Positions 1-64,000 of a stretch of 64,000 bases of DNA are shown one piece after another; the first letter of the stretch is position 1; each line of letters starts with the position of its first letter. The translations under genes and the position numbers were made by a program. The stretch covers positions 1 to 64,000 of the forward strand of contig NZ_VCNC01000004.1 in the NCBI RefSeq assembly GCF_006210265.1, written 5' to 3'. Under the pieces are notes generated by a model, which made no database searches, was not told the DNA's origin, and saw only the letters and a program-made list of their open reading frames with translations. Origin of the DNA: Desulfovibrio sp. UCD-KL4C (lineage in GTDB: Bacteria; Desulfobacterota; Desulfovibrionia; Desulfovibrionales; Desulfovibrionaceae).

Positions 1-110
1 TAAATCATAAAGACCTCTGCTTATTTTTTGCTAGCTTTATTAAATCCAAACCTGTTCTAAATATAATAAGGCTACCTGTGGCTGAATAAGCAGAGAATAT
101 CTGGCAGGCC

Positions 111-136
111 GGACATGAATAAGCCGACTCAGGTCC
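111..136 (+). repeat. 26-bp repeat, copy 1 of an inverted pair
   Basis: This stretch is the exact reverse complement of 4537-4562, 4.4 kb away, and similarity continues a few bases into the left flank (GCAGG before the repeat). The unit is itself an imperfect hairpin: GCCGGAC on the left pairs with GTCCGGC on the right in this copy. The two copies bracket four complete genes. Another short inverted match, CTCTGCTTATT at 15-25 against 85-95, lies just upstream. I do not recognise the repeat family. It could be a dispersed intergenic element or a terminator-like structure. Confidence 0.75.
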
Positions 137-275
137 GGCGAGTGAATTTCTCAACACGCATTGATAGTTGTCTGTTAAGCGCAAGGCGTGATATCAGATG
201 TATAAAGCGTGTAGGTTCTTTATATTTTAGATCTTTCAATTGGTTGCATCTAATCTGAGAAGTGAGTCTTAATAT

Positions 276-1217
276 ATGTATTTTCCCGTTGCAGGAATCG
301 AAGTAAATCCACTTATTCCGCCATTGGTGGCCTTTGTTGTTTCGTTTTTTACTTCCATGGGTGGTGTTTCCGGAGCGTTCTTATTGATGCCATTTCAGGT
401 TTCATTTCTTGGCTATACTTCTCCGTCTGTTTCAGCGACGAATCAGCTTTTTAATATTGTTGCAATCCCGTCTGGAGTTTTACGGTATATTCGCGAAGGA
501 CGCATGGTTTGGCCTTTGACTGTGGTGGTCATTGCGGGAACTTTACCGGGTGTGCTTGTCGGAGCGATCATCCGTGTTAAATGGTTACCTGATCCGGCTT
601 CATTTAAGCTTTTCGCTTCAACTGTATTGTTGTGGATCGGAATTAAATTAGTCTTAAATATATTCAAAAAAGGTAAAAGTCCTAATAAATATGCCGAAGA
701 AAAGTTTCAGCAACTAGTTAAAGATTACTCCAGTAAAAGTGAGGATGGTGTAAAGCTGCCGACTGTACGTGTGCTTAAATTTTCAATGACTCGTGTCAGT
801 TATGAATTTTATGGTGAAGTCTACGATTGCTCGACTATGGGGTTGATGTCGCTATCATTGATAGTCGGCGTGGTTGGCGGTATTTACGGCATCGGTGGCG
901 GATCAATCATTGCGCCGTTTTTTGTAACGATATTCGGACTGCCTGTTTATACCGTTGCAGGTGCAGCTCTTATGGGAACTTTTGTTACTTCGGTCGCAGG
1001 AGTTATTTTTTATCAGGCTATTGCTCCTTTTTATCCTGATATGGTTATAGCCCCGGATTGGATGCTGGGGATTCTTTTCGGTATAGGCGGGATGGCGGGT
1101 ATGTATCTTGGCGCACGTTGTCAGAAGTTTTTTCCTGCTAAAATTATCAAGTGGATACTTACAGCCGTTATCTTGTTTACAGCCTTCAAATATATTGCTG
1201 AGTTCTTTTTGAAGTAG
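276..1217 (+). CDS. TauE/SafE family permease (sulfite/organosulfonate exporter family)
   Basis: This is an inner-membrane protein of 313 aa in the TauE/SafE family, whose members export sulfite, sulfoacetate or related anions. Hydrophobic helices fill roughly residues 10-38, 75-130 and 188-312, and a soluble loop of about 55 residues splits the two halves. Each half begins with the glycine-rich family signature: GGVSGAFLLMPF near residue 30 and GIYGIGGGSIIAPFF near residue 205. This gives the usual internal pseudo-symmetry. In a sulfate reducer a sulfur oxyanion is a sensible substrate, but the sequence does not fix it. The gene lies 46 bp before an Fe-S protein and may be cotranscribed with it. 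The ATG at 276 has only a weak ribosome site. Confidence 0.85.
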   Translation: MYFPVAGIEVNPLIPPLVAFVVSFFTSMGGVSGAFLLMPFQVSFLGYTSPSVSATNQLFNIVAIPSGVLRYIREGRMVWPLTVVVIAGTLPGVLVGAIIRVKWLPDPASFKLFASTVLLWIGIKLVLNIFKKGKSPNKYAEEKFQQLVKDYSSKSEDGVKLPTVRVLKFSMTRVSYEFYGEVYDCSTMGLMSLSLIVGVVGGIYGIGGGSIIAPFFVTIFGLPVYTVAGAALMGTFVTSVAGVIFYQAIAPFYPDMVIAPDWMLGILFGIGGMAGMYLGARCQKFFPAKIIKWILTAVILFTAFKYIAEFFLK

Positions 1218-1263
1218 GTCGTTGCCGCTTGCTAACCTATACGTCTCAAGGTAATTCTTTTTC

Positions 1264-2556
1264 ATGGGACATATCATCGGAAAAGATATTTATCGGCAGT
1301 TAGGTAAAAAGGTAGATAACACCACCATTCGCATGCCTTGGTCTGAACCTTTGCATGATCTTTTAAAATCTCTTTATTCACCGGCGCAGGCAGATCTTAT
1401 TGTCCGTATGCCTTATCGCCCTTCAAATCTTTCACGCATCGCAAAAATTACTGGAATTGATCAGAAAAAGCTTCAGCCTATTCTTGAAGAGATGTGTTTT
1501 AAAGGGCTGGTTTGCGATATGTGGGAGAAAGATGAATATCTGTATATGATCAGCCCGTTTGTGATCGGTTTTTTTGAATTCACCATGATGCGCACTGGTG
1601 GGAATCTTGATTCTAAAAAGTGGGCTGAATTATTTCAAAGCTATATGTTCGGGGATAGATCTTTTATTGACGCAAACTTCGGTGACGGTCAGCAAGTTTC
1701 CATCATGCGTGCATTGCCGCATGAAGAAACTATTCGCGATGTAGATCACGTTGAAATCCTTGATTATGAAAAGGCTTCTGCGCTGATTGAGCAACAGGAA
1801 CTGTTTGCTGTAGGACTCTGCTCATGCCGCCATGAGAAAATGCATCTCGGAAAGCAGGGGTGTGATGTAACTCTTGAAACCTGTACTTCTATGGGCGACG
1901 CCGCTCAGTTTTTAATCCGTAATAAGTTTGCCCGTGAGATTCCACGATCTGAAATGTTAGATATTCTGGCCCGTTCTAAAGATATGGGGTTCACTCTTTC
2001 TACGGATAACGTCAAACAGAATGCAGGGTTTATCTGCCATTGCTGCGGGTGTTGTTGCAACCTTATGCAGGGCATCAAATATTCCGGTTATCCTGGAATG
2101 CTTGTTTCGTCATCCTTTATTGCAAAATGTGATCTTGAAAGTTGCAGTGGCTGCGGGCTTTGCGCCAGCGCATGCCCAATTGATGCGATTACTATGGTTG
2201 ACAAAACTGATTCTGCCCCCAATTCTTCTGTAAAAAAGAGAAAATATGCTGAGATTAATCAGAAGCTTTGTCTTGGGTGTGGAGTATGCGCGTTAAAGTG
2301 TAAGACCGGAACGTTGAAAATGGATAAGCGCGAGCAGAAAGTTATTCATCCAGAAGACAGTTTTGAGCGTGTTATCCTGCAATCCCTTGAGCGCGGAACT
2401 CTGCAAAATCTTATTTTTGATAATCCTAACAGTCGCAGCGAATCTTTTATGCGCGCCGTACTTGGAGGGTTTCTTAAACTTTCTTCAGTCAAAAGAGGAC
2501 TTATGAGTGAAACCTTGCGATCTCGTTTTCTCAATACACTCAGAGGTAAAAATTAA
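1264..2556 (+). CDS. Multi-cluster 4Fe-4S ferredoxin-domain protein
   Basis: This 430-aa cytoplasmic protein has no signal peptide and an unusual density of cysteines. Residues 1-100 resemble a winged-helix fold (hydrophobic periodicity, no cysteine clusters). A CSC motif lies at 186-188, with two more Cys about 15 residues on. A cluster C258-H-C-C-G-C-C-C265 follows. Two classical ferredoxin motifs end the protein: C294-x2-C297-x2-C300-x3-C304-P and C336-x2-C339-x2-C342-x3-C346. The C-terminal pair should hold two [4Fe-4S] clusters for electron transfer. The middle Cys block may bind a further cluster or metal. Partner and reaction are unknown. Its position after the TauE-like permease hints at sulfur or redox metabolism, but that is inference. 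Confidence 0.8.
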   Translation: MGHIIGKDIYRQLGKKVDNTTIRMPWSEPLHDLLKSLYSPAQADLIVRMPYRPSNLSRIAKITGIDQKKLQPILEEMCFKGLVCDMWEKDEYLYMISPFVIGFFEFTMMRTGGNLDSKKWAELFQSYMFGDRSFIDANFGDGQQVSIMRALPHEETIRDVDHVEILDYEKASALIEQQELFAVGLCSCRHEKMHLGKQGCDVTLETCTSMGDAAQFLIRNKFAREIPRSEMLDILARSKDMGFTLSTDNVKQNAGFICHCCGCCCNLMQGIKYSGYPGMLVSSSFIAKCDLESCSGCGLCASACPIDAITMVDKTDSAPNSSVKKRKYAEINQKLCLGCGVCALKCKTGTLKMDKREQKVIHPEDSFERVILQSLERGTLQNLIFDNPNSRSESFMRAVLGGFLKLSSVKRGLMSETLRSRFLNTLRGKN

Positions 2557-2692
2557 ATTAAAAAAAAGTACGAAAGGCTTTGCTTTTCAACTTTCGATAT
2601 GCAACATTATGAACTATAGTGAATCTAGTTTTTGAGTTTAGATGTTCAAAATCGAACATAGCATTGTTTTTTCTCTAACTATTTTTCTTTTT

Positions 2693-2720
2693 TTGAATGC
2701 AATGTCTGGCATGCTATGCT
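2693..2720 (+). promoter_or_regulatory. Possible sigma70 promoter for the GAF-gap unit
   Basis: TTGAAT at 2693-2698 and TATGCT at 2715-2720 are separated by 16 bp, about 100 bp before the GAF gene. Each box matches the consensus at four of six positions, so this is a modest candidate. It lies in a 264-bp AT-rich intergenic stretch where no other feature is visible. Confidence 0.3.
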
Positions 2721-2820
2721 AGATTGCTAATAATGAAGTTTGACGTGTTTTAAAGATTGAAGCGCCGCACTATTTTAGTCGGTCTTTTTTAAGAAATTTA
2801 AAACAAGGTAGGTTTGAGAA

Positions 2821-3378
2821 ATGGGTAAAACCAGACTCTACAAAGCGATTTATGAGATTACCAGAGCCATTAACTCAAGTTTGCAGCCTAAGAAGGTTCT
2901 TTCTCAGATAGCTGAGAAGGTTGCTACGGAAATGGAACTGAAAGGCTGCTTTATTCGTTTGCTTGATCGTAGCGGAGAGATCCTATTGGCGGATGCTTCA
3001 TACGGGCTAAGTGAAAGATACGAAAAAAAAGGACCTGTTGAAGTTTCTAAAAGCCGCATTGACCAAGAAGTTTTGAAAGGCGCAATTTTAAGCATTGCAG
3101 ATGTTCGCAACGATGACCGCTTCCAGTACCCTGAAGAAGCAGCACAAGAAGGACTTGTTTCCTTAGTTGTTCTTCCGCTGACTGCTCGTGGTGAAAAGGT
3201 TGTCGGTGTGCTCAGAGTTTATTCCGCTGAAAAACGTGATTTCTCAGAAGATGAACTGGATTTCCTTAAATGCGTTGCAGACCTTTCAGGTCTTGCTTTG
3301 GAAAATGCACGTATGTTCCATGCACTTAAGAGAGCAAGCGAACTCGCTAACGATTACATTTACCGGGTCGACGACTGA
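2821..3378 (+). CDS. Single GAF-domain protein
   Basis: This soluble protein of 185 aa consists of one GAF domain at about residues 15-165, with the typical core [20 protein letters not shown], then a VVLPL strand and an [15 protein letters not shown] segment. It has no attached kinase, GGDEF or phosphodiesterase domain, so it is probably a small-molecule or redox sensor acting on a partner. It ends 26 bp before gap and shares its direction, so the two are probably one transcript. A role in sensing for central carbon metabolism is only inferred from this linkage. The ATG is preceded by an AAGGTAGG-type ribosome site. Confidence 0.75.
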
Positions 3379-3404
3379 TCCGTTCCTTCTATGAGGATAT
3401 TAGT

Positions 3405-4424
3405 ATGAGTAAAGTAAGAGTAGGTATTAATGGATTTGGTCGTATTGGCCGTCAGGTCCTTAAAACTATTTGGGAAAGGCATCGTGACACTATTGAAGTG
3501 GTTGCAGTAAACGACCTCTTTGATATTAAAACCAATGCACTTCTTTGTTCCAGAGATACAAATTACGGTAAATTTCCACCTGAAATTACTGTTGATGATA
3601 ACATCATGCAGGTTGGTGAAGATTTTACCATTAAGAACTTTGCAGAGCGTGATCCTCGCAAAATCCCTTGGGGAGATTGCGGCGTAGACGTTGTTGTTGA
3701 GTGTACCGGTATTTTCAGAACCGGAGAAAAAGCCGCTCAGCATCTGGAAGGCGGGGCAAAGAAAGTTGTTATTTCAGCTCCTGCATCCGGTGAAGATATC
3801 ACAGTCGTTATGGGTGTTAACCATAAAGACTATGATCCTATCAAACATAATATTATTTCAAATGCATCTTGTACAACCAACTGCCTTGCACCGATTGTAA
3901 AAGTTATGCATGACACATTCGGCATTGAAAAAGGTGTTATGACCACCGTTCATGCTTACACAAATGATCAGCGTATCCTTGATCAGCCGCATAAGGACCT
4001 TAGACGTGCCCGTGCTGCTGCATGTAATATGATTCCTACCTCCACAGGAGCTGCTAAGGCTGTTGCCTTGGTTATTCCTGCAATGAAAGGTAAGTTTGAA
4101 GGGTACTCCGTACGTGTTCCTACACCGACAGTTTCTCTTGTAGACTTTGTTGCTGTATTGAAGAAGGATACTACAACTGAAGAGCTCAAAGCAGTGCTCA
4201 AGAGTGCCTCTGAGGGCGAACTTAAAGGGATTCTAGGATTTTCCGAAGATCCGCTTGTTTCTTCTGACTACCTTGCTGATCCTCGTTCCAGTATTGTGGA
4301 AGCTGATTTCACAGTTGTTCAGGGTGGAAACCTTGCTAAAGTATACTCATGGTATGATAACGAGTGGGGTTATTCCTGCCGCGTTGCCGACCTGATTGAC
4401 TACATCTCTAAGTGCGGACTGTAA
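3405..4424 (+). CDS. gap: Glyceraldehyde-3-phosphate dehydrogenase, type I
   Basis: This enzyme catalyses reversible oxidative phosphorylation of glyceraldehyde 3-phosphate to 1,3-bisphosphoglycerate in the cytoplasm (glycolysis and gluconeogenesis). The 339-aa length is normal. The N-terminal NAD-binding motif [11 protein letters not shown] lies at residues 8-18. The active-site signature [12 protein letters not shown] places the nucleophile at C156. The substrate-binding [15 protein letters not shown] segment is at the C-terminus. The gene is last in a two-gene unit with the GAF protein and is followed by a strong intrinsic terminator. Confidence 0.97.
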
Positions 4425-4457
4425 AAAGTAAGTACTGCTAAAGAAAGTTTATTAAAG

Positions 4458-4493
4458 AATCCCGTTGAAGTTCGCTTCAACGGGATTTTTTTG
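4458..4493 (+). terminator. Intrinsic terminator of gap
   Basis: A perfect 13-bp stem (4458-4470 with 4475-4487) encloses a TTCG tetraloop and is followed by a T-run, 34 bp after the gap stop codon. Confidence 0.95.
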
Positions 4494-4536
4494 CTTTTTA
4501 TAAATTAAAAGATTTTTTCCTAAAACATCACCATCT

Positions 4537-4562
4537 GGACCTGAGTCGGCTTATTCATGTCC
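4537..4562 (-). repeat. 26-bp repeat, copy 2 of an inverted pair
   Basis: This stretch is identical to 111-136 on the opposite strand. It lies between the gap terminator and the orphan virion-like gene. In this copy the internal hairpin is shorter (GGACCTG against CATGTCC, one mismatch). Confidence 0.75.
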
Positions 4563-4633
4563 GCCCTGCACGTTATTTTTCTCTCTCAACAGAGGTTTTC
4601 TTAATAATTAAAATGTTAACAGGAGAGGAATAA

Positions 4634-6178
4634 GTGCCTAAAATTTCAGCAGGTGGCATGGGTAAATTTTCAGCGGAGCAGGGGCGAAGTGATATTCTGG
4701 GACCGGATGGCAGATCAAGCAGTGTAAGCCCTGAAGTTGAGTTGCTACTTAGCAAGAAGGATATAGCTCCTGAGCTTATAAGGCGTGCTCATGATCGTCA
4801 GGATGAAGAACGGGACCTGCGTGTGCTGGATGCGTATAATTCATTTGAGACAGGATTACAGGATATTTTAAATTCACCGAAAACGGGAGTTATGCAGCAG
4901 CAGACAGAAGCGGCGCAAAACGCAACCAATGAAGTGAATGATTATTTTTCAGTAGAAGGCGGAAAGCTTCTAGATAGTTTACCGGATGACGAAGCACGTT
5001 CAAGGCTGACTGTTCTTTTGAATTCACGCAGGAAAACAGCAATTAGCCTTGTTGCTCAGCATCAGAGTCAGGAATATCAAAACTGGAAGGATAAAACTGC
5101 GCGCGACACTATTGATTCCGTGCTTAATTCAGTAAACCTCAGTCCTGATTTTGCAACTCTTGCACATGGTGAGAACCTTTTGGAAGGTGCTGTTTTGAGG
5201 CTTTATCGTGGCAGTGATCCTGAAGTTTTGAACCATCGTTTAAGCAGTGCAAAGCAGGCGATGTTTGCCGGAGCAATTGAATCTATCGGTAGTAAAGACC
5301 CAATTTCAGCTTTAATAGTCGTAAATAGCTGGCAGGATCGTTTTTCAGGTGAAGCTTATGCACAGCTTGTGGAAAAACTTAAGCCATTAGCTTGGAACCA
5401 GAATCTAAAGCAAGAATATACTTCGTTAAGGGGGCTATCTGAAGAAGAAATTGCTGCAAATATAGAAGATATTATTGATCCTGCAATGCAACAGGAATTG
5501 TTAGAAATGCTACGCGCGGATAAACTTCAGCAGGCATCGATGGCTAAGAAAGCAGAAGATGAAAATCTCAGCACCTTAAATCGTAATCTTTTTCAGCAAT
5601 ATAGTGGTGGAAATTTAACTCCTGAAGTTATAACTGATTCAGGTTTACCTGTACAATTTAGACAACTATGGCGTCGTGTTATTGAGCGCGAAGATAAAAT
5701 GGGAGAAGATGGACCGTTTATAGCTGCTGTTGACGGGATTACTTCACGTACAATAACCGTTGAATATCAAATATATTCACTGATGGCTGTAGGCCTTGGA
5801 GCCGGGGATGCCTCTATGCTCGTAACTTTGTTTGGTGTGCGGGATAACCCGCAGGCCAAACTCATTGTAAATTGCTTGAAAGATCTTGCAGAGGCTAATC
5901 AGATGGCTGGGGGGGAAGTAGAAGATTATGCAGCTGCTATTCGTGACTTGCTTAACCGTGTTATGTATCTTTTACAGAAGGGTGAAGTTTTTAGTATTAC
6001 AGCAATTCGTAATGAGGTTAGAGACGATTACTTTGGAAAGGATCAACAATTTTCTAAGGAATCTGATACCGATAAGACTGATGAGTATGGGATAAATGAA
6101 GATGCCATTGAAATAAGCGAAGGAAGCAAAGCAGACTTGAACAGTGGTAAAGCGGATAAAATTAAAACCGAACGTTAA
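4634..6178 (+). CDS. Orphan phage internal-virion-like helical protein
   Basis: This 514-aa protein starts at GTG, with AGGAGAGG just upstream. It has no signal peptide or membrane helix and is almost wholly alpha-helical and charged. The order of landmarks resembles internal virion or ejection proteins of podovirus-like phages: a G/S-rich N-terminus, then RVLDAYNSFETGL, a long helix with RRKTAISLVAQHQSQEY and WKDKTARDTI, then a DPEV...A...A.E.I...DP.SAL repeat-like block up to LKPLAW near residue 255. The tail (about 480-514) is acidic and Ser/Lys-rich. No capsid, tail or integrase gene is nearby, and the gene is isolated between two terminators. The phage assignment rests on my memory of the family pattern, not on a search. 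A bacterial secretion or scaffold role is an alternative. Confidence 0.5.
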   Translation: MPKISAGGMGKFSAEQGRSDILGPDGRSSSVSPEVELLLSKKDIAPELIRRAHDRQDEERDLRVLDAYNSFETGLQDILNSPKTGVMQQQTEAAQNATNEVNDYFSVEGGKLLDSLPDDEARSRLTVLLNSRRKTAISLVAQHQSQEYQNWKDKTARDTIDSVLNSVNLSPDFATLAHGENLLEGAVLRLYRGSDPEVLNHRLSSAKQAMFAGAIESIGSKDPISALIVVNSWQDRFSGEAYAQLVEKLKPLAWNQNLKQEYTSLRGLSEEEIAANIEDIIDPAMQQELLEMLRADKLQQASMAKKAEDENLSTLNRNLFQQYSGGNLTPEVITDSGLPVQFRQLWRRVIEREDKMGEDGPFIAAVDGITSRTITVEYQIYSLMAVGLGAGDASMLVTLFGVRDNPQAKLIVNCLKDLAEANQMAGGEVEDYAAAIRDLLNRVMYLLQKGEVFSITAIRNEVRDDYFGKDQQFSKESDTDKTDEYGINEDAIEISEGSKADLNSGKADKIKTER

Positions 6179-6185
6179 TCGATAA

Positions 6186-6215
6186 AAAGAGCACCTCTTC
6201 GCGGGGGTGCTCTTT
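6186..6215. terminator. Bidirectional terminator
   Basis: A 10-bp stem, AAAGAGCACC at 6186-6195 with GGTGCTCTTT at 6206-6215, sits between convergent genes. The minus-strand reading is followed by five Ts, so it can serve both the virion-like gene and the reductase. Confidence 0.85.
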
Positions 6216-6304
6216 GAAAAACTGTTTATACAAAGTAGTGTAAAGGTGATTCTACATTTATTAGCATGCGCGAAGATATGCTTGGGCAGTAGCTAAAAAG
6301 TCAT

Positions 6305-7975
6305 TTACCAGATATTTTTATCAGTTTTATGTTCTTCAGTATAAATGCGGCTGAAGTCTTCGAATGCCGCTAAAGCAGCCGTTGCACCTTGTCCTGTTGC
6401 AGTAATAATCTGGCGAACTCCACCTGTTACATCCCCTGCAGCGTAAACCCTTTCGAGGTTAGTTCGCTGAGAGTTGTCTACTTCTATGAAGCCGTCATCG
6501 CGTAATTTAACACCTATTTTTTGTGCAAGAGCTGTATTTGGAGTTTGGCCTATTGCAACGAAAACGCCGTCTGTTTCTTTTTTAAATTCAGAGCCGTCTT
6601 TTATATTTTTAATTTTTGCGCCAATAACTTGATCCTCTCCTAGTATTTCCGTGACAATGCAATTCCATATAACTTTGATTCCTTCATGTTCCACAGCGTC
6701 TCGCAATATTTTTTCAGCCCTGAAAGAATCACCACGATGGACGATGGTTACATCAGCATCAAGTTTTTTTAGGTGGAGAGCATCTGTCAGGGCAGTATTT
6801 CCTCCACCGACGATGATAACTTTTCCGTTACGATAAAAATTTCCGTCACACATGGCGCAATAGCTAACTCCATGGCCGTAGAATTTGCTTTCACCGAGAA
6901 CTTCAAGCATGCGTACTTTTACCCCAGTTGCAAGCATGAGACCTTTCGCGTGGTAAATTACTTTATCAGTAACAATTTTGATTAGTTCGCCATATTCAAT
7001 ATCTAAAATTTCAACAAATTGGTTTATTTCCGTATATTCACGTGCATGAGCACTTAGTATTTCAACAAGGTCAAACCCTTGAATGCTTGCAAAACCTGGA
7101 TAGTTTTCAATTTTTGGAGTCAAGGCGACTTGACCGCCAATTCCTTGTTTGTCGAGGATTACGCAATCTAATCCGCTTCTTTTAGCGTATATTCCGGCAC
7201 TCATCCCTGCTGGGCCAGACCCAACAATTACCAGATCAATATTGATTTCATTTTTTTCTTGTTTAGATTCATCTGCATTTTCGCGTTTTTCTTTAACAAT
7301 GTCATCAAACGGCTTAAGAAAAAGCAGCTGAGTCATGAACTTTTCTTCAGCTTCAAGGCCTATGAAGGAAATTTCGTCATTAAAATCAGTATGTGGTACT
7401 GATCCAACCTTGTATTTTTCAGCTAAATCTGTGTTTTCCATGGTTGATACGCACCATGCAGAGACTTTATCCGGTTTGGCCACAGCTGCTTTGAATGCGT
7501 TGATAGCCTGACCCGGGCAGTAGGGGCAGGCAGGGCTGGTAAATACTTTAATTCGGCGATTTGAATCCAGCTTGGCCAGAATTTCTTTTGTACTATCTAA
7601 AATTATAGATGTCCCTAGTGAAGCAAGGTGGAGTGATTCAATAAGAGCTCTGCCTTCTTCACCAGCCGGAGCTCCTAAAAATCTGATATCATATAATTCT
7701 GGAGAGATCAGGATTGTCGGAGTTGTTTCCACACTGCGTCTGCGTGCCATTTCAGAATCAAGAGAATATTCATGCAGTTCAACCTTCTCAGAAAAAAGAT
7801 TAAGAGCACGGCAAAGATCAAGAGTAAATTTGTTGTAATCATCATGAAGCCCTTTTTGAGTGTAAACTTCAATTGAAACAACTTTATCAAAGTTGGAGAA
7901 TAGTTTTGTTAAATAGTCACGGCTTTCTTTGGGAATATAATTACGATATTTATCTTCAGCAGTAAGTGCGGTCAT
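6305..7975 (-). CDS. AhpF-like thioredoxin-domain / thioredoxin reductase fusion
   Basis: This 556-aa flavoprotein passes electrons from NAD(P)H through FAD to a disulfide on its own N-terminal module. Residues 1-125 form a first thioredoxin fold without a CxxC. Residues 140-225 form a second with the redox motif C150-P-Y-C153 and a cis-Pro region GSVPHTDF. From about 245 the thioredoxin reductase part begins, with the FAD motif GSGPAG at 252-257, redox centre C373-A-M-C376-DG and the NAD(P)H motif VGGGNTAL near 390. This layout is that of AhpF or of a protein disulfide oxidoreductase fused to TrxB. No ahpC lies beside it, so the acceptor may be a separate peroxiredoxin or general protein disulfides. 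The gene stands alone and ends at a shared terminator. Confidence 0.9.
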   Translation of the reverse strand: MTALTAEDKYRNYIPKESRDYLTKLFSNFDKVVSIEVYTQKGLHDDYNKFTLDLCRALNLFSEKVELHEYSLDSEMARRRSVETTPTILISPELYDIRFLGAPAGEEGRALIESLHLASLGTSIILDSTKEILAKLDSNRRIKVFTSPACPYCPGQAINAFKAAVAKPDKVSAWCVSTMENTDLAEKYKVGSVPHTDFNDEISFIGLEAEEKFMTQLLFLKPFDDIVKEKRENADESKQEKNEINIDLVIVGSGPAGMSAGIYAKRSGLDCVILDKQGIGGQVALTPKIENYPGFASIQGFDLVEILSAHAREYTEINQFVEILDIEYGELIKIVTDKVIYHAKGLMLATGVKVRMLEVLGESKFYGHGVSYCAMCDGNFYRNGKVIIVGGGNTALTDALHLKKLDADVTIVHRGDSFRAEKILRDAVEHEGIKVIWNCIVTEILGEDQVIGAKIKNIKDGSEFKKETDGVFVAIGQTPNTALAQKIGVKLRDDGFIEVDNSQRTNLERVYAAGDVTGGVRQIITATGQGATAALAAFEDFSRIYTEEHKTDKNIW

Positions 7976-8123
7976 ATTCGTCTCCTGTTACTTTTATTTA
8001 TACTAACCCATTGAATCCGTTTCTGAAAGAAATAATCAATGAATTATATTTAGCTAGGTAGTTAGCATGTAAAAGCTATTAACAGGAATCATTGCTAATA
8101 AGAAGTATAAATATTAAATAATA

Positions 8124-9164
8124 TTATACTTTTTTGGTATAAATCTCAAAATGCTTCCCTTCCGTGAAGCTACAGATTTCGGGTGTAATTTTGAAATGCG
8201 CATAGAGTGGTTTAAGCGCGCCTTTATGCCCCCAGAATTCTCCGGAGTATTTTGAAGGAATAACAATTTTGTGTAGTTCTGAATCTAAAGAGGCTAAATT
8301 TATTAAAATATATAAATATAAGGTCTTAGAGCGTATGATTTGTCCAAGAGCTGGGTGTGTTGGGCCTGCTACAATATTATTTTGGAATCCTTCTTCGGAA
8401 GCAACGCCGACTCTAATGACATGAATATTATGAGTCCAAAGTCTCAGTAGAGCCCTAGGTAATTCTTCTTCTGTTTTTTTCAAACTCCAAGGTTCGTATT
8501 TACCTGCGTTGTAAAGTTTTTCGAGTGCTGTACCTTTTACAGTGAGGCAGGGATAAATCCTTACAGCATCTGGGCAGAGAGAAATAGTTTTATCAATATC
8601 AGTTTGAAACTCACCATCTTTGGAACCAGGCAAGCCCGGCAAAAGTTGAATGCCAAGGGAAAGACCGGCTTTTTTGACCGTTTCACATGCTTTAATAGCC
8701 GTCTCAGGGGTGTAGTTTCTTCCTGATCTCTTTAGCGTGTGCGCTGAAAAACATTGAATGCCGAGCTCAACCATATCAAGTCCGCATTCAGAAAGTTTTT
8801 TGAGACTATCAAAATCGATGCAATCCGGTCTGGTGGAGCATCTTATTTTTGTGATGAAACCTTTTTCTTTAAGTTTTTTAGCTGCTGTTAAAAATTTAAT
8901 CTGCCATTCCATAGGAAGAGCAGTAAAAGTGCCGCCGAAAAAAGCCAATTCGAGAGGTTTACGGTTTGAATTTGAAAAAAAAGCGGGTATTTCTTCGGTA
9001 ATAGCTTGATATATTTTGTTTAATCCCTTAGCGGCTGTTCCAGTTTGTCTTTCCTGTGAGCAGTATACGCAACGTGACGGGCACCCCATAAACGGCATAA
9101 AGATAGGCCAGATACGGGTTTTCGGGCGGCTCGGCTCGGGGTGTTTGAGGCGAAGACAATTCAT
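8124..9164 (-). CDS. Radical SAM protein, Elp3-like family
   Basis: This 346-aa cytoplasmic enzyme has the radical SAM cluster motif C28-x3-C32-x2-C35 within MPFMGCPSRCVYCSQ, followed by AFFGGTFTALP (the GGE-like SAM-binding strand). Mid-protein segments MVELGIQCFSAHTLKRSGR and LGIQLLPGLPG are typical of the Elp3/YhcC-like branch. It should reductively cleave SAM to start radical chemistry, probably on RNA or a small metabolite. No acetyltransferase domain follows the barrel, so it is not a full Elp3. The gene is monocistronic and divergent from the HIT gene. The substrate cannot be read from the sequence. Confidence 0.85.
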   Translation of the reverse strand: MNCLRLKHPEPSRPKTRIWPIFMPFMGCPSRCVYCSQERQTGTAAKGLNKIYQAITEEIPAFFSNSNRKPLELAFFGGTFTALPMEWQIKFLTAAKKLKEKGFITKIRCSTRPDCIDFDSLKKLSECGLDMVELGIQCFSAHTLKRSGRNYTPETAIKACETVKKAGLSLGIQLLPGLPGSKDGEFQTDIDKTISLCPDAVRIYPCLTVKGTALEKLYNAGKYEPWSLKKTEEELPRALLRLWTHNIHVIRVGVASEEGFQNNIVAGPTHPALGQIIRSKTLYLYILINLASLDSELHKIVIPSKYSGEFWGHKGALKPLYAHFKITPEICSFTEGKHFEIYTKKV

Positions 9165-9342
9165 TTTTTTGGGCTGTTCCTTGAAAAAAAAGTGTTAATC
9201 TTACCTTTATTTAATAAATTAGCTTGATTAAAAAAAGATGGTTAGGTAAATATTTAATAAAATTATCTGTGTGAAGTGAATTTCATTCAATTTAAGGTGA
9301 TTTCCTTTAACACGCAACATATGTATTTCAACATTAAATAAT

Positions 9343-9771
9343 ATGAACAATCAAGACTGTATTTTTTGTAAGATCGTTGCCGGTGATATCCCTTGTTTTA
9401 AAATTTATGAAACTGAAAATATTTTAAGTTTTTTAGATATAGGGCCAGTTAATAAGGGCCATGCTCTGATTATCCCCAAAAAGCATTACAAAAATATTTG
9501 GGATTTTCCAGCTGATCTCGGGACGGAAATTATCACTGCTGAGCAAGTGGTTGGTGATGCGATTGTTAAGGCGACAAAAGCAGATGGAATGAATATTCTC
9601 ATGAACAATAACGCTGCCGCAGGGCAGCTGGTTTTTCATGCTCATTTTCATCTTATCCCTCGTTTTGAAAATGATGGCTTTAAACTTTGGGATCAAAGTG
9701 AGTACGGTAGTATGGATGAAGCTTTGGCTCTTGCCCAAAAGATAGAAAAAATGATAAAGTCAGTAAATTGA
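9343..9771 (+). CDS. HIT family nucleotide hydrolase
   Basis: This 142-aa histidine-triad protein has the catalytic HxHxH signature at H99-A-H101-F-H103 followed by LIPR. An N-terminal CIFCKI (C6, C9) and HALIIPKKHY give the zinc-site residues common in bacterial HIT proteins. Such enzymes hydrolyse purine nucleoside phosphoramidates or similar adducts. The physiological substrate is unknown. It sits alone, 120 bp upstream of an IHF/HU gene in the same direction. Confidence 0.92.
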   Translation: MNNQDCIFCKIVAGDIPCFKIYETENILSFLDIGPVNKGHALIIPKKHYKNIWDFPADLGTEIITAEQVVGDAIVKATKADGMNILMNNNAAAGQLVFHAHFHLIPRFENDGFKLWDQSEYGSMDEALALAQKIEKMIKSVN

Positions 9772-9891
9772 TAGTTAATTTATCCTAGAGATATCGTTTT
9801 AGCTAGTATTGCTACTGTAGATTATTACAGTGGATAACTTAAAAACCGCCGCCCCTGACCACACAGGGCCGGGGATACCGGAGGAGAGGAA

Positions 9892-10182
9892 ATGGCTAAC
9901 GGAAACACTCTTACTAAAGCCAGTGTAGTTGATTACATCTATGAGAAAACCGATCGAAATAGAGCGGAAATCAAAGATCTGGTTGAAAGCATCCTTGACA
10001 TTATGAAGCAGGCTATCAAAAGCGATCATGCAATGCTGGTCAGCGGTTTTGGAAAGTTTGAAGCTTATGACAAGAATGCAAGAAAAGGGCGCAACCCTCA
10101 GACAAATGAATCAATAACTTTGCCTGCGCGTAAAGTTGTTGTTTTCAGGCTTTCCCGCAAGTTCAGATCAGAACTGAACTAG
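9892..10182 (+). CDS. HU/IHF family DNA-binding protein (IHF alpha-like)
   Basis: This 96-aa nucleoid protein binds and bends DNA as a dimer. The conserved arm region GFGKFEAYDKNARKGRNPQTNE at about 56-77 and the final KVVVFRLSRKFR strand match the IHF/HU fold, with the RNPQT beta-arm tip. The N-terminus (LTKASVVDYIYEKT) is closer to IHF alpha than to HU. A strong GGAGGAGAGGA site precedes the ATG. A small CCCTG/CAGGG hairpin at 9853-9868 lies just before that site and could affect translation. Confidence 0.9.
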   Translation: MANGNTLTKASVVDYIYEKTDRNRAEIKDLVESILDIMKQAIKSDHAMLVSGFGKFEAYDKNARKGRNPQTNESITLPARKVVVFRLSRKFRSELN

Positions 10183-10231
10183 CAACTGTTTTTCAGCTGC
10201 TGGTAAGTGATCTGTATTTTACAATTGAATA

Positions 10232-10260
10232 AGGGTCCCGAATTAATAATTCGGGCCCCT
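10232..10260. terminator. Bidirectional terminator between the IHF-like gene and rlpA
   Basis: CCCGAATT at 10237-10244 pairs with AATTCGGG at 10248-10255, and outer G-C pairs extend it across one mismatch. It lies between convergent genes. Confidence 0.8.
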
Positions 10261-10276
10261 TAACTTGTTATTTATT

Positions 10277-11158
10277 CTACTCAGTAACAATGAATAAGTC
10301 TGAAAATTCATTTCTAAGAGAATTTAGAGCTTCTTCTGCTGAGCTGAGTGAATCAAAATGTCCTGCCTGAACTCTTATATAAGTTGCTCCGTTCACAGTG
10401 ACTTCCATCATTCTTGATTCATTGTAGCCTTCCTTACGAAGACCTTCCAGAATGGACTCAGCGCGGGCCTGTTCGCTAAACGAACCAACTTGGATGAAGT
10501 AGCTTGCATCCTGTGCAGGTGTTTCTATCGTAAAAGTAGGTGCCGTTGCAGTTTTAGTTGCAGGTTCAGCCAGTACCGTTTCATCCAGTATTGTGGAAGT
10601 TAGCGGTGCCGCAGTTGAAGCTACAATTTCCGATGCGCTTATCGGTTCCGCATTAACATCGTTAATAGCGCGGAGTTCTACGTTGGTAATGCCTTTATTG
10701 CTGATTCCAAGTTTTGATGCGGCTGCATAGGAAAGATCTATAATTCTTCTGTCCGGGTCAGCAAAAGGTCCGCGGTCGTTAACGCGTACAATTACTTTTT
10801 TGCCTGTCTGAATGTCGGTCACTTCCACCATGCTACCCATAGGCAGAGTTCTGTGCGCTGCGGTCATCGCATACATATTATATGTTTCCCCGTTGGCGGT
10901 AGTGCGGCCATGAAAATCATCTCCATACCACGATGCAAGGCCGACAGCTTTATAGCCCTTGGAGGTGAGGTGCGGTACGTAAGTTCGTCCGTCAATTGTG
11001 TAAGGATCAATTTTCAGCACCGGATTAACGGTGTTAGGAGTATCCCGGTGTACAATTTTAGGCTGTCCAAGCGGCCTTGAAGAGTGGATTACTTTCTTGG
11101 CACAACCTACTGTAAAAAGAAGTAGTAGCGCAGAAAGACAGACAATCAATTTTTTCAT
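10277..11158 (-). CDS. rlpA: RlpA-like septal lytic transglycosylase lipoprotein with SPOR domain
   Basis: This 293-aa outer-membrane lipoprotein has a signal peptide ending in the lipobox LFTVGC (lipidated C19). The double-psi beta-barrel RlpA domain follows at about residues 75-165, with GLASWYGDDFHGRTTANGE and RVNDRGPFADPDRRIIDLS, the latter carrying the catalytic-type Asp region. A Thr/Ala-rich linker then leads to a C-terminal SPOR domain at about 218-290 (SYFIQVGSFSEQARAESIL). SPOR domains bind denuded septal glycan, so it should act at the division site, cleaving naked glycan strands. The next gene upstream on the same strand is another envelope lipoprotein, but a terminator separates them. 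Confidence 0.92.
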   Translation of the reverse strand: MKKLIVCLSALLLLFTVGCAKKVIHSSRPLGQPKIVHRDTPNTVNPVLKIDPYTIDGRTYVPHLTSKGYKAVGLASWYGDDFHGRTTANGETYNMYAMTAAHRTLPMGSMVEVTDIQTGKKVIVRVNDRGPFADPDRRIIDLSYAAASKLGISNKGITNVELRAINDVNAEPISASEIVASTAAPLTSTILDETVLAEPATKTATAPTFTIETPAQDASYFIQVGSFSEQARAESILEGLRKEGYNESRMMEVTVNGATYIRVQAGHFDSLSSAEEALNSLRNEFSDLFIVTE

Positions 11159-11337
11159 TTGTTCCTCCGGAAAAGCAAAAAAGTTATTTCCAATGTGCAG
11201 CTTAACTGATCTTATTCAGGACAAAGGTTTATGTTTCATAATTGCTGTATCTACTTAAGTCCAGCCTGACAGACTACGTTTTATCTTATTTGCATAAAAA
11301 TTTAAGTTTATAGTATTGTACGGCTATAAAATAAAGA

Positions 11338-11369
11338 AACCCGGTTTCCGTTAAACGAAAACCGGGTTT
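11338..11369 (-). terminator. Intrinsic terminator of the LysM lipoprotein gene
   Basis: A 14-bp stem with one wobble-type mismatch (AAACCCGGTTT...AACCGGGTTT) is followed on the minus strand by a T-rich stretch. It lies 29 bp after the LysM stop codon. Confidence 0.85.
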
Positions 11370-11397
11370 TACCTGCAGAATAAAAGCTATCTTCTAA

Positions 11398-11868
11398 TTA
11401 GAGATAACCGAGAGCTGCTTTAATTTCACCTGGAACAACTGCGTCCTGTTTAGGATCAAGAGCTTTCCATGAAGCACCTGCTTCTTTGCGAGCAGCTTTA
11501 ACTTCGTCAAGGCTGTAGCCTGTACGAGGAACTTCAAGAGTCTGTCCTGCATAAATCAGGTCAGGGTTCTTGATCTGGTCTCTGTTTGCTTTATAAATGA
11601 GTGGCCACATGAAAGGGTCATTGTAAACCTGCTGGTATTCAGCGATCCACCACAGACATTCACCTTTTGTAACAACATGGGAAGTAGGAAGTTTACTGTA
11701 TTCAGCTTCATAAATTTCCATAGGAGTCGGTGGGACTGCTTGATCTTCAGTAACTACAACTTCAGTTTCTTCAACAACAACTACATCATCCTGGGCAACC
11801 TGTTTTTTAGCACAGCCTACTGACAACATCAGGCAAAAAACTGCGGCTAGCAAAATAAGCTTTTTCAT
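11398..11868 (-). CDS. LysM-domain lipoprotein
   Basis: This peptidoglycan-associated lipoprotein of 156 aa runs from the preferred start at 11868. The open frame extends 13 codons further upstream, but GAGGAGG lies at the right distance before the ATG of MKKLILL, which opens a proper signal peptide ending in the lipobox LSVGC (C19). An acidic Val/Glu linker follows. The LysM fold is at about residues 60-115 (SHVVTKGECLWWIAEYQQVYNDP...IKNPDLIYAGQTLEVPR). It probably anchors to murein and organises other envelope proteins. It is transcribed after the 256-aa gene at 11928-12698. Confidence 0.88.
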   Translation of the reverse strand: MKKLILLAAVFCLMLSVGCAKKQVAQDDVVVVEETEVVVTEDQAVPPTPMEIYEAEYSKLPTSHVVTKGECLWWIAEYQQVYNDPFMWPLIYKANRDQIKNPDLIYAGQTLEVPRTGYSLDEVKAARKEAGASWKALDPKQDAVVPGEIKAALGYL

Positions 11869-11927
11869 TTTAGAGGCCTCCTCTACAAGATAAGAATTTA
11901 AACACATTTTCTTTAATTTCAGTTGAG

Positions 11928-12698
11928 TTAAACTTTAACTCTTTTCATCCAGTTATCAACTATTTCTTTTTCTTGCAATACTTTGTGATTTTTTGGGTTT
12001 AATTTATATGCCTGCTTTGTTGCATCAATAGCTTTTTCCATCCATCCGCCAAGTCTTAAGCTTTTGGCCGCAAGAACATAAAGCATTTCAGGCTCTTCTG
12101 TGTAGATTGTATCTACAAGGTAATCGTATTCATCACGAAATACTTCTCTTATAAGATGATTTTGTGAGTAAATCAGCCTTCCTAGCAATGCATTTTCTTT
12201 ATGGTCTTTAAGAAATATTGGCAAAAGTTTTCTGCATCTGGCTATAATAAATCTGATGCGGCTAATTTCACGTTCCATACTTTCTTCAGTCTGTTCTACA
12301 ACCTGAACAAAATCCTGTCCGATTGAAGATTCCGGCAGAGCAATATCTTTTCCTCTAAGGTTGGAAAAAAGAGGGGCATAATTTAAATTCTGGTAAGCAT
12401 CCTCTCTGAGCTTGAAGGCTTCATGGAAAATATACCCAAGCCCCCAATCCAGAAATCTGCCGGACAGCGGATCTCCAGGTGTATTGCGGAAAAGCAAATG
12501 GGAAGTGTCTTTGAGCCTCCAAAGAAGACCTTTATTCATTGCTGTTCCGATCAAATCATTTAGAACTTCAAAACTTACGCTGCGTTCCCTGTCGAAAGTT
12601 TCAAATTGTTCTTCGAGAGCACTGCCTGCCAGACAGAAATCTCTAAATGTGTCGCGAACAAATTCCGGCATTTTAGCCTGTATCCATGAGTTGGACAT
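11928..12698 (-). CDS. Conserved protein of unknown function with a C-terminal TPR-like end
   Basis: This soluble protein of 256 aa has no signal peptide. Most of it is helical and I do not recognise a family. The C-terminal 50 residues (MLYVLAAKSLRLGGWMEKAIDATKQAYKLNP) read as one tetratricopeptide-like helix pair. It sits 24 bp downstream of the Lon-related protease and upstream of the LysM lipoprotein, all on the minus strand, so one transcript is likely. A link to protein quality control or the envelope is conjecture from that order. Confidence 0.7.
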   Translation of the reverse strand: MSNSWIQAKMPEFVRDTFRDFCLAGSALEEQFETFDRERSVSFEVLNDLIGTAMNKGLLWRLKDTSHLLFRNTPGDPLSGRFLDWGLGYIFHEAFKLREDAYQNLNYAPLFSNLRGKDIALPESSIGQDFVQVVEQTEESMEREISRIRFIIARCRKLLPIFLKDHKENALLGRLIYSQNHLIREVFRDEYDYLVDTIYTEEPEMLYVLAAKSLRLGGWMEKAIDATKQAYKLNPKNHKVLQEKEIVDNWMKRVKV

Positions 12699-12722
12699 AG
12701 GAGGTTCCTATACTTTAATTAT

Positions 12723-15164
12723 TTATATTGATTTGCATTCCGATCTGCGTGCTATTTCGGCAAGCTCGGCAAGTCGGTCATCAGCTTTACGGTATAAAGA
12801 TCCTAAAGGAAATTTTTTACCGTGGCCGATTTTACCAATTTTAACGCCTGTCAGGATCGACAAAGCTTCTTCAATGGTTTTTACCGGATAAATGTGGAAT
12901 TTATCCTGCTCGACAGCTTCGACAACTTCGTGCCTGAGCATAAGGTTTACTACATTATCAGCCGGAATCAAAACACCTTGGTTACCGCTGAATCCCCTTC
13001 GGCGGCAGACTTCATAGAATCCTTCTATTTTCCGGTTAACACCGCCTACAGCCATGATAGAACCTGTCTGACTGACTGCTCCGGTGAATGCGTAGTTAAA
13101 TTTAATCGGTACCCCTGAAAGGGCCGAAAGCAGTGTCGCCAGTTCTGCGCCGGATGCGGAGTCGCCTTCGATTCCGGCGTAGCTTTGTTCAAAACAAAGA
13201 CTTCCGGTTAGAACAATGGGTTTGTCCTGTGCGAAAAGCCCGACAAGGTAGCTTTTAATGATCATCATACCTTTAGTGTGAATGGGGCCACCCATGCGCG
13301 CTTCACGCTCAAGGTCGATAATTCCGCCATGACCTACGCCGACGGTACATGAAATCTGATGTGGCAGGCCGAATTCGTAGTCGCCGAACATAGTTACGGA
13401 CAACCCATTGGCGCGGCCGACGCCCTCACCAGATGTTTCTACTTTAATAACTTCACGGTCATATTCGGTCATGAACTCATCTTCGTAAAGATTTGATCTG
13501 TAATCGCGCATTGCTATAGCTTCATTTAATGACTTGTGGTCAACGATTTTTTTACCGTCAAGCACTGCTAAAGCGGATGCTTCAACCATTACTTCTTTCA
13601 TGAACGGGATACCTAGTGAAATTCTTTTCTGGTCTTCCGCAAGTCTGCTTGAGTAGTCTACTAAACCTGCAAGAGCTTCTCGGCTGAACGGGGTAAGCTT
13701 AGTATCATAAATAACTTTTCCCAGTACTTCAACAAAGCGGCGGATATTAGCAGCATTTCTATCTGCAGTAAGCTGCATGTGAGCTTTAAGCTTAAAATAT
13801 TTTCCGAATCTTTCATCATTATAAAGCAGGATCTCATAAGTTTCTTCAGAACCAATTAAAATAACGGTTAATTCAAGTGGGATAGGTTCAGGCTCAAGCG
13901 ATTTTGTCCGGATCTGATCACCGTCACCTGGATCTTCCAGTTTTGCTTTGCCGGTGCGCAATGCTCTAAGCAGTCCTTCCCAAGAAGAAGGATTTGTTAG
14001 AACATCTTCAGCATACATTATGAGGTAACCGTGGTTAGCCTTATGAATGGCTCCGGCTCTGATAAGAGTAAAATCTGTATACAGGGCACCCATTTCAGAT
14101 TCGCGGTCAATGCTGCCGAGAAGATTAAAAGCAGTCGGATGATCAGCCATAACGACAGGAGCGCCCTTCGTAGTACTGTTATCAACCAGAAGATTAACAT
14201 CAAAGCGTGAAAAAAGATCTTCAATAGGAGAAGAGTCAGGAAGATGCAATCCTGTAGGCAAAGCTACAGGCTGGGCATCTTTAGCCATAAATAAGTCAAT
14301 GTTGTCGAGCAGTTCTTCTTCAACATCTTGCAGGTATGTTTTAATTTTTTCATACTGGTTAAAATTTTTATGCAGCGGAGCCATGATATCTTTTAGCAAT
14401 TCTTTTGCAGAGTCCTGATGAAGTTTGCGCTCATCTTTACGGAACCCTTCTTCAGTTTTGCTTATTTGGCGTAGAATAGTCGTAACTTCTGCAAGAAGAT
14501 CATCTGCCGAGTTGCGAAGAGTTTTTTTAAGATCTTGATCAAGTCTTTCAAATTCTTCATCGGTTAAAATGCGGCCTTCAATGAGCGGGATTAATGTCAG
14601 CCCGTCATGATCGTCTACTTCAAGACTGAAACCATTTTTTTTTGCGAGTTCTTCCATGTCGGAGACCAGATCATCACGTTCATCTTGAAATGTTCGTGAA
14701 ATCCGTTCATGAGCTTTCAAATGTGGCTCGCGCTCAAACCATGCCGGAAGTTTTTCTTTAATAAGTGTAACTGCGTCAGACAGCGTTATTTTAAACTTTT
14801 TACCGTTACCTGCGGGCAAAGAAACTGCGATAGGCTTATCTTCATCAGCAAAATTATATAAATAAAGTTGATCTGGAGGGACAGGCTGCTTGGAGGCTCT
14901 CAGTTCAAAATATTCACGGGCGAAATAACTTCTACCTAAATTTGATTCACCTGAAAGATATACGTTGTGACAGCTTCCTGAAATGGCTAGAGCCATCCTG
15001 AAAGCTTGTAATGCTCTAGGCTGAAAAGGGTCGTATGCCCCCGTCGTAATGGGGATTTCTGAGCTGTCGGTATACTGGATTTTTTCCGGATCCAGTTTTG
15101 ATCTAAGCTTTGATGGCGATAGCTGTTTTGCAGTCATATAATTGTGTTTTTCCTGTATATTCAA
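12723..15164 (-). CDS. Lon-related ATP-dependent protease (YcbZ/LonH type)
   Basis: This 813-aa cytoplasmic protease couples an N-terminal AAA-like ATPase to a C-terminal S16 Lon protease domain. The P-loop reads GESNLGRS at about residues 70-77. Arg replaces the usual Lys, which I recall as normal for the Lon-related branch. A coiled-coil insert covers about 130-300. The catalytic dyad is visible: S669 in GDSASG and K712 in VGGVNRKIEG, exactly 43 residues apart as in Lon. There is no N-terminal LAN substrate domain, unlike LonA. The start is uncertain: ATG at 15164 has no clear ribosome site, and the ATG nine codons in is the alternative. The gene diverges from the atp operon. Confidence 0.9.
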   Translation of the reverse strand: MNIQEKHNYMTAKQLSPSKLRSKLDPEKIQYTDSSEIPITTGAYDPFQPRALQAFRMALAISGSCHNVYLSGESNLGRSYFAREYFELRASKQPVPPDQLYLYNFADEDKPIAVSLPAGNGKKFKITLSDAVTLIKEKLPAWFEREPHLKAHERISRTFQDERDDLVSDMEELAKKNGFSLEVDDHDGLTLIPLIEGRILTDEEFERLDQDLKKTLRNSADDLLAEVTTILRQISKTEEGFRKDERKLHQDSAKELLKDIMAPLHKNFNQYEKIKTYLQDVEEELLDNIDLFMAKDAQPVALPTGLHLPDSSPIEDLFSRFDVNLLVDNSTTKGAPVVMADHPTAFNLLGSIDRESEMGALYTDFTLIRAGAIHKANHGYLIMYAEDVLTNPSSWEGLLRALRTGKAKLEDPGDGDQIRTKSLEPEPIPLELTVILIGSEETYEILLYNDERFGKYFKLKAHMQLTADRNAANIRRFVEVLGKVIYDTKLTPFSREALAGLVDYSSRLAEDQKRISLGIPFMKEVMVEASALAVLDGKKIVDHKSLNEAIAMRDYRSNLYEDEFMTEYDREVIKVETSGEGVGRANGLSVTMFGDYEFGLPHQISCTVGVGHGGIIDLEREARMGGPIHTKGMMIIKSYLVGLFAQDKPIVLTGSLCFEQSYAGIEGDSASGAELATLLSALSGVPIKFNYAFTGAVSQTGSIMAVGGVNRKIEGFYEVCRRRGFSGNQGVLIPADNVVNLMLRHEVVEAVEQDKFHIYPVKTIEEALSILTGVKIGKIGHGKKFPLGSLYRKADDRLAELAEIARRSECKSI

Positions 15165-15415
15165 ATCTTGAGCATGAGCTCATAGGCTTATGTTTACTTT
15201 GTTACGGAAGAATTGTCACTTGGCATAAGCAAGCAAGTTTGTGAAAAAAAATACAAGTAATTCTGTAAATATAACTTTCATCAGTTGGAGATTGCATGAA
15301 CGAGTGGGATTTATATCAAAAATACATTTGTTTAGATGTTGCAGTGACAGGTTGTAACTGTTTTTTTTAAATGTAAAAAAAACTTCTAAAAACAATGCTT
15401 TTTGTAAAGAATTCG

Positions 15416-15445
15416 TTGACGCACATCAAAAGATTGTGCTAGACG
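15416..15445 (+). promoter_or_regulatory. Possible promoter of the atpZ-I-B-E operon
   Basis: TTGACG at 15416-15421 is a good -35 box. An 18-bp spacer leads to TAGACG at 15440-15445, a poor -10. The predicted start would fall on the Rex-like palindrome at 15454-15471. The rest of the 358-bp lon/atp divergent region is AT-rich, with a weaker Rex-like half-match at 15239-15256. Confidence 0.4.
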
Positions 15446-15453
15446 AAACTCAC

Positions 15454-15471
15454 TTGTGAAGGTTTGCGCAA
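15454..15471. promoter_or_regulatory. Candidate Rex operator in front of the ATP synthase genes
   Basis: TTGTGAA-GGTT-TGCGCAA matches the Rex consensus TTGTGAA-N4-TTCACAA at 12 of 14 positions (full left half, 5 of 7 on the right). It lies 52 bp before the AtpZ start and just after the possible promoter. Rex is encoded 2.1 kb downstream. NADH would release the repressor. Confidence 0.6.
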
Positions 15472-15522
15472 GGTCTGTTTGCGCCACAAGCCACATCTCA
15501 AGTTGACAGGAAAAGTAGAACA

Positions 15523-15795
15523 ATGTTCGCGTTTAAAGGAAATAAAGAGGCTCTTGATCTACTCGGCAATGCCGCGACAATCGGAATCCATCTTGTTTGT
15601 TCTACTTTTGTTGGGATGGCTATGGGGTGGTATTTAGATAAATGGTTGGGAACAAAGCCTTGGTTTCTTCTTATTTTCTTGTTATTTGGGATTGTCGCCG
15701 GCTTCAAGAATGTTTACGACGAAGTCCAGCGCATCTTAAAAAAGGATCAGGGGATAGGTCCTAAAAATGACGATGAAAATAAACCAAAAGATTGA
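15523..15795 (+). CDS. AtpZ/AtpI-family small membrane protein
   Basis: This 90-aa inner-membrane protein has two transmembrane helices (about 20-42 and 48-66) separated by the conserved LDKWLGTKPW turn, then a charged tail. The family accompanies F1Fo operons and is linked to c-ring assembly and to Mg2+ or Ca2+ handling. It is the first gene of the Fo operon, and its last 29 bp overlap the next gene. Confidence 0.88.
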   Translation: MFAFKGNKEALDLLGNAATIGIHLVCSTFVGMAMGWYLDKWLGTKPWFLLIFLLFGIVAGFKNVYDEVQRILKKDQGIGPKNDDENKPKD

Positions 15796-16192
15796 AACAT
15801 TTCTCCACAGGCGAGGCTTTACTCATCCGGACGTACGCAGTTTGGTACGCAATCAATTGTATCTTACTGCCGGAGCATGTTTTTTTGCTGCTGTAGCCTT
15901 CGGGTTTGCCCCATGGGCATTGGCTTTAGCAGCCGGAACAACTCTGACTACGTTCAATTTCTGGTCGCTGGCTAAATTTGGTCAGCATCTGGCGTATATG
16001 CGCAGGGGCGCGGTGGTGTCTTTGCTGGTTCGTTTCTACGGACGGATGATCTTAACCGGACTGGTCATTTATGGACTTATAGTCTGGGGGCAGTGTTCAA
16101 TCACAGCTCTTTTGATCGGGCTCAGTTCCGTAGTAGTGAATGCAATATTTTGGGGCGTTGCCGGGTTTCGGCAAAAAGTGAAGGAGGCATAA
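15767..16192 (+). CDS. atpI: ATP synthase subunit I (AtpI)
   Basis: This 141-aa protein has about four membrane helices (near 29-47, 47-68, 84-103 and 107-132). It is an assembly factor for the c-ring of the F-type ATP synthase. The start overlaps the AtpZ-like gene by 29 bp, which suggests translational coupling. An alternative ATG lies two codons in. Its 3' end carries the AAGGAGG ribosome site of atpB. Confidence 0.85.
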
Positions 16193-16197
16193 GGATC

Positions 16198-16884
16198 ATG
16201 GCTGCAGGGTTACCACATCCATTAATATTTATGACAGAGCTGAACAATGCGCTGGGAACTCATATTCCCATCCATGTATGGTATACATGGGTCGCAATGA
16301 TCATTCTGTTCTCTATCGGATTTCTAGTTTCCAGAAAACTTAGTCTCGTGCCGGGAGGTCTTCAAAATCTTGTCGAGATAATTGTCGGCGGGCTAGAAGA
16401 TTTTGTCGTCTCGAACATCGGTGAAAGTGGACGTACAGTCTTCCCTTTCATGTGTACTTTGTTTGTTTATATCCTTGTTATGAACCTTTTAGGCCTTGTC
16501 CCCGGATGTGACGCTCCTACTGCGAACGTCAACACCAATGCGGCAATGGCTGTTTGTACTTTCCTTTATTATAACTACATCGGTATCAAGCGCCACGGTT
16601 TCGGATACATTAAACATTTTATGGGTCCGGTTCCAGCTCTTGCTCCGTTGATGTTTATCATTGAAATAGTTTCGCACATTTCTCGTCCGCTTTCACTTAC
16701 CTTACGTCTGTTTGGTAATATCCGCGGTGAAGAAATTGTTCTCGTACTACTGTTTATGCTTGCTCCTGTAGTTTCTACCTTGCCTATGTACTTTTTGTTC
16801 ATACTAGCTAAGGTAATCCAGGCGTTCATCTTCTTCATGCTTACCATGATTTACTTGAAGGGCTCTCTGGAACATGCTCATTAG
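16198..16884 (+). CDS. atpB: ATP synthase subunit a
   Basis: This 228-aa Fo subunit forms the ion half-channels of the ATP synthase. The ATG at 16198 is chosen because AAGGAGG lies at 16181-16187 and the protein then begins [17 protein letters not shown], although the frame is open further upstream. The essential arginine is within [15 protein letters not shown], the signature of helix 5. Five to six membrane helices are visible. The gene lies 5 bp after atpI and 76 bp before atpE. Confidence 0.95.
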
Positions 16885-16900
16885 AGTTATTGAGCACTAA

Positions 16901-17284
<384 letters not shown>

Positions 17285-17303
17285 TTTTTGATTGGAAATA
17301 TTT

Positions 17304-17332
17304 AAGGAGGTCTGCGGACCTCCTTTTTTTTG
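17304..17332 (+). terminator. Strong terminator of the Fo operon
   Basis: A 9-bp stem, AAGGAGGTC with GACCTCCTT, has a TGCG loop and runs into a T-tract. It closes the operon after atpE, so the F1 genes must be elsewhere. Confidence 0.95.
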
Positions 17333-17338
17333 TTACCA

Positions 17339-17356
17339 TTGTTAAATTTTTCACAT
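17339..17356. promoter_or_regulatory. Candidate Rex operator upstream of rex
   Basis: TTGTTAA-ATTT-TTCACAT matches the Rex palindrome at 12 of 14 positions. It lies about 270 bp before the rex start, directly after the atpE terminator, and fits autoregulation. The remaining part of this 342-bp gap is AT-rich and holds no other clear signal. Confidence 0.5.
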
Positions 17357-17626
17357 GATTTTAAGCTTTTCGCATAAGGCATAAGTTTATAACATCTTGT
17401 AATTTAAGAATAAATAAAAAAAATAGTTTTGGGGGTATCGGAAACGGACTGCTATAGTATATAGTCTTTTTTCGACTGAAAGTGGTTACTATTGGAAATT
17501 GTGATTAATCCGTTAATAATTTAAAACCAGATAAGCTAAGGTTGTTATTGAATAAGGCTTTTGCTGTCTGAGATTCCAACATTTTATTTTCATGGCTATG
17601 CGGGACATGAAAAATAGGTACTTATT

Positions 17627-18256
17627 GTGAAAACCCAGAATATCCCCAAAGCGACAATCAAACGGCTCGCAGTTTACATACAAGTTCTTACAGGCCTTAA
17701 GCGTGATGGCGTTGAAGTTGTTTCATCAGAGAAACTAGCTCGCGCTTGTTCAGTAAATCCTTCCCAGATTCGTAAAGATTTAGCCTATTTTGGAGAATTC
17801 GGCGTGCGCGGTGTCGGTTATTATGTGCACGAACTGATTGCTTCAATTAAACATTCTCTTGGCGTTGATCGAGTTTGGGGTTGTGCTCTTGTCGGAGTTG
17901 GCAACCTTGGACGTGCTTTGCTTCGTCATAAAGAGTTTGCTTTAAGAGGCTTTTCCATCAGGGCTGCATTTGATTGCGATCCTTATAAAATCGGTGAAAT
18001 TGTCTCAGGTCTTGAAGTTGTATGTACGCGCCAGCTGAAAAGCAGAGTAGATGAACTAGGGCTTGAAATAGGAATTATTTCTACGCCTCCTGAAAGAGCC
18101 CAAAGAGCAGCCAATTACCTTGTTGAAGGTGGCCTCAAAGGGATTGTTAATTTTGCACAGGCAAGAATTCAAGTTCCCAAAGAAATCACTGTTGAATATG
18201 TAGATTTTACACATCATTTTTATTCAGTAGCATTTAATGTCAGTTCTGCTGACTAA
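17627..18256 (+). CDS. rex: Redox-sensing transcriptional repressor Rex
   Basis: This 209-aa homodimeric repressor senses the NADH/NAD+ ratio. The winged helix at about residues 1-80 includes LARACSVNPSQIRKDLAYFGEFGVRGVGY, the Rex recognition region. The Rossmann NAD(H) domain starts with ALVGVGNLGRALLRH near residue 90. The C-terminal swap helix (VEYVDFTHHFYSV) is present. The GTG at 17627 gives the standard N-terminus. The placement next to the Fo operon and the palindromes at 15454 and 17339 fit control of energy metabolism and of itself. Confidence 0.95.
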   Translation: MKTQNIPKATIKRLAVYIQVLTGLKRDGVEVVSSEKLARACSVNPSQIRKDLAYFGEFGVRGVGYYVHELIASIKHSLGVDRVWGCALVGVGNLGRALLRHKEFALRGFSIRAAFDCDPYKIGEIVSGLEVVCTRQLKSRVDELGLEIGIISTPPERAQRAANYLVEGGLKGIVNFAQARIQVPKEITVEYVDFTHHFYSVAFNVSSAD

Positions 18257-18292
18257 CAAGCTGTAGAATAATTTCTCAAAGATCTTTTCTGT

Positions 18293-18330
18293 GAGAAAGC
18301 CCTCAAGGCATATGTCTTGAGGGCTTTCTC
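18293..18330. terminator. Convergent hairpin between rex and the NtrC-type gene
   Basis: A perfect 15-bp stem (18293-18307 with 18316-18330) with an 8-nt loop lies between two convergent genes. Neither side has a strong T-run, so it is probably a shared, imperfect intrinsic terminator. Confidence 0.75.
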
Positions 18331-18355
18331 TGGTTGGGATAAAATTTGATGAGAA

Positions 18356-19828
18356 CTAATTATTGAAAAAAGTTTTCTTAATGTCATGTTTTTTTAGCAG
18401 TGCATATAATCTGGAGTTTGAAAGTCCTGAAACTTGAGCCGCTTTTTTAATATTGCCGTTGCAATGAAGAAAAAGACTTTCCAAATAGAGCTTTTCAGCC
18501 TGATCAAGGGCTTGATCTCTATATTCTTTCATGGGGGGAAAATCATCATTTGAAGGTGGAGTATAGGACGATATTTCTGTTTCTTTAGGTAAGTTTTTTG
18601 GGGTTAATTTATGCCCTTGAATGACAGTTAAAACTGGTTTGCTATCAGTTCTAGGCACAACAGAGTGTTGAGCAGCAGCAATTCGTATGCGTACAGGCAG
18701 GTGAATCGGCAAAAATTCTCCTGCTTCAGGGTTCGTGGCGAAAACTTGTTCTAAAATATTGAAAAGCTCTCGAATATTTCCGGGCCATGAGTATGTTTCC
18801 AAAGCTTTAAGAAACTCACTTGAAACAGGTGTCGGTGCCGTATTCCCATCTGCGCTAAGTTTGTTTAAAAAATATCTGCTTAGTTCGGGGATATCTTCTT
18901 TGCGCTGTCGCAGTGGCGGTAGCTCAATAGTGAAAGCCTGTATGCGATACATCAGATCCTGCCGGAATCTTCCAGTCTGGACTAGTGCCTCAAGGTCGCG
19001 ATTTGTTGCTGTAACCAGCCTAAAGTCGCTTTTGATTTCTTTGGGGTCGCCGACTGGACGGAATGTATGTTCTTGCAGAACTCTTAAGAAAGATTTTTGA
19101 AGCGCCAGTGGAAGTTCGCCAACTTCATCTAGGAAGAGAGTCCCTCCATCAGCTTTAGCAATCAACCCCTGATTGGATTCTTCCGCACTTGTGAAAGCTC
19201 CACGCTTATGTCCGAAAAGTATGCTTTCAACAAGATTTTCAGGAATTGATGCACAGTCAACAGCGATAAAAGGGCCTTTTCTGTGCGGGCTGTTATCGTG
19301 TACAGCTTTTGCGAAAAGTTCTTTTCCGGTTCCAGTCTCACCTGAAATTGAAACACTTACATGGCTCTCAGCTGCTTTAGCTGCCTGCTCCAGACTGCGC
19401 ATAATAGCTTTGGAGCGTCCTATAATATTATGATGCCCAAGCTTAGGGTGAGAAGCTTGTTTTTCAGTTCTATATTGCAGTACTCGTTGCATATGTAGAA
19501 GGTATTGTTCAGCAGTCGCAGGCTTACTTATGTAGTCCCATGCACCGGAGTTAATAGCCAGCTCTGCTCCTTTTGAGTTACCTTTACCTGTGATAATGAC
19601 TACTTCTGGGGAATTTTTTAATATTTGCAACTCAGGAAGAGCGTCAAGCCCATTTCCGTCTGGAAGCACAACATCAAGAAATATGATATCGAAGCGTTCT
19701 TCGCGGGCTAGTGCGACACCTTCTTTGAGCGTAAGAGATTTCTCTCCGCTGTGTCCAAGGTGCTTGGCGAGTACAAGCAAAAGATCGCCTATGTGCGGAT
19801 CATCATCGATTATTAGAACATTGGCCAT
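18356..19828 (-). CDS. NtrC-family sigma54-dependent response regulator
   Basis: This 490-aa regulator has a receiver domain (1-120, phospho-acceptor D52 in FLDVVLPDGNG) and a AAA+ domain at about 140-375. The AAA+ part has Walker A GETGTGKE, Walker B GGTLFLDEVGELP and the sigma54-contacting loop GAFTSAEE. A linker leads to a C-terminal Fis-type helix-turn-helix (GNIKKAAQVSGLSNSRLYALLKKHDI). The loop reads GAFTSA rather than GAFTGA. Phosphorylation should trigger hexamer formation and open-complex formation by RNA polymerase-sigma54. No kinase gene is adjacent, so the partner kinase is elsewhere. Targets are unknown, and I saw no sigma54 promoter next to it. Confidence 0.92.
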   Translation of the reverse strand: MANVLIIDDDPHIGDLLLVLAKHLGHSGEKSLTLKEGVALAREERFDIIFLDVVLPDGNGLDALPELQILKNSPEVVIITGKGNSKGAELAINSGAWDYISKPATAEQYLLHMQRVLQYRTEKQASHPKLGHHNIIGRSKAIMRSLEQAAKAAESHVSVSISGETGTGKELFAKAVHDNSPHRKGPFIAVDCASIPENLVESILFGHKRGAFTSAEESNQGLIAKADGGTLFLDEVGELPLALQKSFLRVLQEHTFRPVGDPKEIKSDFRLVTATNRDLEALVQTGRFRQDLMYRIQAFTIELPPLRQRKEDIPELSRYFLNKLSADGNTAPTPVSSEFLKALETYSWPGNIRELFNILEQVFATNPEAGEFLPIHLPVRIRIAAAQHSVVPRTDSKPVLTVIQGHKLTPKNLPKETEISSYTPPSNDDFPPMKEYRDQALDQAEKLYLESLFLHCNGNIKKAAQVSGLSNSRLYALLKKHDIKKTFFNN

Positions 19829-20107
19829 AAGTGTTTTTTATTGTTGATAAGGTTTTAAAAATATTAGCTGCCATTTGGCTAAAAATAAATCAGAGCATAC
19901 TCAGATTCAGCTTGCAACACTTTTTATGTGTTTACAAATTTTAAATTTAATATCTTATAAAATTGATAATATTGTATATATTATCATAATATGAATGAGT
20001 ACTCCAGCTGATTAGATGAGATTTTATTTTTAAAGATCAAATTTTTATGAGTAACCATTTTTATTTGTATTTACTTAAGTGTTGACGTCGGTATTTGGGT
20101 TATGTTA

Positions 20108-20151
20108 GTTGACTCGTCAACAGTTGACTTGTCAACTGTTGACGAGTCAAC
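20108..20151. promoter_or_regulatory. Triple palindromic operator (MarR autoregulation)
   Basis: Three palindromes of form TTGAC-N2-GTCAA lie at 20109-20120, 20124-20135 and 20139-20150, spaced exactly 15 bp. Together they make a perfect 21-bp inverted repeat around a central TT. The array ends 21 bp before the marR start codon. It is very likely the operator bound by this MarR protein. A TTGACG at 20082-20087 just upstream may be the -35 box. The rest of the 343-bp gap (19829-20107) is AT-rich without other clear signals. Confidence 0.85.
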
Positions 20152-20171
20152 GTTTGTAAGAAAGCGAGATT

Positions 20172-20630
20172 ATGATGGATAAAAACACGTCTTTAGGCTT
20201 TTTGAATACGCAGGTTATGCGTCTTCATAAAGCTATTGTTGCAGATAAATTAAGCGCGCTTGGGCTTACTTACGGGCAGTTAGGTTTTATAATGACCGCT
20301 CTGCATCATCCTGGGTGGAATCAAGAGCAGCTATCACTTTTCCTCGTAGTTGATAAAGCTGCAACAGCTAGAGCCGTTGCGAAACTTATTAAGCTAAATT
20401 TTTTATATAGAGAAGAGAACCCTGAAAACAGGCGTGAAAAATTAGTTTACCCTACTAAAAAAGCGGAAGAAATAAAAAAAGATCTTCATGAGGCATTGCA
20501 AGCGGCAAATCAATTGATGATGTCTGATCTTAGTCAGTCTGAAAAAGAAGTTTTAATGAAAATAATGAAACGAATGATTGATACTGGTCGCGAATTTTTA
20601 GGAATGTCATCAATCTGGCAAATTTTTTAG
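20172..20630 (+). CDS. MarR family transcriptional regulator
   Basis: This 152-aa winged-helix repressor has the core LGLTYGQLGFIMTALHHPGWNQEQLSLFLVVDKAATARAVAKL (helix-turn-helix about 50-80) and the wing EENPENRREKLVYPTKKA. MarR dimers bind palindromes and are released by phenolic or other toxic ligands. The gene precedes an MFS exporter by 61 bp in the same direction, the classical arrangement for ligand-induced efflux. The operator array immediately upstream points to autorepression of both genes. Two adjacent ATG codons are possible starts. Confidence 0.9.
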   Translation: MMDKNTSLGFLNTQVMRLHKAIVADKLSALGLTYGQLGFIMTALHHPGWNQEQLSLFLVVDKAATARAVAKLIKLNFLYREENPENRREKLVYPTKKAEEIKKDLHEALQAANQLMMSDLSQSEKEVLMKIMKRMIDTGREFLGMSSIWQIF

Positions 20631-20691
20631 ATATTAGAAATTTTAAACATGTTTAATATTCAGTGCGGAATTATTTTAAGAGGTTTTTATT

Positions 20692-22095
20692 ATGGATGAT
20701 GCAAAAAAAAGAGCGGTAATCTTAGCCGTTTCAGTAACTCAATTTGTTATACCGTTTATGTTTTCAGCTGTCGGGGTTTCACTACCGGTAATTGGACGTG
20801 AATTCGGCGCAAGCGGTCTCGATTTAAGTTTAATCGAATCAATGTATATAGGCGGCGTTGCAGCTGTGCTTCTCCCTTTTGGAAGGTTTGCAGACATGCA
20901 CGGACGCGAACCTGTCTTCAGGCTCGGTGTGTTGCTTTATGCCGTATTCACGCTGCTCTTGGGATTTGCGCATGATATCAATATGCTGACTTTGTTAAGA
21001 ATGGGGCAGGGTATTTCCGGAGCACTTACAATTGCTACCAATATGGCTTTGCTAACAGATTCTGTTCCACTTAGGGAGCGTGGCAGAGCAATGGGTATTG
21101 CTGTTGCTGCTGTTTATGTAGGGCTTTCCATAGGGCCATACCTCGGAGGGCTTATAGCTACAGAGCTTGGATGGAGATGGATTTTTTACCTTGGAACAAT
21201 TCCTTTAGGGATCAGCTATATCGTCAGTCGTATCAATTTGAAAGGTAAGTTTCATTCTTCAACTGAAAAGTTTGATTATGCCGGTAGCGGGTTAATCATA
21301 TTTTCTGTAGCCACGTTTGTTTTCGGCGGAACTAATTTAAATACCGGGTGGCCTGGAATTGTTTCATTATTGGCTGGATTGCTTGGATTCACGGTTTTTA
21401 TTATTATGCAGAACAGAACTAAATACCCTCTTGTGGATTTAGTTGTCTTTAAGGAAAGATTAGATTTTTCGGAAGCAGCTCTTGTGCAGTTTATAAGTTA
21501 CGCCGGAACATTCGGGATTGTTTTTCTTTTCAGCCTATATTTGCAGAGTATTAAAGCAATGACCCCGCACGAAGCAGGCACGGTACTGGTTATACAGCCT
21601 CTGATTCAAGCTGCTTTGTCTCCGCTGGTGGGGAAATGGGCTGATATCTACTATCCGCGTGTAATTGCTATGATAGGAATGGTTGTATGCACAGTGGGAT
21701 CAATAATGGGTGCTCTGGTCGGCCCTGAAACTTCTCTTGTATATTTGTATATCATGTTTGTTATGCTCGGAATCGGTTTTGCTCTTTTTTCTGCTCCCAA
21801 TATGATCATACTTATGGGAAGTGTTCCACCTTCAAAATTTGGATTCGCTTCAGCCATCACAGGTGCTTTAAGGACTATTGGTATGGTTTCGAGCATGGTC
21901 ATAATTGCAACTTTCCTTTCTGTGTATATGGCAGATACACCTGTTTCGCATGAAAGCAGCGTGGCCTATATGAAGGTTATGCATGGAGCTCTTATTACGC
22001 TTTCCGGTTTTTGCGTGTTCGGAGTTCTGGTCTCACTTCGCTCTGTTTACAGACGTTTCTACGGTAGTGGCAGAGTTGCCAAAGATGATCTTTGA
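20692..22095 (+). CDS. MFS drug efflux transporter (DHA2-like, about 14 TM)
   Basis: This 467-aa inner-membrane exporter has the MFS loop motif GRFADMHGREPVFR (motif A) after helix 2 and the antiporter motif C region AVYVGLSIGPYLGGLIATELGWRWIFY. Hydrophobic segments number about 14, as in the EmrB/QacA branch. It probably expels toxic compounds in exchange for protons, with expression controlled by the MarR gene just upstream. The GAGG ribosome site precedes the ATG. The substrate cannot be inferred. Confidence 0.88.
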   Translation: MDDAKKRAVILAVSVTQFVIPFMFSAVGVSLPVIGREFGASGLDLSLIESMYIGGVAAVLLPFGRFADMHGREPVFRLGVLLYAVFTLLLGFAHDINMLTLLRMGQGISGALTIATNMALLTDSVPLRERGRAMGIAVAAVYVGLSIGPYLGGLIATELGWRWIFYLGTIPLGISYIVSRINLKGKFHSSTEKFDYAGSGLIIFSVATFVFGGTNLNTGWPGIVSLLAGLLGFTVFIIMQNRTKYPLVDLVVFKERLDFSEAALVQFISYAGTFGIVFLFSLYLQSIKAMTPHEAGTVLVIQPLIQAALSPLVGKWADIYYPRVIAMIGMVVCTVGSIMGALVGPETSLVYLYIMFVMLGIGFALFSAPNMIILMGSVPPSKFGFASAITGALRTIGMVSSMVIIATFLSVYMADTPVSHESSVAYMKVMHGALITLSGFCVFGVLVSLRSVYRRFYGSGRVAKDDL

Positions 22096-22128
22096 GTGCA
22101 ATCTGCGGACAACAGAAAGGAGGAGTAG

Positions 22129-22818
22129 ATGGCGGCATCAACTATCAGCGGCGTAGATATATTAGGAGCTGCGATTAAGGCAAAAAGAAGACTTGAAGAC
22201 GATCTCAGTCTTGATAATGGATTTATCTCTTCAGCTGATCAGGCGCGTGTTTTGGCTTATTATATAAATTTACTGGTGAAGTGGAACAAATCCATGAATC
22301 TGGTAGGGCCGAAGAGCTGGGATGAGATTTTTCATTCTCTCATAATCGACAGTTTGCACCTTGCTGATTTTTTAAGTGATCTGGAGTTTCCTGAAAATCC
22401 TGTGACACTTGATCTTGGTGCCGGAGCCGGACTTCCGGGGTTGCCGCTCAGAGTTGTATGGCAGAAAGGAACTTATCACTTAGTGGAATCGCGGGAAAAG
22501 CGTTCAATCTTTATGCGTACCGCCTTGCAAATGATGAAACTTCCACGCACAGAGGTTTTTCAAGGCAGAGCTGAAACATTCCCGCAGGGAGCCTTACCTG
22601 CTGATCTTATTCTCAGTAAGGCTTTTATGCCGTGGAAAGAGCTTCTGCTGTTTGTAAGGCCCATGCTAGCGGATAGTGGGCGAATCGTCGTTTTATCAAA
22701 CGATTGCGCTCCTGATTCAGCGGAGATAAACGAATGTGGCTATGAACTGGAGTCAACTATGGAATACAAAGCTGGCAAAAAAACTCATTATTTTTGGTCA
22801 CTACTGCCGTCAAGCTGA
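22129..22818 (+). CDS. rsmG: 16S rRNA (guanine527-N7)-methyltransferase RsmG
   Basis: This 229-aa SAM-dependent enzyme methylates G527 of 16S rRNA. The SAM-binding motif is TLDLGAGAGLPGLPLRVVW at about 103-121, preceded by the family segment LLVKWNKSMNLVGPKSWDE. AAAGGAGGAG precedes the ATG. It follows the MFS gene by 33 bp. Its last 31 bp overlap a convergent small gene on the other strand. Confidence 0.95.
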   Translation: MAASTISGVDILGAAIKAKRRLEDDLSLDNGFISSADQARVLAYYINLLVKWNKSMNLVGPKSWDEIFHSLIIDSLHLADFLSDLEFPENPVTLDLGAGAGLPGLPLRVVWQKGTYHLVESREKRSIFMRTALQMMKLPRTEVFQGRAETFPQGALPADLILSKAFMPWKELLLFVRPMLADSGRIVVLSNDCAPDSAEINECGYELESTMEYKAGKKTHYFWSLLPSS

Positions 22819-23006
22819 CCAGGCATTCCGCCTTTGAAAATGAGTTTTGTGGCATGTTCATCTGCTATTTCAGCCACATCCATCAGCTTTTCCAGAAAAT
22901 CAAGAATTTCAAACCTTTTTTCTTCTGTTCCGTTATCAAATTCAAATTGCATATCACCTGATGTCATGTAAAGTTCAAGTTTTTCAAGGTATTCCGGTTT
23001 GATCAT
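22788..23006 (-). CDS. Small conserved-looking acidic protein, unknown function
   Basis: This 72-aa acidic protein is rich in Glu and Asp. No family is recognised. AAGGAAC lies before the ATG, and it sits 49 bp downstream of rlmH on the same strand, so it could be the last gene of the phosphoesterase-rlmH transcript. Its C-terminal 10 codons overlap the 3' end of rsmG head-on. No terminator separates the two, so the transcripts must overlap. Confidence 0.6.
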   Translation of the reverse strand: MIKPEYLEKLELYMTSGDMQFEFDNGTEEKRFEILDFLEKLMDVAEIADEHATKLIFKGGMPGQLDGSSDQK

Positions 23007-23055
23007 TTGTGTTCCTTAATATCTTAATTTTTTAATATGGGTTGATAATTTAACT

Positions 23056-23526
23056 TTACACGTGATGGTAAGGTGACCCTTTTGAAATAGATGCTGCGCG
23101 ATAAAGCTGCTCAAGAAGCATAGTGCGGGCCAGTTCATGGGGCAGAGTCATTTTGCTAAGTGAAAGCTTTATTCTGGCAACTTTTGTAACTTGATCAGAC
23201 AATCCGAAAGGTCCACCGATAATAAAACACGGAGTAAGATTGGGATCTTCGGTCCATTTTTGCAAATATTTTGAAAGCTCAACCGAGGTCATTTCTAAAC
23301 CTGTTTCATCAAGGCAGATGACCATATCCGAAGGTCGGATTTTGCTTACAATGGATTTACCTTCACGCAAAACTTTGTCTTCCGGTGGAAGTTTTCCCGG
23401 TGCATCTTTTAAAATAGTTTCGTCAAGCTTGTGAAACCTGCCTAGTTTTTTTGTATAATGAGCGCAGGCTTCATTAAAAAATGGTTCCTTAAGCTTGCCT
23501 ACCCAGATGAATCTTAACTTACCCAT
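23056..23526 (-). CDS. rlmH: 23S rRNA (pseudouridine1915-N3)-methyltransferase RlmH
   Basis: This 156-aa SPOUT-class methyltransferase modifies pseudouridine 1915 in helix 69 of 23S rRNA. The SAM-binding knot region is CFIIGGPFGLSDQV, and the signature C-terminus LPHELARTMLLEQLYRAASISKGSPYHH is complete. It starts 6 bp after the phosphoesterase gene ends, so both are cotranscribed. Confidence 0.95.
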   Translation of the reverse strand: MGKLRFIWVGKLKEPFFNEACAHYTKKLGRFHKLDETILKDAPGKLPPEDKVLREGKSIVSKIRPSDMVICLDETGLEMTSVELSKYLQKWTEDPNLTPCFIIGGPFGLSDQVTKVARIKLSLSKMTLPHELARTMLLEQLYRAASISKGSPYHHV

Positions 23527-23532
23527 ATAATA

Positions 23533-24204
23533 CTAATTCCCTTTTAGAGCTGCTTCAAGTTTTCCGTTTTGCAATGTTATCAGCACATATCCTCCTCCTG
23601 ACGCCATGCCTGGATTAAAAATACGTGATTTTCCTATGGTATCTTCACCGCTTGATTCGTGGATATGTCCGCTGACTACTATGTCAGGCTGAACTTTTTC
23701 AATAAAATTTCGGACTGAACGGCTACCCACATGTTGACCATTTGAAATTACATCGAGTTTGGTATTGTATGGCGAGTCATGCACAGCTAAAATCAATTGG
23801 TCGTAATCACCTATTTTTGCATAAGTTTCGTCAAGCCATAGCCCAAGCTGCTCTTCACTTACTTCGCTTGGAGTTCCAAATGGAGTTGGAATAGAATAAC
23901 CAACTCCCATAATTTTTATACCTTTGGCAAGTTCGCGTGTTTCCAAATGGAGATTGGCTTCTTTGTGTTTAAGAAAATCTGTAACATTTGCGCGGTCCAT
24001 ATTTCCGATTTGGGCTAGTATGCTAGGATTTTGATCGTAAATTGTTTGCCAGACCTTTTCAACTGCGCCCTGTGGAGAATGGTTTGTAATGTCTCCGGTA
24101 ATAATGATTCCATCTGCCTCTTTAATTTCAGGAATTATTGATACAAAACTGAGGCTTTGGTGAATATCGCCAAGGGCTATCCACTTCTGTATATTTTCAG
24201 CCAT
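23533..24204 (-). CDS. Metallophosphoesterase (calcineurin-like)
   Basis: This 223-aa cytoplasmic enzyme has the metal-binding motifs GDIHQS near residue 12, GDITNHS near 37, GNMDRA near 68, a catalytic-type AVHDSPYN near 148 and GHIHES near 184. The set is complete for a binuclear phosphoesterase of the Ser/Thr phosphatase-like fold. The substrate may be a phosphodiester or cyclic nucleotide. It is the first gene of a unit with rlmH. Confidence 0.88.
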   Translation of the reverse strand: MAENIQKWIALGDIHQSLSFVSIIPEIKEADGIIITGDITNHSPQGAVEKVWQTIYDQNPSILAQIGNMDRANVTDFLKHKEANLHLETRELAKGIKIMGVGYSIPTPFGTPSEVSEEQLGLWLDETYAKIGDYDQLILAVHDSPYNTKLDVISNGQHVGSRSVRNFIEKVQPDIVVSGHIHESSGEDTIGKSRIFNPGMASGGGYVLITLQNGKLEAALKGN

Positions 24205-24437
24205 ACTTTCTCCAGTTGGTTTGCGATATGTTTACAAAGGTTAATTCAGTAGCATTAATGATTCTAAAAACCAATCAGAGCAGCTCAGAGCACCACGATT
24301 TTCATTTTTTAGCGATTATATCTAACTTTTCTTTATCGTATGAGAATTATTGTGTAGATTCATATTCACTTCAAGTGGATAATCTTGAAAAGATCTTTAT
24401 GATCCGGTTATGGAGTTAAAAACAATAGCGATTAGAC

Positions 24438-25025
24438 ATGGTGATAGGTTTGAATAAAAATGAAATAAGGTCCAACCTTCTGGCACGAAGAGGACAACTT
24501 TCAAAGGCAGAAGTTGAGTCCATGAGCTGTGCGGTAGTCTCTTCAGTTAAGTCACTTGCTGAATGGAAAAAGGCTGAAGAAGTTCTGCTGTATTGGCCTA
24601 TCAAAAATGAGGTTGACGTGACACCGTTATTTCGTGACGCGTTGGAGTCCGGGAAGAAAGTGTTTATGCCCTGTTGTCGCAGAGATGATCCGGGGATTAT
24701 GGACTTTGGAGTAGTAAGGGCGGAAGGTGATCTTTTACAAGGATCATTCGGGATAAAAGAACCGTGCAGGGATAAGTGTGAATTTCCAGATGTTATTTCT
24801 CCTGACGTAATGATAATTCCAGGTGTTGGGTTTGACCGTAAAGGATATAGAATAGGATTCGGTGGTGGGTATTATGACAGATTTCTTGCCCATCCTCAGA
24901 AAGTAGGCTCGTTGGCTATGGGAGTCTGTTATGCTTTTCAGGTGATGGATGAAATTGCGGCCGAAGAATGGGACAAACCTGTGCAGTCAATATGCACAGA
25001 TAAGGATGTTATATGGGTAAAATAG
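24438..25025 (+). CDS. 5-formyltetrahydrofolate cyclo-ligase
   Basis: This 195-aa enzyme converts 5-formyl-THF to 5,10-methenyl-THF with ATP. The signature PGVGFDRKGYRIGFGGGYYDRFL sits at about 133-155, and the N-terminal KNEIRSNLLARR basic helix is typical. The ATG at 24438 has no strong ribosome site. The 3' end overlaps the next gene by 13 bp, so coupling is likely. Confidence 0.93.
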   Translation: MVIGLNKNEIRSNLLARRGQLSKAEVESMSCAVVSSVKSLAEWKKAEEVLLYWPIKNEVDVTPLFRDALESGKKVFMPCCRRDDPGIMDFGVVRAEGDLLQGSFGIKEPCRDKCEFPDVISPDVMIIPGVGFDRKGYRIGFGGGYYDRFLAHPQKVGSLAMGVCYAFQVMDEIAAEEWDKPVQSICTDKDVIWVK

Positions 25026-25759
25026 ATTACATACCGTTTGCTTTTCCGGGGCTTGATAATATTTCATGCGCATTTACAACAAAAATCGGCGGCGCATGTA
25101 AGCCGCCCTTTGATGAAGGGAATTTATCGTTTGATGTCGGTGACGATCTTTATTCCGTAAGAGTCAACAGGACTGCCTTGGCCGCTTCTCTTGGGGTAAC
25201 ACATTGGCATGAAAGTATACAGGTTCACGGAGATGTAATACATTTTGAGCCGGAATCACAGTCGCCTGAACAGCCTCCGTATATTGAAGGGGACGGGCTC
25301 ACTTCGGCAGAGAAAGGTCACGCTCTTGTTATCAAAACAGCAGATTGCCAGCCGATTTTAATTGCGCATAATAAAGGTCATTTTGTGGCCGCATTGCATA
25401 ATGGCTGGCGCGGTAATTCCATAAATTTCCCCGGCAAGGGTGTTGCACAGATATGTGCTCATTATGGGTGCGCTCCTTCTGAACTCATGGTTGTCAGGGG
25501 ACCGAGTCTCAGTCCTGCCATGGCGGAGTTTGTGAATTTTAATTCCGATTTTGAGCCCGGTTATGAAAAATATTTCGACAAAGAAAGTAGCACTGTAGAT
25601 TTATGGAAACTGACCAATGACCAGCTGATTGGAGCAGGAATAGAATCCCGAAATATTTTCGGAATAGATATGTGCACCTACAGTATGAAAGAAACATTTT
25701 TCTCTTACAGGCGTGACAGAAAAACAGGTCGACAGGTTTCCGTAATCTGGATTAAGTAG
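25013..25759 (+). CDS. YfiH/LACC1 family purine nucleoside phosphorylase (multicopper-oxidase-like fold)
   Basis: This 248-aa protein has the family signatures VIKTADCQPILIAHN and VAALHNGWRGNSINFPG, which supply the zinc-binding Cys and His, and a C-terminal YSMKETFFSYRRDRKTGRQVS. Members were called polyphenol oxidases but act as adenosine or inosine phosphorylases and deaminases, or in murein editing. It overlaps the cyclo-ligase gene by 13 bp and ends at a bidirectional terminator. Confidence 0.9.
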   Translation: MGKIDYIPFAFPGLDNISCAFTTKIGGACKPPFDEGNLSFDVGDDLYSVRVNRTALAASLGVTHWHESIQVHGDVIHFEPESQSPEQPPYIEGDGLTSAEKGHALVIKTADCQPILIAHNKGHFVAALHNGWRGNSINFPGKGVAQICAHYGCAPSELMVVRGPSLSPAMAEFVNFNSDFEPGYEKYFDKESSTVDLWKLTNDQLIGAGIESRNIFGIDMCTYSMKETFFSYRRDRKTGRQVSVIWIK

Positions 25760-25787
25760 TCTTAAAACTATTTCTGGCACAAACAGA

Positions 25788-25823
25788 AACCCCCTCTTTG
25801 ACGCATTTATCAAAGAGGGGGTT
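25788..25823. terminator. Bidirectional terminator, yfiH-like / cheV
   Basis: A perfect 14-bp stem (25788-25801 with 25810-25823) with CCCCCTCTTTG arms sits between convergent genes. Confidence 0.92.
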
Positions 25824-25855
25824 ATATTTGACTGTGAAATTATTCTGGCAGTAAC

Positions 25856-26824
25856 TTACTGTTCAGCGTGCTTTCTTTCAATCAGCTTGAATACTCTTTC
25901 AGCTAACTGATTAATTTCAGCTTTTGAAATCTGATCATCTGCACCTACTGATTCACCCTTATGGAAGAGTGTATCAGTGATGATGGAAGAACAAAGTAAG
26001 ACTGGAAGATGTCTGAGTTCCGGGTCATCCTTAATTCTTTTGGTCAGGTTGTGTCCGTCCATGACCGGCATTTCGATGTCTGTGACAACGATGTCGAGGA
26101 AATCATCGATTGTTTTCCCTTCGCTTTTAGCTTTCTCGCGCCATTCGTTGATCTTATCCCATGCAGTTTTACCGTTATGTGTTCTGGTTACCTTAAATCC
26201 GGCATCTTCGAGCATTTGCCCGATCATGCGGCGGATCATGGTTGAGTCATCAGCAATGATAGCTTTTAGCTGCTGAGTTTCAATCTTCTGGACTAAGTCT
26301 GCATCAGGTACTTCTGTAAGATCCATGCCAGGGTTAAGGTCTGCAACGATCTTTTCAAGGTCGAGCAGGAATACGATGCGCCCTTCGAGTTTTACAACAC
26401 CCGTTATCGAGTTAGCTGTAAGGGACGAGACCTGTTTGCTTGGAGCTTCAACCTGTTCCCAGCTTATGCGGTGAATTCTTGTTACACCGGAAACAAGGAA
26501 GGCTGTAGAAATTTTATTAAACTCTGTAACAATAACTTTAGGAGCTTCGCTTTCAACCCTGTTTTTACCAACACGTCTGCTAAGGTCGATCAAAGGAATG
26601 ATTTCAGACCTGAGATCAAACGCTCCCAGAACAGCAGTGTCTGTAGCATCTGGCATATCTGTAAGTTCCGGCAGGCGAATAATTTCGACCACTTTAGCTA
26701 CGTTTATGCCGTAATAGTTTCGTCTGGTTTCTCCGCCATGGACACTGTCAGTTTCATCAATAAAAAATTCAACGATTTCAAGCTCATTAGTGCCTGATTC
26801 AAGAAGAATATTTGTTTGGGACAT
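25856..26824 (-). CDS. cheV: Chemotaxis adaptor CheV (CheW-REC)
   Basis: This 322-aa adaptor has an N-terminal CheW domain (about 15-165, with VVEIIRLPELTDMPDATD and LGAFDLRSEIIPLIDLS). It is fused to a receiver domain (about 185-315) with phosphorylation site DIVVTDIEMPVMDG and an LKAIIADDS acidic pocket. It couples receptors to CheA and tunes adaptation through phosphorylation. The gene is alone, with GGGGAGG before the ATG and its own promoter-like boxes. Which of the cell's chemosensory systems it serves is not visible. The Wsp-like cluster lies 8 kb away and has its own adaptors. Confidence 0.94.
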   Translation of the reverse strand: MSQTNILLESGTNELEIVEFFIDETDSVHGGETRRNYYGINVAKVVEIIRLPELTDMPDATDTAVLGAFDLRSEIIPLIDLSRRVGKNRVESEAPKVIVTEFNKISTAFLVSGVTRIHRISWEQVEAPSKQVSSLTANSITGVVKLEGRIVFLLDLEKIVADLNPGMDLTEVPDADLVQKIETQQLKAIIADDSTMIRRMIGQMLEDAGFKVTRTHNGKTAWDKINEWREKAKSEGKTIDDFLDIVVTDIEMPVMDGHNLTKRIKDDPELRHLPVLLCSSIITDTLFHKGESVGADDQISKAEINQLAERVFKLIERKHAEQ

Positions 26825-26934
26825 TTTTCATCCTCCCCTGAAATTCATGTGAAGTCAGCAATCAAATAAATGTATTTGTTTTGCTCGGTTTAAGATTAGC
26901 TCGAAAACATTGTTTATGAAAGAATTTTTTCAAG

Positions 26935-26964
26935 ATTATAATAATGCTTGGCCTTTTAACTCAA
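26935..26964 (-). promoter_or_regulatory. Probable sigma70 promoter of cheV
   Basis: On the minus strand TTGAGT (26959-26964) and a perfect TATAAT (26935-26940) are 18 bp apart, about 110 bp before the cheV start. Confidence 0.6.
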
Positions 26965-27035
26965 GTATAAACCATGACGTTGTCAATCAAATTAAAGTGA
27001 AAATATTAATTATGAAAATAAAATAACACAATAAC

Positions 27036-28130
27036 CTAATTCAGGTCTAGTAAGTTATAAACTTTTTTATAGTCTTTAAGCATCCTTATATGTGAAAATC
27101 TTTTTGCGCCAGTTTGAAATCCGGAAATTCCAAGTTCTTTTGATACACGCGGAGCGAGCAATAATGCTGATGTTGTCTCGACAAACTTGTTTTTGTTATA
27201 GGGTGTTACGAGTATTCCGTTTGTTCCGTTTACAATCTGTTCAACAACGCCTCCAACTGCATAGCTCACGGGCGGTAGTCCTTTTGACATGGCTTCAAGA
27301 ATTATTAGCGGATGGTTATCCGCTAGAGTCGGATATGCAAGAACATTTGCCGCTGTCATAAAATCTCCTAGCGTGTCCCTGTCCACATAGGGGATGGATA
27401 TAAAATCGCCTTCTCTGGAGCTTTCACTTCCACCTATGGCAAAGCCAATTGCATCAGGAATCTTTTTTTTGATTCCTTCCCAGTAGGCAGCCCATTGAGA
27501 GCCTGATTTGTAGGCAGCGTTAAAGCCCCCGTGGGCAATGAAGAGAACTATTTTAGCTGCAAGAGGTATCTTTAATTTTTCTCTGGCGTTTTTCTTGCTC
27601 TCAACTGAATCCGGCCATGGTATGCCATTTGGAATAATTTTCACTGCAAGTCGCGGATCTGCAATTTTAGCCTGATTCGCCAGCCACTTAGATGGGGAAA
27701 TTAAAACAGCCTCATGCTTTAAGAGTGTTTCAATGCTTGTTTTGCGAACTTTTTCGGAATCAGCAAAACCTCTAGGACAGGGATTCAGACATTTTTTTTC
27801 AAAATGAGAGCAATCTAAAGGGTAGGAACATCCACCTGTGATCATTTGAGAATCATGAAGAGTTACAATAAGGCTTACAGTTGCAGGTAAGGCTGATATA
27901 AATTTTGCAGGATCAGCAGAAGAATGAAGATGTACTATGGAGTTTTTTGGAATTTTCTGTGCTGCTTCTTCAGGCGATATGAGCGGATCAAGTGGTTTTT
28001 CAGAAGCTTCATATGAGTGCAGTGTTTTATATCCAGATTCTTCAAGTCCACCCTGAATTAGCAGGGCGACCCTTGTCGCTCCACCGCTTTTCTTAAGAGC
28101 TGTATGGTGAATGATTGTTCGCGCTAGCAT
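27036..28130 (-). CDS. Glycosyltransferase family 4 protein
   Basis: This 364-aa GT-B fold protein transfers a sugar from a nucleotide donor. The C-terminal donor half shows VLFIAHGGFNAAYKSGSQW, then ANVLAYPTLADNHPLIILEAMSKGLPPVSYAVGGVVEQI, which carries the E-x7-E region of GT4. The N-terminal half has a Cys-rich insert (GGCSYPLDCSHFEKKCLNPCPRG) that recurs in some polysaccharide glycosyltransferases. It overlaps the end of the preceding glycosyltransferase by 7 bp, so they form an operon, probably for surface glycan or protein glycosylation. Confidence 0.88.
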   Translation of the reverse strand: MLARTIIHHTALKKSGGATRVALLIQGGLEESGYKTLHSYEASEKPLDPLISPEEAAQKIPKNSIVHLHSSADPAKFISALPATVSLIVTLHDSQMITGGCSYPLDCSHFEKKCLNPCPRGFADSEKVRKTSIETLLKHEAVLISPSKWLANQAKIADPRLAVKIIPNGIPWPDSVESKKNAREKLKIPLAAKIVLFIAHGGFNAAYKSGSQWAAYWEGIKKKIPDAIGFAIGGSESSREGDFISIPYVDRDTLGDFMTAANVLAYPTLADNHPLIILEAMSKGLPPVSYAVGGVVEQIVNGTNGILVTPYNKNKFVETTSALLLAPRVSKELGISGFQTGAKRFSHIRMLKDYKKVYNLLDLN

Positions 28131-29782
28131 GTTTTTTCCAGAATATCATGTTTTAAAGACCATAAAATATGAAATTCAGCTTCACGGTTGGTGAATTCTG
28201 GAGCAATGGATTTTATTTTTGTACAGAGCTCAACCGTAGTAATGGGCTTGCGAGCAAAAAAAGATATTTTACGTATTACTTCCTGCTTAAGGTATCTTTC
28301 AATTCCTTGATATATGAGCGGAAACTCTTTTCCATGGTAGATTGCCTCTCCTGTAGAGCCTGTTACGACCTTTGTTTCGCCGTTTATAACTGAGGTTGTG
28401 TAGTGAGAAAAGACTTCGCCGAATCGAACCTGAGTAGGGTGTAAAATTTGCGAAAGTCCTTCTGTTTGAACAGGGGTGTTATTCAGATTTTGCCATAGCT
28501 TGACATGCTGACGGATCACTTCTTTCCATATAAAATTTTTGTTTATTCTCGCAACTCCTGCATGTCCCATAGAGGCTCGCAGTAGAGGGTCTTTTATTAA
28601 CTGTTCAAGTCCCTTTGCCAGTTTCAGGGTGTCTACGGCCGTTTGTTGGGCAAGAAGCAAGTGGTATTGATTGTCATAACACAGCGGGGCCATAATATCT
28701 TCAGTAGGAGTTTCGGCGGGCCCTGTGGTTTCAATCAATAATCCGGTTTCGTTATGAACAACCAGATCTTTATATCCATCATAGTCAGAAGCAATTATGG
28801 GAAGTCCCATTGCTCCGGCTTCAAGTATGGTCAACCCGAAAGTTTCCTGCGGATTATCTGAAATGGAAACATAGATATCCGCCGCGCGGTAAAGATCAAG
28901 TTTTTGAATGTCGGTCGGTCTGGCAAAAATAGATAATTCAAGTCCCATGTTGCGACTCAAATCTTTCAATGTCTGCGAAAAATCGTCTCCGTCGTCCAGC
29001 CATCCAGCTAGAATGATCCGTACATCTTTTCTCTTTATTCCGGATGCGAAAACATGCTGCATAGCCCGTAAGAGGGGTAGAATATCCATTTTTGAATAAT
29101 GGGCGATACGGCCGAAAACTAAAATATTAACTTTGCTTTCGTTTGGATTCAGTTTTAATTTTTTTATAGCATTCAGTTTTTGTTGCTTAGTCGGGGGGTT
29201 AAACGCTGACGGATTAATTCCAAGTGGGATTTTTCTGATTTGCGGAGAAGGGAATTTCTTCTCATCCAGTTCAAACCCTTCACGCAGATGCATAATATAT
29301 TTTTTGACAACCTGCATGCCTGGAGTGGAGGTGGCAACAATGCAATCACGGGCAGTTGTTCCTTTCCATATATAATTAAGAAAGGATGATCCGTAATTAC
29401 TGTAGCTGAGTGAGTGAGTTGTTCCGGTAATAGGAAAGATGTTCTTTGCAAAAGCGTTTCTTACACGAGCAAGGTGGGGAGGATATACTATGCAGTCAGA
29501 TTGATGAAAGCAAAAGTATTCATGTTTGCTTATATATTCAGGGAGATCTAGTCGGTCCAAAATTTTGACTTTATTATTTTCTAATAATTCCTGAAAGTTA
29601 TTACTTATAAAATTGTTTAAGCTTGTATGAATATTCCCACCGTTTAGAAAAAAATGATATTCATCAAAAGGGTCTTCGGTAAGCAGCCCTGTTAAAAAAC
29701 CAATATTTGCTACTTTTCGTCCAAGAACCGACCCTGTTTCATAAAAGGGATCCAAAGTTCCCCATATTCTTTGAGTTTTCAT
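28124..29782 (-). CDS. Glycosyltransferase family 4-like protein with long C-terminal extension
   Basis: This 552-aa GT-B protein has a donor-binding region VNILVFGRIAHYSKMD and the signature ADIYVSISDNPQETFGLTILEAGAMGLPIIASDYDGYKDLV (about 305-345). Residues 430-552 lie beyond the usual GT4 length and form a helical domain I do not recognise. It is the first gene of a two-gene unit with the next glycosyltransferase. The acceptor is unknown. A bare stretch of 352 bp (29783-30134) upstream holds no clear signal except AT-rich DNA between the divergent genes. Confidence 0.85.
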   Translation of the reverse strand: MKTQRIWGTLDPFYETGSVLGRKVANIGFLTGLLTEDPFDEYHFFLNGGNIHTSLNNFISNNFQELLENNKVKILDRLDLPEYISKHEYFCFHQSDCIVYPPHLARVRNAFAKNIFPITGTTHSLSYSNYGSSFLNYIWKGTTARDCIVATSTPGMQVVKKYIMHLREGFELDEKKFPSPQIRKIPLGINPSAFNPPTKQQKLNAIKKLKLNPNESKVNILVFGRIAHYSKMDILPLLRAMQHVFASGIKRKDVRIILAGWLDDGDDFSQTLKDLSRNMGLELSIFARPTDIQKLDLYRAADIYVSISDNPQETFGLTILEAGAMGLPIIASDYDGYKDLVVHNETGLLIETTGPAETPTEDIMAPLCYDNQYHLLLAQQTAVDTLKLAKGLEQLIKDPLLRASMGHAGVARINKNFIWKEVIRQHVKLWQNLNNTPVQTEGLSQILHPTQVRFGEVFSHYTTSVINGETKVVTGSTGEAIYHGKEFPLIYQGIERYLKQEVIRKISFFARKPITTVELCTKIKSIAPEFTNREAEFHILWSLKHDILEKTC

Positions 29783-30134
29783 ACCTTATTTCAAGCCATA
29801 TTTGGGCCTGTTTTGTCAAAGTATTTTATTGTCAAAATATATTCAGGTGACAAAAATCCGGCATAGTTTTCCTGCTTGCTGATTTTGAAATAGCGCATAT
29901 ACACAGCATTTTGAGCTAAGTTTTAATTTATAACACGATTAAAAAACTTGGCTGTTTAACTGCTAACATCTTGTAACTTGGAGTCTTTTAAAATTTATAT
30001 TTAGCTTAAGGCGCGTAATCAGTCTCGTAATCAGGTTGCTAAAAAATATGCTTTGGGTGTTTGGTCTTTATTTTGCATCAAGCTAGGTCAGTAAACCCTT
30101 CTGACAGTATTTGGAATGCACAAGGAGACCCGAT

Positions 30135-31610
30135 ATGAAGAGAGGAGAAAGACCTGAACTGCTTTGGGGGTTCGGTCTAAACAGCATAGAAGTCGGTAAA
30201 ATAAAGGATTCTCTTGGTCCAGGATTTTTCTTAAGGAATTTTTCCGAAAGATCTCTTCCCGGTGAGAAAGAATTGCTCCAGCCTGAAAAGCCTTCCGCTA
30301 CATGGATTCCGCTACGGGTTTGGAATGAACTTCCTGAAGCTCGTCGAGAAGCGTATCGTAAGCTTGAGTCTACTCAGCGTATTCTTATACAGGATGAATC
30401 TGAAAAGAATGTTGATCTTGAGAGTGTTCTTGAAGACGGATTTCTTGCAGTAATAAATTCACCGTTAACAACTTCTAAAGTTCAGGATGCTCTTTTTAGA
30501 GCTAAGGAAGTAGCCGGCCTTTATGGCGACCTCTACAGAATGACTGAAGAAATCATAATGGAGCGAGAGCTTCTTTCCCGTAAAACTGAACAGCTCATGT
30601 TTCTTAATACTGTCCTTTCTAACGCTACTGAGCGTCTTGAAGTTTCAGATATTCTAGGACAGGCTGTAGAGGATTTGAAGCTGTTGCTTCCAGTTCTTTC
30701 TGTTCAAGGAGTTTTTTGGGATGTTGTTCCTGCCGAAGCTAAGACAGAAGCTGAGATTTTCATTAATCCCGGTCTTATCCCTGCTGTTCAGGAGGAATGG
30801 ATCGAATTTATGATCGGCAGTGTTACAAAGCTCAGCGGAATAGAAGTTGGCGGATATAAAATTTCTGAAACTACTCATGTCGGTGACGCTTCTATGTGTT
30901 ACGGACCGACTGGTGGAAGAGTGCTTGCTCTCCCTTTGATTACAAGAGGCGAAAAGTTTGGTTGTCTGGTTATGCTTTGCGATAAGTCGGTAAGGCTTGC
31001 AAAGGATCAGGTTAGCACGCTTAACGCCGCGGTGAATCATTTGTCGCTTGCACTTAATAACGCTTTGATGTTTACCAAGATTAAGACCCGTGCGGATCGT
31101 GACGGACTTACCAGAGTTTACAATCGCCGCAGTTTTGATGAAAGACTGGTCGAAGAACTCAGGCGTCATCAGCGTCATGGTATGGATCTGTCTTTACTAA
31201 TGATTGATCTCGATTATTTCAAGAGAGTGAACGATACCTACGGTCATATTGCAGGTGATCTTGTTCTTGAAACAACAGCAAGAATTTTTGAAGAAACATT
31301 CAGAACCACAGATTTTATTGCTCGTTACGGCGGAGAAGAATTTGTAATTCTGCTCCCTCATACCAAAGTTGATCAGGCTGAAATGCTTGCTGAACGGATC
31401 AGGGAAAAGATAGAATCTCACACGATGTCTTATCGTGATGTTGATTTTAAGGTCACAGCAAGTATAGGAGTCTCTTCTATCCGCCCCGGTAGCCTCGCAA
31501 AAGGTGCTGAAATAGTACGCAAGGCTGATGAAGCATTATATAAAGCTAAGAAGCAGGGACGTAATAAAGTTGTTGTTTCCAGCTCATCTGCAAGGCTTAG
31601 GGTGGTCTAA
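30135..31610 (+). CDS. GAF-GGDEF diguanylate cyclase
   Basis: This 491-aa soluble protein makes c-di-GMP. The start at 30135 is set by AAGGAG at 30122-30127, since the longer frame begins at a TTG without a site. Residues 1-150 are an uncharacterised N-terminal region. A short coiled coil leads into a GAF-like domain at about 165-320. The GGDEF domain follows with GGEEF at 399-403. The inhibitory I-site RxxD is intact at R390-D393, five residues before the active site, so product inhibition is expected. The gene is monocistronic and ends at a strong terminator. Confidence 0.93.
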   Translation: MKRGERPELLWGFGLNSIEVGKIKDSLGPGFFLRNFSERSLPGEKELLQPEKPSATWIPLRVWNELPEARREAYRKLESTQRILIQDESEKNVDLESVLEDGFLAVINSPLTTSKVQDALFRAKEVAGLYGDLYRMTEEIIMERELLSRKTEQLMFLNTVLSNATERLEVSDILGQAVEDLKLLLPVLSVQGVFWDVVPAEAKTEAEIFINPGLIPAVQEEWIEFMIGSVTKLSGIEVGGYKISETTHVGDASMCYGPTGGRVLALPLITRGEKFGCLVMLCDKSVRLAKDQVSTLNAAVNHLSLALNNALMFTKIKTRADRDGLTRVYNRRSFDERLVEELRRHQRHGMDLSLLMIDLDYFKRVNDTYGHIAGDLVLETTARIFEETFRTTDFIARYGGEEFVILLPHTKVDQAEMLAERIREKIESHTMSYRDVDFKVTASIGVSSIRPGSLAKGAEIVRKADEALYKAKKQGRNKVVVSSSSARLRVV

Positions 31611-31652
31611 ATTCAAGGGTTTCCAAAGGTGTCTTACTGTCAGTGTTTACTG

Positions 31653-31688
31653 AAAGACGGTGCGAATTATTCGCACCGTCTTTTTTTT
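31653..31688 (+). terminator. Intrinsic terminator of the diguanylate cyclase gene
   Basis: AAAGACGGTGCGAA pairs with its complement across a 3-nt loop and is followed by eight Ts on the plus strand. On the minus strand it could also stop a transcript from the block at 31703-31837. Confidence 0.93.
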
Positions 31689-31702
31689 GGTAATTATCCG
31701 CT

Positions 31703-31837
31703 ATGCTTGACCTAGCTCCTGAATGGTGCAAAGCCACCAAGGCCGTCTTTAAGTTCAGGTATAAGCTCTGTCCTGCGGTCGATGGTAGGTTCAAGAACGG
31801 CTAAATTTTTTTGGGCGTGACTAATGGTTGTTATAAT
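31703..31837. other. Unexplained GC-richer block: possible small RNA or tiny peptide gene
   Basis: This intergenic segment is richer in GC than its flanks. On the plus strand an ATG at 31703 opens 33 codons ending at 31804, followed by seven Ts. On the minus strand 41 codons (31715-31837, stop at 31712-31714) are open and read like normal protein, but there is no ATG, GTG or TTG start. A minus promoter-like pair, TTACAG (31852-31857) and TATAAC (31830-31835) with 16 bp between, would start transcription near 31823. GCCGTCTT can pair with AAGAACGGC within it. I cannot choose between a structured RNA, a leaderless peptide and a gene remnant. Confidence 0.35.
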
Positions 31838-31940
31838 TTAAGGGAATATATCTGTAATTATAGAAATTGCATGATATAGTAATCATTTCGCCAGATAGCG
31901 CTTTGACTGTTTTCAATGTCGCTACTGAGGAGTTTAACTA

Positions 31941-32612
31941 ATGAATGAGTTACTTTGGATTGGATTTGCTTTACTTGATTTGAGTCTTGTGCTTGTTATC
32001 TACAAATTTTTTGGTAAAACAGGGTTATTCGGATTGATCGTTTTTAACCTGATATTATGTAATATTCAGGTCTTAAAAATTATTCAGCTGTTTGGAATGA
32101 CTACTACACTGGGTAATGTTCTGTACGCCAGCGTGTTTCTTTCAACTGATATTTTAAGTGAGTTTCATGGAAAGAAGGAAGCCCAAAAGGCTGTCTTTTT
32201 AGGGTTCATGATTCTTGTGATGGCAGTTGTTTATATGCAACTTGCTCTTTTGTTCACTCCGTCAGCGGATGATTTTGCTCAGCCTCACCTTGAAGTTCTT
32301 TTCGGGTTTCTGCCTAGGCTCGCGCTCGGCAGTCTTTGCGCTTACCTTATATCACAGCTTAGTGATGTTTATATTTTTCATAAGATTAAAGATAAGTATG
32401 GCGAGAGACATCTCTGGCTTAGAAATAATGCTAGCACGCTGCTCAGTCAGCTTATTGATTCAGCTACTTTCTGTTTCATTGCACTGTGGGGAGTTTTTCC
32501 TACAGACGTATGGCTTGAAATATTTTTTACCACCTATCTTTTCAAAGTGATTGTTGCGGTTATGGATACTCCTTTTATATATGTTGCACGCAAAATACGT
32601 TGCCGTTCATAA
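31941..32612 (+). CDS. Queuosine precursor transporter (YhhQ/VUT family)
   Basis: This 223-aa inner-membrane protein of the VUT family takes up queuine or preQ precursors for tRNA modification. About six membrane helices are visible, and the conserved segment STDILSEFHGKKEAQKAVFLGF lies between helices 3 and 4. NNASTLLSQLIDSATFCFIALWG near residues 163-185 is the other family signature. GAGGAG precedes the ATG. No preQ1 riboswitch could be recognised upstream. Confidence 0.88.
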   Translation: MNELLWIGFALLDLSLVLVIYKFFGKTGLFGLIVFNLILCNIQVLKIIQLFGMTTTLGNVLYASVFLSTDILSEFHGKKEAQKAVFLGFMILVMAVVYMQLALLFTPSADDFAQPHLEVLFGFLPRLALGSLCAYLISQLSDVYIFHKIKDKYGERHLWLRNNASTLLSQLIDSATFCFIALWGVFPTDVWLEIFFTTYLFKVIVAVMDTPFIYVARKIRCRS

Positions 32613-32694
32613 TGACCGCAATTGTAAAGCTTGACGAATCACGTCATGGGTTTAATAATATAGAGCATAAGTCATATTTCAAGAGAGGACATAT

Positions 32695-33543
32695 ATGAGT
32701 CAGATGTTCGGTAAAAGCGTTCCTTTTTATAAAATGCAGGGTTGCGGAAATGATTTCGTTATAATTGATAACCGTAACCTCGGTGTTCCCGTTGAAAAAA
32801 TGCCCGAATGGGCTGAAAAAATTTGTAAGCGGGCTTTCGGTGTATACGCTGACGGACTGCTTTTTATTGAAAAGGGGTCTAAGGAATCAGGGGTAGACTT
32901 TAAGTGGCAGTTTTATAATTCCGACGGATCTAGAGCTGAGATGTGCGGAAACGCTTCCCGCTGTGTTGGTCGACTCGCTCATGCCTTAGGTATAGCCGGA
33001 GAGCAGCATATTTTTGAGTCTGATGCCGGCCCTATCAAAGTTCAGGTGTTTCCGTTGCAGGAAGAGGTCAAAGTCCAGCTTACCGATCCCGTCGATGTGA
33101 AGCTTAATCAGACGATTGAAGTTGACGGAGAAAAGTACTCTTATCATTTTGCGAATACCGGAGTACCTCATATCGTCGTACAGGTCGCGGACGTTGATAA
33201 GATCGATATCAAGAAGCTTGGAAGTGCTTTAAGGTATCATAAAGATTTCGCGCCTGCAGGAAGCAATGTCAATTTCGTTCAGATTGACGATAATGACAGC
33301 CTGATAGTGCGTACTTATGAACGCGGCGTTGAAGATGAAACATATGCTTGCGGAACAGGTGTAAGTGCTGTTCAGGTCTGCTTGAATAGGCTCGGACTTA
33401 CAGATGCTGCGGTACGTATCAAAACATCCGGTGGTGAAATTCTTAAAGTTATAATTGAAGGCGAAAGTGTTTTTCTTCAGGGCGGAGCAGAGCTTACTTT
33501 TTCCGGCGAATTGTTTTTAGAATCATTGGATATTGATTTTTAG
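32695..33543 (+). CDS. dapF: Diaminopimelate epimerase
   Basis: This 282-aa enzyme interconverts LL- and meso-diaminopimelate for lysine and peptidoglycan synthesis. Both catalytic cysteines are present: the one in AEMCGNASRCVGRLAH near residue 83, and the one in DETYACGTGVSAVQVC near residue 221. The N-terminal KMQGCGNDFVIID is the family start motif. GAGAGGA precedes the ATG. A terminator follows 18 bp after the stop. Confidence 0.96.
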   Translation: MSQMFGKSVPFYKMQGCGNDFVIIDNRNLGVPVEKMPEWAEKICKRAFGVYADGLLFIEKGSKESGVDFKWQFYNSDGSRAEMCGNASRCVGRLAHALGIAGEQHIFESDAGPIKVQVFPLQEEVKVQLTDPVDVKLNQTIEVDGEKYSYHFANTGVPHIVVQVADVDKIDIKKLGSALRYHKDFAPAGSNVNFVQIDDNDSLIVRTYERGVEDETYACGTGVSAVQVCLNRLGLTDAAVRIKTSGGEILKVIIEGESVFLQGGAELTFSGELFLESLDIDF

Positions 33544-33561
33544 ATCATTTATGATTAGAGC

Positions 33562-33603
33562 TTAAGGGGATTTGTGTAGCAACAAATCCCCTTAATTTTT
33601 TTT
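33562..33603 (+). terminator. Intrinsic terminator of dapF
   Basis: TTAAGGGGATTTGT (33562-33575) pairs with 33582-33595 and is followed by a T-run. The rest of the 365-bp gap to 33908 is strongly AT-rich. It holds a TATAAT at 33884-33889 and GAGGAG at 33896 for the next gene, with no convincing -35 box. Confidence 0.93.
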
Positions 33604-33908
33604 GCAATTTCATACTAAAGTGGAATAATATTGATATAGGTTATATCTATGCTTGCAAGGGGTAGGTATTAGGTGTATAAGCAGTTTACGTATTCAGTGT
33701 GATTTTTAGGATAATGTTTATTCTTGTTTTGCAGTAAAATTTCTTGTTTCATAGTAATTTTATAAGAATACATTTTGGCAATTTGATATAAGTGATTGTT
33801 ATGTTTAATCTAAAATGTCCAGGTTATTTTGTACTAAATTGGCATGATTTTAGCTTAACTAACATAAGCTTAAATAAATATATTATAATATAGTCGAGGA
33901 GACACATT

Positions 33909-34394
33909 ATGGGAAATAGTGAACTTACTAAGCTTTTGCAGGATGTTGTACTTAAAAACGAAAAACCTGCTCGCGACGTTGCAACAGAAATAAACAAGCC
34001 TTACCCAACACTTCTTCGTGAAATCAATCCTGAAGATAAAGGTGCTAAAGTAGGTATTGAAGAACTTGTTCCTCTCATGAGATCAACAGGAAGCATTCGC
34101 CCGCTAACCAGACTTGCAAATATTATGGGCTACGTTCTCGTTCCTATGGATATTAATCCTGGCGATCCTGACGAAGCAAACTACATGGCTCTTGATTTGA
34201 TGGATGGTTTCGGAAGATATTCCAAGGCTCTTAAAAGCGCTTTGCAGGCTGATCCTAAAGAAGATTTGGTTAATATTGTTGAGCAGGAAGGCTTTGAAGC
34301 TATCACAGCAATTTTAACAATGGTTCACTATCTGCGTAAAAGAGCTGAAGAAGAAAAAACTAAAAACGCTCCCCGTCTTGCTCAGGTAAGCTAG
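33909..34394 (+). CDS. Phage CII-like regulatory protein (Phage_CP76 family)
   Basis: This 161-aa protein shows the CP76/phage regulatory CII pattern. The N-terminal part has KNEKPARDVATEINKPYPTLLREINPEDKGAKVGIEELVPLMRSTG and then RPLTRLANIMGYVLVPM, where a helix-turn-helix chooses DNA. A helical C-terminus for oligomerisation follows. It is a single gene between two terminators with no other phage genes, so it is probably a domesticated phage regulator. Function in the host is unknown. Confidence 0.75.
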   Translation: MGNSELTKLLQDVVLKNEKPARDVATEINKPYPTLLREINPEDKGAKVGIEELVPLMRSTGSIRPLTRLANIMGYVLVPMDINPGDPDEANYMALDLMDGFGRYSKALKSALQADPKEDLVNIVEQEGFEAITAILTMVHYLRKRAEEEKTKNAPRLAQVS

Positions 34395-34437
34395 CTTTTT
34401 AGTTTAAATGCTCTTAGAAAAGAGTATAAGTGTATGC

Positions 34438-34474
34438 AAGCCCCCGGTTACCATTGGTAGCCGGGGGCTTTTGC
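34438..34474. terminator. Bidirectional terminator after the CII-like gene
   Basis: AAGCCCCCGG pairs with CCGGGGGCTT through a short ATTGG-type loop and runs into four Ts. It sits between convergent genes. Confidence 0.92.
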
Positions 34475-34499
34475 ATTAGTAAAAAGTAAAGTCTTAGAA

Positions 34500-34715
34500 T
34501 TAGCAGTTATGAACGTCTTTATTGATATAAAAGCATAAATCAAAAAGGTTATTGACCATCTGCTCTACCAGGTGATCTTGTTCTGGAGCTGTTTCGGAAC
34601 TGACTACTGTTTTGTTGATGATTTTTGCAAATAGCGAGGAGACTAGTTCGTCATCCTTACTGGTCCAGTACTTGTTGGCAGATACAGTTTTATTATCAAA
34701 TCCGTGATAATACAT
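34500..34715 (-). CDS. Small hypothetical protein
   Basis: This is a 71-aa protein of unknown function. The frame opens at 34727, but the sequence GGAGGA there is a perfect ribosome site for the ATG four codons later (MYYHGFDNKT), so 34715 is the better start. It is acidic, with a helical C-terminal part (VEQMVNNLFDLCFYINKD). No membrane helix or family is seen. It stands alone, pointing away from the Wsp-like operon. Confidence 0.55.
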   Translation of the reverse strand: MYYHGFDNKTVSANKYWTSKDDELVSSLFAKIINKTVVSSETAPEQDHLVEQMVNNLFDLCFYINKDVHNC

Positions 34716-35000
34716 ACACTCCTCCATGAGTGGGGAATATTCATCAGCCGTGAAAATGGCTTACATGGTCCTAATTTAGGTATCGGCTGAAAGGAGCAAT
34801 CACTTTACAGGCGAAAAAATATTTTTAAATAAATATGAATAGATGATGCTTATCGCTGATTTAATCATATAAAATAAATAGAAAGAGGTTATGAGTGTAG
34901 CCGTGCCTTACTTGTTTTGCTATGTTTAAAAAAATATCTGTAATCTGTAATAAAAAACTCTCAGCCACTCTTTTTCAGGCGAGATGACGGGAATTTCTTG

Positions 35001-37223
35001 ATGCGCTTTTCCTTAAGAAAAAAGATTATAACTATTGCCTGCGGTGCTGCGATTATTCCCATTGTCGCCATGCTTATTCTTACTCATATTTTAGAATCAA
35101 GCTTAAGCAAGAGTGTTGCATCAGAAATTAACGCCCTTATAACGTCGCATGTTTCACAGGTTACTAATGATCTTTACGGAGAATGCAGAACGTCGAATGA
35201 CTCGCTCATGCGTGAAACTAAACGCGCTTCAATGACTTTACAGTCAATGTTGGATGATAGTGGAGATGTCAGGGTTCTTGAGAAAGCATCGACGTGGAAC
35301 ATAGTGAATCCACTGATAAAAGATAAAATTATTTCAGTTCCTGTGCTTATGATAGGTGATTACAGCTTAACTTATGACAAACGGAAAAGGAAATCACTTC
35401 CTTTTCTTAAAGAGTCTTCAGAAATATCAGGCGCGTATTGTACAGTCTATCAGCGTATCACCCAGATGGGAGACATGCTCGTGGTTGATACCACCGCTGA
35501 AGCTGGAAAAGAAAATATGGTTATTGGTGAAATTTACTATTCGCTAAATGAGCAAGGAAAGCGTGCGTCAGTTATTGATGAGATCCTTGCCGGAAAGACT
35601 GTAAGCAGGCATTGCGAAGACAGCGATGGCATCAAGTATATTGTTTACTCTCCTCTTAAGGATAAAGGTGGAAATATTAAGGGTATGCTCAGTGTCCAGA
35701 TGCATGAGGATATTGCTGAAAATATTCATCGATCTGTCCTGAAAACTTCTATTAACAAGTCAGGTTTTGTTTGGATTCTCGGCGCAAAAGGGGTGAATAA
35801 AGGAAAATATATTTTATCTCGTTTCAGTAGTTCCAAAGAAGATTCGCAAGCAAAAAATGCTCAATATGATAAGGCATTAATTGAACAGTTGATTTCAAAT
35901 GCGGTTAAGGCTGGAGAAGGTAAGCTTTTAACAGAAGAATATCTTTGGAAGCTGGGACCTGATGATACAGGGCGTATGAAACTTTCTGTTTATACATATT
36001 TTGCTCCATGGGAATGGGTTATTGGGTCCGGAGTCTATCTTGATGAATATAACGGTATACGAGATCGTCTGACCGGAACAGTCTCCAAACTTTCTCATTG
36101 GCTTGGTCTTACAGGGGTTATATTGTTGGTACTGACTCTTGTAATTTCAACGTCAGCAAGCGGGCTTATTGCTAATCCCATCATCCATATGGTCGATATT
36201 GCTAAATTAATTGCAAACGGTGATCTTTACGGAGCTAGAAATTCTATTGAAATTACTGAAAAAAAATGTCCTAACGCCCGAAATGCGGCCAAAAATATAG
36301 ATCACCAAGATCATCTTGATGAGACTGGACAACTTTATCTTGCATTTAAGAATATGGTAGAGAGTTTAGGTTCTCTTGTTGGGCAGGTCCAACGTTCCGG
36401 AATTCAGGTTACGACTTCTTCTACGGAAATAACAGCCTCGGCCAGACAACTTGATATTACCTTTAATCAACAGGCAACAGCTACTGCGCAGATAAGTGCT
36501 ACCAGCCTGGAAATTTCAGCTAATTCAGGCGAGTTGGCCGGAACCATGGGGGAAGTTAATACTTCTGCCTCAAAAATGACGAAGCTGGCACAGGAAGGAC
36601 AGGATGGCATAAAAACCATGATTAGAATTATGGATGATCTTAGCGTTTCAACCTCAAGTATTACTGATAAATTAGCCGAGATCAATGACCGGGCAAATTC
36701 AATTGAAGGAATTGTCAGCACTATCACAAAGGTTGCGGATCGGACGAATTTACTTTCACTGAATGCGGCGATTGAAGCTGAGAAAGCCGGAAAGTTTGGG
36801 CAGGGATTTTCTGTTGTGGCAGGAGAAATTCGAAGGCTTGCAGATCAGACTTCCGTTGCGGCCCTTGAAATTGAAACGACGATAGAAAACATGCGTGTTG
36901 CGATGGATTCGGGGGTTGTTGAGATGGACCGTTTCGCAGATGATGTTCGATGCGGAGCTGTAAAAGCTGTAAAAATCGGTAAAAAACTTGAAGGAATTAT
37001 GGTTGGCGTAACGAACCTTACTCCAAGAATTGAGCTGGTTAACAGCGGTATGTCGGCACAGGCCGAAGGGGCTGAACAGATCAGCGATGCAATGGGGCAA
37101 CTCTCAGATACCGCAACTAATACTTCCGATTCCCTTAAAGAATTTAATCGGGCTTCTTCGCAACTTAACGAGGCTGTTCAAGGCCTTAGGAGTGAAGTTT
37201 CGCGCTTCAAGGTGAGTGAATAA
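35001..37223 (+). CDS. WspA-like methyl-accepting chemotaxis protein with Cache sensor
   Basis: This 740-aa receptor opens the Wsp-like operon. TM1 is at about 10-30. A periplasmic double-Cache-type sensor fills about 35-360 ([12 protein letters not shown], then [20 protein letters not shown]), TM2 is at about 370-395, and a HAMP with a short insertion follows. The signalling hairpin reads [39 protein letters not shown]. The LSLN and EIRRLADQT variants match WspA and differ from the motility class ([12 protein letters not shown]). TTG at 34998 and ATG at 35001 are adjacent; the ATG is preferred. It overlaps the next cheW by one base. Confidence 0.92.
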
Positions 37224-37708
37224 TGCTCGTTCTTATTTTTCAAATCGGGCAATACGCTTATGGTCTTGAAGCCCGGATCATTGCGGAAGTGGTCCCTCCT
37301 ACAGTTTATAAGGAACTTCCGTGTTCTCCAGAGTATATTAAAGGAATATTCAATTATCGCGGCACAATTACCCCTGTTGTAGATCTTTCAATTCTTGCAA
37401 CAGCCACGCCTTGTAAGCCTTTAATGAGTACCCGTGTAATTGTTCTGGATCTTGCGGATTTAGATCCTACAGAAAAGCGCGGCGAAAAATTTTTGGGAAT
37501 GATTGCAGAAAATATTACAGAGACTGTTAAAATTTTGGATTCAGATTTTGAATCATCTGGGCTGGAAATCCCCGATGCCCCTTGGCTTGGCAGGGTTGCG
37601 CGAGTAGCTGGCGGCATGCTTCAGCTAGTTAAACCTGACAAGCTGCTTTCAGATGAGTTGCGGACAGTTCTTTTTACCAAGGAAGAAATAGAGCGGGTTA
37701 ACAGGTAA
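37223..37708 (+). CDS. CheW-like adaptor, WspB position
   Basis: This 161-aa CheW-domain protein links receptor and CheA. The conserved core is FQIGQYAYGLEARIIAEVVPP at the start and GIFNYRGTITPVVDLSIL near residue 45. TAATG joins it to the receptor gene, so translation is coupled. In the Wsp order it corresponds to WspB. Confidence 0.93.
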   Translation: MLVLIFQIGQYAYGLEARIIAEVVPPTVYKELPCSPEYIKGIFNYRGTITPVVDLSILATATPCKPLMSTRVIVLDLADLDPTEKRGEKFLGMIAENITETVKILDSDFESSGLEIPDAPWLGRVARVAGGMLQLVKPDKLLSDELRTVLFTKEEIERVNR

Positions 37709-37711
37709 GAT

Positions 37712-38956
37712 ATGAACTTAGAGCCGTTTCAAAAAATTCTTAAAAATGCCATGGGGCTTGCTCCTGATTCACTCGGTAAATCAGGTGTTCAATACGCCTT
37801 ACAAGTAAGAATGCGGGTCACAAGTTGCAGTGAAACTGAGTATCTGACTTTGGTTCAAAATGATAAGTTGGAACTTTCGGAACTGATTGAAGAAATAGTT
37901 GTATCTGAAACATGGTTTTTTAGAGATGTAAAACCCTTTGAACTTCTTTCGGAAACAGCCGTAAGTTGTTCGCGTAATTCTTATAAAGTACTCAGTGCGC
38001 CATGTTCTACAGGCGAGGAGCCATATTCGGTTGCAATGTCTCTAATGGGAGCAGGTCTTTCACCTGACCGCATTAAAATTGATGCGGTGGATATCAGCAA
38101 GAGGGCATTAATAAAGGCCAAAGAAGGTGTTTATGCAGACAATTCATTTAGATCCAAACTGCCTCTTTATGCTGAGAATTGTTTTAATAAGTGTGAGCAG
38201 GGTTTTAAGTTAATAGATAGGGTTAAAAGTGTTGTGAAATTTCATTCAGGTAATTTGCTTGATGGGGGGCTTCCTGAAGGTCAATATGATGCAATTTTTT
38301 GCAGAAATTTGATCATTTATCTCGATGACAGTTCCAGAGAATGTTTAGCTCAGATGTTTAGTGAAAGGTTGAAAAAGGATGGGTTGCTTTTTGTCGGACA
38401 TGCTGAAGCTCTGCCACTGTTTAGCCGAAATTTTACTCCGGTAAGAAGAGCTGGAACTTTTGCTTTTAAAAAGAAAGATCCTAGTAGTGAAGATAAAGTA
38501 ATTAAGACTTTTAGCTGTCTAAGGAGTAGACGTAATATTCAGCCTGCTCGCAGTAGGCAAAGCCCTTTTGAAAAGCGTATAAAGCAAGTTGTTACTAAAT
38601 CATCAGTTGATGATAATATCCTGCAAGATACTGAAAATAAAAATATTTCATTGGAAGATATTAGGATGTTAGCAGACAAAGGACAAACCGAGGAAGCTTT
38701 GTCATTATGTCATGATCTTTTGAAATCTGACGGTCCTGAGGCAGATCTTCTGCATTTGTGCGGTTTGCTCTATGAGGCACAGGGAGAGCCTGCGAAAGCA
38801 GAAGAGTATTATGGAAAAGCGTTATATTTGAATCCGCAGCATTTGGATTCTCTGGTACATCTTGCCTTGCTGGTAGAAATCAGAGGTGATGAACGCAAGG
38901 CCAGTCTTCTTCGTAAACGGGTTCTGCGGGCCGAAAAGCAAAATGAGGCAGGCTGA
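37712..38956 (+). CDS. CheR-type methyltransferase with C-terminal TPR, WspC-like
   Basis: This 414-aa enzyme methylates receptor glutamates with SAM. Residues 1-255 form the CheR fold, with SETWFFRDVKPFELL, SAPCSTGEEPYSVAMSL (SAM binding) and IFCRNLIIYLDD. Residues 310-400 carry TPR-like helices (LHLCGLLYEAQGEPAKAEEYYGKALYLNP), the hallmark of WspC. It starts 3 bp after the cheW gene and its TGA overlaps the next ATG by one base. Confidence 0.94.
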   Translation: MNLEPFQKILKNAMGLAPDSLGKSGVQYALQVRMRVTSCSETEYLTLVQNDKLELSELIEEIVVSETWFFRDVKPFELLSETAVSCSRNSYKVLSAPCSTGEEPYSVAMSLMGAGLSPDRIKIDAVDISKRALIKAKEGVYADNSFRSKLPLYAENCFNKCEQGFKLIDRVKSVVKFHSGNLLDGGLPEGQYDAIFCRNLIIYLDDSSRECLAQMFSERLKKDGLLFVGHAEALPLFSRNFTPVRRAGTFAFKKKDPSSEDKVIKTFSCLRSRRNIQPARSRQSPFEKRIKQVVTKSSVDDNILQDTENKNISLEDIRMLADKGQTEEALSLCHDLLKSDGPEADLLHLCGLLYEAQGEPAKAEEYYGKALYLNPQHLDSLVHLALLVEIRGDERKASLLRKRVLRAEKQNEAG

Positions 38957-39612
38957 TGCTTGATAGCTGCTGGAATGAAATAGGATATGCTGGTGACAGG
39001 TCATGCATTGAGCTCACAAAGTGGAGCCATTGTTACAATTGTCCGCAGTTTGCCAAGTCCGGTCTCAGCCTTTTACATAGAGAGCCGCCGGAAGGGTATC
39101 TGGCTGAAAATGCCGAGGCTATTTCGATTGTTAAAGATGAAGAAACAGCAGAAACCTCCGGGGCTGTTGTGTTCAGAATTTCAAAAGAATGGCTGGCACT
39201 GTCTTCTCTTGTATTTGTTTCAGTGCTGGAGCTTAGGAAAATACGGTCTGTTCCACATAGAAGTGGAAAATATTTTAAAGGGTTATCAAGCCTTCAAGGG
39301 GAGATAGTTCCTGTTGTTTCAGTCCGCGAGCTTTTGGGACTTGAGAGAGAATATCTGACTGAAGAAGAAAAAGGGTTCAGAGTATATAGCAGATTTATCT
39401 GTTTAGACCGTGGTGCAGGTAGATGGATTTTTGAGGCGGATGAAGTTTTAGGGGTGCATCACTATTTAACTGATGCATTACTTGATGCTCCTGCTACTGT
39501 TTCAAAAGCTCCAACAGCCTATACCAAAGGGTTGTTTGATCTTGATGAAAAGCGGATTTCTCTTCTTGATGAAGAATTGTTATTTGAAGCGTTTAACCGC
39601 ATTATCAAATAG
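38956..39612 (+). CDS. CheW-like adaptor with N-terminal Cys cluster, WspD-like
   Basis: This 218-aa protein begins with a short cysteine module, CWNEIGYAGDRSC then HCYNCPQF, which is the distinctive WspD N-terminus. A CheW domain follows at about 70-205 (SLQGEIVPVVSVRELLGLE). The four cysteines may bind a metal or a cluster. It is the second adaptor of the system and lies between cheR and cheA. Confidence 0.92.
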   Translation: MLDSCWNEIGYAGDRSCIELTKWSHCYNCPQFAKSGLSLLHREPPEGYLAENAEAISIVKDEETAETSGAVVFRISKEWLALSSLVFVSVLELRKIRSVPHRSGKYFKGLSSLQGEIVPVVSVRELLGLEREYLTEEEKGFRVYSRFICLDRGAGRWIFEADEVLGVHHYLTDALLDAPATVSKAPTAYTKGLFDLDEKRISLLDEELLFEAFNRIIK

Positions 39613-39651
39613 TAGTGGAAAATTTGGTCAGCTTGACAGGGAGTATTTAAC

Positions 39652-42432
39652 GTGACGCGCGATATGGGTGATCTTTCCATGCTCGAACTTTTTCGCATGG
39701 AAGCTGAAAACCACACCAAGGTGTTATTCTCTGGTTTAACGAATCTTGCAAAAGATCAGTCTCCAGAGTTTGTTGAGCCGCTTATTCGTGCAGCCTCCTC
39801 TCTTAAAGGGGCCGCACGCATCGTCGGTCTCGCTGATGCAATAGACGTTGCCGGAACCATTGAATCCTCGTTGGAATTATGTCGGAGCGGAGAAATAAAT
39901 GCTTCTCCGTCTTTTGTTAATGCTATGATTTCTGCTACCGAATTTCTATCTAATCTTGCCGCTGTAGAAGTTGATGAAATGGATAAGTGGCTTGAAAACA
40001 ACAGTTCTGTCCATAAGGATATCCTCGCCTCATTACAAAAATCAGAAGACGCTGCTTCTGAACCGGCTGCGCAGAATGAATCAGAGACAGAATCTGTCAT
40101 TGTCGCAGAAATTTTAGTTGATCCCCCAAAAGAGAATGTTTCGCTTGCGGATTTATCTATGCTTGACCTTTTCCGTATGGAAGCGGAGAGCCACTCGCAA
40201 TCGCTTACAGCAGGGCTTTTAGAACTGGAAAAAAACCAGTCTTACGATAAGGTTGAACCGCTTATGCGTGCTGCTCATTCAATGAAAGGAGCAGCCAGAA
40301 TCGTGGGTTTGGCAGACGCCGTTGATCTGGCTCATGCCATGGAAGATTTATTGGTTTCCTGCCAGAAAGGTAACGTTAAGTTGAATGGTGATCAGATAGA
40401 CCTGCTGCTTGCATCAACTGATATTTATGGTGAAGTTTCACATCTTGCTACCGACGCGATTCAGGGTTTTCTTGCAGCTAAGAAGCCTATTATGGACATG
40501 CTTGAAAGCGGGCTGCGTGGTAATGCGTCAGATTCTAAAAAGATTCTTTCTGATATCAGGTCTTCTATTGTTAATACTGCTGCGGAGATCGAAACAAAGT
40601 CAGCTTCTTCTGAATTAATAGGGAAAGTTGTTTCTGATATAAAAAATGAGCCTGCAACTGACGACTCTTTATCTTTTGTAAATAATTCTTCAAAAAATGA
40701 TGATGCTTTCGTCAGAGTTTCTGCCGGAAATCTTAATAGACTGATGGCTCTTGCCGGAGAAAGTCTGGTAGAGTCTGGAAGACTCGGTAAATTTGCTTCC
40801 TCTCTTTTAAGGCTGAAATACGGTCAGCGTGATATTATGAAGGCTATTGAGGAATCAGTAGAAAGGGTCGCTAAAGGGGAATCTCTGCCATACATAATCA
40901 GCGAGATAAAAGCGGTTATGACAGAGAATCAGAAACTTCTGGCAACGTATGCTGTAGATTTTGATACATATCGCAGGCGTTCAGATAATATTTCGGGCAG
41001 GCTTTATAATGAAGTCGTTGCCAGCCGGATGAGGCCGTTTTCCGATGGAGGATTAGGTCTTCCACGTTTAGTGCGTGATCTTGCCCGTTCCCTTGGAAAG
41101 AAAGTCGATTTTGTTGTTGAAGGTGAATCTACTGCTGTTGACAGAGATATCCTTGAAAGACTTGAAGCACCGCTTAATCATATAATCAGAAATTCTGTCG
41201 ACCACGGTATTGAGACTGCACAGGAGCGGATTGCTGCCGGAAAATCTTCTAAGGGAACTATTAAAGTTATTGCCGGACACAGAGCCGGAATGCTTTTTAT
41301 TGAAGTCCGTGATGACGGTAGGGGAATAGACCCAGAACAAATCAGAGCTAAGGTCGTAGAAAGGAAACTTGCTCCCGGTAGGATGGCAGCTGAAATGAGC
41401 CACTCCGAATTAATGGACTTTTTGTTCCTCCCCGGATTTTCAACAGCAGGTAAAGTCACCGAAATATCAGGGCGCGGTGTAGGGCTTGATGTGGTGCATT
41501 CCATGGTTCAGGACGTAGGAGGAACCGTTAGAGCTGATTCTGTGCCTGGTGAAGGAATGTCCTTCTCGATGCAGTTACCGCTGACTCTTTCAGTAATACG
41601 TACCCTGTTGGTTGAAATTTCCGGTGAACCTTTTGCTCTGCCGCTTAGCCGAATCAGCAGGATTGCTTCTGTTTTGCCAGGTCAGTTGAAACTGGTCGAA
41701 GACAGGCAGTATGTAGCTCTCGATAACGCCAATGTAGGGCTTATTCCAGCTTCCCAAGTTCTAGGAACCGAAACATCAAAAAAGGAAGAAGAGACTGTTA
41801 AAGTCGTTGTTATCAGTGACCGTATGAATAAATACGGGCTGGTTGTTGATGATTTTCTGGGTGAGCAGGAACTTGTTGTTCGTCCGCTTGACTATAGATT
41901 CGGAAAAGTACCTGATATTAATTCAGTAGCACTGATGCCTGATGGTTCTCCTGTGTTGATTTTAGATGCTGAAGATCTTGTCCGTTCAATTGATAATCTC
42001 CTTTCTGGCAGAAGACTCAGTAAGGTTGGCAGAGATGCCGTAAAGAAAGGTCCTGTGCAGCATATTCTGGTCGTTGATGACTCATTAACTGTGCGGGAAG
42101 TTGAGCGTAAACTTTTATCCAATCATGGATATGAAGTAGGTACCGCTGTTGATGGAATGGATGGATTTAACGCACTTGTTACCGGTAACTACGACCTTGT
42201 TGTTACGGATGTTGATATGCCTAGAATGAACGGTCTGGAACTAACTAGAAAAATTAAAGCTGATCCTGATTTGAAATCTATTCCGGTTATGATGGTTTCA
42301 TATAAAGACCGTGAGGAAGACAAGTTGAAAGGACTTGAAGCCGGAGCAGACTATTATCTTACAAAGAGCAGTTTTCACGACGAAACTCTTCTGACAGCTG
42401 TAGAGGATTTGATCGGCGGGGTTACGAAGTGA
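39652..42432 (+). CDS. CheA-REC hybrid kinase with two Hpt domains, WspE-like
   Basis: This 926-aa kinase of the Wsp-type system starts at GTG with AGGGAG 8 bp upstream. Two similar Hpt domains stand first. In the first (about 8-110) the phospho-accepting position is S49 (RAASSLKGAAR). In the second (about 165-270) it is H209 (RAAHSMKGAAR). Dimerisation and ATPase domains follow, with HIIRNSVDHGIE, DDGRGIDPEQI and GRGVGLDVV, then a CheW-like regulatory domain. A C-terminal receiver ends the protein, with LVVTDVDMPRMNG. It phosphorylates CheB and the phosphatase response regulator. The CheB start overlaps its stop by four bases. Confidence 0.95.
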   Translation: MTRDMGDLSMLELFRMEAENHTKVLFSGLTNLAKDQSPEFVEPLIRAASSLKGAARIVGLADAIDVAGTIESSLELCRSGEINASPSFVNAMISATEFLSNLAAVEVDEMDKWLENNSSVHKDILASLQKSEDAASEPAAQNESETESVIVAEILVDPPKENVSLADLSMLDLFRMEAESHSQSLTAGLLELEKNQSYDKVEPLMRAAHSMKGAARIVGLADAVDLAHAMEDLLVSCQKGNVKLNGDQIDLLLASTDIYGEVSHLATDAIQGFLAAKKPIMDMLESGLRGNASDSKKILSDIRSSIVNTAAEIETKSASSELIGKVVSDIKNEPATDDSLSFVNNSSKNDDAFVRVSAGNLNRLMALAGESLVESGRLGKFASSLLRLKYGQRDIMKAIEESVERVAKGESLPYIISEIKAVMTENQKLLATYAVDFDTYRRRSDNISGRLYNEVVASRMRPFSDGGLGLPRLVRDLARSLGKKVDFVVEGESTAVDRDILERLEAPLNHIIRNSVDHGIETAQERIAAGKSSKGTIKVIAGHRAGMLFIEVRDDGRGIDPEQIRAKVVERKLAPGRMAAEMSHSELMDFLFLPGFSTAGKVTEISGRGVGLDVVHSMVQDVGGTVRADSVPGEGMSFSMQLPLTLSVIRTLLVEISGEPFALPLSRISRIASVLPGQLKLVEDRQYVALDNANVGLIPASQVLGTETSKKEEETVKVVVISDRMNKYGLVVDDFLGEQELVVRPLDYRFGKVPDINSVALMPDGSPVLILDAEDLVRSIDNLLSGRRLSKVGRDAVKKGPVQHILVVDDSLTVREVERKLLSNHGYEVGTAVDGMDGFNALVTGNYDLVVTDVDMPRMNGLELTRKIKADPDLKSIPVMMVSYKDREEDKLKGLEAGADYYLTKSSFHDETLLTAVEDLIGGVTK

Positions 42433-43430
42433 GAATAGGCATAGTTAATGACATGGCTATGGCTGTGGAAGTCATAAAGAGGATTGTGGTCGGAGCCGGA
42501 TTTGAGGTGGCGTGGGTTGCCTTTAACGGTGAAGAGGCTGTTGATAAGTGTGGAAAGGATGTTCCTGATATTATTTTGCTTGATCTTGTTATGCCGGTGA
42601 TGGACGGGGCTGAAGCTACGCGGCGTATAATGAAAAGGTGTCCCTGTTCAATCTTGATAGTTACTGCCAGTATCGAAAGTAATGTTTCAAAAGTATTCGA
42701 AGCAATGGGAGCTGGAGCTCTTGATGTTGTGACAACCCCTGAGCTTGGAATAAACGGGGAGCTTGACGGGGCTAAAGATCTTATCTCTAAAATTTCATTG
42801 ATCAGGAAATTGCAGCGTATCGAAACTGTTGAAGATGTTAAGCCTGCTACAGTTTCTTTTGATAGTACTCCAAAACTGCTTGCAATTGGAAGTTCTACAG
42901 GCGGTCCGACTGCTCTGGCAACTATTCTTGGAGCTTTGCCTGCTGATTTCCCGGCAGCTATTGCGATCATTCAGCACGTTGACGGAAGTTTTTCTGAAAA
43001 CCTTGCCAGCTGGCTGAACGGGCAGACCAAGCTGGAAGTAAAGCTTGCAAAAAGTGGTGACATTTTAAAGGCCGGAAAAGTTTTGTTGGCACCCGGAAAT
43101 AGGAATATGCTTCTTAGAACAGGGGGAGTCGTTCATCTTACAGACGGTCCCGGAGAATGTTTATATGTTCCTTCAGTGGATGTTTTTTTCCAAAGTCTCT
43201 GTAATGCGAGTTTGCCTGCAGGATCAGCGGCGGTTCTTTTGACTGGAATGGGCGCGGATGGAGCGAAAGGTCTTCTTGAGTTAAGAGAAATGGACTGGTT
43301 CACGGTTGCTCAGGATAAAGAAAGCAGCGTTGTGTGGGGGATGCCTGGTGCGGCGGTGAAGATGGGCGCGGCTCGCAAAGTAAGTTCTATTGATGATATG
43401 GGCCAGGTCTTGATCAGACACTTTAAGTAA
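42429..43430 (+). CDS. CheB-type methylesterase, WspF-like
   Basis: This 333-aa receptor demethylase starts at GTG in a GTGA overlap with the cheA stop. The receiver domain (1-115) has IILLDLVMPVMDG. The esterase domain shows the complete triad: the Ser in AIGSSTGGPTAL, the His in IIQHVDGSFSE and the Asp in LLTGMGADGAKG. It resets the receptor by removing methyl groups. In Wsp systems loss of WspF locks the output on. Confidence 0.95.
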   Translation: MRIGIVNDMAMAVEVIKRIVVGAGFEVAWVAFNGEEAVDKCGKDVPDIILLDLVMPVMDGAEATRRIMKRCPCSILIVTASIESNVSKVFEAMGAGALDVVTTPELGINGELDGAKDLISKISLIRKLQRIETVEDVKPATVSFDSTPKLLAIGSSTGGPTALATILGALPADFPAAIAIIQHVDGSFSENLASWLNGQTKLEVKLAKSGDILKAGKVLLAPGNRNMLLRTGGVVHLTDGPGECLYVPSVDVFFQSLCNASLPAGSAAVLLTGMGADGAKGLLELREMDWFTVAQDKESSVVWGMPGAAVKMGAARKVSSIDDMGQVLIRHFK

Positions 43431-43451
43431 CGGTTTTATGGAGACTGCTAA

Positions 43452-44645
43452 ATGACAAATTCCAGTATTGATGAAGAGTTACTGACCGAGCACAAAATCA
43501 GCGTGCTTTTGATAGATGATCAGCCCATGGTCGGTGAAGCTGTGCGCAGAATGCTGGCTGAAGAAAAAGACATAGATTTTCATTTTGTCAGTGACCCGAC
43601 AACAGCAATCCCAACTGCCGAAAAACTTGAGCCTACAGTTATTTTACAGGATCTGGTCATGCCGGAGATTGATGGAATGACCATGGTAAAATTCATGCGG
43701 GCCAACTCAAAGCTTAAAAATATTCCGTTGATTGTTCTTTCCACAAAAGAGGAAGCTACCACTAAAGCTGAAGCCTTTGCTCTCGGAGCTAATGATTACT
43801 TAGTTAAGCTTCCGGATAAGGTCGAACTTATTGCACGCATCAGATATCACTCAAAAGGTTACATTAACCTGCTCCAGAGAAATGAAGCTTATAAACAGCT
43901 TTTTGAAAGCAGAGATGCCATGCGTAAAGAGCTTGCTGTTGCCGCTGATTATGTAACTTCACTTCTGCCTAACCCTGTTGAAACAGGTGATATTAAGGCT
44001 GATTGGCGGTTTCTTCCTTCTGCGTCCCTTGGTGGTGATTCTTTCGGTTATCACTGGCTGGATGATGATCATTTCGCCATGTACCTGCTTGATGTCTGTG
44101 ATCACGGGGTCGGTTCTGCGTTACTTTCCGTTTCTGCTATGAACGTTTTACGCTCTCAGACGCTGCCGGATACAGATTTTCATAAGCCGGATGAAGTCCT
44201 TTTTGCTCTGAATGAATCTTTCCAGATGGATCAACAGAACAATTTATATTTCACTATGTGGTATGGAATTTTTAAAAAGTCTGATCGTACTTTAACTTTC
44301 TCCAGCGGAGGACATCCACCTGCTTTGCTTATGAATGGTGATGAAGTCGCACAGCTGAGGACTCCGGGAATGATTGTCGGTGGAATGCCGGATATGGAGT
44401 ATACCAGTGATTCAATAACTGTACGTCCGGGGGCCCGCTTTTTTCTATACAGTGACGGAGTTTATGAGCTTAAAAAAGTGTCAGACGGTAAAATGTGGGA
44501 CTTTGAAGGGTTTGTAAATTTTATGAAATCCACAACAGGCTCGCTCGGTAATCCTATTGATATGCTTCTAGCATACACCAAGGAACTGCAGGGGCGTGAC
44601 GATTACGACGATGATTTTTCAATGGTCGAGTTTATTTTTGAATAG
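43452..44645 (+). CDS. Response regulator with WspR-like receiver and PP2C/SpoIIE phosphatase output
   Basis: This 397-aa output protein occupies the WspR position of the cluster. The receiver (about 15-135) has LLIDDQPMVGEAVRRML, the acceptor in ILQDLVMPEIDG, and LGANDYLVKLPDKVELIARIRYHS, all as in WspR. A helical linker leads to a PP2C/SpoIIE phosphatase (about 195-395) with the metal aspartates in LGGDSFGYHW, LLDVCDHGVGSAL, LYSDGVYE and RDDYDDDFSMV. There is no GGDEF domain. The expected substrate is a phosphorylated STAS anti-sigma antagonist, but no such gene is in the window. Confidence 0.93.
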   Translation: MTNSSIDEELLTEHKISVLLIDDQPMVGEAVRRMLAEEKDIDFHFVSDPTTAIPTAEKLEPTVILQDLVMPEIDGMTMVKFMRANSKLKNIPLIVLSTKEEATTKAEAFALGANDYLVKLPDKVELIARIRYHSKGYINLLQRNEAYKQLFESRDAMRKELAVAADYVTSLLPNPVETGDIKADWRFLPSASLGGDSFGYHWLDDDHFAMYLLDVCDHGVGSALLSVSAMNVLRSQTLPDTDFHKPDEVLFALNESFQMDQQNNLYFTMWYGIFKKSDRTLTFSSGGHPPALLMNGDEVAQLRTPGMIVGGMPDMEYTSDSITVRPGARFFLYSDGVYELKKVSDGKMWDFEGFVNFMKSTTGSLGNPIDMLLAYTKELQGRDDYDDDFSMVEFIFE

Positions 44646-44677
44646 CAGCCAGTTTTTAGTTTCAAAGAGGGTGGAAG

Positions 44678-46522
44678 ATGAATATTCGTAAACAGTTCAT
44701 GATAGGGTGCGTAGCTTTTTGTCTGGTGCTGACAGTTGCCATTCTTTTGCTGATTTCAAATTATACCCGTAAAACTCTTATGCAGGAGTATCAGGGTAAA
44801 GCTGAAATCATGCTTCACTCTATGATGGCGGTTCGCCAATATACCGGAGCAGTGATCCGGCCTTCGGCAACAGAGCTGTTGCAAAAGGATCAGTTTATGC
44901 CAGAATTGCAGTCCACCTCATTAACGTCCAACGGTGTTTTCAGCCGCATTCCAGATAAGTTTAAGCATGAAATTATATATAAGACAGCTTCAACCAAGCC
45001 GCGAAACCCTTTAAATATGGCAACTACTGATGAAGCTCTTATAATCAATGATCTTGATAGGCTTGCTAAAAAGGGCAAGACTCCGTTTTGGGAGGGCGTT
45101 AGAAAAGTAAACGGTATTGATTATTATATTATTGCAGAAGGAGAATCCAATAAGCCTGAGTGCATGGTTTGTCACGGTACACCGGCACAAGCACCGCAAT
45201 CAATGAAAGACAAGTATCCTGTTGAAAAGGATGACGGTTATTATCGTAAACCGGGGCGTGTTGAATGTGCTCAGATTGCTTCAATTCCGCTTTCTACAAT
45301 GAACATGATGGCGAACCAGACTCTTGGGACTGCAATTTTTATAGGTTTCTTTTTTATTGCATTTGTTTTAGCTTTTTTATTTTTCGGGCTTAATTTACTT
45401 TTTAGTCCAATTTCACAAATTACAGATATTGCTAAGTTTATTGCAGAAGGTGACATAGAAAGCGCGAACATTTCAATTCAAAATTTAAGACGCTCTGCAC
45501 AGGGTAAATTCTTTGCATCTAAAATAATGAAGTCAGGAAATGAAATAGGGAATCTGGTTCAGTCTTTTGAAAAAATGACAGATGGACTTTCATCTCTGAT
45601 AACTGAAGTCCGGGATTCCGGAGACAACGTTTCGGTTGCCGGTAGAAAAATAAGTGCTACTGTCGGCGATATTGCTTCAGCTGTGACCAGACAGGCCGCT
45701 TCTACTAATGAAGTTACTGCAACAAGCAGTCTTATCCGTAAAACATCAAGAAATCTTGTTGAGGTCATGGAAGATGTTGCAGGAAATGCTTCTGAATCCG
45801 CAGATTTAGCTGAAGTTCTTCAAGGTAATATTTCACTTCGCGAAAAGTCTCTCATCAGTCTTGTTAATTCTACAGATGATGTTTCATCCAGACTGGGAGC
45901 CATAAACGAAAAAGCTACTAAAATTAATCAGATTGTAACAACCATTGCCAGAATTGCCGACCAGACTAACCTGCTTTCGCTTAACGCAGCGATTGAAGCT
46001 GAGAAAGCCGGACAATTCGGACAGGGATTTTCTGTTGTAGCACGGGAGATTAGAAGGCTTGCAGATCAGACAGTTCTTGCTGCTGAAGATATTGAGCTTA
46101 TGGTTCGTGATATGCAAACCGCTGTAAGTTCTGGTGTAACAGAAATGGAAAAATTTAATAGTGAAGTCCGCTCAAGCGTTGATGAAGTTGAAAAAATGAG
46201 TTTTGACCTTGGTCAGATCACTGAACAGGTGAGAGTTCTCAAGCCGAAGTTTGCTGAAGTTTCACAGGCTATAGGGGATCAGGCGGACAGTGCTGAGCAA
46301 ATCAATGAAGCTATGTCTGACTTGAGTGATTCCGCTGTGGGGGCAACAAGCTCAATTGAAGATTTTAAACGGACTGTCGCCAGTTTAAATTATACTGTGC
46401 AGAGCTTATCAGGAGCGGTTGATGGGTTCAAGGTTGCTGAGTCGAAAGCGAAGAAGTTTGCAGAAGCGAGTGAAAGTGAAACCGTGGAAACCGGTAAAAA
46501 TGACTTTGAACAAGAGAATTAA
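44678..46522 (+). CDS. Chemoreceptor with periplasmic c-type haem sensor domain (DUF3365/Tll0287-like)
   Basis: This 614-aa receptor lies 32 bp after the phosphatase regulator. TM1 is at about 8-28. The periplasmic domain (30-210) has the Tll0287-like pattern and a c-type haem site C162-M-V-C165-H166 followed by G. TM2 is at about 220-245, followed by HAMP. The signalling tip [39 protein letters not shown] is nearly the same as in the first receptor, so both should feed the same CheA. A bound haem would let it sense redox state, oxygen or NO. A Glu-rich tail ends the protein. Confidence 0.92.
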
Positions 46523-46546
46523 CAGACTTGTAACAATTCTGACTCA
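46519..46546 (+). promoter_or_regulatory. Possible Pho-box-like direct repeats
   Basis: TTAACA (46519-46524), GTAACA (46530-46535) and GACTCA (46541-46546) repeat with an 11-bp period ahead of the PhoB-like gene, partly overlapping the stop of the preceding receptor. Eleven-bp spaced hexamers are how PhoB/PhoP-type regulators bind. The third copy is poor. Confidence 0.3.
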
Positions 46547-46593
46547 TTAGCAATTAATGTTACAGGTAAGGTTCGTTCCAAAAGGAGTTCATT

Positions 46594-47280
46594 GTGTCAA
46601 CTGAGAAAATACTGGTCGTAGAAGATCATTACGATACTATTGAATTATTGAAATATAATTTAACCTCATCCGGTTTTGAGGTTGTAACTGCAATGGATGG
46701 GCACAAAGCTCTGGAACAGGCCAGAAATGAAATGCCGAATTTGATTTTGCTTGATATTATGCTTCCTGGTATCGATGGATTGGAAGTTTGCCGCAGACTC
46801 AAGCAGGAATCCGGAACTCAGCATATTCCTGTCGTAATGCTCACAGCTAAAGGTGAAGAAGTGGACAGGGTTGTCGGTCTTGAGCTTGGGGTTGATGATT
46901 ATATCGTAAAGCCGTTTAGCCCACGTGAGTTGGTGCTCAGAGTTAAAGCTGTTTTAAGGCGCGGTTCTGAAATTGAAACAAAGCGTCCTGGTAAGTGGAG
47001 CCGCGAAGGGCTAGCTGTAGATTTTGAAGCTCATACTCTTGAATGTGACGGAGAGCCTGTGACTCTTACAGCAACAGAATTCAAGCTGTTTTCGGAATTA
47101 CTACAGCATGAAGGAAAAGTCCGCACTCGTGATCATCTTCTTGATACCGTATGGGATACTCATTTTGAAGGATATTCACGAACGGTTGATACTCATATCC
47201 GTAGGTTACGCCAGAAGCTCGGCCCTTACGCCGATTATATCGAAACCGTGCGTGGGGTAGGATATCGATTTAAATGCTGA
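46594..47280 (+). CDS. OmpR/PhoB-family response regulator
   Basis: This 228-aa regulator has a receiver (1-120, acceptor in LILLDIMLPGIDGLEV, Lys in DDYIVKPFSPREL) and a C-terminal winged helix (about 130-227, TATEFKLFSELLQHEGKVRTRDHLLDTVWD and SRTVDTHIRRLRQKLG). The GTG start has AAGGAG upstream. It closely resembles PhoB and precedes a PhoR-like kinase, but a terminator separates them. A phosphate role is likely but not proved by context, as no pst genes are in the window. Confidence 0.9.
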   Translation: MSTEKILVVEDHYDTIELLKYNLTSSGFEVVTAMDGHKALEQARNEMPNLILLDIMLPGIDGLEVCRRLKQESGTQHIPVVMLTAKGEEVDRVVGLELGVDDYIVKPFSPRELVLRVKAVLRRGSEIETKRPGKWSREGLAVDFEAHTLECDGEPVTLTATEFKLFSELLQHEGKVRTRDHLLDTVWDTHFEGYSRTVDTHIRRLRQKLGPYADYIETVRGVGYRFKC

Positions 47281-47312
47281 TTTAATTCAGTTGTAACTGT
47301 TTTAATTTTTAT

Positions 47313-47358
47313 GCTCGGGAGAAAAGCTTTTTTAGAAGCCTTCTTCCGAGTTTTTTTT
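47313..47358 (+). terminator. Terminator between the regulator and kinase genes
   Basis: An imperfect stem, CTCGGGAGAAAAGCTT with AAGCCTTCTTCCGAG, is followed by eight Ts. It splits the PhoB-like gene from its kinase. Confidence 0.88.
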
Positions 47359-47526
47359 ATGTGAATCATAGTCAGATCCATAAAGATTGTATTATCAGAT
47401 TTATTTTTGAGGGAAAGAGCAATTACGTTGCAAAATTGTAACGTAATTGAGTTTAATGTGAAGAATAATTGAGTATTCTACTATTTTTAATCACATTAAT
47501 ATTTAGCTCTGAAACAGAAGAAAATT

Positions 47527-49323
47527 ATGATCAGTGAAGTTAATTATTCAATTAAAAGCAAACTTTTTATTGTAGTATGTTTGGTTGCGATGATTTGTGT
47601 AACACTTCCGCTCGGGCTGTCATATTATCATTTAAAAGCAGATCTTATGGGCGATGCTCGTCAAAGCGCCCAGCAAAGTCTTGAACTGGCGCAAAGGCTT
47701 TACCGCAAGACTGGTAATATAAATGCCAGTGACCGCATCAGCGAAGTCTCACATCTGATAGGTGAAGAGATCGCGTTTTTTTCCGCAGACGGTAAAACTA
47801 TTTCAGGGGCTTCGTGGGTTAATCCCAAATGGGACGTATTAACCAGAGAGGAAGTGAGAGGGGCAAAGTCAGATGGTATCGGCTTTCATATAAGCTTTGA
47901 TTCAACCAAAGATATTTATATTCTTTATTCGGCAATACATTTTAAAGACAGCAATCACGGTACCGAAGGATATTTTTTAATCAAAAATCAACTCCTTGGG
48001 ATACAAGCGAAGATTTCGACAATTTGGAATACTTTTTTCTGGATACTTCCCGTAATTATGCTTGTCTGCTATCTGGTTATCCGGTTTGTAACCCGTCAAT
48101 TATCATCTTCTGTTGAATCCATGGTTAGAACTGCTGAAGCTGTAGGACAGGGCAATTATAAGCGGAGAATAAGGTCATTACCTGATAAAGAATTTTTGCG
48201 ACTTGCAAATTCAATTAATTGGATGGCTGAAAGAATCGGTGAACATGTTGGAACCATAACCAGCCAGAAAAATAAATTGCAAGCAGTGCTGAACGGTATG
48301 TGGGACGGGGTAATGGTAATGGATTCTGATTGTCGTATCCAAAGCGTTAACCGAGCATTAGTCGAAATTATTTCTGGAATTGAAAATTGTATTGGTCGTA
48401 GTCCTCTTGAAGTTATTCCTTGTCCGCAGTTACAGGATGCTTGCGACTCCGTTGTCGCAATGGAAGGGCCTGATGCTCTTAACGTAAATCTGGAGCTATC
48501 ATCAGGACGTGTTTACGAAGTTAATATTGTTCGTTCGCCGCATACATCCGACCCTGGACAAGGGCCGGGAGCAATCGCAGTGTTTCATGATATAAGTGAA
48601 ATTAAACGCCTTGAAACTGTCCGTAAAGATTTTGTCGCTAATGTATCGCATGAACTTAGAACTCCGCTCACATCTATCAAGGGATATGCAGAGACTTTGC
48701 TTTCCACTCCAGCTCCACCTGTAAAATTACGGAAAACATTTTTAAGAACTATAGAGAAGAATGCTGACCACATGTGTAAGATTGTGGATGACCTTTTGAA
48801 TCTGTCCCGTATTGAAAGTAACTCTACCCAAGATGGATTTGTAGATATGGATCCGGCAGAAGCTGTTTCGCAGGCATGGCAAGCATGCTCCAGTTTGGCT
48901 GAAAAGAGACATGTGAATATGGTTAGTACTATAGAAGCAGGAGCTTTCAGGGTTTTTGCCAACTCTGATCAAATGATTCAGCTTTTTAGGAATCTTTTTG
49001 AAAACGGCATCAAGTACGGACCGGAGAATGAAGCTGTAGCTGTGAGCTATTTGATAGATGGCAATGATCTGAAGTTTATTGTTCAGGATAAAGGTCCGGG
49101 AATTCCGGCCGCGGACCAATCCCGTATTTTTGAACGATTTTATTCTGTAGAGAAATTTCGGCGCAATGAATTCGGTAGTACAGGGCTTGGGCTTGCTATT
49201 GCAAGGCATATAGTTCGTAATCATGGCGGGGATATTAAAGTGCAAAGCCCGCCCGAAGGTTACAGCCACGGTACAGCGTTTATTTTTAGCCTTCCGTATA
49301 AGCCTGCAAGAAAAACGATGTAA
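47527..49323 (+). CDS. PhoR-like sensor histidine kinase
   Basis: This 598-aa membrane kinase has TM1 at about 13-35, a periplasmic region of about 130 residues, TM2 near 168-188, HAMP at about 190-240 and PAS at about 250-350. The HisKA box is VANVSHELRTPLTSIKGYAETL, and the ATPase lobe has LFRNLFENGIKYG, DKGPGIP and GSTGLGLAIARHIVRNHGG. The domain order matches PhoR. The large periplasmic loop suggests it senses an external signal directly. It lies 246 bp after the PhoB-like regulator, which is its likely partner. Confidence 0.9.
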   Translation: MISEVNYSIKSKLFIVVCLVAMICVTLPLGLSYYHLKADLMGDARQSAQQSLELAQRLYRKTGNINASDRISEVSHLIGEEIAFFSADGKTISGASWVNPKWDVLTREEVRGAKSDGIGFHISFDSTKDIYILYSAIHFKDSNHGTEGYFLIKNQLLGIQAKISTIWNTFFWILPVIMLVCYLVIRFVTRQLSSSVESMVRTAEAVGQGNYKRRIRSLPDKEFLRLANSINWMAERIGEHVGTITSQKNKLQAVLNGMWDGVMVMDSDCRIQSVNRALVEIISGIENCIGRSPLEVIPCPQLQDACDSVVAMEGPDALNVNLELSSGRVYEVNIVRSPHTSDPGQGPGAIAVFHDISEIKRLETVRKDFVANVSHELRTPLTSIKGYAETLLSTPAPPVKLRKTFLRTIEKNADHMCKIVDDLLNLSRIESNSTQDGFVDMDPAEAVSQAWQACSSLAEKRHVNMVSTIEAGAFRVFANSDQMIQLFRNLFENGIKYGPENEAVAVSYLIDGNDLKFIVQDKGPGIPAADQSRIFERFYSVEKFRRNEFGSTGLGLAIARHIVRNHGGDIKVQSPPEGYSHGTAFIFSLPYKPARKTM

Positions 49324-49355
49324 CTGGATTTAAGTTCCGAGTTGTTTATATAGAA

Positions 49356-49394
49356 AAATCCCGCTTAAAATAAAATTTTAAGCGGGATTTTAAA
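49356..49394. terminator. Bidirectional terminator, phoR-like / SPOR gene
   Basis: A perfect 15-bp stem (49356-49370 with 49376-49390) with a TAAAA loop sits between convergent genes, with A/T runs on both sides. Confidence 0.92.
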
Positions 49395-49420
49395 TTGTTC
49401 ATCAAGTATATTTTTAGAAT

Positions 49421-50116
49421 TTATTTAACTACTTTCTTGCTCTTTAACATTGGTTTTTTTATGCCGTATTTTGCCAGAACGTTTCGCATGCTTTGAGTGC
49501 TTTTAGCTGATCCGATGTGTCTGACGACAACTCTATACCACGTTTTGTTTCCGCTTTTACCTGCTTGAACAGATGAATCTAGTCCGTCGGTAATAAGTTT
49601 ATCGCTGAACTCATTGGCTTTGCTTTCAGCTCCGAAAGATGCGACCTGATACAGATAGTCGTATACTGGAGGAGCAACCTCTGCAGGATTATCTATTTCC
49701 ACCGGAGATTCAGGAGCTGCGGTAGCAACGTCTTTTTTAACCGCAGAAGGTTTTGGTACAACTTTGGCTTTAGGCTTTGCTTTAACTTCTTTTTTAGCGC
49801 TTTTTGTTTCCGGTTTAACAGACGTTTCCGGTTTTATCTTAAGGTTATCCATATACTGTAACTCTTCCGGTTTCAGTATACCGCCTTTCACTTCTCCGGA
49901 GCTATTCGCGGACTGGGTAGGCATCATCATTGCCAGTTCCGGCACATCGTTTTCCGGTTGATACCCTCTACCGAGCAGGATACCGAGTATAAAAAAAGCA
50001 CATAAGGCTCCAACGCATCCGGCACAAAGCCCAATGACTTCTGCCATAGTAAAGGAGAAATTATATTTTTTTTCCTGTGATGAATCTGAACCAGTCATTT
50101 TTTTTCGGGTAGCCAC
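49421..50116 (-). CDS. SPOR-domain membrane protein
   Basis: This 231-aa bitopic protein has an N-terminal cytoplasmic stretch and one membrane helix at about 25-48 (VIGLCAGCVGALCAFFILGILLG). A Lys/Pro/Ala-rich periplasmic linker leads to a C-terminal SPOR domain (about 150-225, YLYQVASFGAESKANEFSDKL). It should localise to septal peptidoglycan. It follows argS by 35 bp on the same strand and may share its transcript. Confidence 0.88.
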   Translation of the reverse strand: MATRKKMTGSDSSQEKKYNFSFTMAEVIGLCAGCVGALCAFFILGILLGRGYQPENDVPELAMMMPTQSANSSGEVKGGILKPEELQYMDNLKIKPETSVKPETKSAKKEVKAKPKAKVVPKPSAVKKDVATAAPESPVEIDNPAEVAPPVYDYLYQVASFGAESKANEFSDKLITDGLDSSVQAGKSGNKTWYRVVVRHIGSAKSTQSMRNVLAKYGIKKPMLKSKKVVK

Positions 50117-50151
50117 CGTGTCGCTCCGTTTTGTTGCAAACTTGCAGTCTG

Positions 50152-51795
50152 TTACATTTTTTCAGGTGCGGAAACTCCAAGCAGGCTCAAACCATTCGCA
50201 AGTGTTTTTGCTACAGCTTTGAGCAGGAGCAGTCTTGCCGCGATAATTTCTTTCTCTGCGGAAAGGATATGATGCATTGAGTAAAATCTATGCAGAGCAC
50301 TGGCAAGATCTCTCAGGTAATAACTGATGGTATGCGGGCTCATGTATTCACCTGCATTTTCCACTACATCATTAAACTGATCCAGAAGTTTTAACAGGCC
50401 CAGTTCTTCAGTATTATTAAGGTGGCTGAGGAGGTTTTGGTCGGGTGAGCCTACCTCGATTCCTTCATCAGCAGCCTTGCGAATTACTGAGCATATACGC
50501 GCATGAGCGTATTGTACATAATAGACTGGATTATCCATGGTTTTCTGTTTGACCAGATCAAGGTCAAAGTCGAGATGACTGTCGCTTTTGCGAGACAGAA
50601 ACATGAAGCGGGCGGCATCGCGGCCAACTTCATTAACCACGTCTGCAAGTGTTTCAAATTTACCGGCACGGGTGGACATGGCAATTTGTTCTCCGCCGCG
50701 CAGCAGATTAACAAGCTGCACAAGGATAACTTCGAGATGTCCCTTTTTGCCGAGAGCTTCAACAGCAGCCTGCATGCGGGGAATGTAACCGTGATGGTCT
50801 GCGCCCCATATGTCGACGACTTTGTCGAAACCGCGTTTGTATTTATCGTCATGGTAGGCGATATCAGATGCGAAATATGTCAGGTCACCATTTGATTTAC
50901 GGAGTACGCGGTCTTTATCGTCACCAAGGTCGGTACTCTTGAACCAGAGAGCTCCGTCTTTTTCGTAGGCCATGTCTCTTGCTTTGAGGTCTGCAAAAGT
51001 TTCTTCCACTTTGCCTACTGAAACAAGGCTTGCTTCAGAAAACCAAACGTCATGGCGTACATCAAAAGCTGCGAGGTCTTTTTTAATACCTTCAAGAATC
51101 TGGTTCATCCCATACTTACGGCAGATTGCTATTGAATCAGTTTCGTCCATTTCAAGAATGGTAGGATTGAGGTTCAGCACTTCTTTGGCGATATCAATGA
51201 TATATTCGCCTTTATAAAAATCTTCAGGATCAGCAACGTCGCGTCCTTCGGATTGCTGTAATCTTACCCATATTGAATTACCGAGGATAAGCATCTGACG
51301 GCCTGCATCGTTGACGTAATATTCTGCTTCAACATCATGCCCGGTAAATTCCAGAATACGGACAAGGCAATCACCGAGTGCGGCGCCGCGTCCATGACCG
51401 ATGTGCAGAGGTCCTGTTGGGTTGGCAGATACGTATTCGACCTGAACTTTGAGGCCTTTGCCTATTTCGGAACGACCGAAATCAGTACCCTTTTCAAGAA
51501 CTTCAGGAATGAGATTCTGCCAGAAGGAGTTGGAAAAGGTAAAGTTCAGGAAACCTGGTCCTGCGATATCGACTTTTTCAATATATGGATCATTGGTCAG
51601 CTCGTTCTTAATTTCCTCGGCTATGGCGCGTGGATTCATTTTTGCCTGCTTGGAAAGCATCATGGCAATATTTGCGGACATGTCACCGAAGTTTTTATCT
51701 CTAGGTGGTTCAAGGACAGCTTTTTCCGGCCATTCCCAGCCCTTGCTTTCAAGAATAGAACTTAAGACGTTTTGAAGGTGAAGTTTAGCTTTCAT
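50152..51795 (-). CDS. argS: Arginyl-tRNA synthetase
   Basis: This 547-aa class I synthetase charges tRNA-Arg. The HIGH motif is in [18 protein letters not shown] near residue 122. The KMSKS position reads MSTRAGKF, since ArgRS often lacks the canonical form. The Add-1 N-terminal domain and the C-terminal DALR anticodon-binding domain (from about 430, [15 protein letters not shown]) are both present. The next gene downstream encodes the SPOR protein. Confidence 0.97.
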
Positions 51796-51986
51796 TATGG
51801 ATCAAAAATCTCCTTATCTAGATATGGTAAAACGGCTTATCATCTTTCGCCGTGCCTTCCAAGTGTATAAAACAGGTCTCGAATAGCCATGGGGTGGCTA
51901 ATACTCTTTCTTATTTATAAGAAAAATGTAAATCTCAGGCTCAATTTTTTAAATTAACAGTCATTCTTTTTTAGCGGAGATTTGTT

Positions 51987-52853
51987 TTGGATCCAGTTAT
52001 AAATCGTTTTCAAAAAATGAGCTATTCAATTCAATGGAATATCGCGCTCTTAACTTTGGGTTCTTTTTTAACAGCTCTTGCGATCAAGGGCGTAATTATT
52101 GCGAATGCTTTTTTACCCAGCGGGATTTCTGGGCTTGGGCTTTTAATGTATTATATTTTGCCGGCAGTGTCTCCGGGTATGTGGATTTTTCTGCTGAATA
52201 TTCCTGTGTTTCTAATTGGCTGGTTTTTTATAAGCCGTTCGTTTTTTTTGTATAGTCTTTACGGAATGCTGACTCTGAGTGGATTTGTAGAAATTTTACC
52301 ATGGACGGTCAGCTTTAATGACAAATGGCTGGCGGTTCTTGCTGGTGGGGTGGTGCTTGGGCTTGGTTCAGGTATCGCATTGCGTTCACTGGGGTCCACT
52401 GGTGGAATAGGCATATTGCAGATTTTCTTTCGTGAGAAACTCGGTATTAAGGCCGGACAATTTTCCATGGGTTTTAATGTTGTTGTCCTTGGAGTCGGAA
52501 CTATTTGGCTAAGCTTAAACGATGTGCTTTACTCTCTGGCAATGATTTATGTCTCTGCGGCAGTAATTGATGTCGTTCAGAGGTTGTTTAATCAGCGTAA
52601 AATGGTGCTGATAATTACGTCATTTCCAGAGGATGTTTCCGGTGCAATTATGAAAAAACATGGCCGCGGCACGACTTTGATCAATGCTCGCGGAGGCTAT
52701 ACCGGACAGGAACGCACTGTTGTGTTGACCGTTGTGGATTCTTTCAGACTTAAAAGGCTTGAGGCAACAATTTACAATATTGATCCTGCCGCCTTTGTAA
52801 TAATTGAATCAACTTTCAGCGTGCTCGGAAAGGGCTTTTCCGTGCCGAGGTAG
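51987..52853 (+). CDS. YitT family membrane protein (DUF2179)
   Basis: This 288-aa membrane protein starts at TTG, with GGAG at 51976-51979. About five or six helices cover residues 20-200, including GLGSGIALRSLGSTGGIGIL. The cytoplasmic DUF2179 domain is at about 205-285 (MKKHGRGTTLINARGGYTGQERTVVLTVV), the family's C-terminal fold. Function is unknown. It is the first gene of a tight unit with a SAM hydrolase-family gene and cobS. Confidence 0.85.
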   Translation: MDPVINRFQKMSYSIQWNIALLTLGSFLTALAIKGVIIANAFLPSGISGLGLLMYYILPAVSPGMWIFLLNIPVFLIGWFFISRSFFLYSLYGMLTLSGFVEILPWTVSFNDKWLAVLAGGVVLGLGSGIALRSLGSTGGIGILQIFFREKLGIKAGQFSMGFNVVVLGVGTIWLSLNDVLYSLAMIYVSAAVIDVVQRLFNQRKMVLIITSFPEDVSGAIMKKHGRGTTLINARGGYTGQERTVVLTVVDSFRLKRLEATIYNIDPAAFVIIESTFSVLGKGFSVPR

Positions 52854-52856
52854 TTT

Positions 52857-53663
52857 ATGAGCAGAACCATCGCACTTTTAACTGATTTTGGGCTGGATGA
52901 TCCATATGTAGGTCAGATGAAGGGTGTACTTGCAGGTAAGGCTCCTGATTCCAAGGTCGTTGATGTCAGTCATGGTATTGCGCCTTTTTGTATTTCGCAG
53001 GCTTCTTTCTTTTTAGCCTCCGCTATAAAGCATTTTCCAGATGATACTGTTTTCGTCAGCGTGGTTGATCCAGGAGTCGGGAGCGGACGTAGAATAATTG
53101 CGGCAGAATTTGGCGGATGCGTTGTTGTTGCGCCTGATAACGGCATTATTGAACTTGCCGAGGCTTACTCAAACGGGCCGATAATTGTTACGGATCTTAG
53201 CGAAATTGCAAATAAGATACGAAGTTCCTCCACATTTCACGGGCGGGATATTTTTGCGCCGATTGCAGCTGATATAGCCTGCGGAAAATCTCTTGAATCA
53301 CTCGGACCTAAACTGCCGCTTCGTGACATAGTGAGGATAGGACTTAAGAAACCGTTGTGGATGGAAAATGGAGTTGAAACAATTGTTCTGCATAATGACA
53401 GGTTCGGGAATTTGGTGCTGAATATTCCTGCCAGTCAGATTATGCCTGAGCGAATGTCTATATTATGTAAAAATCTAACTGCCGACGTTGGTACAGGGGA
53501 TGTCAAGAGAGTCTCTTGTTATGCTGAACTTGAATCAGGAGTTCTTGGCTTGATTGTCGGAAGTCAGGGATTTTATGAACTGGCTTTGTGTCAGGGGTCT
53601 GCGGCGGAAAAACTTCATTTCGGCCCGGGAGATTCTATTGTGCTTAAGTGGGGCAGTGTATGA
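52857..53663 (+). CDS. SAM hydrolase / hydroxide adenosyltransferase (DUF62)
   Basis: This 268-aa protein of the DUF62 (chlorinase/fluorinase-like) family hydrolyses S-adenosylmethionine to adenosine and methionine. The signatures are LLTDFGLDDPYVGQMKGVL at the N-terminus, SVVDPGVGSGRRII, and SSTFHGRDIFAPIAADIA, whose Asp/Arg/His positions contact water and the ribose. A cell role is not settled; SAM pool control is one proposal. It starts 3 bp after the YitT gene and its stop overlaps the cobS start. Confidence 0.9.
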   Translation: MSRTIALLTDFGLDDPYVGQMKGVLAGKAPDSKVVDVSHGIAPFCISQASFFLASAIKHFPDDTVFVSVVDPGVGSGRRIIAAEFGGCVVVAPDNGIIELAEAYSNGPIIVTDLSEIANKIRSSSTFHGRDIFAPIAADIACGKSLESLGPKLPLRDIVRIGLKKPLWMENGVETIVLHNDRFGNLVLNIPASQIMPERMSILCKNLTADVGTGDVKRVSCYAELESGVLGLIVGSQGFYELALCQGSAAEKLHFGPGDSIVLKWGSV

Positions 53664-54403
53664 TAAGCAGTTTTTTTCGTGATTTTTTGATGACTCTGGG
53701 CTTTATGACAAGACTCGGTCCTATACTTGATATTGAGCCGGAAGAACTTGGAAGAACTGTTAAATGGTTCCCTTTAAGCGGGCTTATCTTAGGGGCTGTG
53801 ATCGCTTTTCCTTTTTATTTGGGATTGTTTGCGGGAAAGTTCTGGATTCAGGCGTGGCTTACGGTTGTGGCTTCAATTTATTTTACACGAGGACTGCACT
53901 TTGACGGTATTGCGGATATTGCGGACGGTGCAGGGCCTTATCCTGATAAGCAGAGATTCTGGAGAATTATAAAAGACAGCTGTTGTGGTGTCTTTGGCGT
54001 TCTTGCTTTGACTATTGCATTTACAGGTCAGCTCATATGTTTTTATTATATATATGAAGCAAATAAGTTAGGAGTTGTTCTTTGGGTTTTTGTTGTTGGA
54101 AGACTTGGGAATACTTTAATGTGTATGCTCGGTAAATCTATAGCAAGACCAGGGCAAGGTTCACTTTTTATGCGCGGGGCAGATTCCTTTTCTATTGTCT
54201 TTGCGTTTGTTACAACAGTTGCAACAGGAATGTTAGTTGTTGATTTTAAGGTTCAGGTTTTAACTTATTTTCTTGCTGCAGCATGCCTCTTATTTTTATA
54301 TAGACTGGCTAAAAAGATGAACGGAGCAAATGGAGATTTTTTAGGCGCGGCTGTTGTTCTTTCTGAACTGGCTGTTTTGCTTGCCTTTGTTGCTTGTTAT
54401 TAG
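53660..54403 (+). CDS. cobS: Adenosylcobinamide-GDP ribazoletransferase (cobalamin synthase)
   Basis: This 247-aa membrane enzyme joins alpha-ribazole to adenosylcobinamide-GDP in the last steps of vitamin B12 synthesis. The ATG at 53660 overlaps the previous TGA in ATGA. The active-site segment GLHFDGIADIADGAG (an Asp-rich CDP-alcohol-transferase-like motif) is at about 82-96. Around six membrane helices are seen. It is the only cobalamin gene here. Its linkage to a SAM hydrolase may reflect the shared adenosyl/SAM economy. Confidence 0.93.
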   Translation: MISSFFRDFLMTLGFMTRLGPILDIEPEELGRTVKWFPLSGLILGAVIAFPFYLGLFAGKFWIQAWLTVVASIYFTRGLHFDGIADIADGAGPYPDKQRFWRIIKDSCCGVFGVLALTIAFTGQLICFYYIYEANKLGVVLWVFVVGRLGNTLMCMLGKSIARPGQGSLFMRGADSFSIVFAFVTTVATGMLVVDFKVQVLTYFLAAACLLFLYRLAKKMNGANGDFLGAAVVLSELAVLLAFVACY

Positions 54404-54504
54404 TCTAGATTTTTTTATTTTTATTTTATATTATTCGCAATATCATTATGTGCTCAGGCGTGTCTTAAGATTAACTTGGACTTTCACCAGATTGAGGATT
54501 GTTT

Positions 54505-55944
54505 ATGAATGACTTGCCAACGCTTAATAAGTTAGGAGAAGAGCTTGATCTGCTAAAACAGCTTTCTGAGCGTGGCGAAATTAAAAAAGCCTCAGTTAAG
54601 GCTCAGTCAATTTTTGAAAATTATGCAGCCATGCGTGATATGTTTTTGCGTCAGGAAGACGAGTTGTTTGCTGCAAATGAAGCTCTTGATGAGAGCGAAG
54701 ATAAAATAGAACAGCTTGAAAAAAAATTGAAGGAAGCTCTTACTTCCTACGATTATGATTTTGGATTATTTCGCAGATTTTGTCGCGCTTTGGATTATGT
54801 AAATAAGCTGAAAGATCTTTCTGATCTTCCTGATATGCTAAAGAGGATTACTGAAGAGCTTGGAGTCCACAGAATTTCAATTGTTCTGGATCGTAAACTT
54901 TGCGAAGGGTTGCCGGATTCAGGAATTCCGTTATTTTTCTTGAAAGGATGTGCCCGTTTTATTGATGCGACATTACGAAAAGCAGATAACAGAATTTTTA
55001 TAGGTCCTATTTCACGTATGATGCGCCCGGATATTTTCTTCGGTGATCCTGCAATGACTTCGGGCAGCGGCGGTTCATGCTTTGCTTTCGGCCTGATGGA
55101 TAAATATAGGCCTGATGAAATGATCGGACTTCTTTCAATTTATGATCCTTCTGTCAGCAGATTCAACACTGATATGGGAACTGATTTTCTGGAAAATTTC
55201 TGTAGTTCTATAGCATCCACAATAATAGACGTAATTAATCATAAGAAGGCAATACTTCTAAGAGAAGATGTTAATAGAATAACCCATCATGACCTTAAGA
55301 CTCCGCTTAATGCAGTAATAAACTTACCTCATTTACTACTTGCTGATGAAGATAATCTTGAAAAAAGAGAAATGATAAAGGGTATACAAGATTCTGGATA
55401 TCGTATGCTGGGTCTTATCAATAGATCTTACGATCTATATAAGATGGAGTCAGGAAATTATATGATTGATCCTGAGAATGTTGATTTAATAAAGATTTTA
55501 CAGCGTGTAGAGTTTGATCTTATGGATTTGATTGAGAGTAAAAAGTCTGCTTTGGAAATTATTGTGAATAAAGAAAAGTGGAATGGTAAAGACGGTTTTT
55601 ATTTTAAGGGTGAAGAGCTGCTTTTGTTCTCAATGCTGGCGAACCTTATAAAAAACGGATTCGAAGCTACTCCTGACGGTAAAAATGTAACTGTTTCCCT
55701 TTCCGAAGAAAAAGATTTTTTAATTTCAATTCATAATTACGGAACAGTTCCAGCTTCAATACAGAAAACTTTTTTTGAAAAATATTCAACAGACGGCAAA
55801 ATAGGCGGAACAGGTCTTGGAACCTATTCAGCCCGTCTTATTGCTAAAGTTCATGGAGGAGAAATTAATATGACCTCCTCGGATGCAGAAGGGACTCGTG
55901 TTACTTTGAAAATTTTATCTAAGTCTCTTCTTCATTTTGCATAG
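54505..55944 (+). CDS. Cytoplasmic sensor histidine kinase with GAF-like domain
   Basis: This 479-aa soluble kinase starts at 54505; the upstream TTG is rejected because GAGG at 54494-54497 is spaced for the ATG. Residues 1-85 are an acidic coiled coil, and 90-245 are a DUF484/GAF-like sensor. The HisKA box is [22 protein letters not shown], and the ATPase lobe has [11 protein letters not shown] and [19 protein letters not shown]. No response regulator is adjacent. Its 3' end overlaps the convergent chemoreceptor gene by 26 bp. Confidence 0.88.
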
Positions 55945-57463
55945 CATTCATATTTTGGTCCAGCTCAGTGGCTAAAGTTGCTAAGTCAGAGACAGATTCA
56001 GCCGCTTTATTCATTGACTCTGCTGTTTTTGTTGCAATTTTATTTACTTCATCAAGTGCGTTGTTTACTTCTTCGGTCGCTATTGATTGCTGCTCAGCTG
56101 CCGCTGCAATGTTGTCAACCTGATCTGCTGTATTTTGAGAAAATCCTAGTATCTGCTCTAAAGCTTCTCCTGCCTCGTCGCAAATCTTTGCCGCTTCTTC
56201 TATGCTGAACAAAGTTTCAGTCGTAGCTTCAGTGCTTTGACTGGAACTGGATTGAATGGATGTTATGAAACTTCCAACATCTCTTGTTGCTACCATAGTT
56301 TTTTCAGCAAGTTTTCTGATTTCATCTGCAACTACTGAAAAACCGCGTCCGGCTTCTCCTGCGCGTGCAGCTTCAATAGCCGCATTAAGCGCCAACAGGT
56401 TTGTTTGATCCGCAATATCGGAAATGGTTTGCATAATGGAGGATATTCCGTTGCTGTGAGTTTCAAGAGTGGTCATTTCATTTTTTAAATTTTGTGCATT
56501 TTTAGTTACATTATTCATGACATTGATAACGTCACTGACAAGCTTGGTTCCATTTTTTGCAGTTGTTTGAGTTTGTCTGGCCATCTGCGCTGTGTCGTTT
56601 GCATTTTTTGAAACATCAGTAATTGTAATATTCATCTGTTCCATGGCGGACGAGACTTCCTCAGTCATGAAACGTTGTTCACGCGTACCTTCACTAGAAA
56701 TATTTACTTCTGCTTTGATTGTTTCCGAGGCTTTGGCAAGCTGCTCTGATATTTGGCTTGCATCAGACACCCCTTTTGCAATTTTTTCGTTTTGAGCAGT
56801 GATAAAATCTTCTTTCGTTTTTATATTGGTGAAATCCATAATAGTGGTGAAACCACCGATAAGAGTATTACGGTTATCAAATATAGGCGAGGAAGCAACT
56901 GATATGTATTTAATATTTCCTTTGCGGCTTGTTACCTGTGTTTTTGAAAATAGTTGTTTCTGTTGTTTGAGGCTTTTTTCTGAAACAGTCTCCTGCTTAG
57001 TACCGTAAAAGAAGATTGAAAAATCAGTACCTATAAATTCAGCTGGCTCAGCATCTATTTCCAACAACTTTAGAATGCTTTCGTTGAGCCAGATAATATT
57101 TCCGTCTTTTCCAACAACAATCATTGGGGTCATAATGCTGGAAAGCATGGATTCATTCATTCCAACTTTTTCGTTCAGTATATTATTGAGTTTATCTATT
57201 TCATAAGACAAATCTCCAAGTTCAGACATATAATTATGAGTATTTTTAGGATTAAAATTTCCATCTGAAATTTCTTTAACTTCAGCGGTAAGAAGTTTGA
57301 TCGGATTAATTATCTTTTTCACGACAAGGAATCCAACTGCAATAAGGATCAAAATAGCAATGGCTTGTATTAATAGAGATATCAGAGTGTAGTGCTTAAG
57401 GGCTATTGCAATCATCTGAAGCGCGATAACTAAAACAAGACTTGATAGTAACCGTTTAAGCAT
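55919..57463 (-). CDS. Chemoreceptor with internal PAS domain
   Basis: This 514-aa receptor has two close N-terminal helices (about 4-22 and 28-50), so there is almost no periplasmic domain. HAMP and then a PAS domain (about 100-205, [29 protein letters not shown]) suggest cytoplasmic redox or energy sensing. The signalling tip is the motility-class [39 protein letters not shown], unlike the two Wsp-type receptors. It ends without an NWETF tether. The last 26 bp overlap the convergent kinase gene, with no terminator between them. Confidence 0.92.
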
Positions 57464-57733
57464 GCTTACCTTCCTATTGCAGATTTTATGTTATTAATCG
57501 TTTAATCACGCCTGCACAAACTATGCTAATACTTTTAGTATTTAAAAACAGTATGTTATAAAATAAATGATAATTTAAATTTGAAAAAGTGTGTCATATG
57601 GAACCATTACTGAGAGTAAATAATTTAAAAATATTAAATAATATACAATTATAGAGGGTTAGAGGTGTGACATTATTGGACACTTATCTTAGTGTCAGTG
57701 TCTTTTTGTTATGCCATGTGCAGGCTTAAAAAA

Positions 57734-60277
57734 CTAACTGGTTGCAGGTAGCTGGAATATAAACTTAGTCCCTTTACCATGGATAGAGTCGACTGTGAAG
57801 GAGCCTCCATGGTTTTGGGTGATAATGAAATATGAAACTGATAACCCTAGACCTGTTCCTATTCCTTTCGGTTTTGTCGTAAAAAATGGTTCAAAAGCTC
57901 TCTTGCGGGTTTGCTCATCCATACCCGGGCCGTTATCTTCAACTTCAGTTGTTACATAATCATCTTCTTTTTTTATTCTGATGGTTATTTGCGGTGGGTA
58001 CTGTGGTTTTTCAACAGTACTCATAGCATGGGCCGCGTTGCCTAAAAGGTTGAGCAGTACTTGTTCAATTTCAGTTGGCGCACATACTACAAAAGGCATA
58101 TCTGGGGCGTACTCTTTTACGATTTGTATCTGTTTAAAGTCGTATTTTTTCTTTAGATCATAATCTTGCGCTGCCAGTGCAAGAGATTTATCTACAAGAT
58201 TGCTCATTTGGCATGATGTATGACGGACATCTGTCTTGCGGCTGAAATCAAGCATATTTAACATTATAATGGAGGCTCGCTCTGCTGCCTCACGAATATT
58301 CTTTAACATTTTTATGATGTTCCGTTCTTCCATGTAACGGAGCATTATATCAAGAGATATACCCAGATTTTCAGCTGTTTTGATATTACCAGGGAGGTCG
58401 GGTGAAAAGCGGCGTTCAATATTCTGTGCGCCTTGAAGAATTCCTCCGAGAGGGTTATTAATTTCATGGGCCATACCTGCCGCAAGACCTCCGACAGACA
58501 TCATTTTTTCGGTTTGAATCATAATCTCTTCTATTTGGACGCGTTCAGTCACGTCATCTAACCGTATAACGGTCCCTTCTTCCATACTGTTTTTAACTAG
58601 TGGATAGACTGAGATATTCTCATAGTGCACCTTGTTGTCTATTTTACGCGGGGTGCGAACTCGTTCATATGTTTTCCCATCTTGAACGGTCCTTTTGCCT
58701 CGTTTTAATTCTTGAGCCAGTTCGGGGAAAACTTCGCTGAGTGGGCGTCCTTGAGCATTTGCGAAAGAGACTCCTGTAGCATTCTCCGCGCCTGAATTCC
58801 AATGAGTGACAAGTTCTTGGTTGTCTACTCCTACCAGCACTGAAGGCATGGAATCGATAATGTTTTTAAGGTGGTTACGCAGTTTTAATAGTTCTTCTTT
58901 GGCTTTTGCGTGTCCGGTTATTTCTGCTTCAAGATACTTGTTTGTATAAAGTAGCTGCTTGTTGCCGCTTTCTAACGCACTCATCAGATTTTCTTTTTCA
59001 TTAAGGCCGTGTTTAATTGAATTAATCATTTGATTAATGACGGTTCCAAGTTCTTTTGTTTCTGTAGGTCCATTAACTGGAATATTTGCCGTAGATATAC
59101 CCTGCTCCCTGACTGCACGGCTGGCTGTAGTTAATTTTAAAAGAGGGCGGACAATTCTTCTTGAAAGTATGGTGGCTAAAACAAGGGCAAAAGCAAGGAA
59201 TCCTAGAGAAAGAAAAATAATTTTATTTCTTAAGATTATTCCTGGTTCTTCTAGTTCTCCTACATAGATAGAAGAGCATACATACCAGTCAAGTGGTTTG
59301 AAATATCTGACGTAGGTTCGCTTTTTAAATTTATATGTACCGATATTATTGGGTGGCTTGTCCCAAAGATATTCATGTACTCCGCCTTTTTGTGATGCTT
59401 CTATTAATTCATTGACTATCAGCCTGCCTGTTACTGGATTTTTTAATGTTGGCCCGGTCATGCCTAAAATTTTAGGATGAATAATCATTTCTTTGTTCCC
59501 AGTAAAAATAAAGATATATCCGCTTTTTCCAAGTTTTACCTGTGATAAGGAATTGCGCAGCTCCATGAGCATTGCATCAAATCGTTTACTTACTTCCATT
59601 TCAACATCATCAATATAAACTCCGGAGCCTATTACCCAGTTCCATTCTTTGAAAAGTTTAACATATGAAATTTTTGGTCGCTCTTCAGTAAGCCCGTTTG
59701 CAGTCTTTTTTGATCCGAAGTATTTTAAATATCCGTCCCCGTTTTTTTCGGCTACATCCCGAAAAGTGGAGATTATATTATTGTTCACTCCATTAGGGTC
59801 GTTGAAGCGTTCATCATCTGCAATTTTACCGTCTAACTCAGGCAGTAGAGGATGCATGATTATCCGGGGGATGGGTCTTAATGTATCGTTAATCCATACA
59901 TAACCTACTCCGTCATTATAACGCATGCTCTTAACTTGTTCTATGCTGCGAGCTTTGGCTTCTTTCTCGGTTAATAATCCCTTTTTATACTTCTTGTAAT
60001 TTAACGAGACAGCTCCATAGGCAATCTCGACAATGGATTTCATCTCTTCTTTGCGTCTGGAAATGGCGGCTTTTTCAGCAAAAAGTAAGCTTTGATATTC
60101 ATTTGACACATTAAGCATTGTTGAGTTCAGGATAGCTTGCGCGCTGTACCACCCAGACTGATATACTGATTTTGTAACTTCTTTTTGGGCAAAGAAAGTT
60201 ATTCCGGCTGTTGTGGCTATAACAAGTCCGGCTGCAAAAAAGAGTATAGTTGCTCTCATGGATTTGAACATATACAT
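57734..60277 (-). CDS. Membrane sensor histidine kinase with tandem Cache and PAS domains
   Basis: This 847-aa kinase has TM1 at about 8-28. Two Cache-type periplasmic modules (about 35-220 and 225-345) each contain the GxGYxxI and W-V-GSGVYI type landmarks, and TM2 is near 355-375. HAMP, a short coiled coil and a PAS (about 485-590) follow. The HisKA box is GGLAAGMAHEINNPLGGILQGAQNIERR, and the ATPase lobe has LLNLLGNAAHAM, DNGPGMDEQT and GIGTGLGLSVSYFIITQNHGG. Cache modules bind small organic acids or similar ligands. No response regulator is adjacent, so the partner lies elsewhere. Confidence 0.9.
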   Translation of the reverse strand: MYMFKSMRATILFFAAGLVIATTAGITFFAQKEVTKSVYQSGWYSAQAILNSTMLNVSNEYQSLLFAEKAAISRRKEEMKSIVEIAYGAVSLNYKKYKKGLLTEKEAKARSIEQVKSMRYNDGVGYVWINDTLRPIPRIIMHPLLPELDGKIADDERFNDPNGVNNNIISTFRDVAEKNGDGYLKYFGSKKTANGLTEERPKISYVKLFKEWNWVIGSGVYIDDVEMEVSKRFDAMLMELRNSLSQVKLGKSGYIFIFTGNKEMIIHPKILGMTGPTLKNPVTGRLIVNELIEASQKGGVHEYLWDKPPNNIGTYKFKKRTYVRYFKPLDWYVCSSIYVGELEEPGIILRNKIIFLSLGFLAFALVLATILSRRIVRPLLKLTTASRAVREQGISTANIPVNGPTETKELGTVINQMINSIKHGLNEKENLMSALESGNKQLLYTNKYLEAEITGHAKAKEELLKLRNHLKNIIDSMPSVLVGVDNQELVTHWNSGAENATGVSFANAQGRPLSEVFPELAQELKRGKRTVQDGKTYERVRTPRKIDNKVHYENISVYPLVKNSMEEGTVIRLDDVTERVQIEEIMIQTEKMMSVGGLAAGMAHEINNPLGGILQGAQNIERRFSPDLPGNIKTAENLGISLDIMLRYMEERNIIKMLKNIREAAERASIIMLNMLDFSRKTDVRHTSCQMSNLVDKSLALAAQDYDLKKKYDFKQIQIVKEYAPDMPFVVCAPTEIEQVLLNLLGNAAHAMSTVEKPQYPPQITIRIKKEDDYVTTEVEDNGPGMDEQTRKRAFEPFFTTKPKGIGTGLGLSVSYFIITQNHGGSFTVDSIHGKGTKFIFQLPATS

Positions 60278-60406
60278 GGCTCTCCACTATACATATTAGC
60301 CTTAAGACTAAAATAAACCGAACTGTTTTGTTAAACTAAAAAAAGAAAACTGCTTTATTTTGAAGCTATCATAACTTGGAGGTGTGGTAAAATTGTTTAG
60401 ATGTTT

Positions 60407-60865
60407 TTAAGTGAGTTTGTCGGTCGTAAAAATTTTTTCAGGGCCATCAAGTAGTTGAAAAGAATTTGTTTTTATTCTGATAATTTCACATTCAGGCCCG
60501 GAGAAGAGGGAGGCTATGTTCGGATTCTTATCAGAAATAAGTTTTATAATCTCAGTCCGTTCACTGTGAGATGTGACGTGGATATGTTCACCGGATATAG
60601 TCAGAGCTTTTATTTCAGAATTGCGTTTTTCAAGCTTTAAGTCCCGGTCATCAATAAGCAGGCTTACATTTGGATTCCTTTCAATATTCATCCATTTTCT
60701 GCTGTTTTTGCGGCTGACCATATATATTTCAGAGCCGTCTGCCGAACTGGCATAAGTCATAAGCGAGGAATGCGGCTCCGGACCATCATGTGTAGAGAGC
60801 ACCAGAATATTGTTGCTTCTGATCAGTTCTAGGCAGGTTGCGATTTTCTCTTTTTCATTTGACAT
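60407..60865 (-). CDS. Pyridoxamine 5'-phosphate oxidase-like split-barrel protein
   Basis: This 152-aa protein starts at 60865, because CAGGAGGG precedes that ATG; the longer frame would run into the acs stop region. It has the split-barrel FMN-binding pattern: NILVLSTHDGPEPHSSLMTYA, then YMVSRKNSRKWMNIERNPNVSLLID and a GEHIHV strand. Such proteins are flavin or F420-linked oxidoreductases or haem-binding proteins. It follows acs by 19 bp on the same strand, so they are probably cotranscribed. Confidence 0.8.
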   Translation of the reverse strand: MSNEKEKIATCLELIRSNNILVLSTHDGPEPHSSLMTYASSADGSEIYMVSRKNSRKWMNIERNPNVSLLIDDRDLKLEKRNSEIKALTISGEHIHVTSHSERTEIIKLISDKNPNIASLFSGPECEIIRIKTNSFQLLDGPEKIFTTDKLT

Positions 60866-60884
60866 GCGGCCCTCCTGAAGTGTT

Positions 60885-62864
60885 TTATTCAAATAGAACT
60901 TTTTGTCCTTCAATAAGATGGTTTATCACAGAAGAGTCGGAGAGTGTTGATGTATCTCCGAAGTCGTTTTCTCCAGTGGCAATCTGGCGAAGAATTCTAC
61001 GCATAATTTTACCGGAACGGGTTTTGGGAAGTCCTCTGGAGAATTGAATAACTTCCGGAACTGCGACGGGGCCGATTTCTTTACGTACCCAGTCACGAAG
61101 AGTGTTGCCTGCCTCATCATCCTCATCAAGACCGTCCCGCAGGGTTACATATGCGTAGATAGCTTGCCCCTTAACTTCGTGAGGTATACCGACCACTGCC
61201 GCTTCAGTTACATCGGGATGAGCAATAAGTGCGGATTCAATTTCTGTAGTTCCCAGTCTATGGCCAGATACATTCATAATATCGTCTAGCCTGCCCATAA
61301 TCCAGATGAAGCCGTCTTCATCAATTCTTGCTTCGTCACCTGTTTCATACATGCCTTGGAAACGCTCGAAGTATGTCCGGCTATATCTTTTCTGGTCGTT
61401 GTTTATAGCATGCAGCATTCCAGGCCATGGCTCTGTGATTACGAGGTGTCCTCCTTCGTTAACTTCTGCAGGAGTGCCGTCACTGCGCAGAACAGCCACG
61501 CTTATTCCGGGCAGCGGTTTTGTCGCGGACCCCGGCTTAAGCTTAGTCGCGTAGGGGAGGGGAGATATAATGATACCTCCGGTTTCGGTCTGCCACCATG
61601 TGTCTAGCAGAGGCAGTTTATTTTTACCTATATGCTTGTGATACCACATCCACACTTCAGGGTTGATAGGTTCACCTACTGTTCCTAGAATTCTAAGGGA
61701 TGACATGTCGAATTTTTCTGTCCACTGTTTTCCTTCCCTCATAAGAGCACGCATGACTGTAGGAGTGGTGTAGAAAATGTTTACGCCGAACTTGTTGATT
61801 ATATTCCAGTATCTGTCAGGCTTTGGATAGGTCGGGACTCCTTCATACATAAAAGTGGTGGCTCCGAGAGCAAGCGGGCCGTATACAGTATAACTGTGCC
61901 CTGTAATCCATCCAAGGTCCGCAGTGCACCAATGAACATCATCTTCTTTGAGGTCGAAAACCCACTGAGAGGTATGTGTAACGCAGGTAAGATATCCACC
62001 GACAGTATGAACTATTCCTTTGGGTTTACCCGTGCTGCCGGAGGTATAAAGAATGAAAAGCGGATCGTTTGAATTAAGCGGAACAGGAGCGCAGCAATCA
62101 AGGATGTCTTCGGCCGCCATTTCTTCATGCCACCATGTGTCTCTGCCTTCAATAAAGTCGATTTTATTACCGGTTCTTTGAACAATAATGACTTGCTCAA
62201 TTGACGGGCATGAAAGTAAAGCTTCATCCACATTCTTTTTCAGGGGAATTGTTTTACCGTTTCTTAGGACTCCGTCGCTTGTGATCAGAACCTTGGCATT
62301 GCAATCAAGAATACGGCTTTGTAGGCTGATTGCTGAAAATCCTGCAAAAACTATGGAGTGTACAGCTCCGATGCGTGCGCAGGCGAGCATGGCTATAACC
62401 TGCTCTGGGACCATGGGCAGGTAAATTGCAATTCGGTCGCCTTTGCTGACACCCATTTTCGTTAGCACATTGGCAAATCTGCATACTTTGCGGTGCAGCA
62501 TCTGGTATGTGAAGACAAGCACATCTTCTTCAGGTTCACCTTGCCATATAAGTGCCGCTTTATTTCTTCGTCCGGCTGTTAGGTGACGGTCGAGGCAATT
62601 GTATGCTGCGTTAATCCTTCCGCCCTTGAACCAGCTGTATTCATGTTTTTCAGAGTCAGAAGCTAGAGTTTCCCGAAAATCACGATTCCAGTGGAGCAGG
62701 TTCCGCGCTCTTTTAGCCCAGAATTCTTCGGGATCTTTTGCTGCCTTTACGAATATTTCATCATATTGTTCTATACTTTTGATAAAAGCCTGATTTTGCA
62801 TATCGGCAGGCGGGTCAAAAGTTCTCTGTTCCGTGATCAAATTTTCAATGGATTTTTCACTCAT
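60885..62864 (-). CDS. acs: Acetyl-CoA synthetase (AMP-forming)
   Basis: This 659-aa enzyme activates acetate with ATP and CoA. The adenylation P-loop is LFILYTSGSTGKPKGIVHT at about 267-285. The A5 motif is DTWWQTETGG, and the A8 hinge is DDIMNVSGHRLGTTEIES. The A10 catalytic lysine K619 lies in LPKTRSGKIMRRILR, the site inactivated by acetylation. It diverges from a Pat-like gene starting at 63089, so control by acetylation is plausible. Sulfate reducers use Acs to recover acetate. Confidence 0.97.
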   Translation of the reverse strand: MSEKSIENLITEQRTFDPPADMQNQAFIKSIEQYDEIFVKAAKDPEEFWAKRARNLLHWNRDFRETLASDSEKHEYSWFKGGRINAAYNCLDRHLTAGRRNKAALIWQGEPEEDVLVFTYQMLHRKVCRFANVLTKMGVSKGDRIAIYLPMVPEQVIAMLACARIGAVHSIVFAGFSAISLQSRILDCNAKVLITSDGVLRNGKTIPLKKNVDEALLSCPSIEQVIIVQRTGNKIDFIEGRDTWWHEEMAAEDILDCCAPVPLNSNDPLFILYTSGSTGKPKGIVHTVGGYLTCVTHTSQWVFDLKEDDVHWCTADLGWITGHSYTVYGPLALGATTFMYEGVPTYPKPDRYWNIINKFGVNIFYTTPTVMRALMREGKQWTEKFDMSSLRILGTVGEPINPEVWMWYHKHIGKNKLPLLDTWWQTETGGIIISPLPYATKLKPGSATKPLPGISVAVLRSDGTPAEVNEGGHLVITEPWPGMLHAINNDQKRYSRTYFERFQGMYETGDEARIDEDGFIWIMGRLDDIMNVSGHRLGTTEIESALIAHPDVTEAAVVGIPHEVKGQAIYAYVTLRDGLDEDDEAGNTLRDWVRKEIGPVAVPEVIQFSRGLPKTRSGKIMRRILRQIATGENDFGDTSTLSDSSVINHLIEGQKVLFE

Positions 62865-63088
62865 AGTATTTACTCTGATAATTCCTGTCTGTTCTTAATT
62901 TTTACACCTTAAGTAACTATATACTCTGTTTCAATTAAGTTGGATAGTGTTGAGCTCCTAATTTCAATCCTACATAATTTCTGTTACTGGTAGGATTCAT
63001 GGTAGTTTATGCTTGATAATGCTTTCAATACATAGGTATGACGACATAGAGCTGTTCTTTATCTTTTCAATATTAAAAAGAGGCTTTC

Positions 63089-64000
63089 ATGAGTGTTGTT
63101 AATCTGGAGTTCCTTTTTCAGCCTAGATCCGTAGCCGTTATCGGGGCTACCAATGAACCTGGTAATCCAGGCAATATTCTTATGCGTAATCTCATGGGCG
63201 GCGGTTTCCTCGGCCCTGTTATGCCAGTAAGCACAGATGCGGAAGCAATCTCAGGAGTTCTTACATATAAGGATGTGGAAGGACTGCCTAAGATTCCTGA
63301 TCTGGCTATTATCTGCCGCCCGCTTAAGGAATGCCCTGAATTGCTCATGAAGTTGCGCAAAAGAGGTGTAAAAGCGGCGACTTTGATTGGTCCCGGATTT
63401 AGCGAAATGAGTGAAGAGGATAGAAGTAAGCTCAGTAAAGAACTTCTAAAAGCAGCAAATTCTCCGCAGATGCGAATTCTGGGGCCGAAAAGTCTCGGCT
63501 TTATTAACCCTTCATTAAATTTGAATGCCAGTATAGCTCCTCTCCCTGCCAAAGCCGGAAAGATCGCATTTGTTTCGCAGTCTGACAGTTTTATACCTAC
63601 AGTTCTTGACTGGGCACATACCAATGATATCGGATTTTCTCATGTTATTTCTATGGGCAGCAGGATAGATCTGTCTTTCGGAGATGTGCTTGATTATCTC
63701 GGCTCTGATTCTTATACCCGCTCTATTCTGCTCTATATTGAGTCTATTAACGATGCCAGAGACTTTATGTCAGCCGCCAGAGCCGCTTCACGCAATAAGC
63801 CTGTGCTGGTAATCCGGCCCGGTCTTGCCATTCAGCAGGTCACACAGGAACTCGCTCAACTTGGTAGTTCTATGAGCGCGCGTGTTGATGAAGTTTACGA
63901 TGTGGCTTTTCGCCGTGCTGGGATGTTGCGGGTCCAGACTATTGATGGGCTGTTTGATGCTGCCCAGACTCTTGCCAGTCTCCGTCAGCCGGTCCGTGGC
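63089..64000 (+). CDS. Pat-like / ADP-forming acyl-CoA synthetase-like protein (5' part, runs off window)
   Basis: This gene begins at ATG 63089, with AAGAGG upstream, and stays open for 304 codons to the window edge. Residues 1-130 are a CoA-binding domain (RSVAVIGATNEPGNPGNILMRNLM). Residues 140-300 are a succinyl-CoA-synthetase-like flavodoxin fold (GKIAFVSQSDSFIPTVLDWA, DIGFSHVISMGSRIDLSFGDVLDYLG). Where ADP-forming acetyl-CoA synthetases have the catalytic His (SHTGALAGSDEVYD), this protein has LGSSMSARVDEVYD, so the phospho-His is missing. This fits the regulatory Pat type that carries a GNAT acetyltransferase at its C-terminus, here outside the window. It diverges from acs. Confidence 0.8.
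   Translation, partial: MSVVNLEFLFQPRSVAVIGATNEPGNPGNILMRNLMGGGFLGPVMPVSTDAEAISGVLTYKDVEGLPKIPDLAIICRPLKECPELLMKLRKRGVKAATLIGPGFSEMSEEDRSKLSKELLKAANSPQMRILGPKSLGFINPSLNLNASIAPLPAKAGKIAFVSQSDSFIPTVLDWAHTNDIGFSHVISMGSRIDLSFGDVLDYLGSDSYTRSILLYIESINDARDFMSAARAASRNKPVLVIRPGLAIQQVTQELAQLGSSMSARVDEVYDVAFRRAGMLRVQTIDGLFDAAQTLASLRQPVRG

Follow-up and report, generated by a model that had tools for sequence, protein, structure and literature searches.

The classic pathway from surface sensing to c-di-GMP is the Wsp system. An operon of Desulfovibrio sp. UCD-KL4C keeps the Wsp core but carries a predicted phosphatase in place of the GGDEF effector, an exchange that many related bacteria share. The operon lies in a stretch of 64,000 nucleotides (contig NZ_VCNC01000004.1, positions 1 to 64,000; hereafter the window), where eight tightly packed genes, all on the forward strand and separated by -4 to 39 bases, occupy positions 35001-46522 (Table 1). 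The first gene is read from an ATG at 35001, the start chosen in the sequence-only reading of this DNA; an alternative TTG stands one codon upstream, at 34998. A search for promoters and terminators yielded promoter-like sites in numbers that did not exceed those in shuffled sequences.

Table 1. Genes of the Wsp-type operon, with the evidence for each assignment.
Gene	Description	Coordinates	Strand	Basis
MCP1	WspA-position chemoreceptor, Cache_3-Cache_2 + MCPsignal	35001..37223	+	Pfam
CheW1	WspB counterpart	37223..37708	+	Pfam; top-scoring match Azoarcus WspB, 36%
CheR-TPR	WspC counterpart	37712..38956	+	Pfam; top-scoring match Azoarcus WspC, 35% over 417 aa
CheW2	WspD counterpart, N-terminal Cys cluster	38956..39612	+	Pfam; cluster read from sequence
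CheA-REC	WspE counterpart	39652..42432	+	Pfam: two Hpt, HATPase, CheW, REC
CheB	WspF counterpart	42429..43430	+	Pfam; 46% identical to Azoarcus WspF
Output regulator	REC + SpoIIE	43452..44645	+	Pfam; solved relatives; receiver and PP2C trees
MCP2	second chemoreceptor, Tll0287-like (c-heme Cache) + MCPsignal	44678..46522	+	Pfam; CxxCH

The description of this region as a complete Wsp-type chemosensory operon with a predicted PP2C output holds. Among the sequences compared, each core protein scored highest with its counterpart from the plasmid-borne Wsp operon of Azoarcus, in a comparison of scores that set the Azoarcus Wsp proteins against the Che-type paralogues within the loci examined in the genome of the window. 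For example, CheA-REC is 46% identical to Azoarcus WspE and at most 36% to the own-genome paralogues compared, and CheB shares 34-36% with full-length paralogues of its own genome, against 46% with WspF. Over a stretch of 363 aa, the signalling part of MCP1 has 42% identity with Azoarcus WspA, and the motif CWxxIGxxGDRSC..HCxNCP is common to CheW2 and Azoarcus WspD. The first Hpt domain of CheA lacks the phosphoacceptor histidine (AASSLKG, against AHSMKG in the second). The order MCP-CheW-CheR(TPR)-CheW-CheA(REC)-CheB-regulator is also that of the Wsp operons of Azoarcus, Cupriavidus and Novosphingobium, so that scores and order both bear out the Wsp assignment of the sequence-only reading. 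The operon thus shares with the Wsp R-system (WspABCDEFR, where WspR is a REC-GGDEF protein) its gene order, two CheW, CheR-TPR, CheA-REC and CheB proteins, the receiver and stalk, the Cys-cluster WspD and the receptor tip. In contrast, the GGDEF output characteristic of that system is replaced by SpoIIE/PP2C (Pfam), Cache3-Cache2 takes the place of the four-helix (4HB) sensor, and there is an extra c-heme receptor. In the Wsp H-system of Burkholderia, as described in a 2021 survey, a Wsp core is likewise combined with a different output domain, although this output, the hybrid histidine kinase WspH, is encoded 5' of the cluster, whereas the output encoded in the window is a 3' phosphatase (PMC8552884).

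The output regulator is, judging from its sequence, a WspR-type receiver and stalk (about residues 12-158) fused to an intact SpoIIE/RsbU-type PP2C domain (about residues 161-397), and Pfam found no HATPase domain in it. Its best solved relatives are the WspR-type chains 3bre (E 4.5e-53) and 3i5a (E 9.1e-51). In a receiver tree of 55 rows, HsbR not among them, a branch with 100/100 support separates the receivers of 8 WspR, 3 REC-cyclase and 32 operon REC-PP2C proteins from the others, and the 32 from the operons form a single clade (support 92/86). The receiver had been called WspR-like from the letters alone, with the reservation that it might group with general RsbU-type regulators; it groups with WspR and apart from other REC-PP2C regulators, and a general or RssB-like REC-PP2C receiver is ruled out by this tree together with the PDB ranking. 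The metal-ligand aspartates D196, D214, D335 and D388 are invariant in 32/32 operon regulators examined, in agreement with the earlier statement that a PP2C/SpoIIE domain with its metal aspartates replaces GGDEF, and on this evidence an inactive form of the predicted phosphatase is ruled out. The pattern of linker lengths, matched at 18 of the 32 loci (15 with 71 residues and 3 with 70), is suggestive only, and a structure predicted from three close sequences (mean pLDDT 44) was too poor for use.

Receivers joined to PP2C domains occur in other systems. HsbR, which we take to have this architecture, and the RssB-type regulators of Pseudomonas aeruginosa (chain 3eq2) are alike in this respect, with the RssB-type receiver, unlike that of the window, lying far from WspR in the tree; to our knowledge, HsbR is not encoded at the 3' end of a Wsp operon. 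Another example is RsbY, the REC-PP2C output of Bacillus cereus, where a methylation-adapted kinase acts upstream of sigma-B, although, as far as we know, the RsbK system consists of a single hybrid kinase, with no chemoreceptor array, CheW or CheA. In the parts of the published accounts consulted, HsbR-HsbA is presented as a partner switch (PMC6482189) and RsbK as being methylated by RsbM (PMC4574943).

This organization is not a chance arrangement, because CheA and CheB stand upstream of the regulator, on the same strand, in all 30 genomes of the family with a full-length regulator (in G041 the contig ends inside CheA, and G075 gave no CheW1 match at the threshold used). The operon was also found in 11 of 14 genomes outside the family, and these counts dispose of the concern, raised with the original reading, that the operon association might not be conserved in relatives. 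In genus g233 (G396 and G683) the regulator is accompanied by CheB alone, and a scan of genome contigs returned only two close relatives. A class of Wsp systems with a putative phosphatase output is conserved in Desulfovibrio-type genomes and in other families of the phylum.

We consider it likely that the operon is a Wsp system with both ends exchanged, whose PP2C would act on a STAS/RsbW partner switch. It retains as its core two CheW proteins, CheR-TPR, CheA-REC and CheB, together with the receiver and helical stalk of WspR; at the input end, the four-helix sensor of WspA would have given way to a Cache3-Cache2 receptor, accompanied by a second, c-heme Cache receptor, and at the output end the GGDEF effector to a PP2C phosphatase. 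The analysis establishes the order and conservation of the genes, the kinship of the receiver and of the PP2C domain, and the completeness of the active site, and on these a signalling chain can be proposed. A change of ligand or heme state at the receptors would alter the activity of CheA, which would phosphorylate the WspR-type receiver, probably at Asp67. Dimerization or higher assembly of the receiver may then be passed through the stalk to a PP2C dimer, and the active phosphatase would remove phosphate from the conserved serine of a single-domain STAS protein, which would capture an RsbW-type kinase or anti-factor and free its client. Receptor adaptation by CheR-TPR and CheB is to be expected from their families.

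As noted earlier, STAS and anti-sigma genes are missing from the window; all STAS and HATPase_c_2 matches of the genome fall elsewhere. When the flanks of 44 operon-positive loci were searched with tblastn, using 13 STAS and RsbW queries, a linked STAS-RsbW pair was found at only one of them (G014), so that almost everywhere we infer the target. In G014 both genes lie upstream of the operon and share its strand, with RsbW ending 138 bases before MCP1; its STAS protein matches the orphan STAS3, not STAS1. Among 14 free PP2Cs that fall into the tree group of the regulator, four also have STAS and RsbW genes nearby, namely those of G498 and G154, in the order STAS-RsbW-PP2C (Pfam for G498), and those of Rhizobium jaguaris and a Nostoc plasmid; the other 10 have no STAS/RsbW match nearby, with little flank in four of these. 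The G498 and G154 operons resemble the present system in a PP2C domain that is 53% identical and in their RsbW, which groups with the RsbW linked to the operon in G014 (support 88/96), and differ from it in that G498 has a GAF/PAS sensor instead of the Wsp receiver and that no chemosensory genes were seen in the stretch. Because some free PP2C relatives adjoin STAS and RsbW genes, and a pair stands upstream of the operon in G014, partner switching is the best reading of the predicted output.

As to the target in the host genome, the evidence points, weakly, to RsbW1 with STAS1 or STAS3, far from the operon, as the probable partners. RsbW1 is the best match of the G498 RsbW in this genome (2.2e-20; next 4.1e-4), and RsbW2-STAS2 is a less likely target, since the RsbW proteins of both G498 and G014 match RsbW1 far better. 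A relative of RsbW1 (E up to 0.001) occurs in 20/20 operon-positive sampled genomes vs 69/99 others (p 0.003). A stricter count gives 20/20 vs 31/99, or 7/7 vs 15/37 by genus (p 0.009), with a cut-off placed after the fact at the level of the weakest genome that has the operon. This co-occurrence is confounded by kinship, and the RsbW1-STAS1 pair is also present in genomes without the operon. In two of these, G072 and G091, the gene for a HAMP-type PP2C immediately precedes the pair. Since the genome of the window has a relative of this HAMP phosphatase, RsbW1-STAS1 may be the partner of a different phosphatase there; in G031, G041 and G069 further PP2C matches occur at up to about 5 kb from the pair. 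Given this wider distribution and the HAMP-type PP2C of its own in G072 and G091, RsbW1-STAS1 is not upheld as a dedicated, exclusive target.

The partner-switching reading has to be weighed against others that share part of its evidence. An active phosphatase might act on Ser/Thr-phosphorylated proteins other than STAS, as the lack of a STAS or RsbW gene near 43 of the 44 operon-positive loci would allow; this is quite improbable for a domain of SpoIIE/RsbU type with the STAS- and RsbW-adjacent free relatives and the linked pair of G014 described above. Closer to partner switching is the idea that the end point is still c-di-GMP, with the PP2C acting on a diguanylate cyclase by way of a STAS protein, so that the rewiring would only add a layer. 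Such a system exists in SiaABCD, where, in the text consulted, a cyclase is under PP2C/STAS/kinase control (PMC9239204); moreover, 5 of 20 loci (L236-L239 and L246) have a GGDEF match some 2-3.5 kb away from RsbW1-STAS1, and a GGDEF gene stands at 30111-31610, 3.4 kb upstream of the operon. Within the operon itself there is no GGDEF gene, nor was one seen by eye among the genes beside RsbW1-STAS1 in the genome of the window, and we regard a c-di-GMP end point as possible but doubtful, compatible as it is with the preferred explanation up to the STAS step. In the earlier claim of partner switching instead of c-di-GMP, the "instead" is unproven, since some partner switches, such as SiaABCD, end at a diguanylate cyclase.

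A non-catalytic PP2C, serving like Escherichia coli RssB as an adaptor that sequesters or delivers a sigma factor, is scarcely credible: the third-best solved relative of the regulator is indeed the P. aeruginosa REC-PP2C "RssB" (3eq2/3f7a), a phosphatase/adapter according to the consulted part of PMC12143880, but the four aspartates are kept in every operon regulator and the receiver is not RssB-like. It also seems unlikely that the protein is an ordinary, already catalogued multidomain response regulator of an ACF-type cluster. Phosphatase-type response regulators, with Ser/Thr phosphatase 2C among the outputs, were catalogued in CheR-TPR clusters in 2012, as excerpts of PMC3447774 indicate; however, a special Wsp link is supported because the resemblance of the receiver and of the core proteins is specifically to Wsp, and the 2021 survey, in its excerpted text, gives Wsp exclusively WspH or WspR outputs and confines it to beta- and gammaproteobacteria (PMC8552884). 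The novelty first claimed for the operon has to be narrowed in the same way, such regulators in CheR-TPR clusters being known since 2012, and for a Wsp operon no earlier description of a PP2C output appeared among the titles and abstract beginnings of the literature matches listed, an entry for this lineage in table S2 of PMC3447774 being possible.

With regard to the signal, Pfam found the 4HB sensor in 3/3 plasmid WspA proteins tested and in neither receptor of the window, which have Cache_3-Cache_2 (MCP1) and Tll0287-like (MCP2) domains. MCP2 carries CxxCH at aa 162-166, within its Tll0287-like domain, as in the c-heme Cache (sCache_heme) family defined in the part of PMC12889525 consulted, and CxxCH is also present in 11/11 related loci examined. 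Since the 4HB sensor is absent and MCP2 has a c-heme-type Cache domain, surface sensing, as first proposed for this operon, is not indicated by the predicted domains.

These results point to a partner-switching pathway controlled by a receptor array that adapts through methylation and includes a c-heme-type sensor, and to Wsp as a sensing core with exchangeable ends that seems able to drive different responses. On balance we lean towards the view that the Wsp core, together with the receiver and stalk of WspR, serves as a portable actuator on which nature has exchanged the effector repeatedly, with GGDEF, PP2C or a cyclase-PP2C tandem driven by the same receiver within one phylum. The nearly matched receiver and stalk on three effectors make the question of how one receiver activates different folds directly testable. 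If this view is true, one Wsp array would lead to c-di-GMP in some lineages and to protein dephosphorylation in others, and in a third to a cyclic nucleotide and protein dephosphorylation together, through the tandem of an adenylate/guanylate-type cyclase and a phosphatase that occurs in one family of the phylum.

In Desulfovibrio sp. UCD-KL4C (G000, 3.93 Mb), eight genes lie in a row, separated by -4 to 39 bases (see the table), and a PhoB-type regulator gene, with a PhoR-type kinase gene behind it, is found 71 bases past the operon. Two named relatives were found, both of them MAGs carrying the label Desulfovibrio sp. The core of the operon has been compared with the annotated seven-gene plasmid operon of Azoarcus sp. 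KH32C (L120) and with Che-type paralogues of G000 from fetched loci (part of its paralogues, without its other chemoreceptors), and the best-scoring match of every operon protein compared is its Azoarcus counterpart. CheA matches this counterpart at 46% (paralogues compared, at most 36%) and CheB at 46% (full-length paralogues compared, 34-36%), followed by CheR (35% over 417 aa), CheW1 (36%), CheW2 (35%, with a Cys cluster common to both) and the signalling parts of MCP1 (42%) and MCP2 (37%). Wsp operons on Cupriavidus and Novosphingobium plasmids have the same gene order, with REC-GGDEF as the last gene. To judge by these matches, the core is that of Wsp, as the sequence-only reading had claimed. 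In the operon CheA, Hpt is duplicated and the first copy is without its His; in the CheA of G014 (1410-aa frame), a compared genome, the Hpt repeat seems to have grown to about four copies. A Phage_CP76 (CII-like) regulator gene is located between dapF and the operon, and its position is kept in several genomes of the same genus.

Coordinates of the operon and of other features discussed
Feature	Locus	Position	Strand	Remark
Operon	window	35001-46522	+	MCP1, CheW1, CheR-TPR, CheW2, CheA-REC, CheB, REC-PP2C, MCP2; every assignment backed by Pfam
CheA	window	39652-42432	+	
REC-PP2C	window	43452-44645	+	
Phage_CP76 regulator	window	33909-34394		
G014 STAS	L088	2035-2379	same as MCP1	Pfam
G014 RsbW	L088	2454-2897	same as MCP1	Pfam
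G014 MCP1	L088	starts 3036		after STAS and RsbW
G014 CheA	L088	7791-12023		
Nostoc plasmid genes	L117	6523-9648		
STAS3 surroundings	L106	5998-8446		G000:C4 ~455-457.5 kb
RsbW1-STAS1 surroundings	L102	4260-7906		

The regulator's receiver (residues 15-158) matches the solved structures 3bre (E 4.5e-53), which we take to be WspR of P. aeruginosa, and 3i5a (9.1e-51); the next solved relative is the REC-PP2C chain 3eq2 (8.3e-27), spanning both domains. In a tree of 55 receivers, those of 8 WspR, 3 REC-cyclase and 32 operon REC-PP2C proteins (window and L008 included, 12 further operon-positive genomes left out of the trees) stand together behind a 100/100 branch. The operon receivers form one clade (92/86), joined with the cyclase receivers at 100/97. 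Nine receivers from other REC-PP2C proteins and three further ones lie outside this branch, several of them on very long branches, so that the placement of those rows is unsure. The tree thus agrees with the earlier assignment, and the receiver can be read as WspR's. Residues D196, D214, H218, D335, D387 and D388 are identical in 32/32 operon regulators, and the aspartates are identified as metal ligands from alignment to SpoIIE-type chains and established PP2C knowledge; the active site, previously noted to keep its metal aspartates, is accordingly intact. The PP2C tree places the 32 operon domains, which are not one clade there, in a group (99/85) that also contains 14 free PP2Cs, and the three PP2C paralogues of G000 included in the tree fall outside this group (100/97).

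The association of regulator and operon is conserved. At E 1e-55 or better, the regulator has been matched in 33 of 288 family genomes, three of which are uncounted because the match is confined to PP2C (a GAF-PP2C protein in a different context in G013 and G054; a 3 kb contig in G022). CheA and CheB lie upstream on the same strand in all 30 family genomes with the full regulator (window included; 17 of its own genus), with incomplete rows in G041, whose contig ends inside CheA, and G075, where CheW1 gave no match at the threshold applied. Beyond the family, the full regulator, counted at 53% identity or more, occurs in 12 of 395 sampled genomes and 2 of a further 46, and the operon accompanies it in 11 of these 14; only CheB and the regulator are kept in G396 and G683 (one genus), and G298, a 4.6 kb contig, is too short to judge. 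Full-length proteins of G495 and G218 (41-42%) are uncounted because their receivers are non-Wsp. In genus g9 (L094-L099), the operon CheB appears to be without a receiver domain (matches start near residue 140), and, to judge by sequence, NiFe-type hydrogenase-like subunit genes lie just downstream of the regulator in L094-L096, L098 and L099. A receiver-only search of the 395 genomes, all of one phylum (E 1e-32 or better), has found Wsp-type receivers in 23, ending in PP2C in 16 and in GGDEF in seven (operon context read for three, L231-L233). Three of the PP2C genomes, all of family f49 (L224, L225 and L226, from G477, G384 and G342), have Wsp operons that end in tandem Wsp-type receivers, the one fused to an adenylate/guanylate-type cyclase and the other to PP2C (Pfam run for one of the three). 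Judged by these domains, Wsp output varies within one phylum.

With regard to novelty, none of the entries listed by our literature searches describes PP2C as an output of Wsp, which agrees with the earlier reading; nevertheless, phosphatase outputs are not new to CheR-TPR clusters, since Ser/Thr phosphatase 2C is listed among their response-regulator outputs in PMC3447774. The 2021 survey PMC8552884 describes 794 Wsp clusters, each of which has WspR or WspH, and gives beta- and gammaproteobacteria as their only hosts; contrary to this range, REC-GGDEF Wsp operons are seen in L118 (Novosphingobium plasmid) and L231-L233. The input had been proposed to be surface or redox. Surface sensing is not indicated, as three plasmid WspA proteins carry a 4HB sensor whereas MCP1 has Cache_3-Cache_2. 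MCP2 bears a Tll0287-like domain whose CxxCH motif recurs in 11/11 related loci examined. In a 2026 preprint (PMC12889525), this family is described as c-heme Cache domains, of which one member associated with signalling bound NO without forming a stable O2 complex and a stand-alone member looked redox-related; redox or NO sensing by MCP2 is therefore plausible.

The anatomy, kinship and conservation of the operon are established, and their best explanation, which we regard as probable, is a Wsp core with a WspR-type receiver driving PP2C, with partner switching proposed. Phosphotransfer to the regulator would lead to stalk-mediated activation of the phosphatase, dephosphorylation of a STAS protein and release of its client. 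The linker step fits the proposal, made in PMC12143880, that PPM phosphatases and GGDEF cyclases can exchange receivers by way of crossing helical linkers. A pattern running from RIRYHS to GGD..FG matched 18 of 32 loci, with a length of 71 residues in 15 of them and 70 in the other 3. STAS and RsbW matches lie near 4 of the 14 free PP2Cs (G498, G154, Rhizobium jaguaris and a Nostoc plasmid), in the row STAS-RsbW-PP2C in G498 and G154. No such match was found in the stretches examined around the other ten, six with full flanks (L100, L101, L227, L228, L234, L235) and four with little flank (L032, L034-L036); for G036, one of the latter, a separate listing has an RsbW-like match ~1.6 kb off. On the plasmid of Nostoc sp. 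UHCC 0926, the receiver and PP2C genes look like a single gene interrupted by an insert resembling, by eye, a transposase gene. In G014, STAS and RsbW genes directly precede the operon, and this RsbW clusters with the RsbW proteins from G498 and G154 (88/96). Among the 44 operon loci, G014 alone has such a match; from gene numbers, the chance of such an immediate same-strand neighbour in one of 44 genomes is estimated at a few per cent.

The target had been expected elsewhere in the genome, and G000 indeed contains two clear RsbW-like genes, each adjoining a STAS gene (near C3:565 kb, RsbW1, and C4:517 kb, RsbW2), as well as STAS genes without an adjoining RsbW. The G498 RsbW retrieves RsbW1 (2.2e-20) and RsbW2 (4.1e-4), and a search with the G014 STAS leads to STAS3, an orphan gene at C4:457 kb that is related to STAS1 (42%). 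Among 119 sampled genomes, an RsbW1 relative (E up to 0.001) occurs in 20/20 operon-positive and 69/99 other genomes (p 0.003, kinship ignored), that of G014 being its operon-linked RsbW. At a stricter cut-off, 4.8e-15, chosen post hoc to match the weakest operon-positive genome, the counts are 20/20 against 31/99, or 7/7 against 15/37 by genus (p 0.009), kinship again ignored. Against an exclusive link, HAMP-PP2C directly precedes the RsbW1-STAS1 pair in the operon-less G072 and G091, G031, G041 and G069 have other PP2C matches up to ~5 kb from it, and 5/20 loci have GGDEF matches ~2-3.5 kb away. RsbW1 with STAS1 or STAS3 is therefore put forward as a candidate target only, and the GGDEF and other PP2C neighbours slightly lower our confidence in the best explanation given above. 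STAS3 lies near CheD and Hpt genes on the same strand. Near RsbW1-STAS1, to judge by sequence, several genera share a cyclic-nucleotide-binding-like gene and an ABC transporter (L102, several of L236-L255); GGDEF matches recur in L236-L239 and L246, and the client of RsbW1 might be among these neighbours.
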